Source of the DNA: an uncultured Gemmata sp.
GTDB taxonomy: Bacteria; Planctomycetota; Planctomycetia; Gemmatales; Gemmataceae
Direction: 5' to 3'
DNA: 64,000 bases
NCBI GenBank assembly: GCA_937924775.1
Contig: CALDUT010000010.1
Location: 248,001 to 312,000, forward strand
Shown here: piece after piece, positions 1 through 64,000 of the stretch
How positions within the stretch are numbered: the stretch's first letter is position 1
Layout of the letters: every line of letters starts with the position of its first letter
The notes under the pieces: model-generated
What the model was told of the DNA's origin: nothing
Seen by the model: only the letters and a program-made list of their open reading frames with translations
The model's database searches: none
Position numbers and translations under genes: made by a program

Positions 1-1622
1 TTGGCATCGGGCAATGCTTCTTTTAATTGTCGGGCCACGCTACGCGGATCGGCGGCTTGACAAATCGCTGAACTAACCGCGACACGAACCGCCCCGGCAG
101 TAATCACCATGTGGATGTTGCTTGGTGAAAGTCCGCCTAGTGCGAACGCTGGCAACGACGTTTCGGTTGTTGCAGTGCGAACATACTCCAATCCAGGGAA
201 GTTTTCAAAATCTTTGGTCGCCGACGGAAACACCGGCCCGATTCCCACATAATCGGCTCCGTCGAGAATCGCCTGCCGCAATTGTTCCACCGAATGCGTG
301 CTGACGCCGATCAGCCGGCTCGGACCAACAATCCGGCGTGCATCCGCGACGCTCAAATCCTCCTGGCCGATATGCACACCATCCGCTTCTGCTAACAGAG
401 CAATATCACATCGGTCATTAATGATGAGAAGTTTTCCGAGTTCCCGGGTGATCTGCCGAGCCACCTTGGCCCATGCGAGCAATTCGCGATCGCTCATCTG
501 CTTTTCGCGAATTTGGATGATATCAACGCCCCCCGCGACGGCTTCGCGCAAAGTCCATTCCGGGCATGCGGCACACTGCGAACGAGTTAATAGCAGATAA
601 AGTTGCACCTTCTTGAGCCGATGGCGGCTATCCAGCGATAAAGCCCGTTCTAGCGTGTACGCGTGATAGCGGAGAGCTTCGAACCGCTGAGCCAACTTGT
701 CGTCGAAAATTTTGCTGAACTCTTCCAAGGTTCGCAAAGATTCTTGCAGCCGTTTGATATTAGCTGTGGCCACATGCTGGGGCGATCGCCGGGTGTATTC
801 GTCGGGGGTAGAAATGGTGGTGCCGACATCGGCTTGTGTTTCCCGGGCGGCCAACAACTGCCCAAGTGCCACTTTTTCTCCTGCCGCGGCAATGTTATGT
901 CGAAGTGTTTTCAGGAGTTGCGTCAAATAACCGTCATTGAGAACAAAGCGACCATAGTCTTCCAAAACGCGAGCGGCTTCGCGGGCCCGGTTCAAGTTCG
1001 CGTCGATCACCCGGGCGGTTTCGAGGGGCTTGGTCAGAGCTTGGGCGGGGGGGTGTTGCTCCAGGGGGGGGGGCGGTTGCATCAAGCGATTTCCGTTGAA
1101 CTCACCGCTGAGGTCTGCGGGCTGTTCCGTTGCCGATGCGGTGCTGTTACGGGAGGGAATCGCAACGGAAGTTCCTGTGGCCACGGCACTTGTGGAATCA
1201 GAGAAGCGATGGTAGGAGGATGACGATTCCCGGGTGGGTTTGAGGATTTTCTCCAATTCGGCGGGGGCGAATCCCAGGGCGGTGGCGATTTGTTGAAAGC
1301 GAGAATCGGCGCGCACCACGGCTAGCAGAAAGGCATCGGAGAGGAGTTCTACGCCCTCGCGATGCGCTAAAGTCCAACTCCGAGTGGCTTCATAAAGAGT
1401 GTTCAGGGGTGGTGCCGGACAGGGGGATTGATCCACCAGTTGCTGGCGAAGTTGCGCCAGGGAAATTCCGAGCGATTCGAAAACCTGAGCCGCGCGGCCC
1501 TCCTCCTCTTCAATCAAACCTAAGACATAATGGTGCAACTGGATGGTTTCGGAACCACACCGGTCAGCCCACATTCGCGCCGCGGCAATAGCTCGTTCCA
1601 AAGCCGGGGTGATTTGATACAT
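1..1622 (-). CDS. thiE: Thiamine-phosphate synthase with N-terminal Clp-N-like domain (3' end cut by window edge)
   Basis: ThiE condenses the pyrimidine HMP-PP with the thiazole phosphate to make thiamine phosphate. Read on the minus strand from ATG at 1622, the frame is open to base 1 (540 residues). Residues 1-145 resemble the double Clp-N repeat of ClpA/ClpC, with motifs such as LERAIAAARMWADRC and IQLHHYVLGLIEEEEG. A Pro/Ser/Thr-rich linker follows, coded by long C tracts. The next domain begins RVIDANLNRAREAARVLEDY and matches the helical N-terminal domain of cyanobacterial-type ThiE. The last ~200 residues are the ThiE barrel: DIIQIREK, LLIINDR, DGVHIGQEDL, GVSTHS, DYVGIGPVFPSATK and ALGGLSPSN. 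The frame is still open at the edge after ALPDA, so probably only a few residues are missing. No TPP-riboswitch signature is visible upstream. The domain calls are from motif memory; the fusion is seen directly. Confidence 0.88.
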   Translation of the reverse strand, partial: MYQITPALERAIAAARMWADRCGSETIQLHHYVLGLIEEEEGRAAQVFESLGISLAQLRQQLVDQSPCPAPPLNTLYEATRSWTLAHREGVELLSDAFLLAVVRADSRFQQIATALGFAPAELEKILKPTRESSSSYHRFSDSTSAVATGTSVAIPSRNSTASATEQPADLSGEFNGNRLMQPPPPLEQHPPAQALTKPLETARVIDANLNRAREAARVLEDYGRFVLNDGYLTQLLKTLRHNIAAAGEKVALGQLLAARETQADVGTTISTPDEYTRRSPQHVATANIKRLQESLRTLEEFSKIFDDKLAQRFEALRYHAYTLERALSLDSRHRLKKVQLYLLLTRSQCAACPEWTLREAVAGGVDIIQIREKQMSDRELLAWAKVARQITRELGKLLIINDRCDIALLAEADGVHIGQEDLSVADARRIVGPSRLIGVSTHSVEQLRQAILDGADYVGIGPVFPSATKDFENFPGLEYVRTATTETSLPAFALGGLSPSNIHMVITAGAVRVAVSSAICQAADPRSVARQLKEALPDA

Positions 1623-1825
1623 TGCGACATTCTCACGTCGTTCCCAGACTCCTCATCAAGTATGCATTTTACCGGAGCTGTCGGCATAGGTGGAATGACC
1701 CTTACCGTCACCGCGTTGTTTACCAGTTTCAGTACTGTGGAGTTGTAGCAATCGGGCCAGTGCGTCGATGCTAGTTGAGACGAAAGGAATCGCTGTCTTG
1801 TTGCATGTGGTTAGGGGACGGCCCG

Positions 1826-3208
1826 ATGTTACTGCCAACCCATTGGCCGGTATCTGCCTTCAAACTGTGGATTGGCCTTTTTCCGGTGGCGGGTTTGGTT
1901 ATGGCAACCGTTGTCGGCAAGCCGCCGGCAACCTTACGCCCGGGGCCGACCTATCAACCGGTCCGCTATCAGATGCCGCCCGCGCCAGCCCCGCAGCCGC
2001 GTGAGGTGGATAAAAACGGCCTGACCGACCCATACCTCGATTCAGGGCCCGAATTGAGTTTGGGCGAATGTATCGTGATCGCTCTGGAGCGGCAGCCCTC
2101 GCTCAAAGCCGTTCAAGCCAGCACCTCGGCGTTGGAAATTGGCTACCGTTCGCTCAGCAAGATGGGAACCGCCGCAACGCTACTGAGCCCCGATCTGGAA
2201 ATCCGCAAACAACAGGCCAAACGCGGCTTGATGGCCACAAGTGCCGAATACCAGAAACTGCACAATGAGATCGTTCAAGATGTGACGCGGCTGTACTATA
2301 CAGCCGTTTACGCCAAACAGCAGCAGCAACTCGCCGAATACACCGTTTTCAACCTCGATGTATTGGTGAATTCCGGTCGCGAACTCTTAGAGGCCGAGAA
2401 AGACCCCAAATTGTTAGAAGGCTTCAACAAAATCAAACTCCAGATCATGGAGGATGGGCTTCTTCAAGCGAAGAAATTGTATGTCGTGGCCAAACTGGGC
2501 CGGCAAAAAGCCCTGGCCGGGCTCCGGGAAGTGATGGGGGTCGATGCCCAAACCTTTCCCTTTCAGCTCAAAGACAAAGAACTGCCGTTGATGACGCAAA
2601 ATGTGTCGCTATCCGTGGATCGGGTGGTGGAATTGGCGTTGGAACGCCGGCCCGAGCTGGTATTGGCGGCAGCCGGGGTCGATGCTTTCCGCCTGGAGGT
2701 CTACGCTCAAGGGAAAATTCCCTTCCGCCGCGTCGTACCCACCTTTGCTTCTGGTGTCGATATCCACGCGAAAGAGATTCCCCCCTCACTGCGAACGACC
2801 TTTGATTATCGCCCCGGGGGGATTCTTCCCGAAATGCCCACGCAACTGGTGGGAACCAAATACGATCGCGTTTGCCGGGCGATGGCCTTCGCCCAACGGG
2901 CCGATGCGGTTTATGAGAAAGCCCGCAATCTCATCATCGCGGAAGCCGAGACTACCTTCTTTGACTTTGAACAAGCCTCGGAGCGACTGCGTTACGCCAA
3001 ACAACAGGATGAAACCAGTGAACGGCTAGCCAATCTGGTCGACGCCAACCGCGATAGCCGCGCGAAAGATCAACTGCTGTTTGCCCAAGTGACCGTGGCC
3101 AAAGCCAAGGCGGATTATTTGCAAGCGGTCCACGAGTATTTGCTGGCTTTGGCGGCTCTGGAACGGGTCACCGCAGGCGGGATTCGTCCGGAATTCCCAG
3201 GGCGGTAG
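1826..3208 (+). CDS. TolC-like outer-membrane efflux protein
   Basis: Probably an outer-membrane/periplasmic channel component of a TolC-type export system. The protein is largely alpha-helical, with two TolC-like halves. An early ELSLGECIVIALERQPSL stretch and a later VDRVVELALERRPEL stretch mark the repeated start of each half. Coiled-coil segments are rich in Ala, Gln, Lys and Glu, and the end reads VHEYLLALAALERVTAGG. The frame is open from a TTG at 1775, but I prefer ATG 1826 because the residues that follow (LPTHWPVSAFKLWIGLFPVAGLVMA) form a plausible hydrophobic export signal. A 460-residue product fits the family. No inner-membrane pump or adaptor gene lies nearby; the next gene is a binding-protein homologue. 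Family call moderately sure, substrate unknown. Confidence 0.7.
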   Translation: MLLPTHWPVSAFKLWIGLFPVAGLVMATVVGKPPATLRPGPTYQPVRYQMPPAPAPQPREVDKNGLTDPYLDSGPELSLGECIVIALERQPSLKAVQASTSALEIGYRSLSKMGTAATLLSPDLEIRKQQAKRGLMATSAEYQKLHNEIVQDVTRLYYTAVYAKQQQQLAEYTVFNLDVLVNSGRELLEAEKDPKLLEGFNKIKLQIMEDGLLQAKKLYVVAKLGRQKALAGLREVMGVDAQTFPFQLKDKELPLMTQNVSLSVDRVVELALERRPELVLAAAGVDAFRLEVYAQGKIPFRRVVPTFASGVDIHAKEIPPSLRTTFDYRPGGILPEMPTQLVGTKYDRVCRAMAFAQRADAVYEKARNLIIAEAETTFFDFEQASERLRYAKQQDETSERLANLVDANRDSRAKDQLLFAQVTVAKAKADYLQAVHEYLLALAALERVTAGGIRPEFPGR

Positions 3209-3348
3209 TGGACTAAATAACGGCACAAGATCTTGTTTTTCAAAGAGTTGTAGCATGCAGGATCCTTGAGATGCCGATGGCAGGCGTGCGGCCAGCCGAC
3301 CGACGGATTTTCGGCACGGGGCTGATTTTTCTGGAAAAGGGGTGTCTT

Positions 3349-4227
3349 GTGGGCGAATCCAGGCTCAAAGGCTTTCTTTTGCCACTGGCGGTGGCATTAC
3401 TCCCGATTCTTCCGCTGCGGGCGGCTGACCCGCCTTTGCGTATTGCCATGCCGCAGAATATGTTCAACGGTGTACCGGCCGCGGTCATCGGCCCTGCAGC
3501 GAAGCCGTTCCAATCCATGTTTGAGAAACAAACCGGCTACCGAGGCCAGGTCATTGTCGCTAAGGATTGGCTGGAGATCACCGAAAAGCTCCGCAAAAGC
3601 GAATACGATGTCGCGGTGTTGCACGGCTTCGAGTACTCCTGGGTCCAGAATGATCCCAATCTCGTACCGCTTTTGATTTCCGTACCGTCGAACAAGTTGG
3701 AGGCGTGTTTGGTGGTCAACGTGAATTGTCCTGCCGACTCTCCCGCCGACCTCAAAGGCAACTGTGTGGCAATTCCGGCCAGTACTAAAGCCTTCTGCCA
3801 TTTATACTTCGATCGGCTGAAACTCAATTTGCCCACGGGTTGTTGTTGTCCGGCCCAATTGGAGGGGCACACAGTGGAAGATGCCCTCGATGCGGTGGCC
3901 AGTGGTCATTGTCAGGCCGCCTTGGTCGATGCGCTTTCGCTCAGAGGTTATCAGAGCAATAAACCCGGTGTGGGCAAACAACTGCGGGTTTTGCACCAAT
4001 CCCCTGCGTTTCCTCCCGCAGTGATCGTCTATCGTAAGGGGATTTTTACCCACGAAGCCGAAAAGAAAGTCGTTCAAGGCATGATCAAAGGGACAACGAC
4101 ACCACAAGGGAAAGTTCTTACTGGGTTGTGGAAGATTCAAGGCTTCTCGGAGGTGACACCCGAGTATCTCACAGAACTTGAAAATTGCCGCAAAGCCTAT
4201 CCTCCCCCCAGCCCAGCGTCTAAGTAA
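3349..4227 (+). CDS. PhnD-like phosphate/phosphonate-type ABC substrate-binding protein
   Basis: A periplasmic binding-protein fold of the PhnD family, which binds phosphonate, phosphite or related anions for ABC import. GTG 3349 is preferred over the frame opening at 3271 because AAGGGG sits seven bases upstream and the product then begins with a signal peptide (VGESRLKGFLLPLAVALL... ending LRAADP). Family features include LRIAMPQN near the start, KSEYDVAVLHGFEYSW, ADLKGNCVAIPA, a DALDAVASGHCQAALVDA stretch and a late YRKGIF. The product has 292 residues. It is unusually rich in cysteine, with a GCCCP cluster near residue 165 and several others. No permease or ATPase genes lie beside it. Ligand unknown. 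Confidence 0.75.
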   Translation: MGESRLKGFLLPLAVALLPILPLRAADPPLRIAMPQNMFNGVPAAVIGPAAKPFQSMFEKQTGYRGQVIVAKDWLEITEKLRKSEYDVAVLHGFEYSWVQNDPNLVPLLISVPSNKLEACLVVNVNCPADSPADLKGNCVAIPASTKAFCHLYFDRLKLNLPTGCCCPAQLEGHTVEDALDAVASGHCQAALVDALSLRGYQSNKPGVGKQLRVLHQSPAFPPAVIVYRKGIFTHEAEKKVVQGMIKGTTTPQGKVLTGLWKIQGFSEVTPEYLTELENCRKAYPPPSPASK

Positions 4228-4307
4228 ATCGCGGCAAACCCGTGAAAAACTAGCGACTGTACCCATAAAATCATCTGGGATGGGCTTTTACAGTTTCTCT
4301 GGAACGC

Positions 4308-4337
4308 AACCCCCGTACTTTTGGGGGTTGTTTTTCT
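4308..4337 (+). terminator. Rho-independent terminator after the PhnD-like gene
   Basis: A perfect stem AACCCCC/GGGGGTT (4308-4314 and 4323-4329) with an eight-base loop is followed directly by GTTTTTCTT. It lies about 80 bases after the stop of the PhnD-like gene and before the topoisomerase pair, so the two units are probably transcribed separately. Confidence 0.8.
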
Positions 4338-4475
4338 TCTGTCGGCCGCTACTGACCTTGGTCTGCCGAACCCATCTGCTATGATGAATCTATCCACCCG
4401 TTCAGGTGGAAGTGTCGGAGCATTCTTGGGCTCCGATTCTTCTGGAATAACGGGTCATGGGAGGAAGGCTGAAGA

Positions 4476-6836
4476 ATGGCCGAAGTGATTGAAACCGTAT
4501 CGATCGCCGAACAGGTCCGCGATCGCTTCCTTACATATGCCATGTCTGTCGTTACCGGTCGGGCCTTGCCGGACGTCCGCGATGGCCTCAAACCGGTGCA
4601 GCGCCGCATTCTTTATGCGATGTACAATGACCTCAACCTCACCGTCGACAAAAAAGCCCTCAAGTGTGCCAAAATCGTGGGCGAGGTGATGGGCAACTAT
4701 CACCCTCACGGCGATAGTGCGTTGTACGAAGCACTCGTCCGCATGACGCAGAACTGGGTGCTGCGGGTCCCGCTGGTGTTGGGGCAGGGGAATTTCGGTT
4801 CAGTGGATGGCGACCCTCCGGCCGCGTATCGTTACACAGAAGCGAAACTCACCCGTCAGGCAGAACTGCTGCTCAACGAGCTGGACAGCGAAACGGTGGA
4901 TTTCGTCGCCAACTACGACGGCACCCGCCGCGAACCGAGTGTCTTGCCGGCACAATTCCCTAACCTGTTGGTCAACGGTACCTCCGGAATCGCTGTCGGC
5001 CTGGCCACGCAAATTCCGCCGCACAACTTTGCGGAAGTGTTGAAAGCCTGCCTTTTGCTAATCGACGAACCCGATTGCACCGTGGCGAATCTGCTCGACA
5101 AGATCAAAGGCCCGGATTTCCCCTTGGGGGGGAAAATCCTCACCGACCGGACCACGCTTCGCAAAATTTACGAAGAGGGCCGCGGAACCATCAAAGTTCA
5201 AGGCGAGTGGAAAGAAGAAAAACTGGAACGCGATCGCAAGCAGATTGTCATTACGTCGATTCCCTATGGTGTTGATAAAGGTGAGTTGGAAAATGCAATC
5301 GGGGCGATCATCGAATCGCGGAAATTGCCACAACTGCTCGGACAATCGAACGAATCCAACGAAAAAGAGGGCCTGCGGCTAGTTCTGGACATCAAACCGG
5401 GAACTGATCCGCATCTGGTGATGGCCTACCTTTACAAACACACCGAGTTGCAAAAAACCTACTCCTATAACATGACGGCGCTTGTGCCCAACGACGACGG
5501 CACGCGCATGGTTCCCAAAGATGGGCTGAGCCTCAAAGAATTGCTACAGCACTTCCTCGATTTCCGTTTCCTCACGGTGAAACGCCGCTTCGAGTATGAA
5601 TTGCGGCAACTTCGCAAGCGGATTCACATTCTCGAAGGCTTCGCCATCATCTTCAATGCACTCGATCAGGCTATCAAGATCATCCGCAATAGCACCAGCA
5701 AACCCGATGCCGCGGACAAACTCAAAAGCACCTTTCGGCTCGACGACGACCAGGCGACAGCCATTCTCGATGTACAATTGTACAAAATCGCCCAAATGGA
5801 GATCCAAAAAATTCTCGAAGAACTGAAGCAAAAGAAAGAGCGGGCCAAGGAGATCGAAGGCATCATCGCTTCCAAGAAGAAACTCTGGGGTGTCATCAAA
5901 GGCGAGATGGAAGCTCTGATCGAAAAATTCCCCGAGCGACGCAAAACGCGCATGGCTACCGAGGAAGATGTTCTGGAGTTCGATGAAGAAGCCTATATCG
6001 TTCGGGAGAATACCAATGTCATCCTGACCCGCAACGGTTGGATCAAGCGGGTGGCTCGCCTGGCCGCGGTCGAATCCACGCGTGTTCAAGAAGGCGACGA
6101 AGTCATTGCCGTGGTTCCCGGCAGCACGCTGGATCATGTCGTCTTCTTCGCCGACGACGGCACGGCCTATACCATCCGGATCAACGAAGTACCCGCGACT
6201 GCTGGCTACGGCGAACCAATCACGAAATTCTTCAAGCTGGCCGATGGCGTCCGCATCTTGGCGGCACTCACCACGGATCCGCGTTTCACCCCGGCCGACC
6301 GGCCCGGCAAAAACGACACCCCTGGCGGGCCCTTTTTACTGGTGGCCACGAAAAACGGCTATGTACTGCGCACGCCGCTGACACCATTCCGGGCCGAATC
6401 CACCAAAGCCGGCCGCCGCTACTGCAAACTCGAGGAAGGCGACAAAGTGGTGATGGTTCGTTTGGTTGGCGATGAGCAAGGGGTCATGCTGGCGACCGGG
6501 GGTGGATATGTCACGCATTTCCCCATCGACCAAGTCACCATCTTATCGGGTGTGGGGAAGGGGGTTTTCGGTATCAAACTCGAACCCAACGACGATTGCA
6601 TCGGCGGTGTGCTGGTCGGGGGGCGTTTCGATAAACTGGTGCTGGAAACCGAAAGTGGAAAGACGCAGGAATTTGGCCGGGTGGCCATCAAGAGCCGCAA
6701 CCGCGGGAGCAAAGGCGACCGTCCGGGCGCGCGAACTCGCTTTGCCCGCGTTGTCCCGCCGCCCATTGAATTGACCGATTGGGATGCTGTCGAGGGTAAA
6801 AAAGGCAACACCACGAAACCTGGCGAGTCCGCGTGA
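4476..6836 (+). CDS. Type IIA DNA topoisomerase subunit A (topoisomerase IV/gyrase A-like)
   Basis: The DNA-breaking subunit of a type II topoisomerase that passes one duplex through another. The breakage-reunion domain is complete: LPDVRDGLKPVQRRILYAM, YHPHGDSALYE, then GQGNFGSVDGD and AAYRYTE, with the active-site Tyr at residue 120. The C-terminal beta-pinwheel is present (TRNGWIKRV, FFADDGTAYTIR, LVATKNGYVLRT and similar repeats). The gyrase box QRRGGKG expected in the first blade is not there; the only similar stretch is SRNRGSKGD near the end. That favours a relaxing/decatenating (ParC-like) enzyme. The quinolone-pocket Ser (81) and acidic residue (Glu85) are retained. A strong GGGAGGAAGG site precedes ATG 4476. 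The partner subunit follows after 104 bases. Confidence 0.93.
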   Translation: MAEVIETVSIAEQVRDRFLTYAMSVVTGRALPDVRDGLKPVQRRILYAMYNDLNLTVDKKALKCAKIVGEVMGNYHPHGDSALYEALVRMTQNWVLRVPLVLGQGNFGSVDGDPPAAYRYTEAKLTRQAELLLNELDSETVDFVANYDGTRREPSVLPAQFPNLLVNGTSGIAVGLATQIPPHNFAEVLKACLLLIDEPDCTVANLLDKIKGPDFPLGGKILTDRTTLRKIYEEGRGTIKVQGEWKEEKLERDRKQIVITSIPYGVDKGELENAIGAIIESRKLPQLLGQSNESNEKEGLRLVLDIKPGTDPHLVMAYLYKHTELQKTYSYNMTALVPNDDGTRMVPKDGLSLKELLQHFLDFRFLTVKRRFEYELRQLRKRIHILEGFAIIFNALDQAIKIIRNSTSKPDAADKLKSTFRLDDDQATAILDVQLYKIAQMEIQKILEELKQKKERAKEIEGIIASKKKLWGVIKGEMEALIEKFPERRKTRMATEEDVLEFDEEAYIVRENTNVILTRNGWIKRVARLAAVESTRVQEGDEVIAVVPGSTLDHVVFFADDGTAYTIRINEVPATAGYGEPITKFFKLADGVRILAALTTDPRFTPADRPGKNDTPGGPFLLVATKNGYVLRTPLTPFRAESTKAGRRYCKLEEGDKVVMVRLVGDEQGVMLATGGGYVTHFPIDQVTILSGVGKGVFGIKLEPNDDCIGGVLVGGRFDKLVLETESGKTQEFGRVAIKSRNRGSKGDRPGARTRFARVVPPPIELTDWDAVEGKKGNTTKPGESA

Positions 6837-6919
6837 ATCCCGCATTCGCCCCTAGGAATGGAACATTCTGCGTCCGTGTGTTTTCCGATTATTTTTTTCC
6901 GATTCATTGGATTCATTGA

Positions 6920-8875
<1,956 letters not shown>

Positions 8876-8907
8876 TGTTTCCTCGCGTAGCCCAAATGGG
8901 AGTGTTC

Positions 8908-8929
8908 TGACACAGAGAAAAGCGTGTCA
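8908..8929. terminator. Hairpin between convergent topoisomerase B and carotenoid operon ends
   Basis: A six-base stem TGACAC/GTGTCA with a ten-base A-rich loop sits in the 67-base gap between two convergent genes. No clear T tract follows, so a terminator role is only suggested by position. Confidence 0.35.
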
Positions 8930-8942
8930 TGAATCGGTTCAT

Positions 8943-9701
8943 CTAGCGGGCCTTCACCGTGGAAAGCCCGCCATCAACACTGATCACCTGACCGGTCACC
9001 CAGGTAGTGGCCGGATCGAGCAACCACGCTATCACTCTGGCTACATCCACGGGTTCGCCGATCCGGCCCAAGGGGTGCATCGCGGTGCTGGCTTTGAGCG
9101 TGGCCTCGTTGGAAGTGAGCCGTTCAGCCAAGGGCGTGCGCACCAGGCCGGGGGCCACGGCATTGACCCGGATGTTACGGTTGGCATAAGTGGCTGCTGC
9201 CGATAGCACCAGTCCATTGATGCCACTTTTGGCCGCCGCAATCGCCTCGTGGTTCGCCAAGCCAATTTTTGTGGCGACGGTTGACGCTAGAACAATCGAT
9301 CCCCCGTGGGGAAGGTTCTTGACCGCCGCCCGCAGCACATGAAATGCTGTCAACAGGTTGATCGCCAGAGTGTCCGCGAATTCCTGGTCGCTGGTCAAAT
9401 GCGCGGGTTTGAGCAGAATTGAGCCGCATAGATTCACGACTCCGTTCAGGGGCCCGAAGCGTTCGGCGGCCAGAGCTAAGGCTTGGTCCACCGCGGCCGA
9501 ATCGGTGGCATCGAGGGTGTGAGTGAGGATTTCCGCCTGCGGTTGGAGTTCCCCAAGGCGGCTTTTCAAAGCCTCGAGCTTGGTGGAGTTCTGGGCCGCG
9601 AGAAACAATTGGCATGGGAACTGCTTCACCAGCTGTGCGCACAATTCGCTACCGATTCCCCCCGAAGCGCCAACAATCACATACGCCGGTGTGGTCTTCA
9701 T
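8943..9701 (-). CDS. SDR-family protein of the carotenoid operon (atypical active site)
   Basis: A 252-residue short-chain dehydrogenase/reductase fold. The dinucleotide motif VGASGGIG starts at residue 9, the DATD acidic pair is present, and the C-terminal part is normal (RVNAVAPGLVRTPL, WVTGQVISVDGGL). The expected catalytic YxxxK reads IAAAK within GLANHEAIAAAKSG, so the general-base Tyr is Ile, and the NNAG motif reads NLCG. The gene starts inside the stop of the glycosyltransferase (ATGA overlap at 9698-9701) and is the last gene of the operon. A step in carotenoid end-group oxidation is one possibility from context, but the missing Tyr argues against standard SDR chemistry. Confidence 0.8.
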   Translation of the reverse strand: MKTTPAYVIVGASGGIGSELCAQLVKQFPCQLFLAAQNSTKLEALKSRLGELQPQAEILTHTLDATDSAAVDQALALAAERFGPLNGVVNLCGSILLKPAHLTSDQEFADTLAINLLTAFHVLRAAVKNLPHGGSIVLASTVATKIGLANHEAIAAAKSGINGLVLSAAATYANRNIRVNAVAPGLVRTPLAERLTSNEATLKASTAMHPLGRIGEPVDVARVIAWLLDPATTWVTGQVISVDGGLSTVKAR

Positions 9702-10882
9702 GAAAAGGCCCCTCTGTCGCGGATGTTGAGATGATCGCCAATTCCAGCTGCGGGTGGGAGGCTAGCGGGATGAGAACGCCCTTTCCAACCCACAGGCCGA
9801 CCGATCATGGCGCGAACGATCGCGTACCATTGAACCGCGAGGAGAAGCAGGATCGCAACGGGGTGCAACACAACCCCCAGCCAGGATTGGCGGAATCGCC
9901 ACGCCAGGGCCGCACGCATACCAATCGCCATGAGAACGGTCGGGGCCGCTATGGGCCAAACGTCCGGGAAACCCAACAGAGCGAACGGTACGACCTGCCC
10001 TATGAACAGGGTGAATGTCCAGAAACCGATCTGCCCGGTAGCGGCCATGCCTTCGCGAGCGTTTTTGGCGAGCCCGTACCAAACCTCGCGGGCATTGCGG
10101 TACATCCGGCAGCTGGCCAGATTGCGGGCATCGCACAGATCGGTCCAAAATCCCGAACGGCGGTAGGCTCGCGGGAGAGTCAACCCGTCGTGCAGCGAGG
10201 ATTTGATCGCGGCGTGGCCCCCCACTTTTTCATAAGCCACACGGCTTGTCATGAACCATTGCCCGCAGCCGGCTCCCAACCCGGGCCAACAGAACCGACG
10301 CATCGCCGCCATCGGCAAGAAACCCAGCAATAACCAGTGGATGAAGGGAATGAGAAGTTTTTCCAAAAGCGTTTCGGTCTTTTGGTGAGGAAATCCGCTG
10401 ACCAGTTCGGCCCCACTGTATCGCAAAAACAACCCGAGGCGTGCTAGAGCCTCTGGTGCCAGTTGCACATCGGCGTCGAGAAACGCCAGGGTATTGTAGC
10501 GGGCCAATTGACTCAGTACGAAACAGGCATGCTGTTTCCCGCACCAGCCGACGGGCAGGGGAGGGGCAGTTTCGAGCCGCAGGCGGGGATCCGTTTGGGC
10601 GATGGAGCGAACGATTTCCGCGGTGCGATCGGTCGAAGCATCGTCGAGAACGATGACTTCCAGCTCCACCCCACGGGAGGCCAGAACGGAGCGAAGACAG
10701 GCTTCGATGCCCCGTTCTTCATTGCGCGCCGGTATCAAAACGGATATTGGCGGTAGTGTATCTAACGCCAGCGGTTGGTCCGTCAGTTCGGGTGGCTCGC
10801 GAAATAAGCACCGGTTCCACAGATACATTAGCATGGGTATGCCTGCGCACACCAAGCCGATCCAAGCCAAAACGACGATCAT
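9698..10882 (-). CDS. crtQ: Family 2 glycosyltransferase, CrtQ-like (carotenoid glycosylation)
   Basis: A membrane-bound GT-A glycosyltransferase. An N-terminal membrane helix precedes the catalytic domain ISVLIPARNEERGIEACL, then VIVLDDAST, the DxD-type AFLDADVQL, and LPVGWCGKQHAC. Membrane helices follow in the second half (WTFTLFIGQVVPFALLG, HPVAILLLLAVQWYAIV). The LPVGWCGK region is typical of CrtQ and HpnB relatives. Position supports CrtQ: it lies between a CrtO-like acyltransferase and downstream of two CrtN/CrtP-type genes, overlapping the upstream stop by ATGA. The expected reaction is adding a sugar to a C30 carotenoid acid. The sugar and acceptor are inferred. Confidence 0.8.
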   Translation of the reverse strand: MIVVLAWIGLVCAGIPMLMYLWNRCLFREPPELTDQPLALDTLPPISVLIPARNEERGIEACLRSVLASRGVELEVIVLDDASTDRTAEIVRSIAQTDPRLRLETAPPLPVGWCGKQHACFVLSQLARYNTLAFLDADVQLAPEALARLGLFLRYSGAELVSGFPHQKTETLLEKLLIPFIHWLLLGFLPMAAMRRFCWPGLGAGCGQWFMTSRVAYEKVGGHAAIKSSLHDGLTLPRAYRRSGFWTDLCDARNLASCRMYRNAREVWYGLAKNAREGMAATGQIGFWTFTLFIGQVVPFALLGFPDVWPIAAPTVLMAIGMRAALAWRFRQSWLGVVLHPVAILLLLAVQWYAIVRAMIGRPVGWKGRSHPASLPPAAGIGDHLNIRDRGAFS

Positions 10883-11688
10883 GCTGCGCCACCCTGGCGT
10901 GGAGTCTCATGGGATGGGTCGAACCGCTGCCCGCGTAGCCACGTTTTCAACCGCCGCCAGAGGTCGTAAATACCGCCCACACCGACCTTTCCACTCAGAA
11001 TGGAGACAAAAGCGGTCGGATCGCGGCGCATGGCTTCGGCACTGAGACGGTCGAGGTTGGCGGTCAGGGCAGCCTCAATCTGGTTGAGCCACTCTTGAGC
11101 CGACCAACCCGCATGATCGGCAATGTTAAGCGGTACGCCGATCCGCACGAGGGCTTCGGGGGTTCTTTCATTCCAGAAGGTGTATTCCAGGGCCAACGGG
11201 ACCACATAGCCACGGGACAAACGAGCGGCCAAGTGTCCAACACCCGCCTGAAGTTGCAGCGGCCGCTGGCGGACGTCCGTGAACCGACCTTGGGCGGTCA
11301 CCCAAAACACACGATTCGGTTGGGAAAGAATCGCCTGGCCACTGCGGAGAAAGACGCTCGCTCCCCGCAACGAGTGCAAATCAATTCCGACAAAGCCCAA
11401 TTTCGCGAAAAATCGGTACTTTTGTAGCGCCATAGCATCTATCGCGGCATAATGTTCGCAATCGAGGGAGCGACTGAGAACTGTGCAGATGAGGGGATCC
11501 CACCACGAGGGATGGTTGAGAACAATTAGCAGCGGTTCGTCTGTTGGGGGAAATGCAGCACCAGAGCGGGATAGCTGCACCGCGTGGAAATGCTTGCGGA
11601 CATAGCGACAAGCGTACTGCTGAAAGCACCGAACAAGCCATGGCCAACGGGTTGGTAGTCCGTTGGCCGGTGAGAGACAGCCGGCCAT
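10879..11688 (-). CDS. crtO: PlsC-like acyltransferase, candidate CrtO (carotenoid glycoside acylation)
   Basis: A 269-residue acyltransferase of the lysophosphatidate acyltransferase superfamily. The catalytic HX4D motif is seen as NHPSWWDPL near residue 58, followed by FFAKLGFVGIDL and a degenerate second block (FWVTAQGRFTD, where FPEGTRS would be expected). ATG 11688 lies one base after the stop of the upstream CrtP-like gene, so the two are translationally coupled. In Staphylococcus the last staphyloxanthin step, esterifying the sugar with a fatty acid, is done by CrtO; the operon position suggests the same job here. CrtO identity is inferred from context, not from sequence memory. Confidence 0.7.
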   Translation of the reverse strand: MAGCLSPANGLPTRWPWLVRCFQQYACRYVRKHFHAVQLSRSGAAFPPTDEPLLIVLNHPSWWDPLICTVLSRSLDCEHYAAIDAMALQKYRFFAKLGFVGIDLHSLRGASVFLRSGQAILSQPNRVFWVTAQGRFTDVRQRPLQLQAGVGHLAARLSRGYVVPLALEYTFWNERTPEALVRIGVPLNIADHAGWSAQEWLNQIEAALTANLDRLSAEAMRRDPTAFVSILSGKVGVGGIYDLWRRLKTWLRGQRFDPSHETPRQGGAA

Positions 11689-11689
11689 A

Positions 11690-13282
11690 CTACACCCGTG
11701 CGATCTTCTTCAGCGCTTGGTGAACGGGGGTGATGGAAGGGCCTTTGGGAGCCACTTGGTCCTGATCGAGGACATCCGCCGCGATCCAACCGGACATGAG
11801 GACCATCGGCATACCAGGGCCGGGATGGGCCGCACCGCCTGCAAGATACAGGCCGCGAATGTCTGGGGACCGGTTGGCTGGCTTGAAGGCGCCATTCCAG
11901 GTTCCGTGGCTGGCCAGCCCGTAGATAGCTCCGTTGAGAACCCGGTAGCGGTCGTGGATGTCTTGCGGGGTGAGGGCTGCTTCATAGACAATGCGCTCTT
12001 CAATGTCGGGCATCTGACCGGTCGTTTTGAGTTTGTTTAGAATGACCCGTCGGTACTCGGGGAACATCCGTTTCCAATTATGATGTGGTCGCAGGTAGGG
12101 GGTATGCACAAGAACATAGAGGGCATCACCGCCGGGGGGCGCGGTTTCGGGTTCCGTGCGGGCCGTAGAGGCCAAGTAGCAAGTGGGATCCGGGGCCGGT
12201 TCGCCCTTGTGATAGATAAAGTCGAATTCTTCATGAGGATCGCGAGAGAAGACGAAGTCGTGATGGAGCAGGTGGTCGTAAGCCCGCTTCAAACCCAGGT
12301 AGAGAACCACGCCGGAGCAAGCGGGTTCGTAGTCACGGCGTTGTTGGAATTGCTTCGCGGCCTGGGGAGCAGTTTCCGCGAGAAGTTCCTGGTGGGTGCG
12401 AACACTGTCGGAATTAGCTACAATCGCGGCAAAGTCGTGAATTTCGCCGGTGTCGGTTTCCACCCCGCGGACGCGCGTGCCGTGGGCCTCGGTAACAATG
12501 CGCCGTATCCCAGTTTCGGTGCGATATTCCACCCCGAGTTCTTCACCCAGGCGAATCAGCGCTTCTGGAACCGCCCGAATGCCGCCTCGCGGATACCAGA
12601 CCCCTTCGCTCGTTTGCATATGCGCAATACCGCAGAGAACAGCCGGCGAATTCTCCGGGCAAGAGCCCACATACTGGGTGAAATGGTCGAGCATTTGGGC
12701 TACTCGTGCGTCGGGAATGAACTTCCGCACGGTACCAGCCACCGTTCGGCCCAAGCGCAAGCTCAGGACATCGCCCATCAGGCGGATCGAGAGGCCGGCC
12801 CGCCAGTCGATCATGTCCTGAATACTACCCACTGATTTCCAAAAATAATTCCGTGTCGAAATCTGATGGAGCCGGTTCGATAGCGACAGGAAATGCCGGT
12901 ATCCCTTGGCGGAATTAGGAGCATAGGATTTCAACGACGCCGACATATCCTCCACGTCTTCCACCAGATCAAGGGTGGTCCCATCGGTGAAAAAACAACG
13001 CCATTGAGGATCAAGACGGATCAAATCCAAATAGTCTTCCAAGCGTCGATCTGCTTCCGCGAAGATGCGGCGGAGGACCGACGGAATCGTGAGGATCGTC
13101 GGGCCCATGTCAAAACGGAAGCCGTGGCTCTGCAGAACCGCGGCTTTCCCACCCAACCACGGGCTTTTTTCGAAAACCGTCACCGCGTAGCCGCGTGCGG
13201 CCAGAACACAGGCAGAGGCCAGTCCGGCCAAGCCACTGCCGATGATCCCGATGCGATTCCGTTCTGAAGTGTGTTTTTTCAT
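11690..13282 (-). CDS. crtP: CrtP/CrtNb-like C30 carotenoid oxygenase (FAD-dependent)
   Basis: An FAD-dependent CrtN-superfamily enzyme closest in motif to staphylococcal CrtP, which oxidises the terminal methyl of diaponeurosporene. The dinucleotide motif IGIIGSGLAGLASA opens the protein. CrtP-like stretches are FRFDMGPTILTIPS, DPQWRCFFTDGTTLDL, MLDHFTQYVGS, VWYPRGGIRAVPEAL, YEPACSGVVLYLG and the C-terminal GLYLAGGAAHPGPGMPMVL. ATG 13282 is chosen because AGGAA lies upstream and the FAD fold begins right after it. The frame is open further, to 13438, but that extension would overlap the upstream gene and matches nothing. The product has 530 residues. The exact oxidation product is inferred. 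Confidence 0.85.
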   Translation of the reverse strand: MKKHTSERNRIGIIGSGLAGLASACVLAARGYAVTVFEKSPWLGGKAAVLQSHGFRFDMGPTILTIPSVLRRIFAEADRRLEDYLDLIRLDPQWRCFFTDGTTLDLVEDVEDMSASLKSYAPNSAKGYRHFLSLSNRLHQISTRNYFWKSVGSIQDMIDWRAGLSIRLMGDVLSLRLGRTVAGTVRKFIPDARVAQMLDHFTQYVGSCPENSPAVLCGIAHMQTSEGVWYPRGGIRAVPEALIRLGEELGVEYRTETGIRRIVTEAHGTRVRGVETDTGEIHDFAAIVANSDSVRTHQELLAETAPQAAKQFQQRRDYEPACSGVVLYLGLKRAYDHLLHHDFVFSRDPHEEFDFIYHKGEPAPDPTCYLASTARTEPETAPPGGDALYVLVHTPYLRPHHNWKRMFPEYRRVILNKLKTTGQMPDIEERIVYEAALTPQDIHDRYRVLNGAIYGLASHGTWNGAFKPANRSPDIRGLYLAGGAAHPGPGMPMVLMSGWIAADVLDQDQVAPKGPSITPVHQALKKIARV

Positions 13283-13367
13283 AAGGGGTTCCTGAAAATT
13301 CCGCGTAAGCTGGTGTGTCCTGAGCCTGAAAAACCCGCCGGTCGGCCCACCGGACGACTTAGTGTAA

Positions 13368-14963
13368 TCATTGGGCGGTGGCCGGTATAGTGGAGTCTGT
13401 AGCGCCTGGTTCACCCAGCCAGTGCGCGTCCCAGCCATAATCGTGAAGTAGAAGGCGGGCAGTGATCCGGGCGGATTCGTAAATCACCGGCAGGCCACTG
13501 CCGGGATGAGTACCACCCCCGACCAGATAGACACCCTCCAACTCATCGAAACGGTTGCGTGGCCGCAAGTGGAGCATTTGCGACCAGGTATGCGCGAGGT
13601 TGAAGGTCGCACCGCGGTAGACGTGGTAGCGGCTTTCCCAATCCGCCGGCGTTACCATCTTTTCATAGCGGATGCGTTTTTCAACATCGGTGACGCCGAT
13701 TTTGGCCAACTGCTGGAGAACGAGGGCCCGGAAGCGGGGGGCTTCTTTTGACCAATCGACGTTCGCGTGTTGATGCGTCACCGGGGCGAGGATATACAAC
13801 GTGCTGCAACCGGCGGGAGCTAACGATGAATCGGTGACACAGGCATTTTGAACATAGAATGACGGATCTTCCGATAGAACGTGCCGGGATTCGATATCCG
13901 CGAGGTTTTCCGCATAATCGGCGGCGGTATAAATTGTGTGGTGGGGCAGGTCATCGTAACGGCCTTCAAGGCCCAAATATAACATGAAGGTTGAGCAGGA
14001 AAATTTCTTGCGGGCAATCCGTTCGTTGGTCCATTTTCTCCGCAGGCAATTGGGAACCAGTTGTGTCATGGCGTAAGCGAAGTCGGCATTGATGATAAGG
14101 GCATCGGCCCGATAGTCGCGTTGCGTGGTTCGCACGCCGACAGCACGCCGGCCTTCAAAAAGAATCTCCTTTACTTCCTCCCCCAGGGTGAATCGTACGC
14201 CCATGTCGCGGGCAATCCGGGCCATCCCCTCGCTCACCGCCGAGCACCCCCCGTAGGGGTGCCAAACTCCGTACTCGTACTCCAGAAACGATAGAATGGA
14301 GAACAGACTCGGGCAGTTGAAAGGTGACATGCCGAGGTACTTTGATTGGAACGAAAACGCCAGGCGGATGCGTTCGTCGCTAAAGTAGCGTGTCAATTCG
14401 GCATCGAGCGACTTCCAGGGGCGGAGCGTCGGGATCAACTTGGCCATCTGCCAACGAATCACGTCGCGCCAGCCATTGAACGGTTGTTCGAGGCAGGGTC
14501 GGAACTTCTCCATTTTGTCCCGGTTGTCGTCGAGAAAGCGACGCACCTGGGCGGCATCGTCGGGGGAGAGTTTGGCGACTTCAGCGGCGAGTTTCTCCAC
14601 CTCCGGGGTGCAATCGAGGTGCCCACCGCGGCCGAAGGCAATTCGGTATTGGGGGTCGAGCCGGACCATGGGAATTTCCTTTTTCAGGTCGCGGCCAATG
14701 AGGCGGAAGATGCGCTCTAACACTCGCGGATAAAGGAAAAACGTCGGGCCCAGATCGAAACGGAAGCCGTTCTCGGTGATGGCCGAGCAACGACCACCAA
14801 CGTGGGTAAGCCGTTCCACAATGTGTACGTCAAGCCCCGCCTTGGCCAGCAACAAGGCCGTGGCAAGCCCTCCGGGACCTGCGCCAACAATCATTACGCT
14901 TTTAGTACGGGCAGGGCGAGAGGGTGTCAGAAAACGGGATTGGGCGGTCGGCGCGGCAATCAT
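13368..14963 (-). CDS. crtN: CrtN-like C30 carotenoid desaturase (phytoene-desaturase family)
   Basis: First gene of the carotenoid operon. It is an FAD-dependent desaturase expected to act on squalene or dehydrosqualene in the C30 route. The FAD motif VMIVGAGPGGLATALLLAKAG is near residue 23, followed by GGRCSAITENGFRFDLGPTF, YLGMSPFNCPSLFSIL, YGVWHPYGGCSAVSEGMA, and the C-terminal GVYLVGGGTHPGSGLPVIYES. The motifs are distinct from the downstream CrtP-like paralogue, so the two are not a recent duplication. The squalene-making genes (hpnCDE or crtM) are not in the window. The product is 531 residues; the ribosome site is weak. Whether it is CrtNa-, CrtNb- or CrtNc-type needs a tree. Confidence 0.83.
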   Translation of the reverse strand: MIAAPTAQSRFLTPSRPARTKSVMIVGAGPGGLATALLLAKAGLDVHIVERLTHVGGRCSAITENGFRFDLGPTFFLYPRVLERIFRLIGRDLKKEIPMVRLDPQYRIAFGRGGHLDCTPEVEKLAAEVAKLSPDDAAQVRRFLDDNRDKMEKFRPCLEQPFNGWRDVIRWQMAKLIPTLRPWKSLDAELTRYFSDERIRLAFSFQSKYLGMSPFNCPSLFSILSFLEYEYGVWHPYGGCSAVSEGMARIARDMGVRFTLGEEVKEILFEGRRAVGVRTTQRDYRADALIINADFAYAMTQLVPNCLRRKWTNERIARKKFSCSTFMLYLGLEGRYDDLPHHTIYTAADYAENLADIESRHVLSEDPSFYVQNACVTDSSLAPAGCSTLYILAPVTHQHANVDWSKEAPRFRALVLQQLAKIGVTDVEKRIRYEKMVTPADWESRYHVYRGATFNLAHTWSQMLHLRPRNRFDELEGVYLVGGGTHPGSGLPVIYESARITARLLLHDYGWDAHWLGEPGATDSTIPATAQ

Positions 14964-15203
14964 GCGTGGATCCGTTGACAGGTGTGGCCCACCGATCCGC
15001 TGGCGGGACCATCACAGTTTAGCGGAATCGGGAATTCTGACTATCCAATCCTAAGTTCAGGGCGCTTCTAGGTCCTCGTATGCAACACTTCGACCGTAAT
15101 CAAGCATTAGATTCAACTTGCTTCTTTCCCGAAAAGCCTCATGCGGCCTACTATAGTGCAGTAAGTGGATTATGGTGAATCCAGGCGATAGGTGTGGGTG
15201 AGA

Positions 15204-16286
15204 ATGTCGATTGTGGATGGCGGAATCGGAGCGACAACCAGGCCCCAGGCCCCATGGACGGCTGCGGAAGTCCGGCAGGCGGTGGCTGAGCTGCCGCGGA
15301 TTCCACTAGCGCACCTTCCCACCCCATTGGAAGAGCTGCCGCGATTTTCCCAACGGTTGGGAGCGGGTGTACGCGTCTTTATCAAACGCGATGACTGTAC
15401 CGGATTTGCGTTAGGGGGGAATAAATCCCGGCACAATGAATTTCTCTTTGGTGAAGCCCTTGAGCAAGGGGCCGATGTGGTGGTTTGGGGAGCGCTAGTG
15501 CAATCCAACAACTGCCGGACCACCGCCGCGACGTGTGCCAAATTGGGCCTCGAATGCCGCTTGTATCTGTCGAAGTGGAACCAAAACACGATTGTTGCTG
15601 GGAATTTGCTCCTCGATCATCTCTTCGGGGCACAAGTCGAATTGGTCGATGCGAAGATCGGGCCGGAGTTGAATGCCTTGATGGCCGCCAAGGCGGCCGA
15701 GTTGCGAAATGCGGGCCGTAGTCCGTACTTTTGGGATCCGCCGCAGGTGGTGCCTTTGGCGGCCATCAGTTATGTTCTGGCCATCGCGGAGTTGACCGAA
15801 CAACTTCAAGCTCGTCAATTGGAAGCGAGTGCAATTTACGTCTCTTCGGCGGGGGCCACGGGGGCAGGCGTCGCTCTGGGGGCGAAAGCACTGGGCTTCC
15901 GGGGTTTGGTGCGGCTGATTTGCCCTATGCATTGGCCCTGGCATATCCCCACACGGATCGCCGACGATGCGAACAAAGCCGCGGAACGCCTCGGGTTACC
16001 GCATCGGCTATCGGCTGCGGAGATCGACGCGGACGAGTCGTACATTGCCCCCGGCTATGGCTTGGTTTCGCCAGCCGCCCGAGAAGCCTTTCAGCTGTTG
16101 GCCCGTGAAGAAGCGATTCTGACTGATCACGTCTACACGGCGAAAGCGCTCGCGGCCCTCGTGGCCGATGTGCGCGCAGGCAGGTATCCTCCCGGCTCGG
16201 TGGTGGTGTTCATCCACACCGGGGGAATCCCCGCGATCTTTGCCGACGGCCACCAGTTGCTCGATGACGCCGTAAACCCTGTTTGA
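15204..16286 (+). CDS. PLP-dependent D-cysteine desulfhydrase / ACC deaminase-family enzyme
   Basis: A fold-type II PLP enzyme of the D-cysteine desulfhydrase/1-aminocyclopropane-1-carboxylate deaminase family. The substrate-side start LAHLPTPLEELPRFSQRLG and VFIKRDDCTGFALGGNKSR contain the GGNK motif with the PLP lysine. GALVQSNNCRTTAATCAKLG matches the usual cofactor-binding GG.QSNH region with changes, and VVVFIHTGGIPAIF matches the closing Gly-rich segment. Both GTG 15192 and ATG 15204 are possible; I chose the ATG. It stands alone, divergent from the carotenoid operon, with about 240 bases between. Substrate unproven. Confidence 0.82.
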   Translation: MSIVDGGIGATTRPQAPWTAAEVRQAVAELPRIPLAHLPTPLEELPRFSQRLGAGVRVFIKRDDCTGFALGGNKSRHNEFLFGEALEQGADVVVWGALVQSNNCRTTAATCAKLGLECRLYLSKWNQNTIVAGNLLLDHLFGAQVELVDAKIGPELNALMAAKAAELRNAGRSPYFWDPPQVVPLAAISYVLAIAELTEQLQARQLEASAIYVSSAGATGAGVALGAKALGFRGLVRLICPMHWPWHIPTRIADDANKAAERLGLPHRLSAAEIDADESYIAPGYGLVSPAAREAFQLLAREEAILTDHVYTAKALAALVADVRAGRYPPGSVVVFIHTGGIPAIFADGHQLLDDAVNPV

Positions 16287-16292
16287 GCGAGC

Positions 16293-16317
16293 ATCTGGCA
16301 TCGTCATAAAGCCAGAT
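16293..16317. terminator. Hairpin between convergent PLP enzyme and WD40 protein
   Basis: A seven-base perfect stem ATCTGGC/GCCAGAT with an eleven-base loop lies just after the PLP-enzyme stop and is followed by TTGATAT on the plus strand. It probably ends plus-strand transcription. Confidence 0.5.
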
Positions 16318-16370
16318 TTGATATAGACTTATGGCATAATTAAGGAAATTCCACCGGGTTATTCACACAC

Positions 16371-19300
16371 TCATTTGGCTACTTTCAACACCACGGGTGG
16401 GGCTGCGTACTCGCCGCGGGTTCCCTCTCGACGAGCCAGAACGACGATGGGCCGCTCCATCGGTTGCACCCACGGTTCCGCGTACAGCACCACCTCCCGA
16501 CTCGTTTCGCGTTCGGTAATCAGAATGCCATTGAGTCCTACATTCAGCACGCGAACCCCGTGGGGAAGGTTACGCACATCCAAGGGTACGCGACCGGTGA
16601 ATTTCCCCTGCCGCTGAATATCCACGGTGAAACGGGTTTCTTGGCCGGGTCGAATGGTCAGGGTGGATTGTCGAACGGTAGTAATAATGTCGCCTGTACC
16701 GACATTGGTCGGTAACCGGATGGTCACTTCGCGGAGTCGTTCCTGCCCGTCGATCGTGCTTTTCGCGATGAGGGTGAGCTTGGCGTCCGCGGCGGAAAGC
16801 CGGTCAGTTGTACCCACCAGGGCTAGCGTTGCTGTCAGGTGACCCCTTTCGATCGTTGTGGATAGTGCGGTGAATCCTACGGGGGCCTTTTTCACTTCCA
16901 CCGCCACAGGGGCGTCAAAGCCATCGGTTCGGTCGATTTTGACTTCAATCGGGATGGCACCACCGTTGAGCAGCAGCGGTGCATTGGCTTGGGCGGCGAA
17001 GGTGAAATCAGGTTGAGGCCGACGGATGATCAGCCGGTACACATGGCTTGGCCCGAAAGCCCCGCGTGCGTCGCTGACGCGAACTTGGTAGGTGCCATCG
17101 GCCGGAGCGTCGAAGATCAAATAACTATCCTTGCCGAAGCCCGGACCGCCATCATCATTGCGGTAAAAGAGGGTAAAAACCGGCATACCATTGGGCGGAA
17201 AATTTTGCCCGGGAGGGTGAATTGTCACTTTGTACATCGGTTCACCCATGCTATGCTGAAGAGGGGTGGTGCCCAGAAAGCCCAACCGCTGCCCGTTCGC
17301 CTGATAGAACTGGCAGTTGTCATCCGGACCCCGCGGAAGGGCCAGAATACGCATGAGGTCTCCATTGACATAGAGATAATCGTCGATATCTAACTCGTTC
17401 CACGCTTCGAGGCGAATCCCAGGGTGCACGGAATCGTGATCGCGGAACGTCACATACGTCTTCGCCACGCAGCGGAGTGTCGCACGGGGCAGCGGCCGAC
17501 CGGCCGCATCGAGTATTTCGATGACTGAATCCACGGGCGAACCAGCGCGTCGGGCGAGGACTTCAACGATCCAGCGTTCCCCCTTTTTCGCGATAAAGGA
17601 GGTGATTTGCTTTTCCTTAGGTTGTGTCAGAATGCCATCCGCACATGCAGGCGCACGCACTTCGGCTCCACGGACTGGATCAACCACGACAGCCGGTAGT
17701 TCGGACACAACAACGGTCGGCGGGCTAATGGCTGGCGGGTTCAAAGGTACAGGGATTTTCGTGCCCGGCGGGGTGTCGGCAGGCACGGTGACTTTCTGGA
17801 TGGTACCCAACGGCGACCCAAGGTTCACACCCAGGACATGAACCGGCGTGGTGCGACCGGCTTGCACAGCCAAGGGAAAGACGCCCGTGACCACTGGGAT
17901 GTTGCCAATGTTGAGCCGATAACGAATGTTGCCCCCCCGGAAGTCGCGATCAAAGACGCGCAGGGTGTAAGTGCCGGCCGATTGGGTGAGATAACCCAGA
18001 GCAGTCGTGCCCTCTGCAACGAGTGCTCCGCTGTCGTCGCTGAGTGTCAGCACGGGTTCAAATGTCCCAGTTGGTTCAGCGGTCACCAAATGGACCCCAA
18101 GGGGTTGACGAGCTTCCACCCGGATGCGGTATTCATCCACCTCGCCTGGGCGGCTCAGCGACCCGATGAGCGTGACGGGGAGCGAAATCGGAGAAGGGGC
18201 TTTCTCCTCGAGGACGGCCGCGAAGGCGTCGATGGTCAGTACCTCAGAGGCCGTGGAAGCGCTGTCGGTTTCAAATACCAGAGGAACCATGCCGGGCAGG
18301 GCCGATTCCGGGATGCGGAGCGTGAAGACAATTTCGGTCAGGCCGCGGGATACGATTTCCGCCTTCAGAGGACCGCTGGCCGGGGTACCAGTAATGGAAC
18401 GAACTCGGCTGAAGTTAACACCCTTGGCTACGAATTGTGTGGTTTTTCCACGCGGCGCAAAAGCGGGTGAGAGGGCCGTGATCTTCGGGGCAGTGGGCGG
18501 AGGCGGGTTCTTCAGCGGGAGCAGTTGGTGCAGCGTTTTCCCGGTAGCGGGGTCGATGATCAGCCCCACACCGTCGAACCGGGCCACCGCAAGTTGTTGC
18601 CCATCAGCACGCACGGCACCATCAAGAATGCTATCGGGCTGATCGGGGAAAGTCCGGATTTCCGTGAGTTTGTCGGGATTCCAGATTTTGATGACGCGGT
18701 CTTCGCCGAAAGAATAGAGCTGCTGGCCATCCTGGGAATAAATCAAGCGCCAAACGGGTTTTTCGTGAGCGAATGCCGTATTGATCAACTTGCCGCCATT
18801 AGCATCAGCTTGCCAAACGCGAATGCTTTTGTCCACCCCGGCGGCCGCGACGTGTTTCTTGTCCGGGCTCCACGCCACCGTGTAGAGCCAGTCGGTAGCA
18901 TCCCCCAAAGAGTACAGCCGCTGTCCGGTTTCCACATCCCAAATCTTCACCGTCCGATCAGCACTCGCGGAGGCCAATAACCGGCCCTCGGGATGAAACG
19001 ACAAACCATAAACGACGTCGCTATGATCTTTGAAAGTGCGGAGGGGTTTCTGAGTGTCAGCCGCGAGCTTCCAGAGCTGAATGTCGCGATCGTAACCGGC
19101 TGTTGCCAGATATTGCCCGTTGGGGGAGAAGGCGAGAGAGTAGATCAAATCGCGGTGGCCGCGGAACTCATAAGGCGATACAGCAGCCTGGAGCGGATAC
19201 AGGTACACCGTGCCCGACTTGCTGGCTTCGCCGTAAGCGACGGCTAACCACCGCCCCTGAGGATCGAAGCGCAGAGCGGTGATTCGATGGTCCACCGGCT

Positions 19301-19472
19301 GCGGCGATTCCATGAGGGTGCCCTTCGTGGCATCGAAGAGGAAGAATTGATCCCCCACGGCGACTGCGAGAATGCCATTATTCGGATGGTACGCTACCGC
19401 GGTCACCGCCGGTGTGGCCGCAGAACTCATGCCAGAAGATATCAGCAATGTCGTAACGAACATCGAACGCAT
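16371..19472 (-). CDS. Secreted WD40-repeat protein with TIG-like and PPC-like domains
   Basis: A 1033-residue exported protein with an N-terminal signal peptide (MRSMFVTTLLISSGMSSAA). Residues ~20-330 are a WD40 propeller with repeats such as GHRDLIYSLAFSPNGQYLATAG, DHSDVVYGLSFHPEGRLLAS and LYTVAWSPDKKHVAAAG. Then comes an IPT/TIG-like segment (ITALSPAFAPRGKTTQFVAKG) and pre-peptidase-C-like segments (SLSRPGEVDEYRIRVEARQ, GTYTLRVFDRDFRG). The rest is beta-rich. Such architectures are common in planctomycetes, but I know no defined function; a surface binding or scaffold role is likely. No clear catalytic domain is seen. The gene is divergent from the DPP IV-like gene (164 bases between chosen starts). 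Confidence 0.8.
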   Translation of the reverse strand: MRSMFVTTLLISSGMSSAATPAVTAVAYHPNNGILAVAVGDQFFLFDATKGTLMESPQPVDHRITALRFDPQGRWLAVAYGEASKSGTVYLYPLQAAVSPYEFRGHRDLIYSLAFSPNGQYLATAGYDRDIQLWKLAADTQKPLRTFKDHSDVVYGLSFHPEGRLLASASADRTVKIWDVETGQRLYSLGDATDWLYTVAWSPDKKHVAAAGVDKSIRVWQADANGGKLINTAFAHEKPVWRLIYSQDGQQLYSFGEDRVIKIWNPDKLTEIRTFPDQPDSILDGAVRADGQQLAVARFDGVGLIIDPATGKTLHQLLPLKNPPPPTAPKITALSPAFAPRGKTTQFVAKGVNFSRVRSITGTPASGPLKAEIVSRGLTEIVFTLRIPESALPGMVPLVFETDSASTASEVLTIDAFAAVLEEKAPSPISLPVTLIGSLSRPGEVDEYRIRVEARQPLGVHLVTAEPTGTFEPVLTLSDDSGALVAEGTTALGYLTQSAGTYTLRVFDRDFRGGNIRYRLNIGNIPVVTGVFPLAVQAGRTTPVHVLGVNLGSPLGTIQKVTVPADTPPGTKIPVPLNPPAISPPTVVVSELPAVVVDPVRGAEVRAPACADGILTQPKEKQITSFIAKKGERWIVEVLARRAGSPVDSVIEILDAAGRPLPRATLRCVAKTYVTFRDHDSVHPGIRLEAWNELDIDDYLYVNGDLMRILALPRGPDDNCQFYQANGQRLGFLGTTPLQHSMGEPMYKVTIHPPGQNFPPNGMPVFTLFYRNDDGGPGFGKDSYLIFDAPADGTYQVRVSDARGAFGPSHVYRLIIRRPQPDFTFAAQANAPLLLNGGAIPIEVKIDRTDGFDAPVAVEVKKAPVGFTALSTTIERGHLTATLALVGTTDRLSAADAKLTLIAKSTIDGQERLREVTIRLPTNVGTGDIITTVRQSTLTIRPGQETRFTVDIQRQGKFTGRVPLDVRNLPHGVRVLNVGLNGILITERETSREVVLYAEPWVQPMERPIVVLARREGTRGEYAAPPVVLKVAK

Positions 19473-19635
19473 CGGCAGTACTCCCCACCGAGGTCTTTCT
19501 CATTGATGGTTAAGATACCTTGTTGTGATCAACTGTGTTGAGTCAACTGCGAAAAAAGAGCATAATAACGATCTATGGAGATGGGTGGACGGCTTTCCCG
19601 GACAAAAACAGTCGAACCTCATTTTAACTTTTTCT

Positions 19636-21909
19636 ATGAAATCGTTTTTACTCATTGCATCATTCATCACCATCGCAACGTGTTGGGGGATCGCGGCGGC
19701 TCCGCCGCTGGGGGCACCGGCCCAGGAAGTAGACACTTCATTTCTCAAGAAATACGCGGAAACACGGCGGTTCATGTTGGGGCGGCCGCAGAACCCGAAG
19801 GTGGCCCCCGACGGCAAAACCGTGCTATTTTTACGCGCTGCACCAAAGGATCCGAAACTGAAACTCTATGAATTCGATGTCGTAACGGGGCAGACGCGGG
19901 AATTGCTCTCCCCCGCAGCGCTACTGCAGGGTAATGAAGAGAATCTGACGCCAGAAGAAAAAGCCCGCCGGGAACGAATGCGTCTTTCCGCCGGAGGTTT
20001 TGCCGATTTTCATTTCAATCGCGATGGCAGCCAACTGTTGCTTCCACTTTCCGGGCGGTTGTTTGTCTTTGACCGTGCGACCCAGAAAGTGACAGAACTG
20101 AAGTCGGGTGAAACGGGGGCCATTGTTGATCCCAAATGGTCGCCAGATGGCCGTAAAATCGCGTATGTTCGGGGCTACGATGTGTACGTCGTGGATTTGG
20201 CTACCAATCAGGAATCACCGGTGACACGCGGGGGCAGTCTGCTGAAAACCCATGGGCTGGCGGAATTTGTCGCTCAGGAAGAAATGGGGCGGCTCAGTGG
20301 CTTTTGGTGGTCTCCCGACTCCCAATTCATCGCGTATGAAGAAGCCGACCACACCGGGGTGGAGACGTGGTATGTCGCCGACCCCTTCATGCCTGAGCAG
20401 AAGCCCCTGGAACAATTTTACCCGCGACCGGGCAAGAAAAACGTCCGTGTCCGCTTAGGCATTATCCCCGTGTCGGGGGGAGAAACCGTCTGGGTCAACT
20501 GGGATCGGCAGCAGTACGAATACCTCGCCGCGGTCAGGTGGCACTCCCTGGGCCCCCTCACCATTCAGGTCCAGGATCGTAAGCAGCAGAAACTGCTGCT
20601 GTTATCCGTGGATCCCAGAACGGGACAGACCAACAAGCTTCTGGAAGAAAACGACACGGCCTGGGTGAACCTGGCACAAGATGTCCCTGTTTATGAGACT
20701 GCCTTGGGCGGTTTCATTTGGCTGGGGACCGACACCGAGGGCGAGGCGGAATTGCAACTGCGAGATTCTCAAGGAATTTTGCGTGATGTGCTGGTTCCCG
20801 CCAAACAGCATCCGGAGAAAGTCTTGCAGGTATATTCAACACGGGACACCACCTTTGTGATATACACCGGAGGACCAGACCCCACCCAACAGCACGTTTT
20901 CCGCCACAAAACGCCCGTTCGGCTGCGTGATCCCAGTTCCGAAAATGACGAGCAGTTGACCAGCGAGCCGGGGATTCATGCCGCAGTAGTCGGAGTCCGG
21001 GGCAACCCCTACGTCATCACCTCCACGACGACACGCAGCATGCCCAAGAGCGTCGTTTTCAACCCCGAAGGGGTGCGCTTGGGGGAACTTCCGTCGGTCG
21101 CAGCGGAACCGGATTTGAAGATGGATTTGAACATCCTGCGTGTGGGTCGGGGGGATGATAGCTACCTAGCGGCGATCGTCCGGCCGCACGATTTCGACCC
21201 CAAGAAGAAATACCCGGTGATCGTGGATGTTTACGGTGGTCCCAAGCACGTTCATGTGATGCAAGCCCTGCGGAATTGGCTGATCCCGCAATGGCTGGCC
21301 AATCAAGGTTTCATTGTGGTGGCGATTGATAACCGCGGAACACCCGGCCGGGGTCGTGCGTGGGAGCGGGCGATCTACCAAAAGCTCGGCACTGTCCCGC
21401 TCGACGACCAAGTGAAAGGCTTGCGGCTGTTGTGCGAAAAATTCCCAGAAATGGACCCGGAACGGGTGGGTATGGTCGGGTGGTCGTTCGGCGGTTACAT
21501 GGCAGCGAATGCTGTGCTTCGCAAACCCGAGGTATTCACAGCCGCTGTCGCCGGGGCCCCGGTGACCGACTGGGAAGACTACGACACCCACTACACCGAA
21601 CGCTACATGGGCCTTCTCCCAGAATCCCAGAAACATTACGACGAGGCCAGCCTCATCCCCTTGGCCAAAAACTTGCAGCGACCCCTCCTTCTGGTTCACG
21701 GCACTGCCGACGACAACGTGTATTTCCGGCACAGCCTCAAGTTGACCAACGCCCTCTTCCGAGCCGGACGGGACTTCGAAGTGTTGCCCCTGCCAGGAAT
21801 CACTCACATGTATAGCTCCGATCCGGCCGTGATGGAGCAGTTGTGGGCTCGGACCGCCCGTTTCTTCCGACAGCATTTAGGTGAACCGAAGTTAGCTGAG
21901 GCGAAATAG
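19636..21909 (+). CDS. Dipeptidyl-peptidase IV-like serine peptidase (family S9)
   Basis: An exported peptidase expected to release N-terminal dipeptides. ATG 19636 is preferred over the frame opening at 19525 because it starts a clear signal peptide (KSFLLIASFITIATCWGIAAA). The propeller domain has DPP IV features, including the glutamate pair in LAEFVAQEEMGRLSGFWWSPD that anchors the substrate amino terminus. The catalytic domain carries the nucleophile in GMVGWSFGGYMAAN, the Asp in HGTADDNVYFRHS and the His in GITHMYSS. The product is 757 residues, the usual length. No operon partner. Confidence 0.9.
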   Translation: MKSFLLIASFITIATCWGIAAAPPLGAPAQEVDTSFLKKYAETRRFMLGRPQNPKVAPDGKTVLFLRAAPKDPKLKLYEFDVVTGQTRELLSPAALLQGNEENLTPEEKARRERMRLSAGGFADFHFNRDGSQLLLPLSGRLFVFDRATQKVTELKSGETGAIVDPKWSPDGRKIAYVRGYDVYVVDLATNQESPVTRGGSLLKTHGLAEFVAQEEMGRLSGFWWSPDSQFIAYEEADHTGVETWYVADPFMPEQKPLEQFYPRPGKKNVRVRLGIIPVSGGETVWVNWDRQQYEYLAAVRWHSLGPLTIQVQDRKQQKLLLLSVDPRTGQTNKLLEENDTAWVNLAQDVPVYETALGGFIWLGTDTEGEAELQLRDSQGILRDVLVPAKQHPEKVLQVYSTRDTTFVIYTGGPDPTQQHVFRHKTPVRLRDPSSENDEQLTSEPGIHAAVVGVRGNPYVITSTTTRSMPKSVVFNPEGVRLGELPSVAAEPDLKMDLNILRVGRGDDSYLAAIVRPHDFDPKKKYPVIVDVYGGPKHVHVMQALRNWLIPQWLANQGFIVVAIDNRGTPGRGRAWERAIYQKLGTVPLDDQVKGLRLLCEKFPEMDPERVGMVGWSFGGYMAANAVLRKPEVFTAAVAGAPVTDWEDYDTHYTERYMGLLPESQKHYDEASLIPLAKNLQRPLLLVHGTADDNVYFRHSLKLTNALFRAGRDFEVLPLPGITHMYSSDPAVMEQLWARTARFFRQHLGEPKLAEAK

Positions 21910-22173
21910 TGTCTGCGATCGCGTGTCCTAATGGAATCATCGCGAGAGAGGGTCCAGCAGTCTTTGGTAAGCGATGTGAGTCCGGTTTTAAAAAAACTAA
22001 AGGTAGGTCGTAGTGATTGCGTCTTCATTTGAAAAGTGATCTTGAGAATTTTCAGTGGTCTGTAACGGCTCGCGGTGCTAGCCGCTGGAAATTCTCCCCC
22101 TCCCGACTACGATAACGCTGGCGGGGCGGTTCCACACGTCGGGGCCGCCCCCCGTTCGTTTCTGGTGGCGGCC

Positions 22174-23256
22174 ATGGCGAATCTTCGTACCGCACTTTAT
22201 CCCTGGCATGTCGAGCATCAGGCCCGGATGGTTCCCTTTGGCGGCTGGGATATGCCGGTGCAGTATTCCGGGATCGCGGCCGAGCATCATGCCGTCCGTA
22301 CCGCGGTGGGGGTGTTCGACATTTCCCACATGGCCCGCGTGAATGTCCGCGGCCGCAACGCTATGGCCTTGCTGGAAAAGGTCTTTACCAACGCGGTGGC
22401 CACCATGAAGGTGGGGCAAGTCCGTTATGGACTGATTTGTAACGAGCAAGGGGGCATTCGCGACGACATTCTGGTCTATCGCTGGTCCGATTCATTCTCG
22501 GCTGTTATCAACGCGAGTAATCGAAAGAAAATCCTGGCTTGGTTGGACCAGCACCGCGAGGGGGAGGTCACCCTGGACGACCGCACCTTCGACACCACGA
22601 TGATCGCGGTTCAAGGCCCCCGGGCCGTGGACCTTGTTGCTGGAATATTCACCGATTCCGTCCGCAGTTTGAAATATTACTTTGCCAGGCCCCTGCGTTA
22701 TCGGGAGGTTGACGGATTTATCAGCCGGACGGGTTATACCGGGGAAGACGGTTTTGAGGTGGTGGTGCCCAGTGCTGTCGGACGGCTGTTGTGGGAGGAA
22801 TTGATCGGAGGGGGAGCCGTCCCCTGTGGATTGGGGGCTCGCGACACCCTCCGGCTGGAAGCCGGAATGCCCCTCTATGGCCACGAATTGACGGAGACCA
22901 TCGACCCTCTCCAGGCGGGGCTTGGCTGGGCGGTGAAATGGGACAAAGGGCCATTCATCGGTCGCACAGCCTTGGAGGCAGCCCGAACCGATACCACTCG
23001 GCCAGTACGGCTGGGGTTAGAGTTGGATAGCCCCCGGGCCGCACGCGAAGGGTGCCCGATCCTTGCCAACGGTGAAACCGTCGGGACGGTGACCAGCGGC
23101 ACCCTCAGTCCGTGGCTGAAGAAATCCGTGGCGATGGGTTATGTGCGGCCCGCGTTGGCAAGCCCCGGGACCCCCCTGGCGGTCGATGTGCGCGGGACGC
23201 TTCTCAACGCGACGGTCGTGCCATTACCGTTTTATCGCCGGCCCAAAACCACCTAG
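22174..23256 (+). CDS. gcvT: Glycine cleavage system T protein (aminomethyltransferase)
   Basis: The T protein takes the aminomethyl group from lipoyl-GcvH and gives methylene-tetrahydrofolate and ammonia. Family hallmarks are MVPFGGWDMPVQYSGIAAEHHAVR, GVFDISHMARV, VRYGLICNEQGGIRDDILVYR, FISRTGYTGEDGFEVVV and LRLEAGMPLYGHEL. ATG 22174 starts the protein at MANLRTALYPWH, as usual for GcvT; the frame opening at 22075 adds a low-complexity leader that matches nothing. The product is 360 residues. First gene of the gcvT-gcvH-gcvPA-gcvPB group. No glycine-riboswitch consensus is visible in the 265 bases upstream. Confidence 0.95.
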   Translation: MANLRTALYPWHVEHQARMVPFGGWDMPVQYSGIAAEHHAVRTAVGVFDISHMARVNVRGRNAMALLEKVFTNAVATMKVGQVRYGLICNEQGGIRDDILVYRWSDSFSAVINASNRKKILAWLDQHREGEVTLDDRTFDTTMIAVQGPRAVDLVAGIFTDSVRSLKYYFARPLRYREVDGFISRTGYTGEDGFEVVVPSAVGRLLWEELIGGGAVPCGLGARDTLRLEAGMPLYGHELTETIDPLQAGLGWAVKWDKGPFIGRTALEAARTDTTRPVRLGLELDSPRAAREGCPILANGETVGTVTSGTLSPWLKKSVAMGYVRPALASPGTPLAVDVRGTLLNATVVPLPFYRRPKTT

Positions 23257-23352
23257 GGCGAACTCTTCCTCTTCCCGAACGAGTTCGACCACATAACGAC
23301 AAGAAATCCGCATAACCACGCGGACTCATCGCGCGATTGACGAGGTGCTGTG

Positions 23353-23766
23353 ATGTCAAATCCGACCAATTTGCGTTACCTACCCACCCACGAATGGGCC
23401 CGGCTGGAAGGCGACATAGTCACGGTGGGGGTCACCGCGTTTGCCATCGAGCAATTAACGGAACCCACCTATTTAGAGCTGCCCCCCGTGGGTACGGCAG
23501 TGAAAGCCGGCGAAAAATTCGGTATCATCGAATCCTACAAATCCACCTCAGACCTTTATTCCCCCGTCAGCGGCACCGTCATTGAACGCAACGAACCGCT
23601 CGTCGATGATCCCGCCACCAAACGCAAAGGCGATCCCAAACCGGTCAACGACGATCCCTTCGGTGCCGGCTGGATGCTGAAAATCCGACTGGCACCCGGA
23701 GCTACGCTCGACCACCTGCTAACCGCTGAACAATACGACGCCCAATTGGCTTCGGAAGGTCACTGA
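23353..23766 (+). CDS. gcvH: Glycine cleavage system H protein (lipoyl carrier)
   Basis: The lipoylated shuttle protein of the glycine cleavage system. RYLPTHEWARLEGD opens the fold. The lipoyl lysine is Lys63 in GIIESYKSTSDLYSPVSG, where most homologues read ESVKA. TYLELPPVGTAVKAGE precedes it, and GAGWMLKIRL is the usual C-terminal motif. At 137 residues it has the normal length. ATG 23353 is used rather than the adjacent GTG; GAGGT lies upstream. It follows gcvT by 96 bases. Confidence 0.95.
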   Translation: MSNPTNLRYLPTHEWARLEGDIVTVGVTAFAIEQLTEPTYLELPPVGTAVKAGEKFGIIESYKSTSDLYSPVSGTVIERNEPLVDDPATKRKGDPKPVNDDPFGAGWMLKIRLAPGATLDHLLTAEQYDAQLASEGH

Positions 23767-23922
23767 AGGCCGCTTTCGTCGGTGTGGACTTCGAGGCCCA
23801 CTTCGCAAAACCCCGTTGGCTGGGACGGGTGTTTGCGGTTGACCAACAACAAACGATGACTCACGCAACGTCGCCGAGGTCACATAACATCCGCTCGCTT
23901 GGGTTCGACAAAGGGTCCTGCC

Positions 23923-25269
23923 GTGCCATACATCCTCAACACCCCCGACGATGAAAAGGCGATGCTCGCCGCTATTGGGGTTTCATCGATCGAAGACCTC
24001 TTTGCCAAAGTTCCTCCGGAAGTTCGCCTCAACCGGCTGCTGAACATTCCCGGTCCGATGGCGGAGATGGAATTGCAGGCCCATGTCTTGCGGTTATTGG
24101 CCAAAAACCAATCCGCGGCCAATACCATCTGCTTTCTCGGCGGCGGGGCTTACGATCATTTCATCCCCAGTGTCGTCGATGTGATCGCGGGTCGGAGTGA
24201 GTACTACACGGCGTATACGCCCTATCAGGCGGAAGCCTCGCAGGGCACATTGCAGGCGATATTTGAATATCAATCGCTGATGTGCGTTCTCACGGGCATG
24301 GATGTGGCCAATGCCAGCCTCTACGACGGCGGCTCGGCCACGGCGGAAGCGATGCTCATGGCTTTGGGGATCACCAAGCGGAGCGAAGTTGTTGTCGCCG
24401 AAAGCGTCCATCCTGAATACCGACAAGTTCTCGCCACCTACGCGGCCAACCTGAATTGCCAACTGCGGACTGTGCCTACTCCCGAAGGTTTTTTGAATCC
24501 CAACGATATTCGGGCTTGCCTGAGTGAGGCCACGGCATGTATAATTGTACAGTCGCCGAACTTCTTCGGCCACCTGGAGGACATGGAGGCTGTGGCCGCG
24601 GCGGCCCATAGCGTGGGGGGGCTTTTCGTGGCCAGCTTCGATCCCATCAGTCTGGGGATTCTCCAGCGGCCCGGGGATTATAGGGCCGACATCGCCGTTG
24701 CTGAAGGGCAGGGGCTTGGGGTTCCATTGCAGTTCGGAGGGCCATATTTGGGTATTTTGACCTGCCGCGACGACCCGCGGTTTCTTCGCAAAATTCCTGG
24801 CCGGCTCGTGGGGGAAACGGTCGATCGTCATGGCCAGCGCTGTTGGGTACTCACCCTCCAGCCACGGGAGCAGCACATTGCCCGGGCCAACGCGACCAGC
24901 AACATCTGCACCAATCAGGGCCTGCTGGCCCTTCGGGCTGCGGTCTATCTGACCGCATTAGGGCCGCAAGGGCTGAAGGAAACCGCGGAGCTGTGTACCC
25001 GCAAAGCCCATTACGCTGCCGAGCAACTGACACGCATACCCGGTGTGTCGTTACGCTTCCGCACCCCGTTTTTCAAGGAATTCACACTGCGTGTACCCGG
25101 CGATCCGATCAACCTTCTGGCGAAGCTCCGCAGCGCTGGTTTCCTCGCAGGGCTGCCTCTGGGCCGCTGGTACCCGCACTTGGCCGATTGCATCAGCATC
25201 GCAGTGACCGAACAACGCACCCAAGCTGAAATCGATGGCTTGGCGGCAGCGCTTCGCGATTGCCTGTGA
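23923..25269 (+). CDS. gcvPA: Glycine dehydrogenase (decarboxylating) subunit 1
   Basis: The N-terminal half of a split P protein. With GcvPB it decarboxylates glycine and loads the aminomethyl group on GcvH. Conserved stretches are FLGGGAYDHFIPSVVD, YYTAYTPYQAEASQGTLQAI, ASLYDGGSATAEAMLMA, VQSPNFFGHLEDM, and GRLVGETVD with QPREQHIARANATSNICTNQ. GTG 23923 (MPYILNTPDDEKAML) is preferred because AAGGG lies upstream and homologues begin this way; the frame extends to TTG 23899. The product is 448 residues. It is followed by a small ORF before gcvPB. Confidence 0.94.
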   Translation: MPYILNTPDDEKAMLAAIGVSSIEDLFAKVPPEVRLNRLLNIPGPMAEMELQAHVLRLLAKNQSAANTICFLGGGAYDHFIPSVVDVIAGRSEYYTAYTPYQAEASQGTLQAIFEYQSLMCVLTGMDVANASLYDGGSATAEAMLMALGITKRSEVVVAESVHPEYRQVLATYAANLNCQLRTVPTPEGFLNPNDIRACLSEATACIIVQSPNFFGHLEDMEAVAAAAHSVGGLFVASFDPISLGILQRPGDYRADIAVAEGQGLGVPLQFGGPYLGILTCRDDPRFLRKIPGRLVGETVDRHGQRCWVLTLQPREQHIARANATSNICTNQGLLALRAAVYLTALGPQGLKETAELCTRKAHYAAEQLTRIPGVSLRFRTPFFKEFTLRVPGDPINLLAKLRSAGFLAGLPLGRWYPHLADCISIAVTEQRTQAEIDGLAAALRDCL

Positions 25270-25411
25270 GGACAAGCCGCTTGGCACCACCTCTGGAGCT
25301 GGAGGTGAGACGGTGAACGAGAAGGTAAAGATCTCCTGGTAGCCCTCGGTCGAACTAAGGATGAACGCCGCGGCATGGCTAGTGCTAGCAGAATGGGGAC
25401 TACGAGTTTTC

Positions 25412-25684
25412 ATGCGTCATGAACAAATTCGTCAACTGTTGACCGCTCAGCCTTTCCGGCCATTGACGATCTTTCTGCCGGAAGGGCGCAGCGTGGAGGT
25501 TTTTCACCACGATTTTGCCTCACTGTCGCCCGATGGGCGAACACTTGTCGTTTCGGATCGGGATGGGGTGATGAATATCATCGACGTGATGCTCATCACG
25601 AGTGTTCCAATCGACCCGTCCTCCCCAATATCGACGCCACCGACTGTTCTGAACCCCGCATCCGACAACCCGCGAAACCCATGA
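25412..25684 (+). CDS. Small conserved-looking protein between gcvPA and gcvPB
   Basis: A 90-residue protein starting at ATG 25412 (RHEQIRQLLTAQPFRPLTIF); the frame is open from 25361. Its stop overlaps the gcvPB start (ATGA at 25681-25684), so the two are translationally coupled. The pattern RQLLTAQPFRPLTIFLPEGRSVEVFHHDFASLSPDGRTLVV resembles a small family of unknown function I associate with planctomycete and other genomes (a DELRxxLxxxPFRPFxI-type domain). No catalytic motif, signal peptide or membrane helix is visible. The C-terminus is Pro/Ser-rich. The coupling suggests it is made with the P protein, but no function can be assigned. Confidence 0.7.
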   Translation: MRHEQIRQLLTAQPFRPLTIFLPEGRSVEVFHHDFASLSPDGRTLVVSDRDGVMNIIDVMLITSVPIDPSSPISTPPTVLNPASDNPRNP

Positions 25685-27171
25685 ACAACACGCAATCGAC
25701 CGAAGTTCTCTTTGAGTTCTCCAAACCCGGGCGGCGGTGTCACCGCGTGCCGGCCTGCGATGTCCCCTCGCCGCAGCCTTTGTCGGAGCTGATTCCAGCC
25801 AACTTCTTGGCAAAAAGCTCCCCGGCACTACCCGAAGTGGGCGAAATCGACCTCATTCGCCACTTTACCAATCTTTCAACGCGGAACATGAGCATTGATA
25901 CCAATTTCTACCCGCTCGGTTCCTGCACCATGAAATACAACCCGAAGCGGCACGAACGCCTCGCGTCTCTGCCGGGATTCGCGGCACTGCACCCGTTGCA
26001 GGACGATAGCACGCTGCAAGGAATCCTCGAAATTCTCTATGAAATGCAGCAATTCCTCGCGGAAATCAGTGGACTGCCCGCAGTGTCGCTCCAGCCCGCC
26101 GCCGGGGCCCAAGGGGAATTGACGGCCCTCTATGTCGCCGCCGCCTACTTCCGCGACAAAGGCGAAACGCATCGGCGAAAGGTTCTCGTCCCCGATTCGG
26201 CCCATGGCACCAACCCGGCCAGCGCCGCATTGGCTGGCTTCGATACGGTGACCATCAAAAGCGGACTCGATGGTTTAGTCGATCTCCACGATCTCAAGAC
26301 CAAACTCAGCGATGATACGGCCGTCTTCATGATCACCAATCCCAACACCTTGGGTTTATTCGAAACGCAGATCAAAACCATCACGGATTGGCTGCACGCG
26401 AAGGGAGCCCTGGTTTATCTTGATGGTGCGAACATGAACGCCATCCTTGGTATTACCCGGCCGGGTGACTTTGGCGCGGATATGCAGCACTACAATGTTC
26501 ACAAAACCTTCACCGGCCCGCATGGTGGTGGCGGTCCTGGGAGTGGCCCTATCGCCGTTCGCGACTTTCTAGCACCGTACCTGCCCGCCCCGATTGTGGT
26601 CAAAGAGGGGGATCAATACCGTTTGAACTACGACATGCCCAAGTCGATTGGTCGGGTAAGGAGTTTCTTCGGCAATGTCGGCATCCTTTTCCGCGGCTAT
26701 TGCTACATCCGGACATTGGGGGCTGAGGGGCTCAAGCGTGTCGCGCAACACGCGGTGCTGAATGCCAACTACCTGCGCACGCGGGTGGCCCAAATCTTCG
26801 ATATTCCTCATCCGGGCCCGTGTATGCATGAGTTTGTCGCTTCGGCCCGTTCGCTTCTGCGGGAACGCAAGATCTCGGCGAAAGACATCTGCAAACGGCT
26901 GCTCGACTACAGCTTTCACGCCCCCACCGTCTACTTCCCTCTGGTGGTTCCCGAAGCCTTAATGATGGAACCTACCGAAACGGAAAGCAAAGAGACACTC
27001 GATGCTTTCGCGAATACACTTGCCCGAATCCAAGACGAAGACCCAGAGATCGTTCGCACCGCTCCGCATACACACATCGTCAGCCGGCCTGACGAAGTGA
27101 AAGCAGCCAAAGACCAAAAACTGCGTTGGAAACCACCCACAGCGACCAGTTCGTTATCTCACGAACGCTAG
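25681..27171 (+). CDS. gcvPB: Glycine dehydrogenase (decarboxylating) subunit 2
   Basis: The PLP-binding half of the split P protein. NMSIDTNFYPLGSCTMKYNP is the family hallmark, followed by SLQPAAGAQGELTAL, PDSAHGTNPASAALAGF and DGANMNAILGITRPGDFGAD. The PLP lysine is in NVHKTFTGPHGGGGPGSGP. The C-terminal region (SYHAPTVYFP-like, read here as SFHAPTVYFPLVVPEALM, then PTETESKETLDAF) is normal. The product is 496 residues. Its start overlaps the stop of the small ORF, which itself follows gcvPA. Confidence 0.95.
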   Translation: MNNTQSTEVLFEFSKPGRRCHRVPACDVPSPQPLSELIPANFLAKSSPALPEVGEIDLIRHFTNLSTRNMSIDTNFYPLGSCTMKYNPKRHERLASLPGFAALHPLQDDSTLQGILEILYEMQQFLAEISGLPAVSLQPAAGAQGELTALYVAAAYFRDKGETHRRKVLVPDSAHGTNPASAALAGFDTVTIKSGLDGLVDLHDLKTKLSDDTAVFMITNPNTLGLFETQIKTITDWLHAKGALVYLDGANMNAILGITRPGDFGADMQHYNVHKTFTGPHGGGGPGSGPIAVRDFLAPYLPAPIVVKEGDQYRLNYDMPKSIGRVRSFFGNVGILFRGYCYIRTLGAEGLKRVAQHAVLNANYLRTRVAQIFDIPHPGPCMHEFVASARSLLRERKISAKDICKRLLDYSFHAPTVYFPLVVPEALMMEPTETESKETLDAFANTLARIQDEDPEIVRTAPHTHIVSRPDEVKAAKDQKLRWKPPTATSSLSHER

Positions 27172-27193
27172 TCGCGGACTCGACGAGGTGACC

Positions 27194-27544
27194 ATGGCCG
27201 ACAACAACGTGCCCCGGATGATCGTGACCACCACCATGAGCGTGGAAGGTTACGAGGTAGTAGAGTATCTCGGAGTTGTCCGGGGAATTGTGGTCCGGGC
27301 AACCTCGATCACCCAGGGAATCCGCGGGGCCTTCAAGAGCTTCATTGGTGGCAATGTCGCGGCTTATGAAGAAGTGTGCGAAGCCGCGCGCTCGGAGGCC
27401 TTCAAGAAGATGGCCCGGCAAGCTCACGAAATCGGGGCCGACGCGGTGATCGGAGTGGCCTACGATGCCACCGAATTCACACCCGGCACCACCGAGGTGC
27501 TGGCCTACGGAACCGCGGTGACACTCCGGCGCAAACCCGGCTAA
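27194..27544 (+). CDS. YbjQ/UPF0145-family protein
   Basis: A 116-residue cytoplasmic protein of the YbjQ family, which forms pentamers and is annotated as heavy-metal-binding without firm proof. The fold is seen in MIVTTTMSVEGYEVVEYLGVV, GIVVRATSITQGI, the alpha helix ARSEAFKKMARQAHEIGADAVIGVAYD, and the end EVLAYGTAVTLRR. ATG 27194 has GAGGTG upstream; a GTG at 27188 is in frame. It lies 22 bases after gcvPB and may be co-transcribed with it. Confidence 0.88.
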   Translation: MADNNVPRMIVTTTMSVEGYEVVEYLGVVRGIVVRATSITQGIRGAFKSFIGGNVAAYEEVCEAARSEAFKKMARQAHEIGADAVIGVAYDATEFTPGTTEVLAYGTAVTLRRKPG

Positions 27545-27652
27545 TTCACAATAAGTCCCTATTTAAGCAGGATTTGTGGCGAGACAACGTCAGTAACTCC
27601 CTTTGCGGAAACCGCACACGCAGCCAGCTGCGCGATCCATCAGAAGAAGGGG

Positions 27653-28051
27653 TTAATTCTCGGCGGGGGAACTTTCTGGTTTTTTCGACTCCAAAACCTT
27701 GGTCACGGTTTCCAACAGGCGCTCCATCGCGAAAGGCTTGCGGATGTAATCGACCACGCCCAAGTATTCCGCATAAACTTTGTGCCTGCTGCCCTCGTTG
27801 GCCGTGATCATGATGATCGGCGGGGTATCGCTTTTATCCTTGAAGTGTTCGAGAACGGGATAACCTCCCATCCGCGGCATCATCATATCCAGAATGACCA
27901 AATCGGGGCGGTGATTGTAAATCGCTTGCTTGCCCTGATGTCCGTCGTGGGCTTGAATCACGCGATAGCCTTGGCGTTCCAGCACCACCCGCATGGCATC
28001 GACCAATTCGCGGTCATCATCCACAAGCAAAATCAACTTCTGTTCTGCCAT
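27653..28051 (-). CDS. Single-domain response regulator (CheY-like receiver)
   Basis: A 132-residue stand-alone receiver domain. The acidic pocket is LLVDDDREL, the phosphoacceptor is Asp55 in LVILDMMMPRMGGYPVL, the switch Thr is in IIMITANEGS, and the conserved Lys is in DYIRKPF. There is no output domain, only a short charged tail. No histidine kinase is encoded nearby, so its partner is elsewhere. The gene is convergent with the YbjQ-type gene. Confidence 0.92.
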   Translation of the reverse strand: MAEQKLILLVDDDRELVDAMRVVLERQGYRVIQAHDGHQGKQAIYNHRPDLVILDMMMPRMGGYPVLEHFKDKSDTPPIIMITANEGSRHKVYAEYLGVVDYIRKPFAMERLLETVTKVLESKKPESSPAEN

Positions 28052-28348
28052 GACGAATCCTCTGAAGGCACCGACCTTTTCATCTTACTTTACCAAGCCA
28101 GGTGAAGTCCGTCCGGGGGAAATTGGGGTACCGGACGTTCAGACGCTGGGCTTTTTCCCAAAAGCTTCACGCTTGGAAGAACGAGGTGGAGTTTGGGAAG
28201 ACATTTTGACCATTGGCCCTCGGTGTGGGTGATCGCTGCTGCTGATTCAAGCGAGAATTTGAAACAATATCATAACATCCTGTTGGCTGACCTGAGTTTC
28301 GCTCAGCTTCTCGGTAGCGCGGTGAGCATGACTCTCGGAGCCGCGCCG

Positions 28349-28735
28349 ATGGCCATTTCCCGCTGCCCCCGATGTGATCATGTTTTCTCGCTTCAGAAAA
28401 TTATCGAGCAATGGTGTGGCGAATGTGGCCTGCGGATTCCTGAAGTATTCAAAGAGGCTCGCCCCAAGCCGCATTAGCAGCATCCCCACCCGCTGCCACC
28501 ACCATCTGTAGAGACTCAAGCCGAACGTAGCCAAGAGGTTGCGACGCGGCTCGCGGGATTGCTCTTATTGTTGGGAGGAATTGTTATCGGTCTGGCCTGC
28601 TTGGGATGGGGGATTAATCGGACGTTCACTAGCGGCGAGCTGAGCCTACCAGCCTTGGTGGGCGGTGGCGCCGCGGTCGTGACGGTTGTGGCGGGAGTCG
28701 TCCTGATGACGCGAACCGAACCGAGTGAATCGTGA
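28349..28735 (+). pseudogene. Zinc-ribbon / two-helix membrane protein split by an in-frame TAG
   Basis: From ATG 28349 the frame gives a CPRCDHVFSLQ...WCGECGLRIPE zinc ribbon (CxxC...CxxC) and then stops at TAG 28475-28477. The same frame continues without interruption to TGA 28733-28735. It encodes a Pro/His linker, a charged stretch (ETQAERSQEVATRLAG), two hydrophobic segments (LLLLLGGIVIGLACLGWGI and LPALVGGGAAVVTVVAGVV) and a short tail. A zinc ribbon followed by a linker and membrane helices is a common small-protein layout, so the two parts look like one gene with a C-to-T change of CAG to TAG. Alternatives are a sequencing error, readthrough, or two separate small proteins. Confidence 0.55.
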
Positions 28736-28800
28736 GTGATATATTGAAACAATGTTCACATCGGTCATGATGATTGTGTCAATTCTTGGGCACCCACGGC

Positions 28801-29454
28801 TTAACCTTCGCCCGCGCGGGCCAAGTCTTCGTCGCGGCCAGCGACGACCAACGTTTCCGAGCCTTTGAGTGTCACGTCGGGGTCCGGTGTGGCGACCATT
28901 TTGTCTTGGAGAATGTCGTGCAGGGCTATGACGGTAATGCCGTACTTTTGTCGCAGTTCCAATTCCCGGAGCGTTTTGCCCACCCATTCTTCACGAACGG
29001 CCATTTCTTGAACACTGAAACCGTTGCCGAGGCGGACGTAATTGAGAATGTCCGACCCGGATAATCGCGACGCCAGCCACAAGGCTGAGTCCCGCTCTGG
29101 GAAGACCGTCTCTGTCGCCCCGATGCGTTCCATCACCCGGGCATGGTCGCGGGAAACCACCTTAACATACACATCTTTCACGCCCAAGTCCCGCAGGGCC
29201 ATCGTGGCCAAAATGCTCGCGGTGATGTCGTCGCCAGTGCTGACGATACCGCCATCGGCTCCCTTGGCCCCAATCCGTTCTAAGGCTTGTAAGTTGCGAC
29301 CATCCGCCACGGCTGCCCGCGTGACGTAAGGAGCGATTTTATCCACCGCTTCCTCCCGAGGATCGACCGCGATCACTTCGTGCCCCTGGGCATGCAAGGC
29401 TTCGGCCACACTCGAACCAAAATTCCCCAAACCAATCACCACAAACCGCTTCAT
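28801..29454 (-). CDS. ktrA: KtrA/TrkA-family potassium channel regulatory subunit (RCK domain)
   Basis: The cytoplasmic gating ring protein that binds nucleotide and controls the KtrB membrane subunit. The RCK-N Rossmann motif VIGLGNFGSSVAEAL is at the start, then EVIAVDPREEAVDKI, SILATMALRDLGVKDVYVKV, and HARVMERIGATETVFPE. A TrkA-C domain follows (GKTLRELELRQKYGITVIALH, LVVAGRDEDLARA). The product is 217 residues. It begins 15 bases after the KtrB stop, so the two form an operon. Confidence 0.93.
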   Translation of the reverse strand: MKRFVVIGLGNFGSSVAEALHAQGHEVIAVDPREEAVDKIAPYVTRAAVADGRNLQALERIGAKGADGGIVSTGDDITASILATMALRDLGVKDVYVKVVSRDHARVMERIGATETVFPERDSALWLASRLSGSDILNYVRLGNGFSVQEMAVREEWVGKTLRELELRQKYGITVIALHDILQDKMVATPDPDVTLKGSETLVVAGRDEDLARAGEG

Positions 29455-29469
29455 GGCATCACCTGCATC

Positions 29470-30861
29470 TTAGCCCACGACAACTTCCTCGTAGGCATAG
29501 CGAAACTTGCCGACTTTGGAGGTCACCGCCAAGGCCGTCGCTAAGGCCAAGGGCCCGACTCGTCCTAAAAACATCAAGGCGATGACAATCACCCGACCCG
29601 GTTCGGAAAGATGAGACGTCAAGCCCATCGACAAACCGACCGTATTGAAAGCACTCACCGCTTCGAACATGCGCATGAGAAATCCCCCGTGGGGATAACC
29701 GCTTTCGCTGACCGTCAGCAGCAGAATCCCCACGGTTACCGTGGCGAAAGCGATGACAAACAAGCCCACAGCCCGATCCGTCGTTTCCTTGCGGAGCGAG
29801 CGGCTCCAGACACTGGCCACCTCGCAACCCCGATAGCGGGACCATGCCAGAATCAAAAGAAGCGAGAGTGTAGTGGTCTTCAATCCGCCGGCCGTCCCTC
29901 CTGGCGAGCCGCCGATCGACATCAATAGGATTGTGGTGAAGTTACCCGCGTCACTGGCCTTGGCATGGTCGATGGTGTTGAAGCCGGCCGTTCGTGCTGT
30001 GACACTCATGAATAACGCATTCGTCAGCTTGTGACCCGTCGGGATGTCGGCCAAAGCGGTATTCCACTCCAAACTCATGTATGCGACCCACCCGCCTACC
30101 AACAGCAGGGCGGTTGTAACTAGCACCAGCCGGGAATGGATCGACAGACGGAAATTCCGTTGTTCGCGGCGAGCTTTGTAATGCAGGTAAAGTTCTTCGA
30201 GCGTTAAAAAGCCAACGCCCCCGGCGACTATGAGAACAGAGAGAACCCCCAACGTCAGCGGGCACTCGTGAAAGGACATCAAACTATCGCTGAACGTCGA
30301 AAACCCGGCATTGCAAAATGCACTGATCGAATGAAAGATTGCCGGCCACGCCGCCCCCTCCCAGCCCAAGTGGGGAACCCACAGGAAATAGAGAACTAGC
30401 GCCGCGACAGATTCAAATAGCAACGTGAAAACCACAACATCCCGCAGAAGAAGCCGCGGGTTGATCTGGTGTTGCCCGACTTCCATCGGGCTGCCCGCCG
30501 ACAAAGCCTCCTGACGCAGAGATAACCGACCGCCCAGAGCCACAATCACCAGACTGGTAAAGGTGAGCATCCCCAAACCGCCCAATTGGATCAAGACGAG
30601 CAGAAATGCCTGCCCCCGCATCGTGAAGTGCGTGGCTGGGTCCACCACACTCAACCCAGTGACACACACGGCACTGGTCGCTGTGAAAAGCGCATCCAGC
30701 CAGTTGAGAGGTTCGCCGGTGTAAAGTCCAGGAAGAAACTTCAGACCGATCGTGCCGGACACAATGAGGATTGTGAACGATCCGACAAACAGTTGGGGGG
30801 CCGTTAAACGCCGCCACAGCGACGGGCGGCGTCCGACGGGAAGGTCCCAAAGGGGGCGCAT
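29470..30861 (-). CDS. ktrB: KtrB/TrkH-family potassium transporter membrane subunit
   Basis: The ion-conducting subunit of a Ktr/Trk potassium uptake system. It has four repeated helix-pore-helix units. The first pore carries ATSAVCVTGLSVVDPATHF with the selectivity Gly, later pores contain SISAFCNAGFSTF, SVTARTAGFNTID and AVSAFNTVGLSMGLT, and GGSPGGTAGGLKTTTL is a family hallmark. The product is 463 residues with about ten membrane helices. It is upstream of and close to ktrA. Confidence 0.94.
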   Translation of the reverse strand: MRPLWDLPVGRRPSLWRRLTAPQLFVGSFTILIVSGTIGLKFLPGLYTGEPLNWLDALFTATSAVCVTGLSVVDPATHFTMRGQAFLLVLIQLGGLGMLTFTSLVIVALGGRLSLRQEALSAGSPMEVGQHQINPRLLLRDVVVFTLLFESVAALVLYFLWVPHLGWEGAAWPAIFHSISAFCNAGFSTFSDSLMSFHECPLTLGVLSVLIVAGGVGFLTLEELYLHYKARREQRNFRLSIHSRLVLVTTALLLVGGWVAYMSLEWNTALADIPTGHKLTNALFMSVTARTAGFNTIDHAKASDAGNFTTILLMSIGGSPGGTAGGLKTTTLSLLLILAWSRYRGCEVASVWSRSLRKETTDRAVGLFVIAFATVTVGILLLTVSESGYPHGGFLMRMFEAVSAFNTVGLSMGLTSHLSEPGRVIVIALMFLGRVGPLALATALAVTSKVGKFRYAYEEVVVG

Positions 30862-31035
30862 GGGAGGGAATAGCAGGCGGGACGGTTCCGTGGATCACGC
30901 ACCGTCCCAAAACTGAAAACTAGTGTATGACCCCCAACCGCGGCGTCCATTGCTCAAGGGCGTCCCCAGGAGGAGAACTCCACGCGGTGATGCCCAGAGC
31001 CATTCCGGGACGAGGGACAAGAATCTGTACAAATT

Positions 31036-32061
31036 TTAATCGCGCAATGTCTTCGGATCGATGCTGTGGTGTTTAATATGCGTCCGCTTCCATGTATAGG
31101 TAATTTCTAACTGCCCTGTGGAGGCGAGAATCATCGCCGGGTAAGAGAACTCCGCGGCGGGTTCGGTTTCGAGGTCCCGAATGACTTTCCAGGTTTTGCC
31201 ATTGTCCTGAGACCGGGCGAGGCTCAGGGGGGTTCGGCCTTTCTCCACCGGGTTACAAATCATCAGGATGTCGCCATTCGCGAGTTTCACGCAATCCACA
31301 CCGGTACTGGGGTTGGGTAATTCGGTGGGGGTCGCGGGGGTGAACGTGACTCCTCCATCCTTCGATTCTGAGCGGCAAACGACCCGGGGGTCGCGCGAAC
31401 GCATCAGGGCGACGATGGTGCCATCGTGGGTTTCAAACAACGCGGGTTGAATCTGATTAAACTTGTTAGGAATATGGAAGGCGTTGGAGCGAGTCCATGT
31501 TTGGCCATCGTCGGTGGAGCGATCAACGAAGGGAGTCCAATTCCGGTGACTTTCCACACTGGTGCCGGCCAGAATAGTGCCGTTGGCCAGTTGAATTGGT
31601 TTGGCACGCACTGGGCCCCAGAAGCCCGCGGGCAACATTTCCACCGGGCTCCAGGTTTTGCCGTTGTCGGTGGACCGCCGGACAAATCCACTCCATCGTT
31701 CGGGGCTGGGACCCGCTTTATACCACAAAGTGAGCGTACCTTTGGCGGTTTTGAATAGCACCGGGTTCCAGCACGGTTGCCCCGGTTCGGTTCCCAGCAA
31801 GACCAGCTCGCCCCATTTCTTGCCATCAAATACACTGCCCCAGATTTGAACGTCCTTGGCCCCTTCATCCTTGCCGCCAAACCACGCGGCCATGAGCTTT
31901 CCCGGCTCGTGTTCCACTACTGTGGAGGCATGGCAAGACGGGAAGGGAGCTTTCTCATAAATGAACATCGGGTCACCTGTGTTTGCAAGATCATCTGGAA
32001 TGTAACTATTGGTATGCCATCGAGTTATGATCTGTTGCAGGGCATCCCGGCCAATCCCCAC
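31036..32061 (-). CDS. Sialidase-like (BNR/Asp-box) protein without a signal peptide
   Basis: A six-bladed propeller of the sialidase superfamily, 341 residues from GTG 32061. Asp boxes are STDNGKTWSP, STDDGQTWTR and SQDNGKTWKV. PSCHASTVVEHEPGKLMAAWFGG and KPIQLANGTILAG are typical of the BNR-like family. Homologues in planctomycetes are usually exported, but the frame is closed by a stop shortly upstream of GTG 32061 and nothing before the propeller is hydrophobic. ATG 31968, nearer the propeller, is an alternative start. Substrate unknown. The adjacent Gfo/Idh gene is on the same strand 124 bases upstream. Confidence 0.75.
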   Translation of the reverse strand: MGIGRDALQQIITRWHTNSYIPDDLANTGDPMFIYEKAPFPSCHASTVVEHEPGKLMAAWFGGKDEGAKDVQIWGSVFDGKKWGELVLLGTEPGQPCWNPVLFKTAKGTLTLWYKAGPSPERWSGFVRRSTDNGKTWSPVEMLPAGFWGPVRAKPIQLANGTILAGTSVESHRNWTPFVDRSTDDGQTWTRSNAFHIPNKFNQIQPALFETHDGTIVALMRSRDPRVVCRSESKDGGVTFTPATPTELPNPSTGVDCVKLANGDILMICNPVEKGRTPLSLARSQDNGKTWKVIRDLETEPAAEFSYPAMILASTGQLEITYTWKRTHIKHHSIDPKTLRD

Positions 32062-32185
32062 TCCCCAATTCAGCCATTAGGAAGCTATTGGAGGTATGAA
32101 GGATCAGGGTTATCTGAGCATTCCGGGGATTGTCGATAGTTCTTCCACCGTCCTCGCTGTGGCCGGCGAGGCGGCCCTCTGTGGC

Positions 32186-33424
32186 TCAACCGACGATGCG
32201 TTCTTTTTCCGCATCCCAAACCACTCGTTGGCCAGTTCGGTAGGAAATGTTCGCCAGGTGCGCGGCCGTGATGACTTTGTGCCCCAACTCAATCGGCGAA
32301 CTGGGGTCTTTGTTGTCTTTGACCGCAGTAAGCCAGTTTTGAACATGCAACGGGGTTTCGTTGACCACTTTCCATTCCGCCTTGGGCTTCAGCGTGGGGC
32401 TGAATTTGTCGATGGTGTCGAAGAGTTTGATAGTTCCGCCGGCGTCGGCATCGCAGTGCAGCGTTTGCCGGGTACCGTAAAAGGTTGCTCCAACACCATC
32501 AAAACCGTTGATGAACTCGACTGCAAACGTCGCGGTGAACTTCCCATAATCCCAGACACCGTGAATCACATCCGGTGTTTCCCAATGTTTGAAGTGGTAC
32601 ACGCCCCCATTGGCGACGACACTTTGGGGGGCATCCACGCCCCCCAACCATTGAACAATATCCAATTGGTGGGCGCCGATATCGGTCATCAGCCCACCGG
32701 CGAAATCCCAATACCAGCGCCACGCCCAGTAGCGTACCGGATCGAACGGCTGCTTTTTGGCGCGGCCGAGGAAGGCCTCCCAGTTGACGCCGCGTTGTTG
32801 TGACTCATCGAACGATTTGGGAACAGCATAAGGATCTCGCTTCACCCAGTTGCGACAATCCCACACTTTTACCCACACCAAATCCCCAAAGTCCTTCGAT
32901 CGAATAACCTCCCGGCACCGGGCCCAATGCTCCCCGCTGTGCCGCTGATTGCCCACCTGCACGATTTTTTTCGCTTTTCGCACCGCAGCGACCATCTCCT
33001 GGCCTTCTTCGATGCGGTGGCTGAGCGGTTTTTCAATGTAAGCGTGCTTGCCGGCATCCATCGCCGCTAACAGGCAATCCCGGTGATGATGATCAGGGGT
33101 GGCGATGATAACTGCATCCAAGCCCTTTTGTTCCAACAACTTGCGGTAATCGCTAAACGGAGTCGGTTTCTGCTTCAGACCGGCGGACGCCAGTTGGGCG
33201 GAGACCCAATCAAGACGGAACTGAGCCACATCTGCAACGGCGACAATATTGTGGCCGGCTTTGAAACACTCCACAGCGATCGTTCGGCCGCGATTGCCAC
33301 TACCAATAAGGCCTATATTCAGCCTGTCATTGGCCCCGCGGGCTTGAACGGCCGGGACACCCAAGAGAAGCCCGCTGGTTGTCGAAGCCACCAAAAAATC
33401 GCGACGGTGAGGAGAGTTCATCAT
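32186..33424 (-). CDS. Tat-exported Gfo/Idh/MocA-family oxidoreductase
   Basis: A 412-residue NAD(P)-dependent sugar-type oxidoreductase. The N-terminus has a twin-arginine-like signal (SPHRRDFLVASTTSGLLLGVPAV). The Rossmann motif is IGLIGSGNRGR, and the conserved EKP motif is seen in HAYIEKPLSHRIEEG. The second domain holds GGLMTDIGAHQLDIVQW, with the Asp and His usual in this family. It belongs to the expanded planctomycete Gfo/Idh set; the substrate cannot be told. It lies upstream of the sialidase-like gene and may be co-transcribed with it. Confidence 0.9.
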   Translation of the reverse strand: MMNSPHRRDFLVASTTSGLLLGVPAVQARGANDRLNIGLIGSGNRGRTIAVECFKAGHNIVAVADVAQFRLDWVSAQLASAGLKQKPTPFSDYRKLLEQKGLDAVIIATPDHHHRDCLLAAMDAGKHAYIEKPLSHRIEEGQEMVAAVRKAKKIVQVGNQRHSGEHWARCREVIRSKDFGDLVWVKVWDCRNWVKRDPYAVPKSFDESQQRGVNWEAFLGRAKKQPFDPVRYWAWRWYWDFAGGLMTDIGAHQLDIVQWLGGVDAPQSVVANGGVYHFKHWETPDVIHGVWDYGKFTATFAVEFINGFDGVGATFYGTRQTLHCDADAGGTIKLFDTIDKFSPTLKPKAEWKVVNETPLHVQNWLTAVKDNKDPSSPIELGHKVITAAHLANISYRTGQRVVWDAEKERIVG

Positions 33425-33757
33425 GCGAAACTCCGTTGGGAATCAGAATGTGTCCCGATGCTATCCGATAGATGCTGTGAAGGGAAGCCACGAAAACTGA
33501 GGACCCGCAAAGTCCCTCTCAAAGAAGTCGGTAGGTGGATGTAACCCGAAACGGTGGATGCTGGTTTGTGAAACTTATCACAATCAAGACCGGTTCGATC
33601 GATACTGCCACGTTTGCCGCAAGTACCAGTTCTTCGGAGTATCAGCCCCTAGGAACCATAGCTTTTGACCGGTGATTTTTTGACGGCCGCTCAGAGCGCG
33701 GTCAAACTACTTTTGGTATTGAGTGCTGACGCACTTCAACCGTACAAGGAGGTCGTT
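33425..33757. other. Intergenic region, no gene recognised
   Basis: This divergent gap between the Gfo/Idh gene and the BON-domain gene should hold both promoters. Short open frames run through it, but none has a convincing start or family. An AAGGAGG ribosome site for the BON gene lies at its right end. Confidence 0.5.
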
Positions 33758-34465
33758 GTGAAGCTGCGTATCTTCTTCAGTCTGACTGTGGCCGCGGGAT
33801 TGAGCGGCTCGGCCCTGTCCAATCCTCCGGCTCCGTTGCCGGCTCTCGCATCCAAGCCGAATCCTAATCAAACGCTTGCAGATGATGTGGCTTACCGTCT
33901 ACGCTCAACCGGTAACGCCGCGGGTGCAAACATTTCCATCAGCGTTCAAGATGGTATTGTCACCCTTTCAGGGATTGCGCGGGATGCGACGCAAAAGTCG
34001 CGAATCGTCGCGGATACTCAAGGGGTTAAAGGTGTGTTGATGGTTCGCGATCACATCGCCACCCCGCAGAGTGCGGTGATTCAAGTTCAACAACCTCCGC
34101 TCACTCTGGGACCACTCGAACCGATCGGCCCGGGTCTAGGGGCTGAACCCACGATGCCTCTTCAAGCTGCCAACCCCATCGTGGAACCAGCTCCCTTGGG
34201 CGTTCCCGGTCAAGCCGCACCGGATTTGCAAGCCCCGCACTTGCCGCCCTACGCGTGGCCGACATATGCGCCGCATAACAACATCAGCCGCGTGGCCTAT
34301 CCGCAAGCCTACCCCTACAACGCGTTCCCGTTCATCGGACCTTACTATCCCTTCCCGAAAGTTCCTCTGGGGTGGCGGAAAGTGACCCTTGAATGGGAAG
34401 ATGGCCACTGGTACTTGGGCCGGAATTCGACCCCCCACGACTACTGGCGCGTTCGGTTCTGGTAA
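33758..34465 (+). CDS. Exported BON-domain protein
   Basis: A 235-residue protein with a signal peptide (KLRIFFSLTVAAGLSGSALS) and one BON domain (LADDVAYRLRSTG, ISISVQDGIVTLSGIARDA, KGVLMVRDHI). BON domains are thought to bind phospholipid or other envelope components. The C-terminal half is Pro/Tyr-rich (YAWPTYAPHNN, PQAYPYNAFPF) and ends in an aromatic, charged segment. GTG 33758 is chosen because AAGGAGG sits five bases upstream; the frame extends to 33665. It is followed by a strong terminator. Confidence 0.82.
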   Translation: MKLRIFFSLTVAAGLSGSALSNPPAPLPALASKPNPNQTLADDVAYRLRSTGNAAGANISISVQDGIVTLSGIARDATQKSRIVADTQGVKGVLMVRDHIATPQSAVIQVQQPPLTLGPLEPIGPGLGAEPTMPLQAANPIVEPAPLGVPGQAAPDLQAPHLPPYAWPTYAPHNNISRVAYPQAYPYNAFPFIGPYYPFPKVPLGWRKVTLEWEDGHWYLGRNSTPHDYWRVRFW

Positions 34466-34538
34466 TTCGCGAAACGATTCCTCGAATAACTCTTCCGTAT
34501 CTGCGTGAAAAGCAATTGGCGTCTGTCAGCGAAGAGAG

Positions 34539-34566
34539 CCCGGTGTGCAAAGCACCGGGTCTTTTC
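34539..34566 (+). terminator. Rho-independent terminator after the BON-domain gene
   Basis: Stem CCCGGTG/CACCGGG (34539-34545 and 34553-34559) with a seven-base loop is followed by TCTTTTC. It lies about 75 bases after the BON-domain stop. Confidence 0.75.
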
Positions 34567-34614
34567 GTTAGTTGGAATGGAAAATCCCCGGAAAGCAAGT
34601 CCTTGAAACACCAC

Positions 34615-34640
34615 AACCTGACGCTGTTTTGCGTCAGGTT
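34615..34640 (-). terminator. Perfect ten-base inverted repeat downstream of tRNA-Asp
   Basis: AACCTGACGC and GCGTCAGGTT are a perfect inverted repeat around a six-base loop. It lies 17 bases past the 3' end of the minus-strand tRNA gene, so it may end or process that transcript. The tail on the minus strand is GT-rich and not a run of T, so the terminator call is tentative. Confidence 0.4.
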
Positions 34641-34657
34641 GCATCGGATGGCCTCAG

Positions 34658-34731
<74 letters not shown>

Positions 34732-35312
34732 ATCACTGCAATACACATTCTAGCGGCGGATCAGCGACTGGCAAGAGCCGCTTCCAGGAAGTATCGAGGA
34801 TCTGTCAGCATCTGTTCTGAGAAATTCACCATTATTCATAAGTCCTTGTCGATGATAATTTTGTGGCGATTCAGCAAGAAGCGAAGGGAAAACTACCCAC
34901 ATGGCTGACTCTCCGAATAACTGGGATTGACAATGTCAATCCACGATCGCCAGAGCAGAGCATTGCGAAGGGTGAAAGTTTCGCGAATTGCAGAACTCTC
35001 GCCGACATGAGGATAATCACTTCATCTGGAAGATCAGCTGTGGCGAGTTCCCATTCTCTATCGCGGAGAACGGTGGGTTAACTGAAATGGGTCTTGGTAA
35101 CAAGCTTCGCTTGAGCGAGGAATTCTGGATTTCTGGAACAGAAGTGGGCTTGGTGAAAACGCTCGTATAGCCATTTCCATGGCTACTATTCGGGATGTGG
35201 TGATCTGCAAGCGAGCCAAGGCAACTGTCTGAGCCGTAATTCTCAACCGTAGAATCGATCTTTTGATTTTGATATAGGGAGAGTAGCTCGAAAGAATTTG
35301 GACAAAATTTCA
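34732..35312. other. Gene-free stretch, somewhat AT-rich
   Basis: About 580 bases between the tRNA and the HAD gene. Open frames on both strands (for example minus 35017-35313) have no recognisable family, no clear ribosome sites and no signal sequence. I see no repeat or attachment-site duplicate of the tRNA 3' end. Confidence 0.5.
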
Positions 35313-35987
35313 CTATTTTTCCTTGACTAGGGAAAATAATTGCTCAGGATAGAGTAGCTCCAGTGTTGGCACGACAAGATCGGCGCCGGCAGCGAGTAAT
35401 TTTTCCGGCGGATGGTGGCCGGCCAAGGTCACTCCGACGCAAGTCATGCCACCGGCTTTGGCGGCCTCAACGCCCGAGGGCGCATCCTCGATGACCACAC
35501 ACCGTTGGGGATGGACCCCCAACTTATCGGCCGCAGTGAGAAACACCTCCGGATCCGGTTTGCCCCGGCGGACTTCATCCCCGCTGACGATTGCTTGAAA
35601 ATAGAGCCTGGTCTTCGTGAGACTTAACACCAAATCCAAGTTCTCACGCGGGGCCGACGATCCGATGGCCTGAAGCCACTGCTGTTGTGCTATAGCTGCT
35701 AGCAGGCGAGCAACACCGGGCAAAAGCTCCACGCCGCTTTTGCGGATCGCTTCGCGGTAATAGTTTTCTTTGTGTTCGGCCCACTGATGGCATTCGTCAT
35801 CACTGGCGTCGGGATTGAATAGTTGACGAACAATGTCTGGGTTGCGTTTCCCAAAAGTGGCAGCGAAATCGGTCCAGGTGAAGGGGAAACCACGCTCGTT
35901 CGCGATGCGTTGCCAAGCCTGAAAATGATGTTTCGCGGTGTCTACCAAGGTACCATCGACATCCCAAATGATGGCCGATGCAGTCAT
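35313..35987 (-). CDS. HAD-superfamily phosphatase, beta-phosphoglucomutase-like
   Basis: A 224-residue HAD subfamily IA hydrolase or mutase. Motif I is AIIWDVDGTLVDT, motif II lies in LQAIGSSAPRENL, motif III Lys is in VRRGKPDPEVFLTAA, and motif IV is CVVIEDAPSGVEAAKAGG. The cap helix region follows motif I, as in beta-phosphoglucomutases. ATG 35987 gives the usual start just before motif I; the frame extends to 36035. It is the last gene after the TIM-barrel and kinase-like genes, 60 bases after the TIM-barrel stop. Substrate unknown. Confidence 0.88.
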   Translation of the reverse strand: MTASAIIWDVDGTLVDTAKHHFQAWQRIANERGFPFTWTDFAATFGKRNPDIVRQLFNPDASDDECHQWAEHKENYYREAIRKSGVELLPGVARLLAAIAQQQWLQAIGSSAPRENLDLVLSLTKTRLYFQAIVSGDEVRRGKPDPEVFLTAADKLGVHPQRCVVIEDAPSGVEAAKAGGMTCVGVTLAGHHPPEKLLAAGADLVVPTLELLYPEQLFSLVKEK

Positions 35988-36047
35988 GAACTCATCCCCG
36001 GGAGGGTCAAACCATGCCGAACCCAACATCACCACCCACGGCGGATT

Positions 36048-36854
36048 TTAGTGGACAAGCCGCTGCAAGGCGGCCATACCCAGTTCGATCACTTGGGTCG
36101 GTTTCATCTGCCACAAAACAGGATTGAAAACTTCCAGAGAAATCGCACCGCGGTAGTCGATGTCTTTCAAGCGGCGGATGAGTGGCCTATAGTGAAAGTC
36201 GCCATCGCCCGGTAAGACGCGATCGGAGTCGGTCATCAGTTCGCGAGGCACGCCGGCCACATCCGAAACGTGGACGTGAAAGAGATTGGTTGCCGTCAGT
36301 CGGTCGAGGTCTTCGTGTTTGCTGGGCCCTTTGTAAAAGTGGAACATGTCGAAACAGATGCCAACATTGGCTTCGCGGCACTGTTCAATCAGGTTGAGCG
36401 CGGTATCCAACGACGAGCAGAACGAATCTGTTCCGCGAAATTCGAGGGCCAATTTCACACCGAAGGCCGCAGCCCATTGGGCTGCCTGAGCCAAAGAACC
36501 CACGGCGCGACTCACCGCGGTGGCATCGGGCTGCGACGCAAAATCGGCGACAACGATCAGAATTGGGATTTGGAAGCTCTGGCACAAATCCAAGCGCCGT
36601 TTGAAGTGGTCGAAATGGGCTTGGCGTTGCTCCCCTTGGGACAAGAGCAGGCCGCCTTGATAGGAGGCTGCCACCAGCTGAATTCCGCGATCGGCCAACG
36701 CTTTGCGGGTGTTGTCGACAGAGACCTCCTTCAAGTGTTTTTCCAGCTTGGTGAGCCATAATTCCATCGCTGTGCAGCCGCCAGCGGGGTAGTTCTCAAC
36801 GTCTTCGGCAAACGGTGTGGAAAGGGTCGTCGCTTGGGAAATCGCTAGCATCAT
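36048..36854 (-). CDS. Sugar phosphate isomerase/epimerase-type TIM-barrel protein
   Basis: A 268-residue xylose-isomerase-like TIM barrel (AP-endonuclease 2 family). Metal-site features include VKLALEFRGTDSFCSS, VGICFDMFHFYKG, NLFHVHVSDVAG, RVLPGDGDFHYRPL and GAISLEVFNP, giving the usual Glu/Asp/His/Glu set. Its ATG overlaps the kinase-like stop by one base (TGATG at 36852-36856). With the HAD gene behind it this looks like a small sugar-metabolism unit. Substrate unknown. Confidence 0.86.
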   Translation of the reverse strand: MMLAISQATTLSTPFAEDVENYPAGGCTAMELWLTKLEKHLKEVSVDNTRKALADRGIQLVAASYQGGLLLSQGEQRQAHFDHFKRRLDLCQSFQIPILIVVADFASQPDATAVSRAVGSLAQAAQWAAAFGVKLALEFRGTDSFCSSLDTALNLIEQCREANVGICFDMFHFYKGPSKHEDLDRLTATNLFHVHVSDVAGVPRELMTDSDRVLPGDGDFHYRPLIRRLKDIDYRGAISLEVFNPVLWQMKPTQVIELGMAALQRLVH

Positions 36855-38359
36855 CAGGAGTTTCCGTCGGTGGTCGCGGTCTTCTTGGTTTTGTTTTTAT
36901 CGCGTTTGGGCGTGGGTGAGGGATCACTCTTTTGTTCCCATCGCTCGGGGGGTGTTACCGGTTGAGGGGTACTGTTGAAAAGGCCCAGAACCCACCCCAC
37001 CAATAAGCCCACAGCGCTCAAGTGCAGACCCAATCCCACCAAAATCCACAGCATGGAACGGTTCTTCTCACCGGCGGTGAGTTCCCGGCGTCGCCGGGGC
37101 GTGGGATCGGCCTGCGAAGCTTGTTGTGCGGCGGCAAAAGAATTGTCGGCCACACCCCAGCTGTCAGGCTCGGGAGCCAATACCGGCACCGCATGCGGAA
37201 TGTGAGCCATCGACGCGACCGGGACCGCGGCCAGACCATGCACCGAAGATAGCGGCATCGCTTCGGGGACCATGGCTGCTCGGGGCAATGCTTCTGGCAG
37301 TTGGAAACCGGGGCGGCAATGGGCCAATAAACTGCGGCTCACCGCCGCCGAAGCCGGCCGATCCTCCGGATTCTTCGCAAGCATCCGCAGGACCAAGGCC
37401 GCCAACTCGGGTGGTACGTCTGGCCGCAAAACAGCCAGCGATACAGGTTCAGCCGTTCGGATCTGCTCCAGAAGTTCGGTTTTCGAATCACTGGCAAAGG
37501 GGGGCCGCCCTGCTAAGAGAAAATACAGCGAAGCCCCCAGCCCATAAATATCGCCGCGAGCGTCGAGGGTGCTGGTATCGATCCGCTCAGGGGGCAGAAA
37601 TGGGAGTACGTCCCACTCGGGCAAAGCAATCGCAGCTGGGGGAGTGATGGGGATCAAGCCACTTTCGGCCAATTTGACGACAGCATGGGGAGCCGGACGG
37701 CGGCGCGGCGTTCCATCCTCACGCGGTTTGACCACCACTGGGCTGACGATCATCAACCCCGGTCGAACTTCGCCGTGCCAGCCGCCGTTGTCGTGCAATG
37801 TTTGCAAGGCCGAGGCTAGGGCCGCACCATATTCCGCTGCCAAAAAGCCCGGCATCGCCCCCCCAACTTCGGTCAGCAGAGTCGCCAGGTCGGCGCTATC
37901 AGCGAGCGGTTCTAGTACCACATAGCCGGTGCCTTCCATGATTCCCGCATCAAGAACCGGAATCAGGTTAGGGTGAATGATCGAACCGACGGCTCGTGCC
38001 CGATGAATGACCGCGTGGACATCGTCGGTCGGTGCGAAGGCATCAGGTTCGAACCGACGGAGGACCAGAGGCGTTTTCAGAGACGGGTGGAGCGCGCGAA
38101 ACGCAGTCCCACCGCGACAGGGGCCGATCACATCCACCAGTGGATAGCCCGCGAGGTTCAGGTCGTGCCCGCGGCCTTCACGCAAGGCATCGGCCTGATA
38201 CTGGGTGAGAACCCCGCGTTCGAGCAAGTAGGCACACAGCGAGGCCAAATTGGATTGGGGGATGTCGGGCTGCCGGATGAGCTGAGCGACTTGCTCGGGA
38301 AAGAGAACTCGGCTGGCTTGAGCCCGGTCTAAAAAACCAGCAACGGAATCGGAAGCCAT
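36854..38359 (-). CDS. Degenerate serine/threonine-kinase-like protein (likely pseudokinase)
   Basis: A 501-residue protein with a eukaryotic-type kinase fold and a C-terminal membrane helix (LWILVGLGLHLSAVGLLVGWVLGLF). Residues ~1-70 form a helical domain typical of Gemmata kinases (CAYLLERGVLTQYQADAL). Catalytic motifs are altered: the VAIK lysine position reads LVLRR (Arg101), the HRDxKxxN loop reads HGEVRPGL (Glu197 and Leu202 in place of Asp and Asn), and DFG reads ESG (232-234). The PPER and ARGDIYGLGASLYFLLAGRPPF segments are normal, so the fold seems intact. It is likely a signalling scaffold or weak kinase. It leads an operon with the TIM-barrel and HAD genes. Confidence 0.82.
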   Translation of the reverse strand: MASDSVAGFLDRAQASRVLFPEQVAQLIRQPDIPQSNLASLCAYLLERGVLTQYQADALREGRGHDLNLAGYPLVDVIGPCRGGTAFRALHPSLKTPLVLRRFEPDAFAPTDDVHAVIHRARAVGSIIHPNLIPVLDAGIMEGTGYVVLEPLADSADLATLLTEVGGAMPGFLAAEYGAALASALQTLHDNGGWHGEVRPGLMIVSPVVVKPREDGTPRRRPAPHAVVKLAESGLIPITPPAAIALPEWDVLPFLPPERIDTSTLDARGDIYGLGASLYFLLAGRPPFASDSKTELLEQIRTAEPVSLAVLRPDVPPELAALVLRMLAKNPEDRPASAAVSRSLLAHCRPGFQLPEALPRAAMVPEAMPLSSVHGLAAVPVASMAHIPHAVPVLAPEPDSWGVADNSFAAAQQASQADPTPRRRRELTAGEKNRSMLWILVGLGLHLSAVGLLVGWVLGLFNSTPQPVTPPERWEQKSDPSPTPKRDKNKTKKTATTDGNS

Positions 38360-38475
38360 TGCGAATAATCTCAGGCGGGCGGGTAAAGGATGGTAATAGA
38401 AATTGTAGCATCTGCGGTAACACTTTTCTGCGGTGGTCTTGCTACAATTCTAATAACACAGGGCGGAGATCTATC

Positions 38476-39309
38476 ATGATTCGCAGCGGTCTGATCACAC
38501 TCACCCTCAGCTTGGGAATACCGCTATCACTCCCGGCCGCGGACAAGCCGGCCCCAGCCGTGGAAGTTCCCTATCGGCTGATCGGGACCAATCACATTAT
38601 GGTGCGGGCGAAAATCAACGGCCAAGGCCCGTTCAACTTGATTGTGGATACTGGGGCCCCGGCGGTCATCATACCCAAGTTTGTGGCCGAAAAAGCCAAA
38701 GCCAAGCCCAACGACAAACTCTGGGCCAACTTTGAGTCGTTTCAACTGGAAGGGGGCCTGAAAATCGACAAAGTTCGAGCCCGGGTGGAAGATATTCCCC
38801 AAATCGAGGGGATGAACAGTATGCCCATTGCCGGTGTCGAACTCCATGGCGTCATTGGTTACGAACTACTTGCCCGCTTTCGCATTGAGTACGACTTAAC
38901 CCGCGACAAGCTCGTATTTGAACCACTGTCCTACGATCCCCCAGCTCTGGTTCCCCTTGGCGGCGAAGGGGCCTCAGCCATTCAAACGATGGGGCCGATC
39001 GTCAACTTAGCGAAAGCCTTGTTTGAAAAACCCAATTACGCTACGCAAGCTCGGGGATTCACGGGTATCGAATACGAAGAAAACGATGGCCGCGTGACAA
39101 TCAAACGGGTCTTGCCGGGCACCCCGGCAGCCAAAGCCGGGTTGCAAGCGGGCGATGTCATCACCGCGGTGAAGACCAACACCATCGAATCGGCTCGCGA
39201 CTTGCACAAAGCCCTGGCGAAAGCCGCCGCTGGGTCGAGATGGCGCTTGACGATCACTCGCGGAGGTGAAGAAAAGGAAATTGTCGTCGAATTGGGAAAG
39301 GGGCTGTAA
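38476..39309 (+). CDS. Exported retropepsin-like aspartyl protease with PDZ domain (copy 1)
   Basis: A 277-residue protein with a signal peptide (MIRSGLITLTLSLGIPLSLPAA). A retroviral-type aspartyl protease domain follows (FNLIVDTGAPAVIIP with the active Asp, then ELHGVIGYELLARFRIEYD). A C-terminal PDZ domain is seen in VLPGTPAAKAGLQAGDVITAV and DLHKALAKAAAGSRW. ATG 38476 has GGAG upstream; the frame extends to 38359 without a family match. Copy 2 starts three bases after its stop, so they are co-expressed. Protease activity is inferred. Confidence 0.85.
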   Translation: MIRSGLITLTLSLGIPLSLPAADKPAPAVEVPYRLIGTNHIMVRAKINGQGPFNLIVDTGAPAVIIPKFVAEKAKAKPNDKLWANFESFQLEGGLKIDKVRARVEDIPQIEGMNSMPIAGVELHGVIGYELLARFRIEYDLTRDKLVFEPLSYDPPALVPLGGEGASAIQTMGPIVNLAKALFEKPNYATQARGFTGIEYEENDGRVTIKRVLPGTPAAKAGLQAGDVITAVKTNTIESARDLHKALAKAAAGSRWRLTITRGGEEKEIVVELGKGL

Positions 39310-39312
39310 CAC

Positions 39313-40167
39313 ATGCGATCATTCATTCTCCTTTCGGTTTTCACTGCGGCTACAGTGGCGGGATTCCTTTCTGCCTACGCCCACGATGAACCCACAACCA
39401 AAAGTGACGATAAGCCGATCGTCATACCCTTCGAGTTGCTGAAATCGCGACACATGGCCCTACAGGTGAAGATCAACGACAAAGGCCCTTATCGCGTCAT
39501 CTTTGATACCGGCGCGCCTATGAACTTGGTGAACAATCGCACTGCAAAGGAAACGGGGCTGGTTGGTAAAAACGACAAAGGTGGTGGGTTGTTCGGTGTC
39601 GGCGCGGCCTCGAAAACCATCAACAAATTCCAAGTGGGTGACATCACCATCGAGGGGATGCCGACGATGGTGATCGATCATCCCACCGTGGAGGCCCTCT
39701 CGAAAGTTGTCGGGCGTCTGGATGGTCTGATCGGCTATCCGTTTTTCGCTCGCTACAGGATGACCATCGACTACGAAAAGAAGGCAATGACTCTAGTTCC
39801 CAATGGGATGGTACCGGGCGATACTATGCAGCTTATGATGAAAAAGATGATGGGCAGCATGAAAGGGGCCAAGATCGAGCCGACCATTCTCGCCCCTGCA
39901 GGACTGTGGGGCTTCTGGGTCGATAAACCTCAAGGCGATACTGATGACGGCGTCATTGTCACCGAGGTTCTCGCGGAAAGCCCCGCGGAGGCTGGCGGCT
40001 TGAAGATCGGTGATCGGTTGCTCACGCTCGATGGCCGCTGGACTGATTCCGTTGGGGATACTGTCCTGGCCACCAGTTTGGCGAAGCCTGGCCAACCGGT
40101 TACACTGGTGGTCCAACGCGACGGGAAGGAAGTGAAATTGCAAGTCACGCCCCGCTTGGGCTTCTGA
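39313..40167 (+). CDS. Exported retropepsin-like aspartyl protease with PDZ domain (copy 2)
   Basis: A 284-residue relative of the preceding gene. The signal peptide is RSFILLSVFTAATVAGFLSAYA. The protease motif is YRVIFDTGAPMNLVNN with LDGLIGYPFFARYRMTIDY later, and the PDZ domain has VLAESPAEAGGLKIGDRLLTLDG. It differs in length and in a Met-rich insert (DTMQLMMKKMMGSMKG) between the domains. The two copies are divergent, so the duplication is old. Confidence 0.85.
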   Translation: MRSFILLSVFTAATVAGFLSAYAHDEPTTKSDDKPIVIPFELLKSRHMALQVKINDKGPYRVIFDTGAPMNLVNNRTAKETGLVGKNDKGGGLFGVGAASKTINKFQVGDITIEGMPTMVIDHPTVEALSKVVGRLDGLIGYPFFARYRMTIDYEKKAMTLVPNGMVPGDTMQLMMKKMMGSMKGAKIEPTILAPAGLWGFWVDKPQGDTDDGVIVTEVLAESPAEAGGLKIGDRLLTLDGRWTDSVGDTVLATSLAKPGQPVTLVVQRDGKEVKLQVTPRLGF

Positions 40168-40193
40168 CATCCCTCAGATAGCCATTCGATCAT

Positions 40194-40221
40194 GGGCCAA
40201 GCCGTCAGTTTGGCCCTTCTG
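40194..40221 (+). terminator. Terminator-like hairpin after the aspartyl protease pair
   Basis: Stem GGGCCAA/TTGGCCC (40194-40200 and 40210-40216) with a nine-base loop is followed by TTCTGG. The T tail is weak. Confidence 0.45.
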
Positions 40222-40415
40222 GCTACGCTCTCGAGTCAGAGCGATTGGAAGCGATTGTGCATGGAGTATTCTGCACTGTCGATCCTCTACTCTTTGCGGT
40301 GCTCGTCGTTGCCGTTGGTATGAGAGTTACGTGAAGTTGAAACTGCCTAGCCCGAGGTGTTGTATCATAGGGCAGGAGAAATTTTGGCTCTCTATGTCGC
40401 CACCGGGAGGTGTGC

Positions 40416-42353
40416 ATGGTGCGGATGGCTCGAATTCTTCGTGTCGGAATTCTGTACAGCCTGTTGATGGCCGGCGGCGGGGTGCTACTGGGGCACTGGG
40501 CCTCCAGCCGGGCGACAGAACCCGAACCCATCACCGATCGTCTCAATAAAGAAATCGACAATCTGACATGGACGGACATTCGTGGGGAGGCGTCGTCACT
40601 GAAAGCTCATGCGGGGTCCGCGGCGACTGTGGTAGTTTTTCTTTCCTTCGATTGTCCAGTCTCCAACAGCTACACCAGCGCTCTCAACGAACTGCACAAA
40701 ACTTATAGCGACAAAGGTGTCAGTTTTCTGGGGATCGTACCCGCGGCCGACAATGCGGAGAGAATCGGCAAGCGAGCCGCGGAATTTCAGTTCCACTTCC
40801 CGATTTGGGTGGACGATACGTGGAAATCGGTCCACGCCTTCCGGGCAACAACCACACCTGAGGTGTTTGTTCTCGATCACAATCAGGTACTGCGGTATCG
40901 CGGACGGATCGACAATGCTTATTCTGCGCGTCTCAAAAAGAATGCCCAGGTGACCGAACATGATTTGAAGAACGCGATTGAGGCCCTCGTCAAGGGTCAG
41001 GATGTGGCCAAGCCGGCGACTCGCGCCATCGGCTGCCCAATCGATGTCAGCGAACGAAAAGTGACCTCCGAGGAGGTGACGTATTATCGCGACGTGTTGC
41101 CGATTCTCCAGAAGCATTGCCAAACTTGCCATCGGCCCGGCGACGTTGGCCCTTTCTCGTTGATGACTTACAAGCAAGCGGTCAACTGGGCTTCGGATAT
41201 TGTAACTTTCACGCAAACCCGGCAAATGCCGCCGTGGAAACCAACCGGTGGCGTGAAATTCGCCAACGCCCGCTCGCTGACACAGCAGGAGATCGACATC
41301 TTGGCGACTTGGGAGAAGAATGGCTGCCCAGAAGGTAATCCCCAGGAGGCACCACCGCCGCTGAAAATACCCGCGGGCTGGCGTTTGGGGGAACCCGACC
41401 TGATTCTCACAGTTCCTGAAGATTTTCACATCGGTCCGGCAGGCAAGGACGAATTCCGTTGTTTTGTCTTGCCCACTGGCCTGACCGAAGACAAGTTCGT
41501 TGTGGCTTACGAGGTGAAGCCGGGCAATGCTGCGGTCGTTCACCACACGCTCAATTACTTCGATGCTACCGGCAAAGGTCGAAAACTGGAACAACAAGAA
41601 CGGGAACGGAAAAAATCGCCCGATGAACAAGACCGCGGACCCGGCTATTCAGTGGCTATGGGTATCGGTTTTCTGCCTTCGCCCGCCGATGCACCTCGGC
41701 CGGGAATCCCCCCCGTGGGTTCGTTAGGTGGTTGGGCTCCGGGGCAACTGCCCACCCAATTCCCCGAAGGTTCGGGAATCCTTCTGCCCAAGGAAGCCGA
41801 CGTGATTCTGCAAGTCCACTATCACCGCACCGGTAAACCGGAAACCGATCGCACCCGGATTGGGTTGTACTTCGCGAAAAAACCAGTGGAAAAAGCCTGG
41901 AACACGCTCGTTATTACCGGGATGACACCTTTTTCGTTCATCCCGGCGGGCAAGGCCGATCACGTCGAGAAAGGCAGCGGATGGCTTTCCGACGATGCCA
42001 TGATCTACAGTGTGATGCCACACATGCATCTACTGGGCAAGAGTGTCAAGATCACTATGACCCCCCCGGGTGAGCCCACCCAATTGCTCTTAGAAATCGC
42101 GCAGTGGGATTACAACTGGCAAGAATCCTACTGGCTGGAGAAGCCGATCTTGGCTAAAGCTGGCACCCGTTTCGACATCGAAGCGGTCTTCGACAATTCC
42201 TCGAAGAATCCGAACAATCCGCGTAATCCGCCCAAAACGGTCACCTTTGGTGAAGAGACGACGGATGAGATGCTCTTCGGGTTTGTGGGTGCGGTCCCCG
42301 TTGACAAAAAGGTGCAGCGGCTGCGCCTGCTGCGAGCCGAGCCCAAGAAATAA
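40416..42353 (+). CDS. Redoxin - cytochrome c - copper monooxygenase-like fusion protein
   Basis: A 645-residue membrane-anchored or exported protein. After an N-terminal hydrophobic helix, residues ~45-200 are an AhpC/TSA-type thioredoxin fold (VVVFLSFDCPVSNSYTSAL, Cys80, then VSFLGIVPAADNAE). Residues ~220-310 are a cytochrome c-like domain with haem motif CQTCHRPGDVGPF (Cys235, Cys238, His239) and MPPWKPT. The rest resembles the type II copper domains of PHM/DBH-like monooxygenases: AVVHHTLNYFD, ILQVHYHRTGK and MPHMHLLGKSVKI. ATG 40416 has GGGAGG upstream. The fusion suggests an electron path from thiols or haem to a copper site, but the substrate is unknown. Confidence 0.82.
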   Translation: MVRMARILRVGILYSLLMAGGGVLLGHWASSRATEPEPITDRLNKEIDNLTWTDIRGEASSLKAHAGSAATVVVFLSFDCPVSNSYTSALNELHKTYSDKGVSFLGIVPAADNAERIGKRAAEFQFHFPIWVDDTWKSVHAFRATTTPEVFVLDHNQVLRYRGRIDNAYSARLKKNAQVTEHDLKNAIEALVKGQDVAKPATRAIGCPIDVSERKVTSEEVTYYRDVLPILQKHCQTCHRPGDVGPFSLMTYKQAVNWASDIVTFTQTRQMPPWKPTGGVKFANARSLTQQEIDILATWEKNGCPEGNPQEAPPPLKIPAGWRLGEPDLILTVPEDFHIGPAGKDEFRCFVLPTGLTEDKFVVAYEVKPGNAAVVHHTLNYFDATGKGRKLEQQERERKKSPDEQDRGPGYSVAMGIGFLPSPADAPRPGIPPVGSLGGWAPGQLPTQFPEGSGILLPKEADVILQVHYHRTGKPETDRTRIGLYFAKKPVEKAWNTLVITGMTPFSFIPAGKADHVEKGSGWLSDDAMIYSVMPHMHLLGKSVKITMTPPGEPTQLLLEIAQWDYNWQESYWLEKPILAKAGTRFDIEAVFDNSSKNPNNPRNPPKTVTFGEETTDEMLFGFVGAVPVDKKVQRLRLLRAEPKK

Positions 42354-42425
42354 CCCTCGACCCCGACAGGCCTTATGTTCCCAGGGGGTGAGCCCTATCT
42401 GACGACGGTGAGGGTTCACCTCCCC

Positions 42426-45400
42426 TCAGCCCCACTTGGTGATCCATTCTTTCCACGACACCCGGCGACGTAAGGCCGCAAAGCCTGGTTGTTCTGGCTC
42501 GGCGAAGATTCGCTCCTGGCCTTGGAAGTGTGTGGCTGCGGCCATGTCGAGAAAGCCGCGCAGAGCGAAAATCAGCACACTCCGTTGCGCTTCGGTGAGT
42601 TGTTCCGTCCAACCTTCGGCGGCGATTTCTGCATCGAGCATCCCCTCGCGGTTTTCGATGGCGATGATGAAAAGCCTGTGGATTTGGTCTTGGGCCACCA
42701 GGGCGATTTCCGCCCTTTGAACACCCAACTGGATAGACCGGACTTCCACTGGCAGTCTGTCCCAATCTGGGCTGGAGTGTAGTAACGGCAGGAGTTCGCG
42801 TTCGGCAAAACGCTCAATGCCAATCGCGACATGCTCAAGATCATGATGGAGATGAACGAGTTTGGCTCGTTGGACGTTTGGGAGTGAGGAGCGAATTTTC
42901 CGGCGGAGCTTTGGCACAGTACCAGAATGGAAGCCGGGCCGGAGCAAGCCACGCATGGATTCGCCGTGAGAACCGATCATCACCTTTGGCAAGGTGGCGG
43001 ACCGGTTGGCAGCATAGAGCCGCCAATTTTCCTTGAGTTCCCAGGCGATGAAACCGAAAATCCCAGGTATTCCGTTGATGATCATACCCATGGTCCACGG
43101 GGAAATCCCTGTCCATTGGGCCAATTGAGGAACCATTGGCCAAATCACCTTGTGCGAGACGGTGACCACCGGGAAATGCTTCACCGGGTTCACTTGGGGT
43201 TCCACCAAGAGGTAGAACACGAAGCGTGTGAGGTAAGCGATAGGAAACCAGACAATCCCCAATGCGGCTTTGAGCCAAATAGAGCTAGTTGAGTCGCCGC
43301 CACGAAAACGCATCCATTCATCGACCGCGTACAATTGCCGTTCGATCCAATTGGCGAGGCTGCGGAACAAGTCTAGGAAGACGGCAATCAGACCGGGAAT
43401 TAGGTTGACGCGAACAACACGCCACCAATCCGAGATGGCTTCGGCAATCCGGTCTTGGATCTCCCAACCCGTGGGCGTATTGTAGAAGATTACCAGTGCG
43501 ACAAAAACCAACCAACCAAACCACAGTAAAAAGGAGAGTTTCACACCCACAAGAAACGCTATCGCTAACACCAACAGACTCATGAAAAACGGAACACTCA
43601 GATGACGATCAATGAAACGCGCCAATCGACTTTGGCGAATCCGTTTCACGAGTGGAGAATACCACACCGCAATAGGCCATTCCCAAAACAACTTACACAA
43701 AACCTGCCAGAGATATCGGGCAAGTGAATAAACCTTTTGACGAAATGAAGGAACATGGAGCATCAGCAACAGGAAAACACCAAAACCAATGATTGTTTCC
43801 AATTCCACTAAAAATGACGCGTTGTGCTTGTGATTGTCCGGGTCTTGCTTGGCTGTGGAGGTGAAGATATCCTGAACTTGGCGTATAACCTGTTCGCGGG
43901 CTTCTTTATCAATCCAAACAAATACACCTTCAACGGGATCAAAAGCCGGTTCTTGGGCATCCTCTTCCCAGACAAACACCAATTCCTCGTCGTCGAAGCG
44001 AATTTGATGGGGTTGTGCTTCCTCTTCGGCTGGCTGAGGCGACGGTTCGCTCAGGCTCGGCGCCGGCGCTGTGGGGCCCGATGCGTGTGTGGCTGGCCCA
44101 CCCATCGAGCGCGTGACAAATTCGCCAATTGCAAGGCCGATGTGCCGCAGTTCTTCAGCGAACATCAGCGTCAGGAACGAGCCGCCAAAGGGCAACGCCA
44201 GATACAGTGTCAAGGCTCGACCCCACGGTGTGCCAAAAAACACCGAGACGAACCGCTGTAACCAGCGCAAATAGAACTCTCCTCGTCGGTAGACACCATC
44301 CAGGGAATAGGCCAACTCTGCGTCGGTTCGCAGTAGGGCGTCGCCTTGAAAGAATTCCCACGGTCCGCGGAGGTCGGGCAGCTTGAGTTGGTTGCGGGCA
44401 ACGGCGTCGCGAAGATCGCCGATGCGCAGATATCCGCGTTCACAGATCCGATCCAGTAACTCGGCCACGACTTTGTCGCGGGCGATGGTTTCCACCCGGT
44501 TGTGTGGAATCAGCCCGCAGCGATTCAGCGTCTCGGTGACAATCGGGTAGAATTGACGGCGAATCTCGTGTTCGTGCCGGTGGATTTCCTGGTGCAGCAG
44601 ATGAGCAAGGCGGTGCTGTTCAGCCTCCGTTAGCCCCGCACGCAGAAGTTGCTGATACGCTTTCCGGAGGGTCATCAACACCATCACCGGCCGCGCTCGA
44701 GGAAGCTTTCGGCGGATGGGTCGGCGACCCAAAGTGCGGAGAAACTCTGGTAAATCCACCGTGTAAACTTCGCGCGAAAAATCTGCGGGAATCCGTTGCA
44801 GTTCGTATAGACAACGGGCAGCGCGCGGCCAATCGCCAGAGGCGGCCAGCGGTAACAAGGGGCGAAGGGCTTCTTGCCACGTTTCGGCGGTCGCTGGATC
44901 CCACCGGTTGAAGTCGGCGAGTCGTTGAACCAATTGTTTCAGCTCCGCGAACGCCTGATTGAATGCTTGTTCACATTCGGGACCCGGGGTCGCCATGGCC
45001 ACTTGCATGCGCAAAATGGCCGCGCGGACCTCATTTCCCCGCTGCGACGCGGCCGTGGCTTGTTCGATCGTGCGAGCGATAGCATCGACAGACAAGGCGC
45101 GCCTGGACTGACCCACTGCGGCGACCGTGGCATTGGCATTCCCAGAGATCGGTTCCGCAGTCTCGGAGGCACCTTCCGGCCGAACCGCGTAGTAAATCTG
45201 TTTTGCGTCGATATCTTCGGCCAAAATGCCATGTACCGTTTGCCAATCCGGTAAACTGGGAAAGTATTCCCTCACTCCTTCAGGAAAAAAGTACGCTAGA
45301 TCCAGAGAAATGGCGGCAAACATCCGGTAGCAGTCGAAGTGGGTCGCATCCCGAGCTATCAGATGATCGGATTCGAGGACAAAACGAATCTCGCGCGCGG

Positions 45401-45800
45401 CTGCTTCGCCAAAACGGCGGAGCTTCTCATAACACGATGCCTCACGGGTCGCTCCATGAGCCTGTTTGTCATCCAAAGTTTTGAGGATGCGAGCGCGAAA
45501 GAGGATTCGCCAGTATTCCCGAAGCTGGAAGGCGAGCGGTTGGCTGTCGATCAGCCGATCGTCGGGATTGGTAATCAGCAGTAGCCGTTGTTCAAGCCCG
45601 TGCCAAGTTTGTGCGGGCAGTACGTCAGCCGCGACAAGATCCGAGCGGTCAAACCAGAAGGGAAGTTCGGTGTTGGTCGGCAGTCGTTGCCCTCGATCCT
45701 GCAGGTAGTAAACGATCTGCCGTAGGTGCCGTTCATGGACCAGTCGCACCGCGGGTTCGACCGCCTGCAACAGCGATTCTAGCTTATTGGAGGTAGACAA
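42426..45800 (-). CDS. Large multi-pass membrane protein of unknown function (1124 aa)
   Basis: I do not recognise this protein. Residues ~1-480 are soluble and helix-rich, Arg- and Leu-heavy. A membrane segment near 510 (FGTPWGRALTLYLALPFGGSFLTLMF) is followed by an acidic, Pro-rich linker (PSLSEPSPQPAEEEAQ). A second membrane cluster lies at ~680-860 (LETIIGFGVFLLLMLHV, FFMSLLVLAIAFLVGVKLSFLLWFGWLVFVALVIFY and others). The C-terminal ~180 residues are soluble and charged. No catalytic or nucleotide-binding motif is obvious. It is divergent from the PAC2 gene with about 190 bases between. The long intact frame and normal codon use argue that it is real. Confidence 0.85.
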   Translation of the reverse strand: MSTSNKLESLLQAVEPAVRLVHERHLRQIVYYLQDRGQRLPTNTELPFWFDRSDLVAADVLPAQTWHGLEQRLLLITNPDDRLIDSQPLAFQLREYWRILFRARILKTLDDKQAHGATREASCYEKLRRFGEAAAREIRFVLESDHLIARDATHFDCYRMFAAISLDLAYFFPEGVREYFPSLPDWQTVHGILAEDIDAKQIYYAVRPEGASETAEPISGNANATVAAVGQSRRALSVDAIARTIEQATAASQRGNEVRAAILRMQVAMATPGPECEQAFNQAFAELKQLVQRLADFNRWDPATAETWQEALRPLLPLAASGDWPRAARCLYELQRIPADFSREVYTVDLPEFLRTLGRRPIRRKLPRARPVMVLMTLRKAYQQLLRAGLTEAEQHRLAHLLHQEIHRHEHEIRRQFYPIVTETLNRCGLIPHNRVETIARDKVVAELLDRICERGYLRIGDLRDAVARNQLKLPDLRGPWEFFQGDALLRTDAELAYSLDGVYRRGEFYLRWLQRFVSVFFGTPWGRALTLYLALPFGGSFLTLMFAEELRHIGLAIGEFVTRSMGGPATHASGPTAPAPSLSEPSPQPAEEEAQPHQIRFDDEELVFVWEEDAQEPAFDPVEGVFVWIDKEAREQVIRQVQDIFTSTAKQDPDNHKHNASFLVELETIIGFGVFLLLMLHVPSFRQKVYSLARYLWQVLCKLFWEWPIAVWYSPLVKRIRQSRLARFIDRHLSVPFFMSLLVLAIAFLVGVKLSFLLWFGWLVFVALVIFYNTPTGWEIQDRIAEAISDWWRVVRVNLIPGLIAVFLDLFRSLANWIERQLYAVDEWMRFRGGDSTSSIWLKAALGIVWFPIAYLTRFVFYLLVEPQVNPVKHFPVVTVSHKVIWPMVPQLAQWTGISPWTMGMIINGIPGIFGFIAWELKENWRLYAANRSATLPKVMIGSHGESMRGLLRPGFHSGTVPKLRRKIRSSLPNVQRAKLVHLHHDLEHVAIGIERFAERELLPLLHSSPDWDRLPVEVRSIQLGVQRAEIALVAQDQIHRLFIIAIENREGMLDAEIAAEGWTEQLTEAQRSVLIFALRGFLDMAAATHFQGQERIFAEPEQPGFAALRRRVSWKEWITKWG

Positions 45801-45988
45801 GGCCCTTCCTCAAAAAAGTCGTCTCAACCGCAGTTACTGAGTCGTGGTTCCTGTGGTTCAGTCTATGAGTCGCTGAACCTGCACCCATTTGGGCGAAGAA
45901 ATCAGGGGGTAATTCCAATCCTGCTTTCGCGTATGATGCTTATAGACTCGTGTTATGCAGATTGGCGCAAAATATTGGGAGTAACGCC

Positions 45989-46996
45989 ATGGCAGAACTG
46001 AACCAATTGAACCACCCCTGGTTGGTAGCCGTGTGGCCCGGGATGGGGCATGTGGCACTCAATGCGGGGGTGTACCTGCTCTCAAAGCTCGAAATGACCG
46101 CCATCGCCGAATTCGAAGGTGGCGACTTGTTCGACGTGAATCAAGTGGAAGTCAACGATGGTTTGATTCAGCCGGCGCGACGACCCCGCAATCGTTTTTT
46201 CGTTTGGATCGACCCACAGAAGAAACACGATTTGCTGCTCTTCATCGGAGAAGCGCAACCACCCATCGGCAAATTCCCCTTCTGTCGGCAGTTGATCGCC
46301 TATGCCAAGGAACTGGGTGTTGAGCGGGTCATTACCTTCGCCGCAATGGCGACAAATATGCGTCCCGAACATCCCTCCCGTGTCTTCGGTGCCGCCACCG
46401 ATCAAGAGGGTGTCGAAGAACTGCGCAAACTGGAAATTACGATTCTCAAAAACGGTACGATCGGAGGGCTCAACGGGGTATTACTGGGTGCTGCAGCTCT
46501 GAGTGGACTGCGGGGAGAATGCTTGTTGGGTGAGATGCCTCAAGTTTTCGCCCAAGTGCCATTTCCGAAGGCGTCATTGGCCATTCTGGAAGTTTTTACT
46601 ATTATGACAGGTTTGCAAATCGACCTCGAAGAATTGGCCGAACAAGGACGAGCCGTCGAAGAGCAACTCGGTGAACTCCTCCACCGCGTCGAGGAACAAT
46701 ACGGACCACAACCGGGCATCAGCAGTTCAGAGGAGGAAGAACGAGAGTTCGCTACCGAATTTGAAGAATCGACCTCATCCGACGAAGAGCCACGCGAAAA
46801 AACTGGGTATCGTTATGAAGGACCCGATGAGGTCATCTCGCCCAACACCGAGGCCAAAATTGAAGAACTCTTTGCCCGCGCCACGACCGACCGATCCAAG
46901 GCATTTGAATTGAAACGTGAACTCGATCGGCTGGGCCTATTCAAGAAATATGAAGACCGGTTTCTGGATTTATTCAAGAAGAAGGAAGAGAATTGA
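45989..46996 (+). CDS. PAC2-family (proteasome assembly chaperone-like) protein
   Basis: A 335-residue soluble protein. The PAC2 domain covers ~1-215: PWLVAVWPGMGHVALNAGVYL, KHDLLLFIGEAQPPIGKF, ERVITFAAMATNM, and TIGGLNGVLLGAAALSGLRGECLLGEMP. A long acidic, Glu/Ser-rich segment and a charged helical tail (AKIEELFARATTDRSKAFEL) follow. ATG 45989 has GGGAG upstream. Bacterial PAC2 proteins are not understood; archaeal and eukaryotic relatives help proteasome assembly. No proteasome gene is in the window. Confidence 0.85.
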   Translation: MAELNQLNHPWLVAVWPGMGHVALNAGVYLLSKLEMTAIAEFEGGDLFDVNQVEVNDGLIQPARRPRNRFFVWIDPQKKHDLLLFIGEAQPPIGKFPFCRQLIAYAKELGVERVITFAAMATNMRPEHPSRVFGAATDQEGVEELRKLEITILKNGTIGGLNGVLLGAAALSGLRGECLLGEMPQVFAQVPFPKASLAILEVFTIMTGLQIDLEELAEQGRAVEEQLGELLHRVEEQYGPQPGISSSEEEEREFATEFEESTSSDEEPREKTGYRYEGPDEVISPNTEAKIEELFARATTDRSKAFELKRELDRLGLFKKYEDRFLDLFKKKEEN

Positions 46997-47131
46997 CATT
47001 CCGATTATACCGAAAATATCATCAGCATCGGCGACGAGCATAATCGTGTCTTCCAGGTGCAACGGATAAGATCTCATCGTCCGCATAAATTGGATAAGAT
47101 AGGAATGCCGTGATCAATAGAGCGATCAATC

Positions 47132-47932
47132 ATGACCAGAATCTTACAAGGCAAAAGAGCCATCCTCACTGGCGCCAGTGGTGGGATCGGTCAAGCTCTC
47201 ACCCAAGAATTGGTAGACGCCGGAGCAAGACTGGTCCTAGCCTCCCGCAATACTGATAAGCTCGATGCATTGGCCGCCGACTTGCGGGAAAAAGCCACGC
47301 ACCTCATCATTGTACCGACCGACATCACAAGTCCTGAGGATAGAAATCGGCTGATTGATACTGCGGTCGCAACATTGGGGGGCATAGACCTTCTCATCAA
47401 TAATGCAGGGATTGGCAGCTGGGGACACTTCGCCAATTCAACAGAGGACATTTGCCGCACTGTGATGGAGGTCAATTTTTTTGCACCCGTAGAGCTGACA
47501 CGACTGGCAATGCCATATTTGTCAAATGGGAATCAGCCGTCCGTAGTCAATGTGACCTCCATGTGCGGCCGCAAAGGCATGCCGGCTTGGCCAGAATATT
47601 CCGCCAGCAAATTCGCGCTCGTCGGTATATCGGAAGCCTGGCGGGCTGAATTTGCCCGTTTCGATGTCGATGTCATCACGATTGTACCGGGGATGACGAA
47701 CAGTGGATTTCAAGACAGATGGCTGAGAAAAGATGGTAGAGCGAAACTCAATTTTGATGAAGGTATGTCGCCCAGGTTCCTAGCTAAGAAAATAATTGAG
47801 GCGATCAAGAAGAACCGCAGCGAAGTCATTGTGGGCTCGGAAGCGAAACGTATGCTGTTATTCAATCGTTTCTTTCCCAGACTTACCGATTGGCTGATAG
47901 CACGAAAAGTCAAAAGCCTCTACAAAGATTAG
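47132..47932 (+). CDS. SDR-family oxidoreductase
   Basis: A 266-residue classical SDR with an intact site. The cofactor motif is LTGASGGIGQAL, NNAG is in LLINNAGIG, Ser is in VNVTSMCGRKG and the YxxxK motif is YSASK in PAWPEYSASKFALVG. The C-terminal ~70 residues are Lys-rich and resemble membrane-associated SDRs that act on lipids (KKIIEAIKKNRSEVIVGSE). It stands 36 bases before a fatty acid desaturase-like gene, suggesting a shared lipid role. The segment is AT-richer than its surroundings. Confidence 0.87.
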   Translation: MTRILQGKRAILTGASGGIGQALTQELVDAGARLVLASRNTDKLDALAADLREKATHLIIVPTDITSPEDRNRLIDTAVATLGGIDLLINNAGIGSWGHFANSTEDICRTVMEVNFFAPVELTRLAMPYLSNGNQPSVVNVTSMCGRKGMPAWPEYSASKFALVGISEAWRAEFARFDVDVITIVPGMTNSGFQDRWLRKDGRAKLNFDEGMSPRFLAKKIIEAIKKNRSEVIVGSEAKRMLLFNRFFPRLTDWLIARKVKSLYKD

Positions 47933-47968
47933 CTGGATATTTGCAGAAGTATAAGCGGGAATGTCATA

Positions 47969-49318
47969 ATGTTGGTTAACACTGAAGCTAAAAAGTCACT
48001 CTCAGATCCGAGGTTGAAAGCCGCCGTACAAGAATTGCGGCAAGCAGATAATTTTACGAATTGGTGGTACATACTCAGAACGTATTTCTATTTGTTCACT
48101 GTGATTGGCGGGGCAATTGGGTATTTTGAATCTTACTCCGACCTGGGCTTACATTGGTCAACCACTATCCCGGTGGCACTCGCTGCCATTATCCTCGTCG
48201 GGGCTGGCCAGCATCAATTAACAGGATTAGCTCACGAGGGGGCACATTATATACTCTTTCGCAATCGTTATCTCAATGATCTCGCGGCAGATCTGCTAAC
48301 AATGTTTCCGATGTTTGCAAGCATTTATCATTACCGCCTTCAGCATCTTGCACACCATCAGTTTGTGAATGACCCTGACCGCGATCCGGACGTTTCACAG
48401 TTGAAGAGCAGCGGCCACTGGCTGGGCTTCCCTCTTTCTCACAGGGAAGTCATTTGGTCATTGATCCGTCAAATGTCACCGATACGCCTATTCAAATTCA
48501 TACGAGTTCGAGCGAATTACAATTCAACAGGTACAGAGAAAAATCCCTACCTGATCAAAGGGATTAAACCATCAAAAACGGCAGTAAGAATAGGAGTGGC
48601 GTTTCTCGTGATCCTACTTGTGACACAAACAATCGTCTACTTCACTTTTCAGGAGTGGTGGGTAATAGTCGGTGTGGCCTGTGGACTGTGGCTAATTGCT
48701 TCTACAATATTTCTCGTATTGCCCGATGATAAATTTCATCAAAGTAAACTCCAACCCGTAATTCATCCACGTTATGTATCCATACTACGGATTGGTTATA
48801 TTGGGCTGCTTCTCACGGCCTTAGCAGTAATTACGAAAGTAACCAAGGCTCCTGCGGCACTCTATTTTCTTTTGCTGTGGATCGTTCCCATTTTCACCTC
48901 GTTCTCATTTTTTATGATATTGCGTCAGCTTGTTCAGCATGGCAATGCAGGACGCGGCTGGATTGATAACACTCGTACATTTTTCGTGGCAACACCAATA
49001 CGCTTTGCAGTATTCCCTTTCGGACAAGACTATCACTTACCACACCATATGTTTGCGACGGTTCCTCATTACCGACTAAAAAAACTCCATTCGCTCCTTT
49101 TAGAATATGAGGAATACCGGAATAATGCCGTCGAGGTGCATGGATATTTTCTTCCCTCGCAATGGCCGCCGCTTCATCCTACAGTACTTGACGTTCTTAC
49201 TGCGCAATACTCCCCGCAACATTCCGTCGTTTACATCGATACCGAAGCAATTACTGTGGCCGAATTTAAGGAACCTGTCATTCTTTCCCACACAAAACAT
49301 AACCACGCAGCTGGTTAA
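47969..49318 (+). CDS. Membrane fatty acid desaturase-family protein
   Basis: A 449-residue di-iron membrane desaturase or hydroxylase. Histidine boxes are HEGAH (in GLAHEGAHYILF), HLAHHQFVNDPDRDPD and DYHLPHHMFATVPHY, in the order and spacing of the family. Membrane helices flank them (FTVIGGAIGYFES, IPVALAAIILVGAG, FLVILLVTQTIVYF, IGYIGLLLTALAVI). It follows the SDR by 36 bases. The substrate, a fatty acyl chain or other lipid, is not deducible. Base composition is lower in GC than neighbouring regions. Confidence 0.88.
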   Translation: MLVNTEAKKSLSDPRLKAAVQELRQADNFTNWWYILRTYFYLFTVIGGAIGYFESYSDLGLHWSTTIPVALAAIILVGAGQHQLTGLAHEGAHYILFRNRYLNDLAADLLTMFPMFASIYHYRLQHLAHHQFVNDPDRDPDVSQLKSSGHWLGFPLSHREVIWSLIRQMSPIRLFKFIRVRANYNSTGTEKNPYLIKGIKPSKTAVRIGVAFLVILLVTQTIVYFTFQEWWVIVGVACGLWLIASTIFLVLPDDKFHQSKLQPVIHPRYVSILRIGYIGLLLTALAVITKVTKAPAALYFLLLWIVPIFTSFSFFMILRQLVQHGNAGRGWIDNTRTFFVATPIRFAVFPFGQDYHLPHHMFATVPHYRLKKLHSLLLEYEEYRNNAVEVHGYFLPSQWPPLHPTVLDVLTAQYSPQHSVVYIDTEAITVAEFKEPVILSHTKHNHAAG

Positions 49319-49325
49319 GAAAAAA

Positions 49326-50000
49326 TCATTTCAACAGAAATGAGCGTAATGCATCAAGACGCCCTGGCCGATCGTCGAAACCGCGTCGTATCAAAGGTTG
49401 TTCGGGCGGTATCATAGTCTCTAACAACCTATCATAGGTGATTTCAGGATTCATAATCCATCGGCTGAAGAGTGCGACTGTTGTTGCACCACTTGTGTGG
49501 CCACAATTGAATGCACCAGACAGTTTTCGGCAAGGAGCGATGGGTTGCCATATCGCATGGTAGCAGTTGACTGCTACACTGGAAGGGTAAAAAGTTTCCG
49601 TTGGTTTGTACTTGATATAGCCGCTATCCAGCTTTTTTCTCTGGCATACGATATAAAAGTAGATTTCAGGTTTGATTTCGTACGGTCCCCACACTGCGAT
49701 TACCATATTAAATTTTCGACAATGCGCAAATGTTTCTTCAATCGTCAGGTTAATTCCTGGTTCTGGTATGAGTGTCAATCCCCGCAATGTTCGACTTTGA
49801 GGAAACCAACTGATATGAGATTGTTCCAATAACCCCTCCTGACCAACGCGGTGTACGACAACAAACGTATGCGTTTTCCGCGGTTCGAAGGGCACTGTTT
49901 CGGCAGCAAAGATCGTGAGAAAATATTTTTCATCGGCATGAATAGATCGTGTGTCAAAAAGCAATAGACCAAGAACCAGTGTACATTTCAGCTCCCGCAT
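49326..50000 (-). CDS. Exported protein of unknown function
   Basis: A 224-residue protein with a signal peptide (RELKCTLVLGLLLFDTRSIHA). The mature part begins EKYFLTIFAAETVPFEPRKTHTFVVV and contains HCRKFNMVIAVWGPYEI and NCYHAIW. ATG 50000 is chosen because AAGGAGG lies six bases upstream; the frame extends to 50018. It reminds me of a planctomycete family with a THTFA-type motif, but I cannot assign a role. No active site is evident. It converges on the desaturase gene. Confidence 0.72.
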   Translation of the reverse strand: MRELKCTLVLGLLLFDTRSIHADEKYFLTIFAAETVPFEPRKTHTFVVVHRVGQEGLLEQSHISWFPQSRTLRGLTLIPEPGINLTIEETFAHCRKFNMVIAVWGPYEIKPEIYFYIVCQRKKLDSGYIKYKPTETFYPSSVAVNCYHAIWQPIAPCRKLSGAFNCGHTSGATTVALFSRWIMNPEITYDRLLETMIPPEQPLIRRGFDDRPGRLDALRSFLLK

Positions 50001-50053
50001 GCTTTTCCTCCTTGGCACACCTAATCATTGTCTGCTAGTATTTGGTTCGAAAT

Positions 50054-51766
50054 TTACCCAGAAATGATCTGTCTGCGGCGTTTGAGGTAATCCCAGACGA
50101 CATAACGGTCAAGATCACGCCCGGCGGCAAAGATAACGCGGCCTCGGGTCATACGGGCTAATTGGTAGGCGAATTGTACGTCATCAGTCGATTGGTTCCA
50201 ATTTGATAATAGGAAGGTGTTGATTGTTATTCCGTCGCGGGCACAGTTCAGGGCTTCGCGTAATGTGGCCTCTTCTGTTCGTCGATCTGGGGGATAGAGC
50301 ATGAATAGGAAGTTGCCTTCAAAGTGTGCTGTTGGCAATCCATCGGTAATTAAAACGATCTGTCGATTAGGTGTATTTTGATTCGCAAGATATCGCCGCG
50401 CTGTCTGCAGGGCGTGCTGAATATTCGTGAAATGGTGTGGAATCGCATATTCACTGACATTCGGGTTACTCATGTCGGCCTTCAGCCGGACGATGGGGTT
50501 GAATATTGTGACCGGCTTTGGCAAGAGTCGCGGAATTTCGGAAATGTGTCGCGGCTTAGCGAAAGTGTACATTTCGATGAATTGTAGGAAGTCACCAGGA
50601 TATTCATTGCGGATTAAACCATCCAATGCTAGCCCCATCCGTTTGACATTGATGTACTGGCCGTCGTAGCGCATTGAACCGCTCATGTCCAGTACAACAC
50701 AGGTTGCCACTTTGGGGTTGATGCGCGTTCGATGAATCTGAATATCTTCTGGTTGGATACGCACGGGTAATTCTGGCCCCTCACGTATCAAAGCGTTCAC
50801 CAGAGTCGCCGGTATATCCATGTGTGTGATGCTATCGCCAAATTCGTAATCCTTGGTTTGCGGAGTCTCCACAGAACCATCCCCCATTACGGCCTGTGGG
50901 TGTCGACCGGTACGCGACGCTTGCAGGTCACTGAAGATTTGTGTGAGGATTTTCGATTGAAAAAGCTTTAACGCTTGGGGGGTGAGACGATAGTGACCGT
51001 GAGGGTCTTTCTCCAAGCCCTGTTGTTCGGCTTGTTCGCGGATATAGTCATCGATTTGTTGTTGTAATGCTTTCAAAGCGTCGAGTTGCCCGGGTTCCGT
51101 GAACTTTTCCAGTTCTTCCATGTCGATAATAGCTAGCCGCGCTGTTTTTTTCGCCTCCTCCAATTGTTTGAGCAATTTATCGATGGTTTCTAACTCCTCC
51201 TTGATTTCTATCGCTTCGGGGATTGTCAGTTTTTGTGTGCCACTGAATTCGTATTTTGCTGCCAATTCTTCGACTTGATATTTATCACCTAATACTGCGG
51301 ATATCTGCACCAGTTGTCGGGCAAATTGATGAGAATCATCCTGAATCCGCAAGTAAAGACGATCCAGTTCGGCCAACTGTTCCTCACGAATTGCTTGGTA
51401 GAATTCGTTTGCCCAGTGCTTGGGTGGCTTTATGCGTTGCGCAGCGTTTTGGTAGGCTTTTGTCGCGGATTTTCGCACCGTGTGCGTTTCGTATGTTTCG
51501 AGGATTTTCCGCTTCCGCTCTAATAGAATGTCGCGGAGCGCATTGATGCTTGGCCCCAGACCCGCGATTTGTGCGGCATCAATGTGAATGGCATTGGCAA
51601 GCTGCTCTTCGGTGAATTCATCTCCGTCGCCAAAGGCTAGCATGTGATTCATCAACGGTGAAACGATGTCGGGTGGAGGTGCTGTCGGTGAAGGGAAGTT
51701 GACGGGGTCGTACCGTTGATAGGTGTGAACGATTCCGCCAAAGGTTCGCGTGTTGTGTAGGTTCAT
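50054..51766 (-). CDS. VWA-domain protein partnered with a MoxR-type ATPase
   Basis: A 570-residue cytoplasmic protein. The C-terminal ~220 residues are a von Willebrand A domain with a full metal-ion site: CVVLDMSGSMRYDG (MIDAS DxSxS), then VLITDGLPTAHF. The N-terminal ~300 residues are coiled-coil-rich (ELETIDKLLKQLEEAKKTARLAI). It follows the AAA+ gene by 48 bases. MoxR-VWA pairs act as chaperones that insert metals or remodel complexes; the target here is unknown. Confidence 0.88.
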   Translation of the reverse strand: MNLHNTRTFGGIVHTYQRYDPVNFPSPTAPPPDIVSPLMNHMLAFGDGDEFTEEQLANAIHIDAAQIAGLGPSINALRDILLERKRKILETYETHTVRKSATKAYQNAAQRIKPPKHWANEFYQAIREEQLAELDRLYLRIQDDSHQFARQLVQISAVLGDKYQVEELAAKYEFSGTQKLTIPEAIEIKEELETIDKLLKQLEEAKKTARLAIIDMEELEKFTEPGQLDALKALQQQIDDYIREQAEQQGLEKDPHGHYRLTPQALKLFQSKILTQIFSDLQASRTGRHPQAVMGDGSVETPQTKDYEFGDSITHMDIPATLVNALIREGPELPVRIQPEDIQIHRTRINPKVATCVVLDMSGSMRYDGQYINVKRMGLALDGLIRNEYPGDFLQFIEMYTFAKPRHISEIPRLLPKPVTIFNPIVRLKADMSNPNVSEYAIPHHFTNIQHALQTARRYLANQNTPNRQIVLITDGLPTAHFEGNFLFMLYPPDRRTEEATLREALNCARDGITINTFLLSNWNQSTDDVQFAYQLARMTRGRVIFAAGRDLDRYVVWDYLKRRRQIISG

Positions 51767-51814
51767 ATCTTTTCACGATCTTGCGTCTGGGCTGATTTGA
51801 TTATAGCCGTTCGA

Positions 51815-53227
51815 TTAAATCTCGTAGGTGATTCGACCATGGCGTGTGGCACGGCTGATGCGATCGCTGGCGTAGAGGCCAGCAAGTATGAATTCGACAC
51901 AGCTGGCGCGAATCGCGTCCGAATCGCCCGCATTCACCTCAAATGCCTTCTCCCACGCCTTGGGGACCCGCTTAAGCCTTTTCGCGTATTCGCTGCTTGG
52001 GAGCATGTCGCCGACTTCGATTTTCACGCCTTTGCTGAAAACATCTGCGATTTCCTCGAGGCCATGGGCATCGACATATTCTTCGAAGACAGTGCGAATC
52101 GCATCGGCCATGATGGCTTCCAGTACTTGCTTTTCGCTCATCTGATGCGAGCCCATCAGATCCAGTTCCAGTTTCCCCAATGCTGACGTCGGGAGATGCC
52201 CCAGATCACTGATACGTGGCACGGCGGGAATTTCCCCCAGACGCACGCCGCGGTGGCGGGCACTGGCAATCATAGTCCGGTAATTGGCAATGCTAAAGCG
52301 GGCACTGACACCACTAGCTTGGTCGACATACTTACTTTTGCGACTGGAAATGCTGATTTGCTCAACGATTTCCTTCATAAAGTAGGGGACAAAAACCGGA
52401 TAGGGACCTCCCAAATCGATGCCTGCTTCCTGCTCCATAATTTCAATGCCCAGGGACCGTTCCCGGGGATAATGGGTCTGAATCAGTGAGCCAATCCGGT
52501 CTTTGAGTTGTGGAATGACCTTGCCACTGCGGTTGTAAGTACTGGGATTGGCACTGAACAGGATGAGTACATCTAAATCGAATTGGATGGGGTAACCCCG
52601 GATTTGGACGTCTCGCTCTTCAAGAATATTAAAGAGTCCCACTTGAATGAGTTCATCCAACTCGGGCACCTCGTTCATCGCGAAAATCCCACGGTGCATC
52701 CGTGGAATCAGGCCGAAGTGGAGAGCCTCTTCGGCCGATAGGCTAGCGCCGGTGGCGAGTTTGGCCGGGTCGATTTCCCCAATAATGTCAGCGAATTTCG
52801 TGCCTGGGGCGAGGCGTTCCGCGTAGCGCTCGTCGCGGTGCCACCAGGCGATGCGCACCTCCGACTCGGGTGTGTTGTGCAGGTAGCGTTTGCCCATCGT
52901 GGTGATGGGGGCTATCGGGTCTTCGTGAACAGGGCAGCCAGGGATGTCAAGGTAGGGGATGTATTCATCGAGAAACCGCACCAACGAGCGCATCAGGCGG
53001 CTTTTCGCTTGGCCCTTTTCACCCAAAAACAGCATATCGTGCCCAGCGAGGATGGCGATACTGATTTCGGGGATGACAGTATCGTCATAACCCACGATCC
53101 CGGGGAAGAGGGTTTCATTGTTCTTTAACGCGGTGAGGTAGTTATTTCGAAGTTCGGCTTTGACCGACTGGGATTGCCAACCACTGGCACGCAATTCGTG
53201 AAGCGTCGTGGGCCGAGGTGCCGTCAT
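51815..53227 (-). CDS. MoxR/magnesium-chelatase-type AAA+ ATPase
   Basis: A 470-residue AAA+ protein. Walker A is [10 protein letters not shown] and the Walker B position reads [16 protein letters not shown], with Asn where Asp is usual. Sensor 1 is in [16 protein letters not shown] and an arginine-finger region follows ([17 protein letters not shown]). ATG 53227 has AGGA upstream; the frame extends to 53314 without support. It precedes and is probably co-transcribed with the VWA gene. Confidence 0.88.
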
Positions 53228-53341
53228 CGTCATTCCTTCGGGTGAATTTGCGGACTGTGCATTCCGAATTATAGCCGGCAAAACACTTCCGCCTGAACTA
53301 ACCGTGAGATGCAATGATTTTCAACATTGCCAAAATGGAAG

Positions 53342-53368
53342 CGACCGGGGCCCATGTCGCCCCGGTCG
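53342..53368 (-). terminator. Strong terminator-like hairpin after the DUF1552 gene
   Basis: A perfect ten-base GC-rich stem CGACCGGGGC/GCCCCGGTCG with a seven-base loop lies 45 bases past the DUF1552 stop. On the minus strand it is followed by CTTCCATTTTGG. Confidence 0.7.
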
Positions 53369-53412
53369 TTGTGATTGCTATGGCGTCTGTCTTGGAGAAC
53401 GCAGAAGATCCC

Positions 53413-54774
53413 TCAGAGTTTCAATACCCCAGTGCTATCGCCAAACGATTTCGCTGGAACGCCCATACGTTCGAACAGGGCCAGATACAGGTTGGTGAGC
53501 GGGATTTCCGGGCGGCGGGCGAAGGTGATTTGGCGGCCGCTCTCGATTGTACCGCCACCTTTACCAACCAGAAGAATCGGCAGATCGTCGTGATTGTGGC
53601 GATTACCGTCGCCATTGCCGCTGCCGTAGACGATCATCACGTTGTCGAGGAGAGTCGTGCCGTTCGGTTCTTTGATGCTATGCAATTTGGTAAGGAAGTA
53701 GGCAAATTGCTCCATGTGGAACAGGTTGATCTTGGTGATTTTATCCAGCTTTTTCGTATCGTTGCCGTGGTGCGAGAGGTCGTGATGGCCTTCGGCCACT
53801 TCGATCATTTTATAAGGCCGGTTGCTGCCTTCGTTGGCGAAGGGGAGGGTCGCCACCCGGGTGAGGTCGGTTTGGAACGCCACCGCGAGCAAGTCGCACA
53901 TGAGGCGGACATGCTCCTGATAGCGCTCGCGCCAGTATTGGTCGCGTTCGGCGGGGGGCACGGGCATGTTAGGTTTGGGGGCCGGTAGTTTGGTGGCCGC
54001 CTGGGCTTTTTGGATTTGTTGTTCCAATTCGCGGACACTCGAGAGGTATTCATCGAGCTTCCGCTGATCGCCTGTGCCGAGGGTTTTGCTGAGGTCCTTG
54101 GCATCTTCCATCACGAAGTCCAAGACACTCTTGTTGTACAGTTCCCGTTTAGCGCGGGCAGCCGCGAGTTCGGCAGGATCGTTACCGCTGAAGAGGCGGT
54201 CGAAAACTGCTTTGGGATCAACCTCCTTCGCATTGGGAGTGGATTCATTCCGCCAGGACAGGTTGTGGGAATAAGCGCACGAATAACCCGAGTCGCAGTT
54301 GCCAGAGCTGCCCCCGCGTTCGATGCCCAGCTCTAGTGAGGGAAAGCGGGTCTTGTTGCCGATCGCCTGGGCCACGAATTGGTCGGCGGAGATGCCGACT
54401 TTGATGTCGGCACCGTGGGTTTTGCGGGGTTGACAACCGGTGAGGAACGCGGACATGGCCCGGGCGTGATCCCCGGGACCATCGCCATTGGGGCGAGCTT
54501 TGTCGCAGGCCAGCCCATTGAGGATGGTCACATATTCCTTAAGGGAATTGAGGGGTTTCAGGATCCCGGTCAATTCTTTGAGCTTTCCATCGGGGAAGGG
54601 TTGCCGCCACGTCGCCATGTTCACGCCATTGGGAACATAGATAAAGGCCAGGCGGCGCGGGACTTCGATGCTTTTCGCAGCCGGTGCGGCGGTCGCCAGG
54701 GATTCCAGGAAGGGCAGGGCCACCAGAGTGCCGAAACCCTTCAGAGCCGTGCGGCGGGTGATCGTCGTTTTCAT
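53413..54774 (-). CDS. Tat-exported DUF1552-family protein
   Basis: A 453-residue protein with a twin-arginine signal (TITRRTALKGFGTLVALPFLESLA). The DUF1552 core is seen in RLAFIYVPNGVNMATW, GDHARAMSAFLTGCQP, SLELGIERGGSSGNCDSGYSC, NTLLDN-like TTLLDNVMIVYGSGNGDGNRHNHDDLP. The fold is thought to be alkaline-phosphatase/sulfatase-like, but activity is unproven. It follows the DUF1592-type haem protein by 82 bases, the standard planctomycete pairing. Confidence 0.92.
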   Translation of the reverse strand: MKTTITRRTALKGFGTLVALPFLESLATAAPAAKSIEVPRRLAFIYVPNGVNMATWRQPFPDGKLKELTGILKPLNSLKEYVTILNGLACDKARPNGDGPGDHARAMSAFLTGCQPRKTHGADIKVGISADQFVAQAIGNKTRFPSLELGIERGGSSGNCDSGYSCAYSHNLSWRNESTPNAKEVDPKAVFDRLFSGNDPAELAAARAKRELYNKSVLDFVMEDAKDLSKTLGTGDQRKLDEYLSSVRELEQQIQKAQAATKLPAPKPNMPVPPAERDQYWRERYQEHVRLMCDLLAVAFQTDLTRVATLPFANEGSNRPYKMIEVAEGHHDLSHHGNDTKKLDKITKINLFHMEQFAYFLTKLHSIKEPNGTTLLDNVMIVYGSGNGDGNRHNHDDLPILLVGKGGGTIESGRQITFARRPEIPLTNLYLALFERMGVPAKSFGDSTGVLKL

Positions 54775-54856
54775 CGGCAGCGATACTCCACGGGAAGGAC
54801 GCAGGCCGTTCGGCCTGCTGGGTCAAATTCATTGAAAGCCGAAACGGGTGGTAGCC

Positions 54857-57268
54857 TCAATCGCTTCGTTTCCCTTTCCGCTTCTGGAAAGGATCGGATT
54901 GCACGATCGCGATCACATACGCGGAGAAGGTATCGTTGTGGGCTTTGCCAGCCTTGACGATCTCCTCCACCGCACACTTGTCATAGTATTCTAAACCGCG
55001 ACCGAGCGCGAAGGTCAGTAATTTTTCCGTAAAGCAGTGGCGGAATTGGTCGGCTTTGGCCAACAGGATCTGCCGCAGTTGTGCGGGGCCATCGAATTTC
55101 AGCCCGCCGGGCAGTTCTCCCGAGGCGTCGATGGTTTTTTTGTTGTCGAGAGTGCGCCAAGCCCCAATTCCGTCGAAGTTTTCCAGGCCGAAACCCAGAG
55201 GGTCCAGCTTATTGTGGCAGATGGCACAGTTGGGATCGGCCCGGTGTTGTTCCATCTGTTGCCGAAGTGTGCCTTTGAGTTGCCCAGTGGGGGGCAGTTC
55301 GGGTACGTCGGGGGCCGGCGGGGGCGGGGGCGTTCCGAGGATATTTTCCAGGATCCACTTGCCACGCTTCACGGGACTGGTACGCGTGGGGTTGGATGTG
55401 ATCGTCATGGTGCTGGCCATCGTGATCACCCCGCCGCGGCGATTGTCGGGCCATTGCACCTTGCGGAAGGCCGGCCCACTGACGCCACTGATGCCATAGT
55501 GTTTGGCCAAGCGTTCATTCACGAAGGTGTAATCCGCATCGAGGAAATCGAGAATGGGGCGATCTTTTTGAACGACATAATCAAAGAAGTACTCGGCTTC
55601 CCGGATCATGGCGTTGCGAAGCTCTTCATCCCACGCCGGATAGTAGCCTTTATCGGGTGTCAAAGCAGGAATTTTCCGCAATTCTAACCATTGAGCGGCA
55701 AAATTTTCTGCCAGGGCTTTCGCCTTAGTGTCTTTCAGCATTCGGCGGATCTGGGCTTCCAGTATGCCGGAGTGCCGCAACCGGCCCGCTTCGGCCAAAG
55801 CATACAGTTCTTCGTCGGGCATCGATGACCACAGGAAGTAACTGAGCCGCGTCGCCAATTCAAAATCGTTGATGGTGCGGATATCGTTGGGGTCTTTGGG
55901 GTCTTCCTCAATCCGGTAGAGAAAGTGTGGCGACACGAGTACCGCTTTCATCGGCAGTTTGATCGCCGCGTGGAACGGTTCACCCTGTTTGGTGGCCAAA
56001 TCATACAGTTTCAAAAGCCGGGCCACTTCTTCGGGTTTGACCGGACGGCGATAAGCCCGCCGGGCGAAGTTCGACAACACCTTTTCGGCAGCGGTGCGGG
56101 CATCAAGCTGAGGGCCGGGGCGAGCGACCAAGAGCAATTTCACCGAAGCCGGTTCCGGGGGCGGGACCGCATTGAAGGGGCCTTCAATTTCGATCGCTTC
56201 CAGGCCGAATTCGCGATATTTCTTAGCTTCTTTATCCTCGTAGCCATTGCTGAAGACCACTTGGATTTTCCGATCACCTTCAGTGTATTTGACCGTGGTT
56301 TCGTAATTTCTCGACTGGCCGGCCGGAGCATCCACGGTGAAAGTCTTCAGCTCTTCCCCATCAACCATCAACGTCACTTTGGGATATTCCCCACCCACGT
56401 TAGTTCCCCAGCCGCGGAAGCGGATTTTATATTCTCCTGCGGCAGGGAAGTGGAACCGCTCAATACTGCCGGTTCCAGAAGTGGTGAAAATGATCCGCCG
56501 CCGTGGTTCAGGGCTCTTCGCGGAGCGTGGATTCACCTGAATCGGCTGCGGCCCAAAACTCTGTTTGCTGACCGGAACGACTTTCGGCAGGACCAGAGCT
56601 TTGTCCAGAATCTGGTCAGCCGCGGCCAGATATTTTTCCAGCAGAATTGGTTGCAGCGACAGAACATCGCCGATGTTGTCGAAACCGTAGCCGACATCAT
56701 CCGCGGGGAAATCGTCGGCCGGTTTGAAGTCGACTCCGCACAGATCGCGGATGGTGTTGTTGTATTCCGCGCGATTGAGCCGGCGGATCGTCACCCGCCC
56801 CGGGTCTTTGGGCACGTCCGGCGAACAATCGACGTAGGTCAGGACGTTCTCGATCCAATGGAGGAGGAATTCCTTCTCGTCTTTCGTGGGTTGCGGTTTA
56901 TTTTTTGGTGGCATCTCGCCAGCCGCGATAACATGTTGAATCGCAAGCCAGTTTTTACGATCTTTGCGGGCATGAACTTCACTGACATAAACCTCTAGTG
57001 GCAAGCCGCCTTTGGCCCGGTCACCACTGTGACAGTCGATGCAGTATTTCTTCAGAAACGGCAGGACTTTTTTTTGAAAGGTATCATCCGCCGTAGCCAC
57101 GGAATCAGCCGGGGGTTGTGCTAGAACCGCGTGGGGTAGCGAAGGTTTTGCCCACGAGGAGGGGGGTTGCACGGCGTCGCGGCTCGACCACAACCTAGCG
57201 GCAAAACCACTGATACCGCTCATTAGGATAGCCACACAACTGAGTACCACCGTGGTGCGGAAACCCAT
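54857..57268 (-). CDS. Exported cytochrome c-like protein with DUF1587/1592/1588/1585/1595 domains
   Basis: An 803-residue exported protein. A signal segment is followed by a haem c motif (YCIDCHSGD, Cys76, Cys79, His80). DUF1587 is marked by RLNRAEYNNTIRDLCGVD, then a beta-rich PBS-like region (AGEYKIRFRGWG). DUF1595/1592 follow with FARRAYRRPVKPEEVARLL and FELATRLSYFLWSSMPDEEL, DUF1588 with RRGGVITMASTMTITSNPTRTSPVKRGKW (key residues RTSPVKRG), and DUF1585 with CAICHNKLDPLGFGLENFDG. Function is not established; a polymer-degrading or redox role is often proposed. Confidence 0.92.
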   Translation of the reverse strand: MGFRTTVVLSCVAILMSGISGFAARLWSSRDAVQPPSSWAKPSLPHAVLAQPPADSVATADDTFQKKVLPFLKKYCIDCHSGDRAKGGLPLEVYVSEVHARKDRKNWLAIQHVIAAGEMPPKNKPQPTKDEKEFLLHWIENVLTYVDCSPDVPKDPGRVTIRRLNRAEYNNTIRDLCGVDFKPADDFPADDVGYGFDNIGDVLSLQPILLEKYLAAADQILDKALVLPKVVPVSKQSFGPQPIQVNPRSAKSPEPRRRIIFTTSGTGSIERFHFPAAGEYKIRFRGWGTNVGGEYPKVTLMVDGEELKTFTVDAPAGQSRNYETTVKYTEGDRKIQVVFSNGYEDKEAKKYREFGLEAIEIEGPFNAVPPPEPASVKLLLVARPGPQLDARTAAEKVLSNFARRAYRRPVKPEEVARLLKLYDLATKQGEPFHAAIKLPMKAVLVSPHFLYRIEEDPKDPNDIRTINDFELATRLSYFLWSSMPDEELYALAEAGRLRHSGILEAQIRRMLKDTKAKALAENFAAQWLELRKIPALTPDKGYYPAWDEELRNAMIREAEYFFDYVVQKDRPILDFLDADYTFVNERLAKHYGISGVSGPAFRKVQWPDNRRGGVITMASTMTITSNPTRTSPVKRGKWILENILGTPPPPPAPDVPELPPTGQLKGTLRQQMEQHRADPNCAICHNKLDPLGFGLENFDGIGAWRTLDNKKTIDASGELPGGLKFDGPAQLRQILLAKADQFRHCFTEKLLTFALGRGLEYYDKCAVEEIVKAGKAHNDTFSAYVIAIVQSDPFQKRKGKRSD

Positions 57269-57604
57269 TCAACACTCCATCAATATTATTGTGCAATATT
57301 ATCGTGCAGTTTGGGAGGTCGTTGTTGCTGAGGTAACTCGATGACGGTTGGCCATCGACTTCCGGTGAGGCAGGTTGGCGGTAAGCCACTAACTTCGAAT
57401 TATACCGCCAAGGTTCGGCAACTCAATGAGAATCCAGTGAGGGTTGAACCAGGCCTACCGTGGCAACCGAAATTTGTTCAGATTGTGTACAGCTCTCCCT
57501 AACAATCAGCCTTGTACCGTTGATCCAGCATGGCTGTGTGGCCAGGTTTTCACATCTGCTCAAGGATATACCTGGAATCACGGCGGTCATTTCACGAATT
57601 CCCG

Positions 57605-58963
57605 TCATTTCATGGGTTTCGCATAGTCGCCGCGTATGAAACCGCTGTCCGTGGGTGGATTGTAGTGGATGTCGAGATCCGGCGTTTCCAACCGCTGCGA
57701 ATCGCGAACGCGGGATTCCAACGCGTAGTCGAGAATGCCACCGGTTAGGAGCGTGCGTTCCACGGGGTAAGGGGGTTTGCCAGTGGCGAAAAAGGTCTCA
57801 ATGTGCATACTCAACGCTTCCAAAAATGCCGCACCAGGCGGGGGCGGAAGCCAAAACAGGCACGACTGCGGCTTCTTCTTGGGCTCTCCGCGGGCCGCGA
57901 AGGTTTCGTCGGCCACGTGACCGTCCAACTGCAGCACTGCCGCTTGCAAGCCGTCGGTGTATTCGATGAGGAAAGCGATCGGGCCTTTGACGAAATTGCC
58001 CCATGTGGTCGGGCGGGGGAAACGTCGGCAGTTGTCGCGGATGTCACCCACATTGCGGGATACACTGTGTCCCAACGCATGTTCCAATAATTCCCATGAC
58101 CAGCGGCCGTCGTCCCCGGCTTTCCAGACAGCGTCGCCTTGAAGGCAAGTGACCGCTTTCACCCCTTGGCGGGCCGGTTCACGTTGAGTATTCGTGAAAC
58201 GCCGCTCCACCATGCATTGCAGGGTTTCTAACGCATGAATCCCGTAAATTTCCAATTCCCCGCGAGACGCAACGAGGGCTTCGCTGATCGGTGTGCCAAG
58301 AGGAATTTCCAGCTCCGGACGCCGCCATGTGACCGGCAGCGACGAACCGGCCATCAATGGGAAATTCATTTTGTGAGCTTGAGCAACCATCTCCGCAGCA
58401 CGTTTCCGATCGTAACTGAGGTGCTTGTCGCAGAACACCGGAACGGTTTGGCCGCTTTTGTCGAAAACCTTGACCACTTCTTGGAAATATTCATACCGCG
58501 GATAAAGTTTCTGGCCCTTCGCGTTGTATTTGTAATCCCCATGCTCGCAAATCAGTAGCACAGCATCCACGGCCAGCTTGCCGGTGCCCAGCGTGAGAGC
58601 ATCCTCAATACTCTCCGAAAGCCGGAACTGGAATTGCTCGGCCAGTTCGCGGCTTAAATCGGTCGCAGGTCTGACTTGCTCCACATAGGCCGAGGCGATG
58701 CCAAATTCGGGGAAGTGATGTTCCTCGCCCTTGATGTAACCATGCAGAAACCGGCCAGCGATGTGGTAGGCGTGAGAGAGGTAATGATACGTAGAGGCAA
58801 GAAGGGCGATCTTCTTCGCAGCGGGTTTGGTTCGCCGTGGTGGACGGCTCCGCCACGTTTCGGCGGCTTGGGTGGGTATCGAAGCACGGAAACCGCTGGC
58901 AGCCCAAAACGCCGTTGTCGTGGCGGACGACAGCAAAAACCGGCGGCGATCCACGGGACTCAT
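57605..58963 (-). CDS. Tat-exported protein of unknown function
   Basis: A 452-residue protein with a twin-arginine signal (SPVDRRRFLLSSATTTAFWA). The mature part begins KKIALLASTYHYLSHAYHIAGRFLHGY and has LAVDAVLLICEHGDYKYNAKGQKLYPRYEYF and a central domain with TPISEALVASRGELEIYGIHALETLQCMVERR. It recalls planctomycete proteins with Rossmann-type folds near Gfo/Idh families, but no cofactor motif is visible. No operon partner; the HEAT-repeat gene upstream is on the same strand about 200 bases away. Confidence 0.8.
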   Translation of the reverse strand: MSPVDRRRFLLSSATTTAFWAASGFRASIPTQAAETWRSRPPRRTKPAAKKIALLASTYHYLSHAYHIAGRFLHGYIKGEEHHFPEFGIASAYVEQVRPATDLSRELAEQFQFRLSESIEDALTLGTGKLAVDAVLLICEHGDYKYNAKGQKLYPRYEYFQEVVKVFDKSGQTVPVFCDKHLSYDRKRAAEMVAQAHKMNFPLMAGSSLPVTWRRPELEIPLGTPISEALVASRGELEIYGIHALETLQCMVERRFTNTQREPARQGVKAVTCLQGDAVWKAGDDGRWSWELLEHALGHSVSRNVGDIRDNCRRFPRPTTWGNFVKGPIAFLIEYTDGLQAAVLQLDGHVADETFAARGEPKKKPQSCLFWLPPPPGAAFLEALSMHIETFFATGKPPYPVERTLLTGGILDYALESRVRDSQRLETPDLDIHYNPPTDSGFIRGDYAKPMK

Positions 58964-59160
58964 GGCAAACTCCTCACGCGGGTTACCAAGAGTGTATTCA
59001 CTTCCCGCCCAGAGACTATTGATGATATTACGGTCAGCGGGGGATCGATGGGCGAACTTCCTCCAACGGGGATTTCCCCCAAAATCTCAGGCAGCACAGT
59101 CAAACGCCCCTGGGCCAAGAATTCTGTTGCGGTTGGGGGCGTTATTTCCGTAGCGAGGAA

Positions 59161-59691
59161 TCAGCGTTTCCCCACACCGATAGCTTTGAGGGCATCCTTG
59201 GCAGCTAGTCCGAGCTTGCTCTTCTTATCGCCCATAGTCGCTTTCATGATTTCCCGAATCGCTGGTGCCGATTCCTTGGCCGCTGGGCCGAGAGCCATCA
59301 ATCCGCGGAGAGCCCCGATTTTCACAGCTTCATCTTTTTCTTCTTTGAGCATTTTCACCAAAATGGGCCCGGCTTTGCTGTAAGGTTCGTCGGCTTTGCC
59401 CAAAGTCTCGGCCGCTGCGGCTCGTACCGCCGCGTCCTTGTCCTCCGTGGCTTTGTAAATGTCGGGAATCGCCTCGGTGATCAGGGATTTCTTAATCTGG
59501 CCGAGTTCTCCTAAACCCTGAAGGGCTTTGATTTTCGTTTTCGCATCGGTGGCTTTTCGCAGTTGTTCCATGTACTGCTTGGCTTGCTCTTGACGCTCGT
59601 TGGCGGTAGCATCCTCGATTGCACACAGCCACAGCGTCGCGTTGAAAAGCCCCAAAGCGAGGCCAGTTTTTAGGAAACGCTGGGTTCGCAT
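59161..59691 (-). CDS. Exported HEAT-repeat protein
   Basis: A 176-residue protein with a signal peptide (RFLKTGLALGLFNATLWLCA). The rest is a short HEAT/armadillo-like solenoid: AKTKIKALQGLGELGQ, KDAAVRAAAAETLGKADE, EKDEAVKIGALRGLMALGP, and LGLAAKDALKAIGVGKR. It probably binds other proteins. No enzyme motif is seen. Confidence 0.82.
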   Translation of the reverse strand: MRTQRFLKTGLALGLFNATLWLCAIEDATANERQEQAKQYMEQLRKATDAKTKIKALQGLGELGQIKKSLITEAIPDIYKATEDKDAAVRAAAAETLGKADEPYSKAGPILVKMLKEEKDEAVKIGALRGLMALGPAAKESAPAIREIMKATMGDKKSKLGLAAKDALKAIGVGKR

Positions 59692-59866
59692 GGTCTCCCC
59701 TCCCGGTGGGCGTGTCTCATGAGCAATCTTATACCAAGTATCTCATAATATTGGGATCGCTGACGGCGTTTTTGTGTTCCCTTTTCATCCGAAATTGTGT
59801 CCAATCCAATTTCCCTCCGCAATTGCTGCTGGTAGTTCGCCTCGGATAGAATGGAGTTCAGGTTAT

Positions 59867-61126
59867 ATGGTGGCTCGGATATCGCTTGTGTGGATGGGTT
59901 GGCTCATCATGGCTCCCATTTCCGCAGAAGATTGGCCCAGCTGGCGCGGTCCCCGGTCTGACGGGACCGTAACGGATCAGGGCTTCCCGTGGAAGTGGAC
60001 GGCGACGGACAACGTGAAGTGGAAGCTGGAATTGCCGGGCACTGGCCATTCCTCACCGATTGTTTGTAAGGGGCGAGTGTTTGTCACCGGTTGCGAAGAG
60101 GCGGATCAAGCCCGAGTGCTCTATTGTGTGGATCGCAGTAATGGCAAGTTGCTGTGGAAGAAAACGGCCTTGGTGGCCCCTCTCGAACGCAAACACAACG
60201 AGAACAGTTGGGCCAGCTCCACTCCCGCGACCGACGGGCGTTACATCTACGTGACATTCCTCGATGCTCCGCAACTGCGGGTCTACTGTTACGACTACGC
60301 TGGGAAGTTGATTTGGCAGAAAAACCCGGGCGAGTTCCATTCCGTCCATGGGTTTTGCAGTTCACCCCTGCTATATCGTGATCTGGTTATTGTGAATGCC
60401 GATCAGGACGCCCCCAGCGGCCGATCAGCTTACATCGTGGCCCTCAACAAAACCACCGGGGACGAAAAATGGCGCATCGACCGGCCCCACAAATTGCGGT
60501 CATACTGCCCACCGGTGGTCGTGGATGTCGCCGGTAGAAAGCAACTGGTCCTGACCGGGAGCAAATGTGTGGCCAGCTACGACCCGGATACTGGCGAGCT
60601 ATTGTGGATCGTCGATGGGCCGACTGAGCAGTTTGTTTCCAGTGTCGTGGCCCACGATGGCTTGATTCTGCTAACTGCTGGCTTCCCCGTGCATTGGATC
60701 ATGGCGATCAAACCCGATGGCCGCGGCAATGTCACCCGAACGCATGTGGCGTGGTCGGTGAAGAACGAAGGTGGTTATGTCCCGTCACCGGTGGCGTATC
60801 AGGGACGGTTATATTTGGTCGATGACCGCGGCCGAGCCAGTTGTTGGGATGTCAAAACCGGCAAACAATTCTGGCAAGAGCCGCTCAGCCGTTCCAAACA
60901 TCATGCTTCCGCGGTTGTCGCGGATGGGCGAATTTACCTAACATCTGACGAAGGCATCACTTATGTTCTGAAAGCCAGCGACGAATACGAATTGCTGGCG
61001 AAGAATCCCCTCGGTGAGAAAGTTTTTGCCTCCCCGGCGTTCTCCGAGAGGGAAATCTTCATTCGCGGAGCCAACCACTTGTGGTGCATCCAAGAAACAG
61101 GTGCGGACAACCAAAAGTGCCCATAG
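59867..61126 (+). CDS. Exported PQQ-propeller (outer membrane assembly BamB-like fold) protein
   Basis: A 419-residue secreted beta-propeller. The signal peptide is VARISLVWMGWLIMAPISA and the mature start is EDWPSWRGPRSDG, the standard planctomycete PQQ-like opening. Repeats include GHSSPIVCKGRVFVTGCEE, SNGKLLWKKT, KTTGDEKWRID, DTGELLWIVDG and KTGKQFWQE. Ligand and activity unknown; most such proteins do not need PQQ. ATG 59867 is chosen because it begins the signal peptide; the frame extends to 59774. Confidence 0.88.
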   Translation: MVARISLVWMGWLIMAPISAEDWPSWRGPRSDGTVTDQGFPWKWTATDNVKWKLELPGTGHSSPIVCKGRVFVTGCEEADQARVLYCVDRSNGKLLWKKTALVAPLERKHNENSWASSTPATDGRYIYVTFLDAPQLRVYCYDYAGKLIWQKNPGEFHSVHGFCSSPLLYRDLVIVNADQDAPSGRSAYIVALNKTTGDEKWRIDRPHKLRSYCPPVVVDVAGRKQLVLTGSKCVASYDPDTGELLWIVDGPTEQFVSSVVAHDGLILLTAGFPVHWIMAIKPDGRGNVTRTHVAWSVKNEGGYVPSPVAYQGRLYLVDDRGRASCWDVKTGKQFWQEPLSRSKHHASAVVADGRIYLTSDEGITYVLKASDEYELLAKNPLGEKVFASPAFSEREIFIRGANHLWCIQETGADNQKCP

Positions 61127-61143
61127 CTGTTCCCTGACGGGTA

Positions 61144-61160
61144 AGCATCAGCGTGATGCT
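61144..61160. terminator. Hairpin between convergent PQQ-propeller and MoSto-like genes
   Basis: A perfect seven-base stem AGCATCA/TGATGCT with a three-base loop in a 93-base convergent gap. No T tract on either side, so the terminator role is tentative. Confidence 0.35.
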
Positions 61161-61219
61161 AGAGCAACCCTGTCGCCCAAGCTTTCAGGAAAACGGCTCC
61201 AACGGACCTTTTGCTCCCA

Positions 61220-62041
61220 TCACTCTGCGGTGATAATAGTTCCAACGTGTTCACCCGCCAATGCCCGGGTCAAAAGCCCGGGTTTCAACCCATTGATGAT
61301 CTGGACCGACCGAACATGATGGGCTTTTTGTAAATACCCTAGAACTACGCGCTCGATGACCAAATCGTTAGGGTCCATCGCGAGTAATTCTGGGGCACTA
61401 ATGCGCGGAATGAAAGTCGCGGACGGGTTCTTTTTGGGATCGTCCGTGTACAACCCGTCCTCGTCTTTGATATAAATCATGGACCGTGCCCCCAGAAATT
61501 CGGCCATGAGATACACCCCGGCGTCGGTCCGGTTCGCAGGAATGCGACCGGTTTCGGGTGGGCGTTCCCAATGGTGAAACGGGGGCATCCCCACCATTAC
61601 CGGAATACACCCGGCCCGCAGATAAAGCGGCAGCTTCTCGAATTCTTCGAAGCTCATCAAAATTCCCCCGTGTTGCGCCAATAGCATCTGCATCAGATGG
61701 GCGTTTTGCAGTGCCGTCGAAGCTCCCATGGCAGCCAGAATTCCTGTCGGCAGCCCCAATTCCAAACCCAAGCTGTAAGCATGCCGCGACCGGGTGCCGC
61801 CGCCCATACCAATCAGAAGCTGATACGATTTTGCACAGGCCGCGATCTCATCCACAAGTGGTGCAACGGCCGATCGACCCCGATCAAAGAAGCTCTGCCC
61901 CCCGACTTTGATCACGTTGACGTGGGGCAGGACGCGAATCGGCGGTCCATAAGCCGTTTCATGTAACAAATCGACGGCATCCAGCGTACCTTCGCGCAGC
62001 GGTGTGGCGATGGTTTTGCGTGCGGGAGCTTCAGGAAGCAT
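61220..62041 (-). CDS. mosB: Molybdenum storage protein beta-like subunit (amino-acid-kinase fold)
   Basis: A 273-residue protein of the UMP-kinase/amino acid kinase fold, closest by memory to the Azotobacter MoSto beta subunit. Matching stretches are VNVIKVGGQSFFDRGRSAVAPLVDEI, LLIGMGGGTRSRHAYSLGLELGLPTG, VMVGMPPFHHWERPP, ANRTDAGVYLMAEFLGARSMIYIKDEDGLYTDDPKKNP, FIPRISAPELL and ALAGEHVGTIIT. MoSto is an alpha3beta3 cage that stores hundreds of molybdate or tungstate oxides, using ATP. The HHW loop provides His residues near where MoSto binds its clusters. The start overlaps the upstream paralogue by eleven bases. UMP kinase is the main alternative, but the VGGQS...DRGR and KDEDGLYTxDPK pattern favours MoSto. 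Confidence 0.83.
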   Translation of the reverse strand: MLPEAPARKTIATPLREGTLDAVDLLHETAYGPPIRVLPHVNVIKVGGQSFFDRGRSAVAPLVDEIAACAKSYQLLIGMGGGTRSRHAYSLGLELGLPTGILAAMGASTALQNAHLMQMLLAQHGGILMSFEEFEKLPLYLRAGCIPVMVGMPPFHHWERPPETGRIPANRTDAGVYLMAEFLGARSMIYIKDEDGLYTDDPKKNPSATFIPRISAPELLAMDPNDLVIERVVLGYLQKAHHVRSVQIINGLKPGLLTRALAGEHVGTIITAE

Positions 62042-62894
62042 TGGCTAACTCCGTCGATGAGGAAGGCGCGGTGATCACCGTACCCACTGGCTCGCCCGCT
62101 AAAGCGCGGCGGAGCAGTTCGGGCTTCAGACCATTGATAATCTGAATCCGGCGGGTGTTGCGGGCATGAATCATACTTTCAAGAACCGCCCGATCGATAA
62201 TCAGCTCGGGGAAATTCCCCTCCAACACTTCCTGGGCGGTGATGGAAGGGATGAAGCGGGCTTGCCGATGGCGTTTGGGATCTGCGGAGTAAAGCCCGTC
62301 CTCATCTTTGACAAAAATCATGGACGCAGCCCCCAACACTTCACTAACCATAAACAAGCCGAAGTCTTCCCGATAATGAGGGATGCGTCGCGAACCGGTG
62401 GGGGGTTCCCAATAGTGATAGGGGGGCATACCGCTGAGAATGGGAATCATGCCCGAGGCCAACCACAGCGGCAGAACCACATAGTGATCTTTGTGGAGTA
62501 CCACCCCGCCATGCTTGGCCAAAAGCGCCTGAACCATGTAACGGTTCTGCTCATTGACGGCACCCGCGACCATGGCCAGCCCACCTGTTGGAATGCCCAA
62601 ATCCAACGCGATGTGGTAAGTGTGTCGCATCCGAGCCCCACCGCCGACACCTACGAGAATTTTGTACTTCTGCCGGCAGCGCACAATTTCCTCCAATAAT
62701 GGTACCAAGGCCGCTTTCCCACGGTCGAGGATACTGGCTCCGCCGATGTGAATCACATGAACATCAGGAAGTATGGGGAGGACCTGTTGCTGGTCGGTTG
62801 CAGTCAAAACCCGACGATCCATCAACGATTCCCGCATCAGCGGACTGCGGATGTGAGTGCGGCGACCATCGGCTTCTTGAAAGATTTCGTTCAT
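62031..62894 (-). CDS. mosA: Molybdenum storage protein-like subunit (alpha-type partner)
   Basis: A 287-residue paralogue of the next gene, with the same MoSto layout: VIHIGGASILDRGKAALVPLLEEIV, LVGVGGGARMRHTYHIALDLGIPTGG, ILSGMPPYHYWEPP, GLFMVSEVLGAASMIFVKDEDGLYSADPKRH, FIPSITAQEVL and ALAGEPVGTVIT. ATG 62894 is chosen because AAGGAGA lies five bases upstream; the frame extends to 63068 but that lies inside the upstream gene. The start overlaps the ECF-like stop (ATGA). Two different subunits in tandem fit an alpha3beta3 cage. Which is alpha is inferred only from pairing. Confidence 0.82.
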   Translation of the reverse strand: MNEIFQEADGRRTHIRSPLMRESLMDRRVLTATDQQQVLPILPDVHVIHIGGASILDRGKAALVPLLEEIVRCRQKYKILVGVGGGARMRHTYHIALDLGIPTGGLAMVAGAVNEQNRYMVQALLAKHGGVVLHKDHYVVLPLWLASGMIPILSGMPPYHYWEPPTGSRRIPHYREDFGLFMVSEVLGAASMIFVKDEDGLYSADPKRHRQARFIPSITAQEVLEGNFPELIIDRAVLESMIHARNTRRIQIINGLKPELLRRALAGEPVGTVITAPSSSTELANAS

Positions 62895-63994
62895 GGATTC
62901 TCCTTGACGGGGCCGAGCAGAATCGGTTCGGTCGTTGTGGGTGTCAGGGCATGGTCCCATTCCTTCGCTTCCGGCAGTCGATCGGTGGGAAATGCCCGCA
63001 AGACCGCAACCGTCACGAAGCCACTCAGGAAACCCGCCACCAGCGTGGGAAAGAGTTTCACACCCCACAGCATATAGACTTCAACGCGTGTACCCAGGAG
63101 TAGTAACACGAGCAATTCTGCCGCCAGTCGGGCCAGGCCGGCCAACAACCCCACTCCACAGTAAACCCAGGCTCGCAGGGGGAGCCGGCGTACCAGCGGC
63201 ATGACGAGGTCGATCAGCAAACCCGGGGCGAGGTGTTTGAGAACTTCAAAAATGCCGAACCGACCATCGCCTTGCAACAAGGCGACCACACCCATCACGG
63301 CCCCGGCGGTGGTACCGCCCCATCGGGTGTAGGTCAGACGAGCTGCCAGCAAATACAGGGGAAACAGCAACAGTGTTTTGTGCCCGCTGGCAATGGGCAC
63401 TCCCGGCAGCAGCTTCAGCATTTTGAAACCAATCATCATCAACCCGATACCGGCAATCACCGCGACGTCGTTGGCCAAACGCGGGTCCAGTGGTTCGGGC
63501 TCATCGGTTTCGAGCTGCAGACGGGCCTCGTCGAGGGCATTTCGTATGGCCACGGTGAAGAAGGCCACATCTCCGCAGATCAGCCGTCGCAATACGGTCA
63601 GAAATCCGGGGGAATGCGCATTTCCCGGTTGGCGGCGAAGCCCCCCGCTGGTGGGCGATTCCAGGCCGCTGAGTTTTGCCAAAATCAGGTTCAGCGGATA
63701 AACGAACAGCTTGGGCAGGCCGAGCGTGCGTAAACCGACTACCAAATCCGTCCGTGGACCGGTCAGACGCACAACCGCGGCAGCCAAAAGTATCGTCAGA
63801 ATCTGCAGACTCAGGAACGCCGCGAGGGCAGCACCGCCCAAGTTGATCCACACCAAGCGACCGAATATCGTCACCGCGTGCCAATCTGCTGCGATCCGTT
63901 CCTCGTCTCCAGGCACAAAAGCGTAGACAGCGAAGAGAATCGCGAATAACCATTTCAGGCGGGTGAGTGGTCGAAGCAGCCTGCGACCGGTCAC
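62891..63994 (-). CDS. ECF-transporter-like membrane protein, T component joined to S component (start may lie beyond the edge)
   Basis: At least 367 residues, from GTG 63994; the frame is still open at the window edge, so the true start may be upstream. The first part looks like an EcfT/CbiQ T component: RLKWLFAILFAVYAFVP, then SLQILTILLAAAVVRLTGPRTDLVVGLRTLGLPKLF. The later part looks like an S component: LLPGVPIASGHKTLLLFPLYLLAARL, TTAGAVMGVVALLQGD, EVLKHLAPGLLIDLVMPLV and LWGVKLFPTLVAGFLSG. No ATPase motif is present. Its stop overlaps the start of the MoSto-like gene. An uptake role for molybdate, tungstate or another metal is inferred from this pairing. Confidence 0.6.
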   Translation of the reverse strand: MTGRRLLRPLTRLKWLFAILFAVYAFVPGDEERIAADWHAVTIFGRLVWINLGGAALAAFLSLQILTILLAAAVVRLTGPRTDLVVGLRTLGLPKLFVYPLNLILAKLSGLESPTSGGLRRQPGNAHSPGFLTVLRRLICGDVAFFTVAIRNALDEARLQLETDEPEPLDPRLANDVAVIAGIGLMMIGFKMLKLLPGVPIASGHKTLLLFPLYLLAARLTYTRWGGTTAGAVMGVVALLQGDGRFGIFEVLKHLAPGLLIDLVMPLVRRLPLRAWVYCGVGLLAGLARLAAELLVLLLLGTRVEVYMLWGVKLFPTLVAGFLSGFVTVAVLRAFPTDRLPEAKEWDHALTPTTTEPILLGPVKENP

Positions 63995-64000
63995 ACCCCC

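Follow-up and report, generated by a model that had tools for sequence, protein, structure and literature searches.

A candidate oxyanion acquisition and storage operon in an uncultured Gemmata pairs MoSto-family proteins with a predicted EcfT-S-component fusion

A seven-gene operon of an uncultured Gemmata sp. combines a CsoR-like repressor, a Tup-type ABC importer, a membrane protein that is predicted to be a fusion of EcfT and an S-component, and two MoSto-family proteins. With moderate confidence, we propose that this operon acquires and stores a group-VI oxyanion (tungstate, possibly molybdate), with the fusion protein acting as a MoSto-coupled carrier or dock. The window analyzed here is a 64,000-nucleotide stretch (assembly GCA_937924775.1, contig CALDUT010000010.1, positions 248,001-312,000; G000:C10:248001-312000). 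A preliminary description had proposed that three genes at its end take up and store an oxyanion. The MoSto assignment and the S-component fold within that proposal stood, while standard ECF uptake did not, and the importer in the operon is of the Tup type.

The coordinates agree with the earlier account of two tandem paralogues overlapping by 11 bases, the first of them coupled to the membrane protein gene by an ATGA overlap (Table 1); translational coupling at this ATGA junction is probable from the sequence. The fusion gene starts 168 bases past the window edge, at an ATG that begins with the second base of the tupA stop (TGATG), and encodes a full protein of 425 aa (L002:3169-1892). The 367-aa version that begins with a GTG at 63994 is the in-window portion of this gene only. 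Past the window edge, the gene order (5' to 3') is csoR-like, tupB, tupC, tupA, fusion, mos1, and mos2, with tight junctions throughout: a gap of 6 bases between csoR and tupB, ATGA at tupB/tupC, TGATG at tupA/fusion, and then the ATGA and 11-base overlaps. It had been suggested that a cut-off upstream gene encodes a missing ECF ATPase. Reading past 64000 instead gave the CsoR-like repressor and a complete Tup-type importer; thus, the ATPase expected upstream is the TupC of that importer. The nearest named relatives, Gemmata sp. SKYG68 and an uncultured Gemmataceae bacterium, both hold all seven genes in identical order. The operon genes are under purifying selection (dN/dS of ∼0.03 to 0.17 where computable among the three Gemmataceae compared, with dS near saturation).

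Table 1. Features of the fusion-MoSto segment, in window coordinates
Feature	Position	Strand	Basis
EcfT/S-component fusion membrane protein (predicted)	62891..64000 (window part)	-	Pfam CbiQ match (E 1e-5); AlphaFold models, VIA-align
MoSto1, MoSto-family subunit, 287 aa	62031..62894	-	PDB 6h74_B (E 1.6e-67); tree; residues
MoSto2, MoSto-family subunit, 273 aa	61220..62041	-	PDB 6gu5_B (E 6.6e-79); tree; residues
ATGA overlap, fusion stop/MoSto1 start	62891..62894	-	sequence
MoSto1/MoSto2 gene overlap, 11 bases	62031..62041	-	sequence

The best substrate-specific names for TupA and TupB come from tungstate families. The TupA-like lipoprotein matched NF041772 (E 1.5e-61) and, as its best structure, the tungstate-binding protein of PDB entry 3lr1 (E 1.2e-64); the TupB-like permease matched NF041773 (E 7e-46), and TupC matched the ABC ATPase family. 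Because both TupA (208 of 400 bits) and TupB (157 of 320 bits) fall below the NCBIfam equivalog cutoffs, tungstate is the likely ion but not a certain one. Relatives of Tup carry other oxyanions as well (vanadate), and on both counts the ion is not fixed.

The operon is headed by a 98-aa protein of the CsoR/DUF156 family (PF02583, E 3e-19), encoded outside the window at L002:5682-5386. A CsoR-like protein also heads the Tup-type importer operon in two further loci (L016 and L017). Inspection by eye of the proteins from three species indicated that the first Cys ligand and the His ligand of CsoR are replaced by Ala/Pro and Tyr, respectively. Directly upstream of csoR, both the window genome and L016 contain the inverted repeat AGTATATACTGGTAC(C/T)CAGTACCC, with arms TACTGG and CCAGTA. 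The CsoR-like protein is possibly a new kind of oxyanion sensor, and a new effector is possible.

The fusion protein is rare. It was found in two of 392 planctomycetes (the present genome and G147), in 3/102 genomes of the order, in 1/385 Alphaproteobacteria (the centre genome itself), and in 2/369 Gammaproteobacteria. None was found in viral contigs or on plasmids, where MoSto occurred solely in Azospirillum. The copy in G147 (L013; G147:C398) lies at a contig end, is broken into two reading frames, and contains a stretch of unknown residues and an extended Gly tract; this break is probably an assembly problem, and the copy was left out of counts. All seven loci with readable flanks carry the fusion gene directly upstream of MoSto1-MoSto2. 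These are the window and L016, L017, L018, L019, L045, and L046, which comprise three Gemmataceae (including the window), two Alphaproteobacteria, and two Gammaproteobacteria and so span three bacterial classes. The three-gene order, for which a survey of planctomycetes had been proposed, thus recurs in other Gemmataceae and also across phyla.

ABC importer genes lie close by in all four proteobacterial loci. At L018, ModA and ModC pass curated models; similarity and gene order point to ModA/B/C at L046 and to ModB/C at L045, and L019 has a TupB/TupC-like pair ∼2 kb upstream. The neighboring importer is thus of the ModABC type in at least three of these four loci. Tup and Mod alternate as the importer beside a constant fusion-MoSto unit, and the ion handled by the fusion protein is therefore probably that of the importer. 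In L019 (Emcibacter), the fusion-MoSto genes are followed ∼2 kb downstream by a molybdenum-dependent 4-hydroxybenzoyl-CoA reductase (L019:12524-15372).

We compared these loci with 15 classical MoSto loci (Azotobacter, two Azospirillum plasmids, and 12 others), which run beta-alpha; 14 were read directly, the exception being the Azotobacter neighborhood. The fusion protein was present in none of the 15 (Fisher P = 6e-6 for the fusion-MoSto order, a value that ignores relatedness, as both sets lie on opposite sides of one branch). Nor was it found in any of the eight genomes holding classical loci, by a query that does find the fusion in G392. The fusion protein appears to travel only with its own MoSto branch. 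Several classical pairs, from Planctomycetota, Bacteroidota, and Methylococcaceae (L014, L024, L025, and L029), adjoin an ABC-2 pair and Mod genes.

By its modeled fold, the membrane protein is an EcfT protein (residues ∼1 to 225) and an S-component (residues ∼226 to 400) fused in one chain. Pfam CbiQ/EcfT matched residues 29 to 163 marginally (25.8 against a cutoff of 25), and CbiQ was also matched by four of the five fusion homologues tested. AlphaFold models were of moderate confidence, both for the fusion predicted with five homologues (pLDDT 73, pTM 0.70) and for the N-terminal half folded alone (pLDDT 70). When the latter was compared with known structures using VIA-align, the top eight were all EcfT chains (Z 9.0 to 6.8; next unrelated structure, 4.6). 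For the C-terminal half, the top 11 chains were all S-components (Z 10.3 to 13.4; unrelated proteins from Z 9.2). The best match was PanT (4rfs_S; 161 residues, root mean square deviation of 3.0), followed by ThiT, the YkoE-type 5edl, RibU, and FolT; its Z of 13.4 is to be read in light of helical bundles possibly reaching ∼13 through common arrangement alone. Because Foldseek E values were weak for both halves (>0.09), the fold assignment rests on each half ranking its expected partner first. When PDB sequences were searched by profile, the whole protein gave nothing useful, and the N-terminal half gave EcfT on top (E 0.15). The earlier reading, in which an EcfT segment precedes an S-component segment, is thus borne out by fold.

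Conservation is concentrated in the S-component half, which holds 34 of the 40 residues that are invariant across seven homologues, among them K249, H263, K264, R282, and R347; the EcfT half holds 6. The S-half also conserves charged residues at and near its probable gating loop. In its helix 1, where S-components carry an AXXXA motif, most homologues have a small-xxx-small pattern (AVIAG, AIIAG, or AVIVA) that is not strictly AXXXA. In the EcfT half, the ATPase-coupling region is replaced by a Gly-rich and often Lys/Arg-rich loop, which is most basic in the proteobacterial copies. This loop, together with the ATGA coupling of the fusion gene to MoSto1, fits the main rival to our proposal, namely, that the S-half is a sensor of the oxyanion or only tethers the MoSto cage to the membrane next to TupBC or ModBC, and that it transports nothing. 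S-component folds are known to serve as receptors, too (PMC11109136), and import is already supplied by TupABC or ModABC. However, the fusion protein has no signaling domain, and conserved charged residues at a probable gating loop are as expected of a binding site. Although it is the main rival, we regard sensing or anchoring without transport as unlikely.

In a less probable alternative, the fusion protein is a canonical ECF importer whose pumping of the oxyanion is driven by EcfA/CbiO ATPases borrowed from elsewhere in the genome, such as the CbiO encoded on contig 20. The N-terminal half has the EcfT fold, and the host genome encodes both CbiQ and a CbiO with the Q-helix. However, the Arg coupling motifs of EcfT (Ala-Arg-Gly type; PMC11109136) are missing from the window protein and occur at no conserved place in its homologues, whereas the host genome's own CbiQ, used as a control, carries two TRG motifs. 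TupC and ModC lack the ECF Q-helix motif (PMC6828968) at the Q-loop, where the CbiO of the host has NPDEQL; on this test, TupC was rejected as an ECF ATPase. No EcfA gene was seen adjoining the seven fusion loci, and the small share of invariant residues in the EcfT half also argues against a canonical importer. Because the Arg motifs and the TupC Q-helix are absent, the "ECF-type uptake" of the preliminary description is unsupported in its standard sense, and we consider borrowed ATPases improbable.

Slightly more improbable still is a role for the fusion protein in exporting or recycling surplus oxyanion out of MoSto, or in carrying a different ligand (e.g., a pterin). Several classical MoSto loci have an ABC-2 pair, often an exporter, downstream, which the fusion could replace, and known S-components bind vitamins. 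To our knowledge, however, S-components act in import, and the exchange of Tup for Mod, both of them importers of Mo/W oxyanions, speaks against an unrelated ligand.

As judged from sequence, both paralogues are MoSto-family proteins, as had been proposed. Their best PDB matches are to MoSto beta (Table 1), and both match Azotobacter MoSto alpha as well as beta, far above UMP kinases (best UMP/IPP kinase matches, about 1e-7 to 1e-8). An identity as UMP kinases, or as other enzymes of the amino-acid-kinase type, with no role in metal storage is very improbable, despite the shared amino-acid-kinase fold and the uridine kinase label on public MoSto-beta-like records, given MoSto matches that are better by >50 orders of magnitude, a tree that speaks against a UMP kinase identity (a comparison the preliminary description had singled out), two tandem copies in every locus, and Mod or Tup importers near many loci. 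On two Azospirillum plasmids (L030 and L031), MoSto beta-like genes labeled uridine kinase or uridine monophosphate kinase adjoin "molybdenum storage protein alpha."

Trees of the fusion-linked and the 15 classical loci resolved alpha, beta, MoSto1, and MoSto2 as one clade each. MoSto1 and MoSto2 together formed a third group beside alpha and beta (support 98/95, with long branches present), which makes a third MoSto lineage for the fusion-linked pair a well-supported reading of the sequences. The orthology scheme of MoSto1 as alpha and MoSto2 as beta was weakly rejected (AU P of 0.02 to 0.04); for a clade of alpha and MoSto1, the values were 0.019 with five fusion-linked loci and 0.037 with seven, again with long branches.

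All seven loci encode two different tandem subunits, each belonging to its own clade. The nucleotide-site Lys, which we take to be K45 of Azotobacter alpha and K42 of beta, is gone from MoSto1 in all seven (His takes its place in the window) and retained in MoSto2. In 7/7 loci, the residue of MoSto1 that corresponds to alpha His156 is likewise His, and a KDH motif is present, whereas the equivalents of alpha Glu129 and His140 are not kept; all three alpha residues are presumably cluster ligands. The clusters of MoSto are bound covalently by His and Glu (PMC6294228), and metal binding requires ATP (PMC6448029). As late as 2019, MoSto was described as having no known homologues (PMC6448029). In three Actinomycetospora loci (L026 to L028), MoSto alpha-like subunits are degenerate as well: the nucleotide-site Lys is lost, together with a large part of the DGxYTADP region.

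In our proposal of a MoSto-coupled carrier or dock, the CsoR-like repressor would control the operon through the inverted repeat just upstream, and TupABC would import the oxyanion using ATP. MoSto1 and MoSto2 would assemble into an alpha/beta-like cage in which, as in Azotobacter, the oxyanion is stored as a polyoxometalate at the expense of ATP, with the nucleotide lysine retained by MoSto2 and the cluster-binding histidines supplied by MoSto1. The S-half of the fusion would bind the same oxyanion through its invariant basic residues. ECF ATPases would no longer be used by this protein; because the ATPase grip is lost, we favor a solitary S-type carrier or membrane dock that feeds MoSto, in which trapping of the cargo by the ATP-consuming cage pulls the ion in. 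There is a precedent for such an arrangement in BtuM, a solitary S-component that is proposed to work without an ATPase and is encoded beside the trapping enzyme BtuR (PMC6072759). A more specific version, in which the fusion is an ECF remnant that lost its ATPases and whose transport is powered by a third-lineage MoSto cage docked at the former coupling region, is tentative. A second importer would seem superfluous if TupABC already brings the ion in, and this would favor docking, export, or sensing.

The host genome was searched for enzymes that might use the metal. In accordance with the earlier view that no nitrogenase genes are nearby, none encoding a nitrogenase-type protein was found across the whole genome, and AOR was likewise absent. 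The search, which covered nitrogenase-type proteins, AOR, and the DMSO-reductase family, found one DMSO-reductase-family MoCo enzyme and a NuoG-like protein; so small a set of candidate metal users counts against the proposal. MoSto has been regarded as a peculiarity of Azotobacter associated with nitrogenase; here, a distinct lineage of it occurs in a nitrogenase-free planctomycete, in one operon with an oxyanion importer and an EcfT-S fusion protein. A literature search, which covered few subscription papers, returned no described case of ECF with tungstate, of MoSto with planctomycetes, or of a tungstate-responsive CsoR. As the fusion-MoSto module is found in three bacterial classes, it offers a route to test how a metal oxyanion in short supply passes from the membrane to the cage and to ask whether S-components can carry inorganic oxyanions.

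Each part of the operon resembles a known system and departs from it. The pair shares with MoSto of Azotobacter vinelandii (mosA/mosB) its tandem arrangement, family, fold, and the His of alpha position 156 in MoSto1, but it represents a separate lineage in which the nucleotide-site Lys is missing from MoSto1 and which is linked to Tup and the EcfT-S fusion in a host without nitrogenase genes. The importer has adjacent tupA (lipoprotein), tupB, and tupC homologues, as in TupABC tungstate importers; it differs in scores below the curated equivalog cutoffs, in the order B-C-A, and in the CsoR-like repressor in front. That repressor matches the Pfam family of CsoR/RcnR/FrmR and is missing two of the ligands usual in CsoR, the first Cys and the His. 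ECF transporters share with the fusion the EcfT fold (with CbiQ matches in most homologues) and the S-component fold; in the fusion, however, both halves form one chain without Arg motifs or EcfA, the S-half has invariant basic residues, and the cargo is probably an oxyanion. The likeness to solitary S-components (BtuM with BtuR; solitary BioY; PMC6072759) lies in an S-fold transporter that is proposed to work without an ATPase beside a cytoplasmic trapping protein, whereas here the S-component is fused to an EcfT relic, and the trap would be a cage that uses ATP to store a metal oxyanion.
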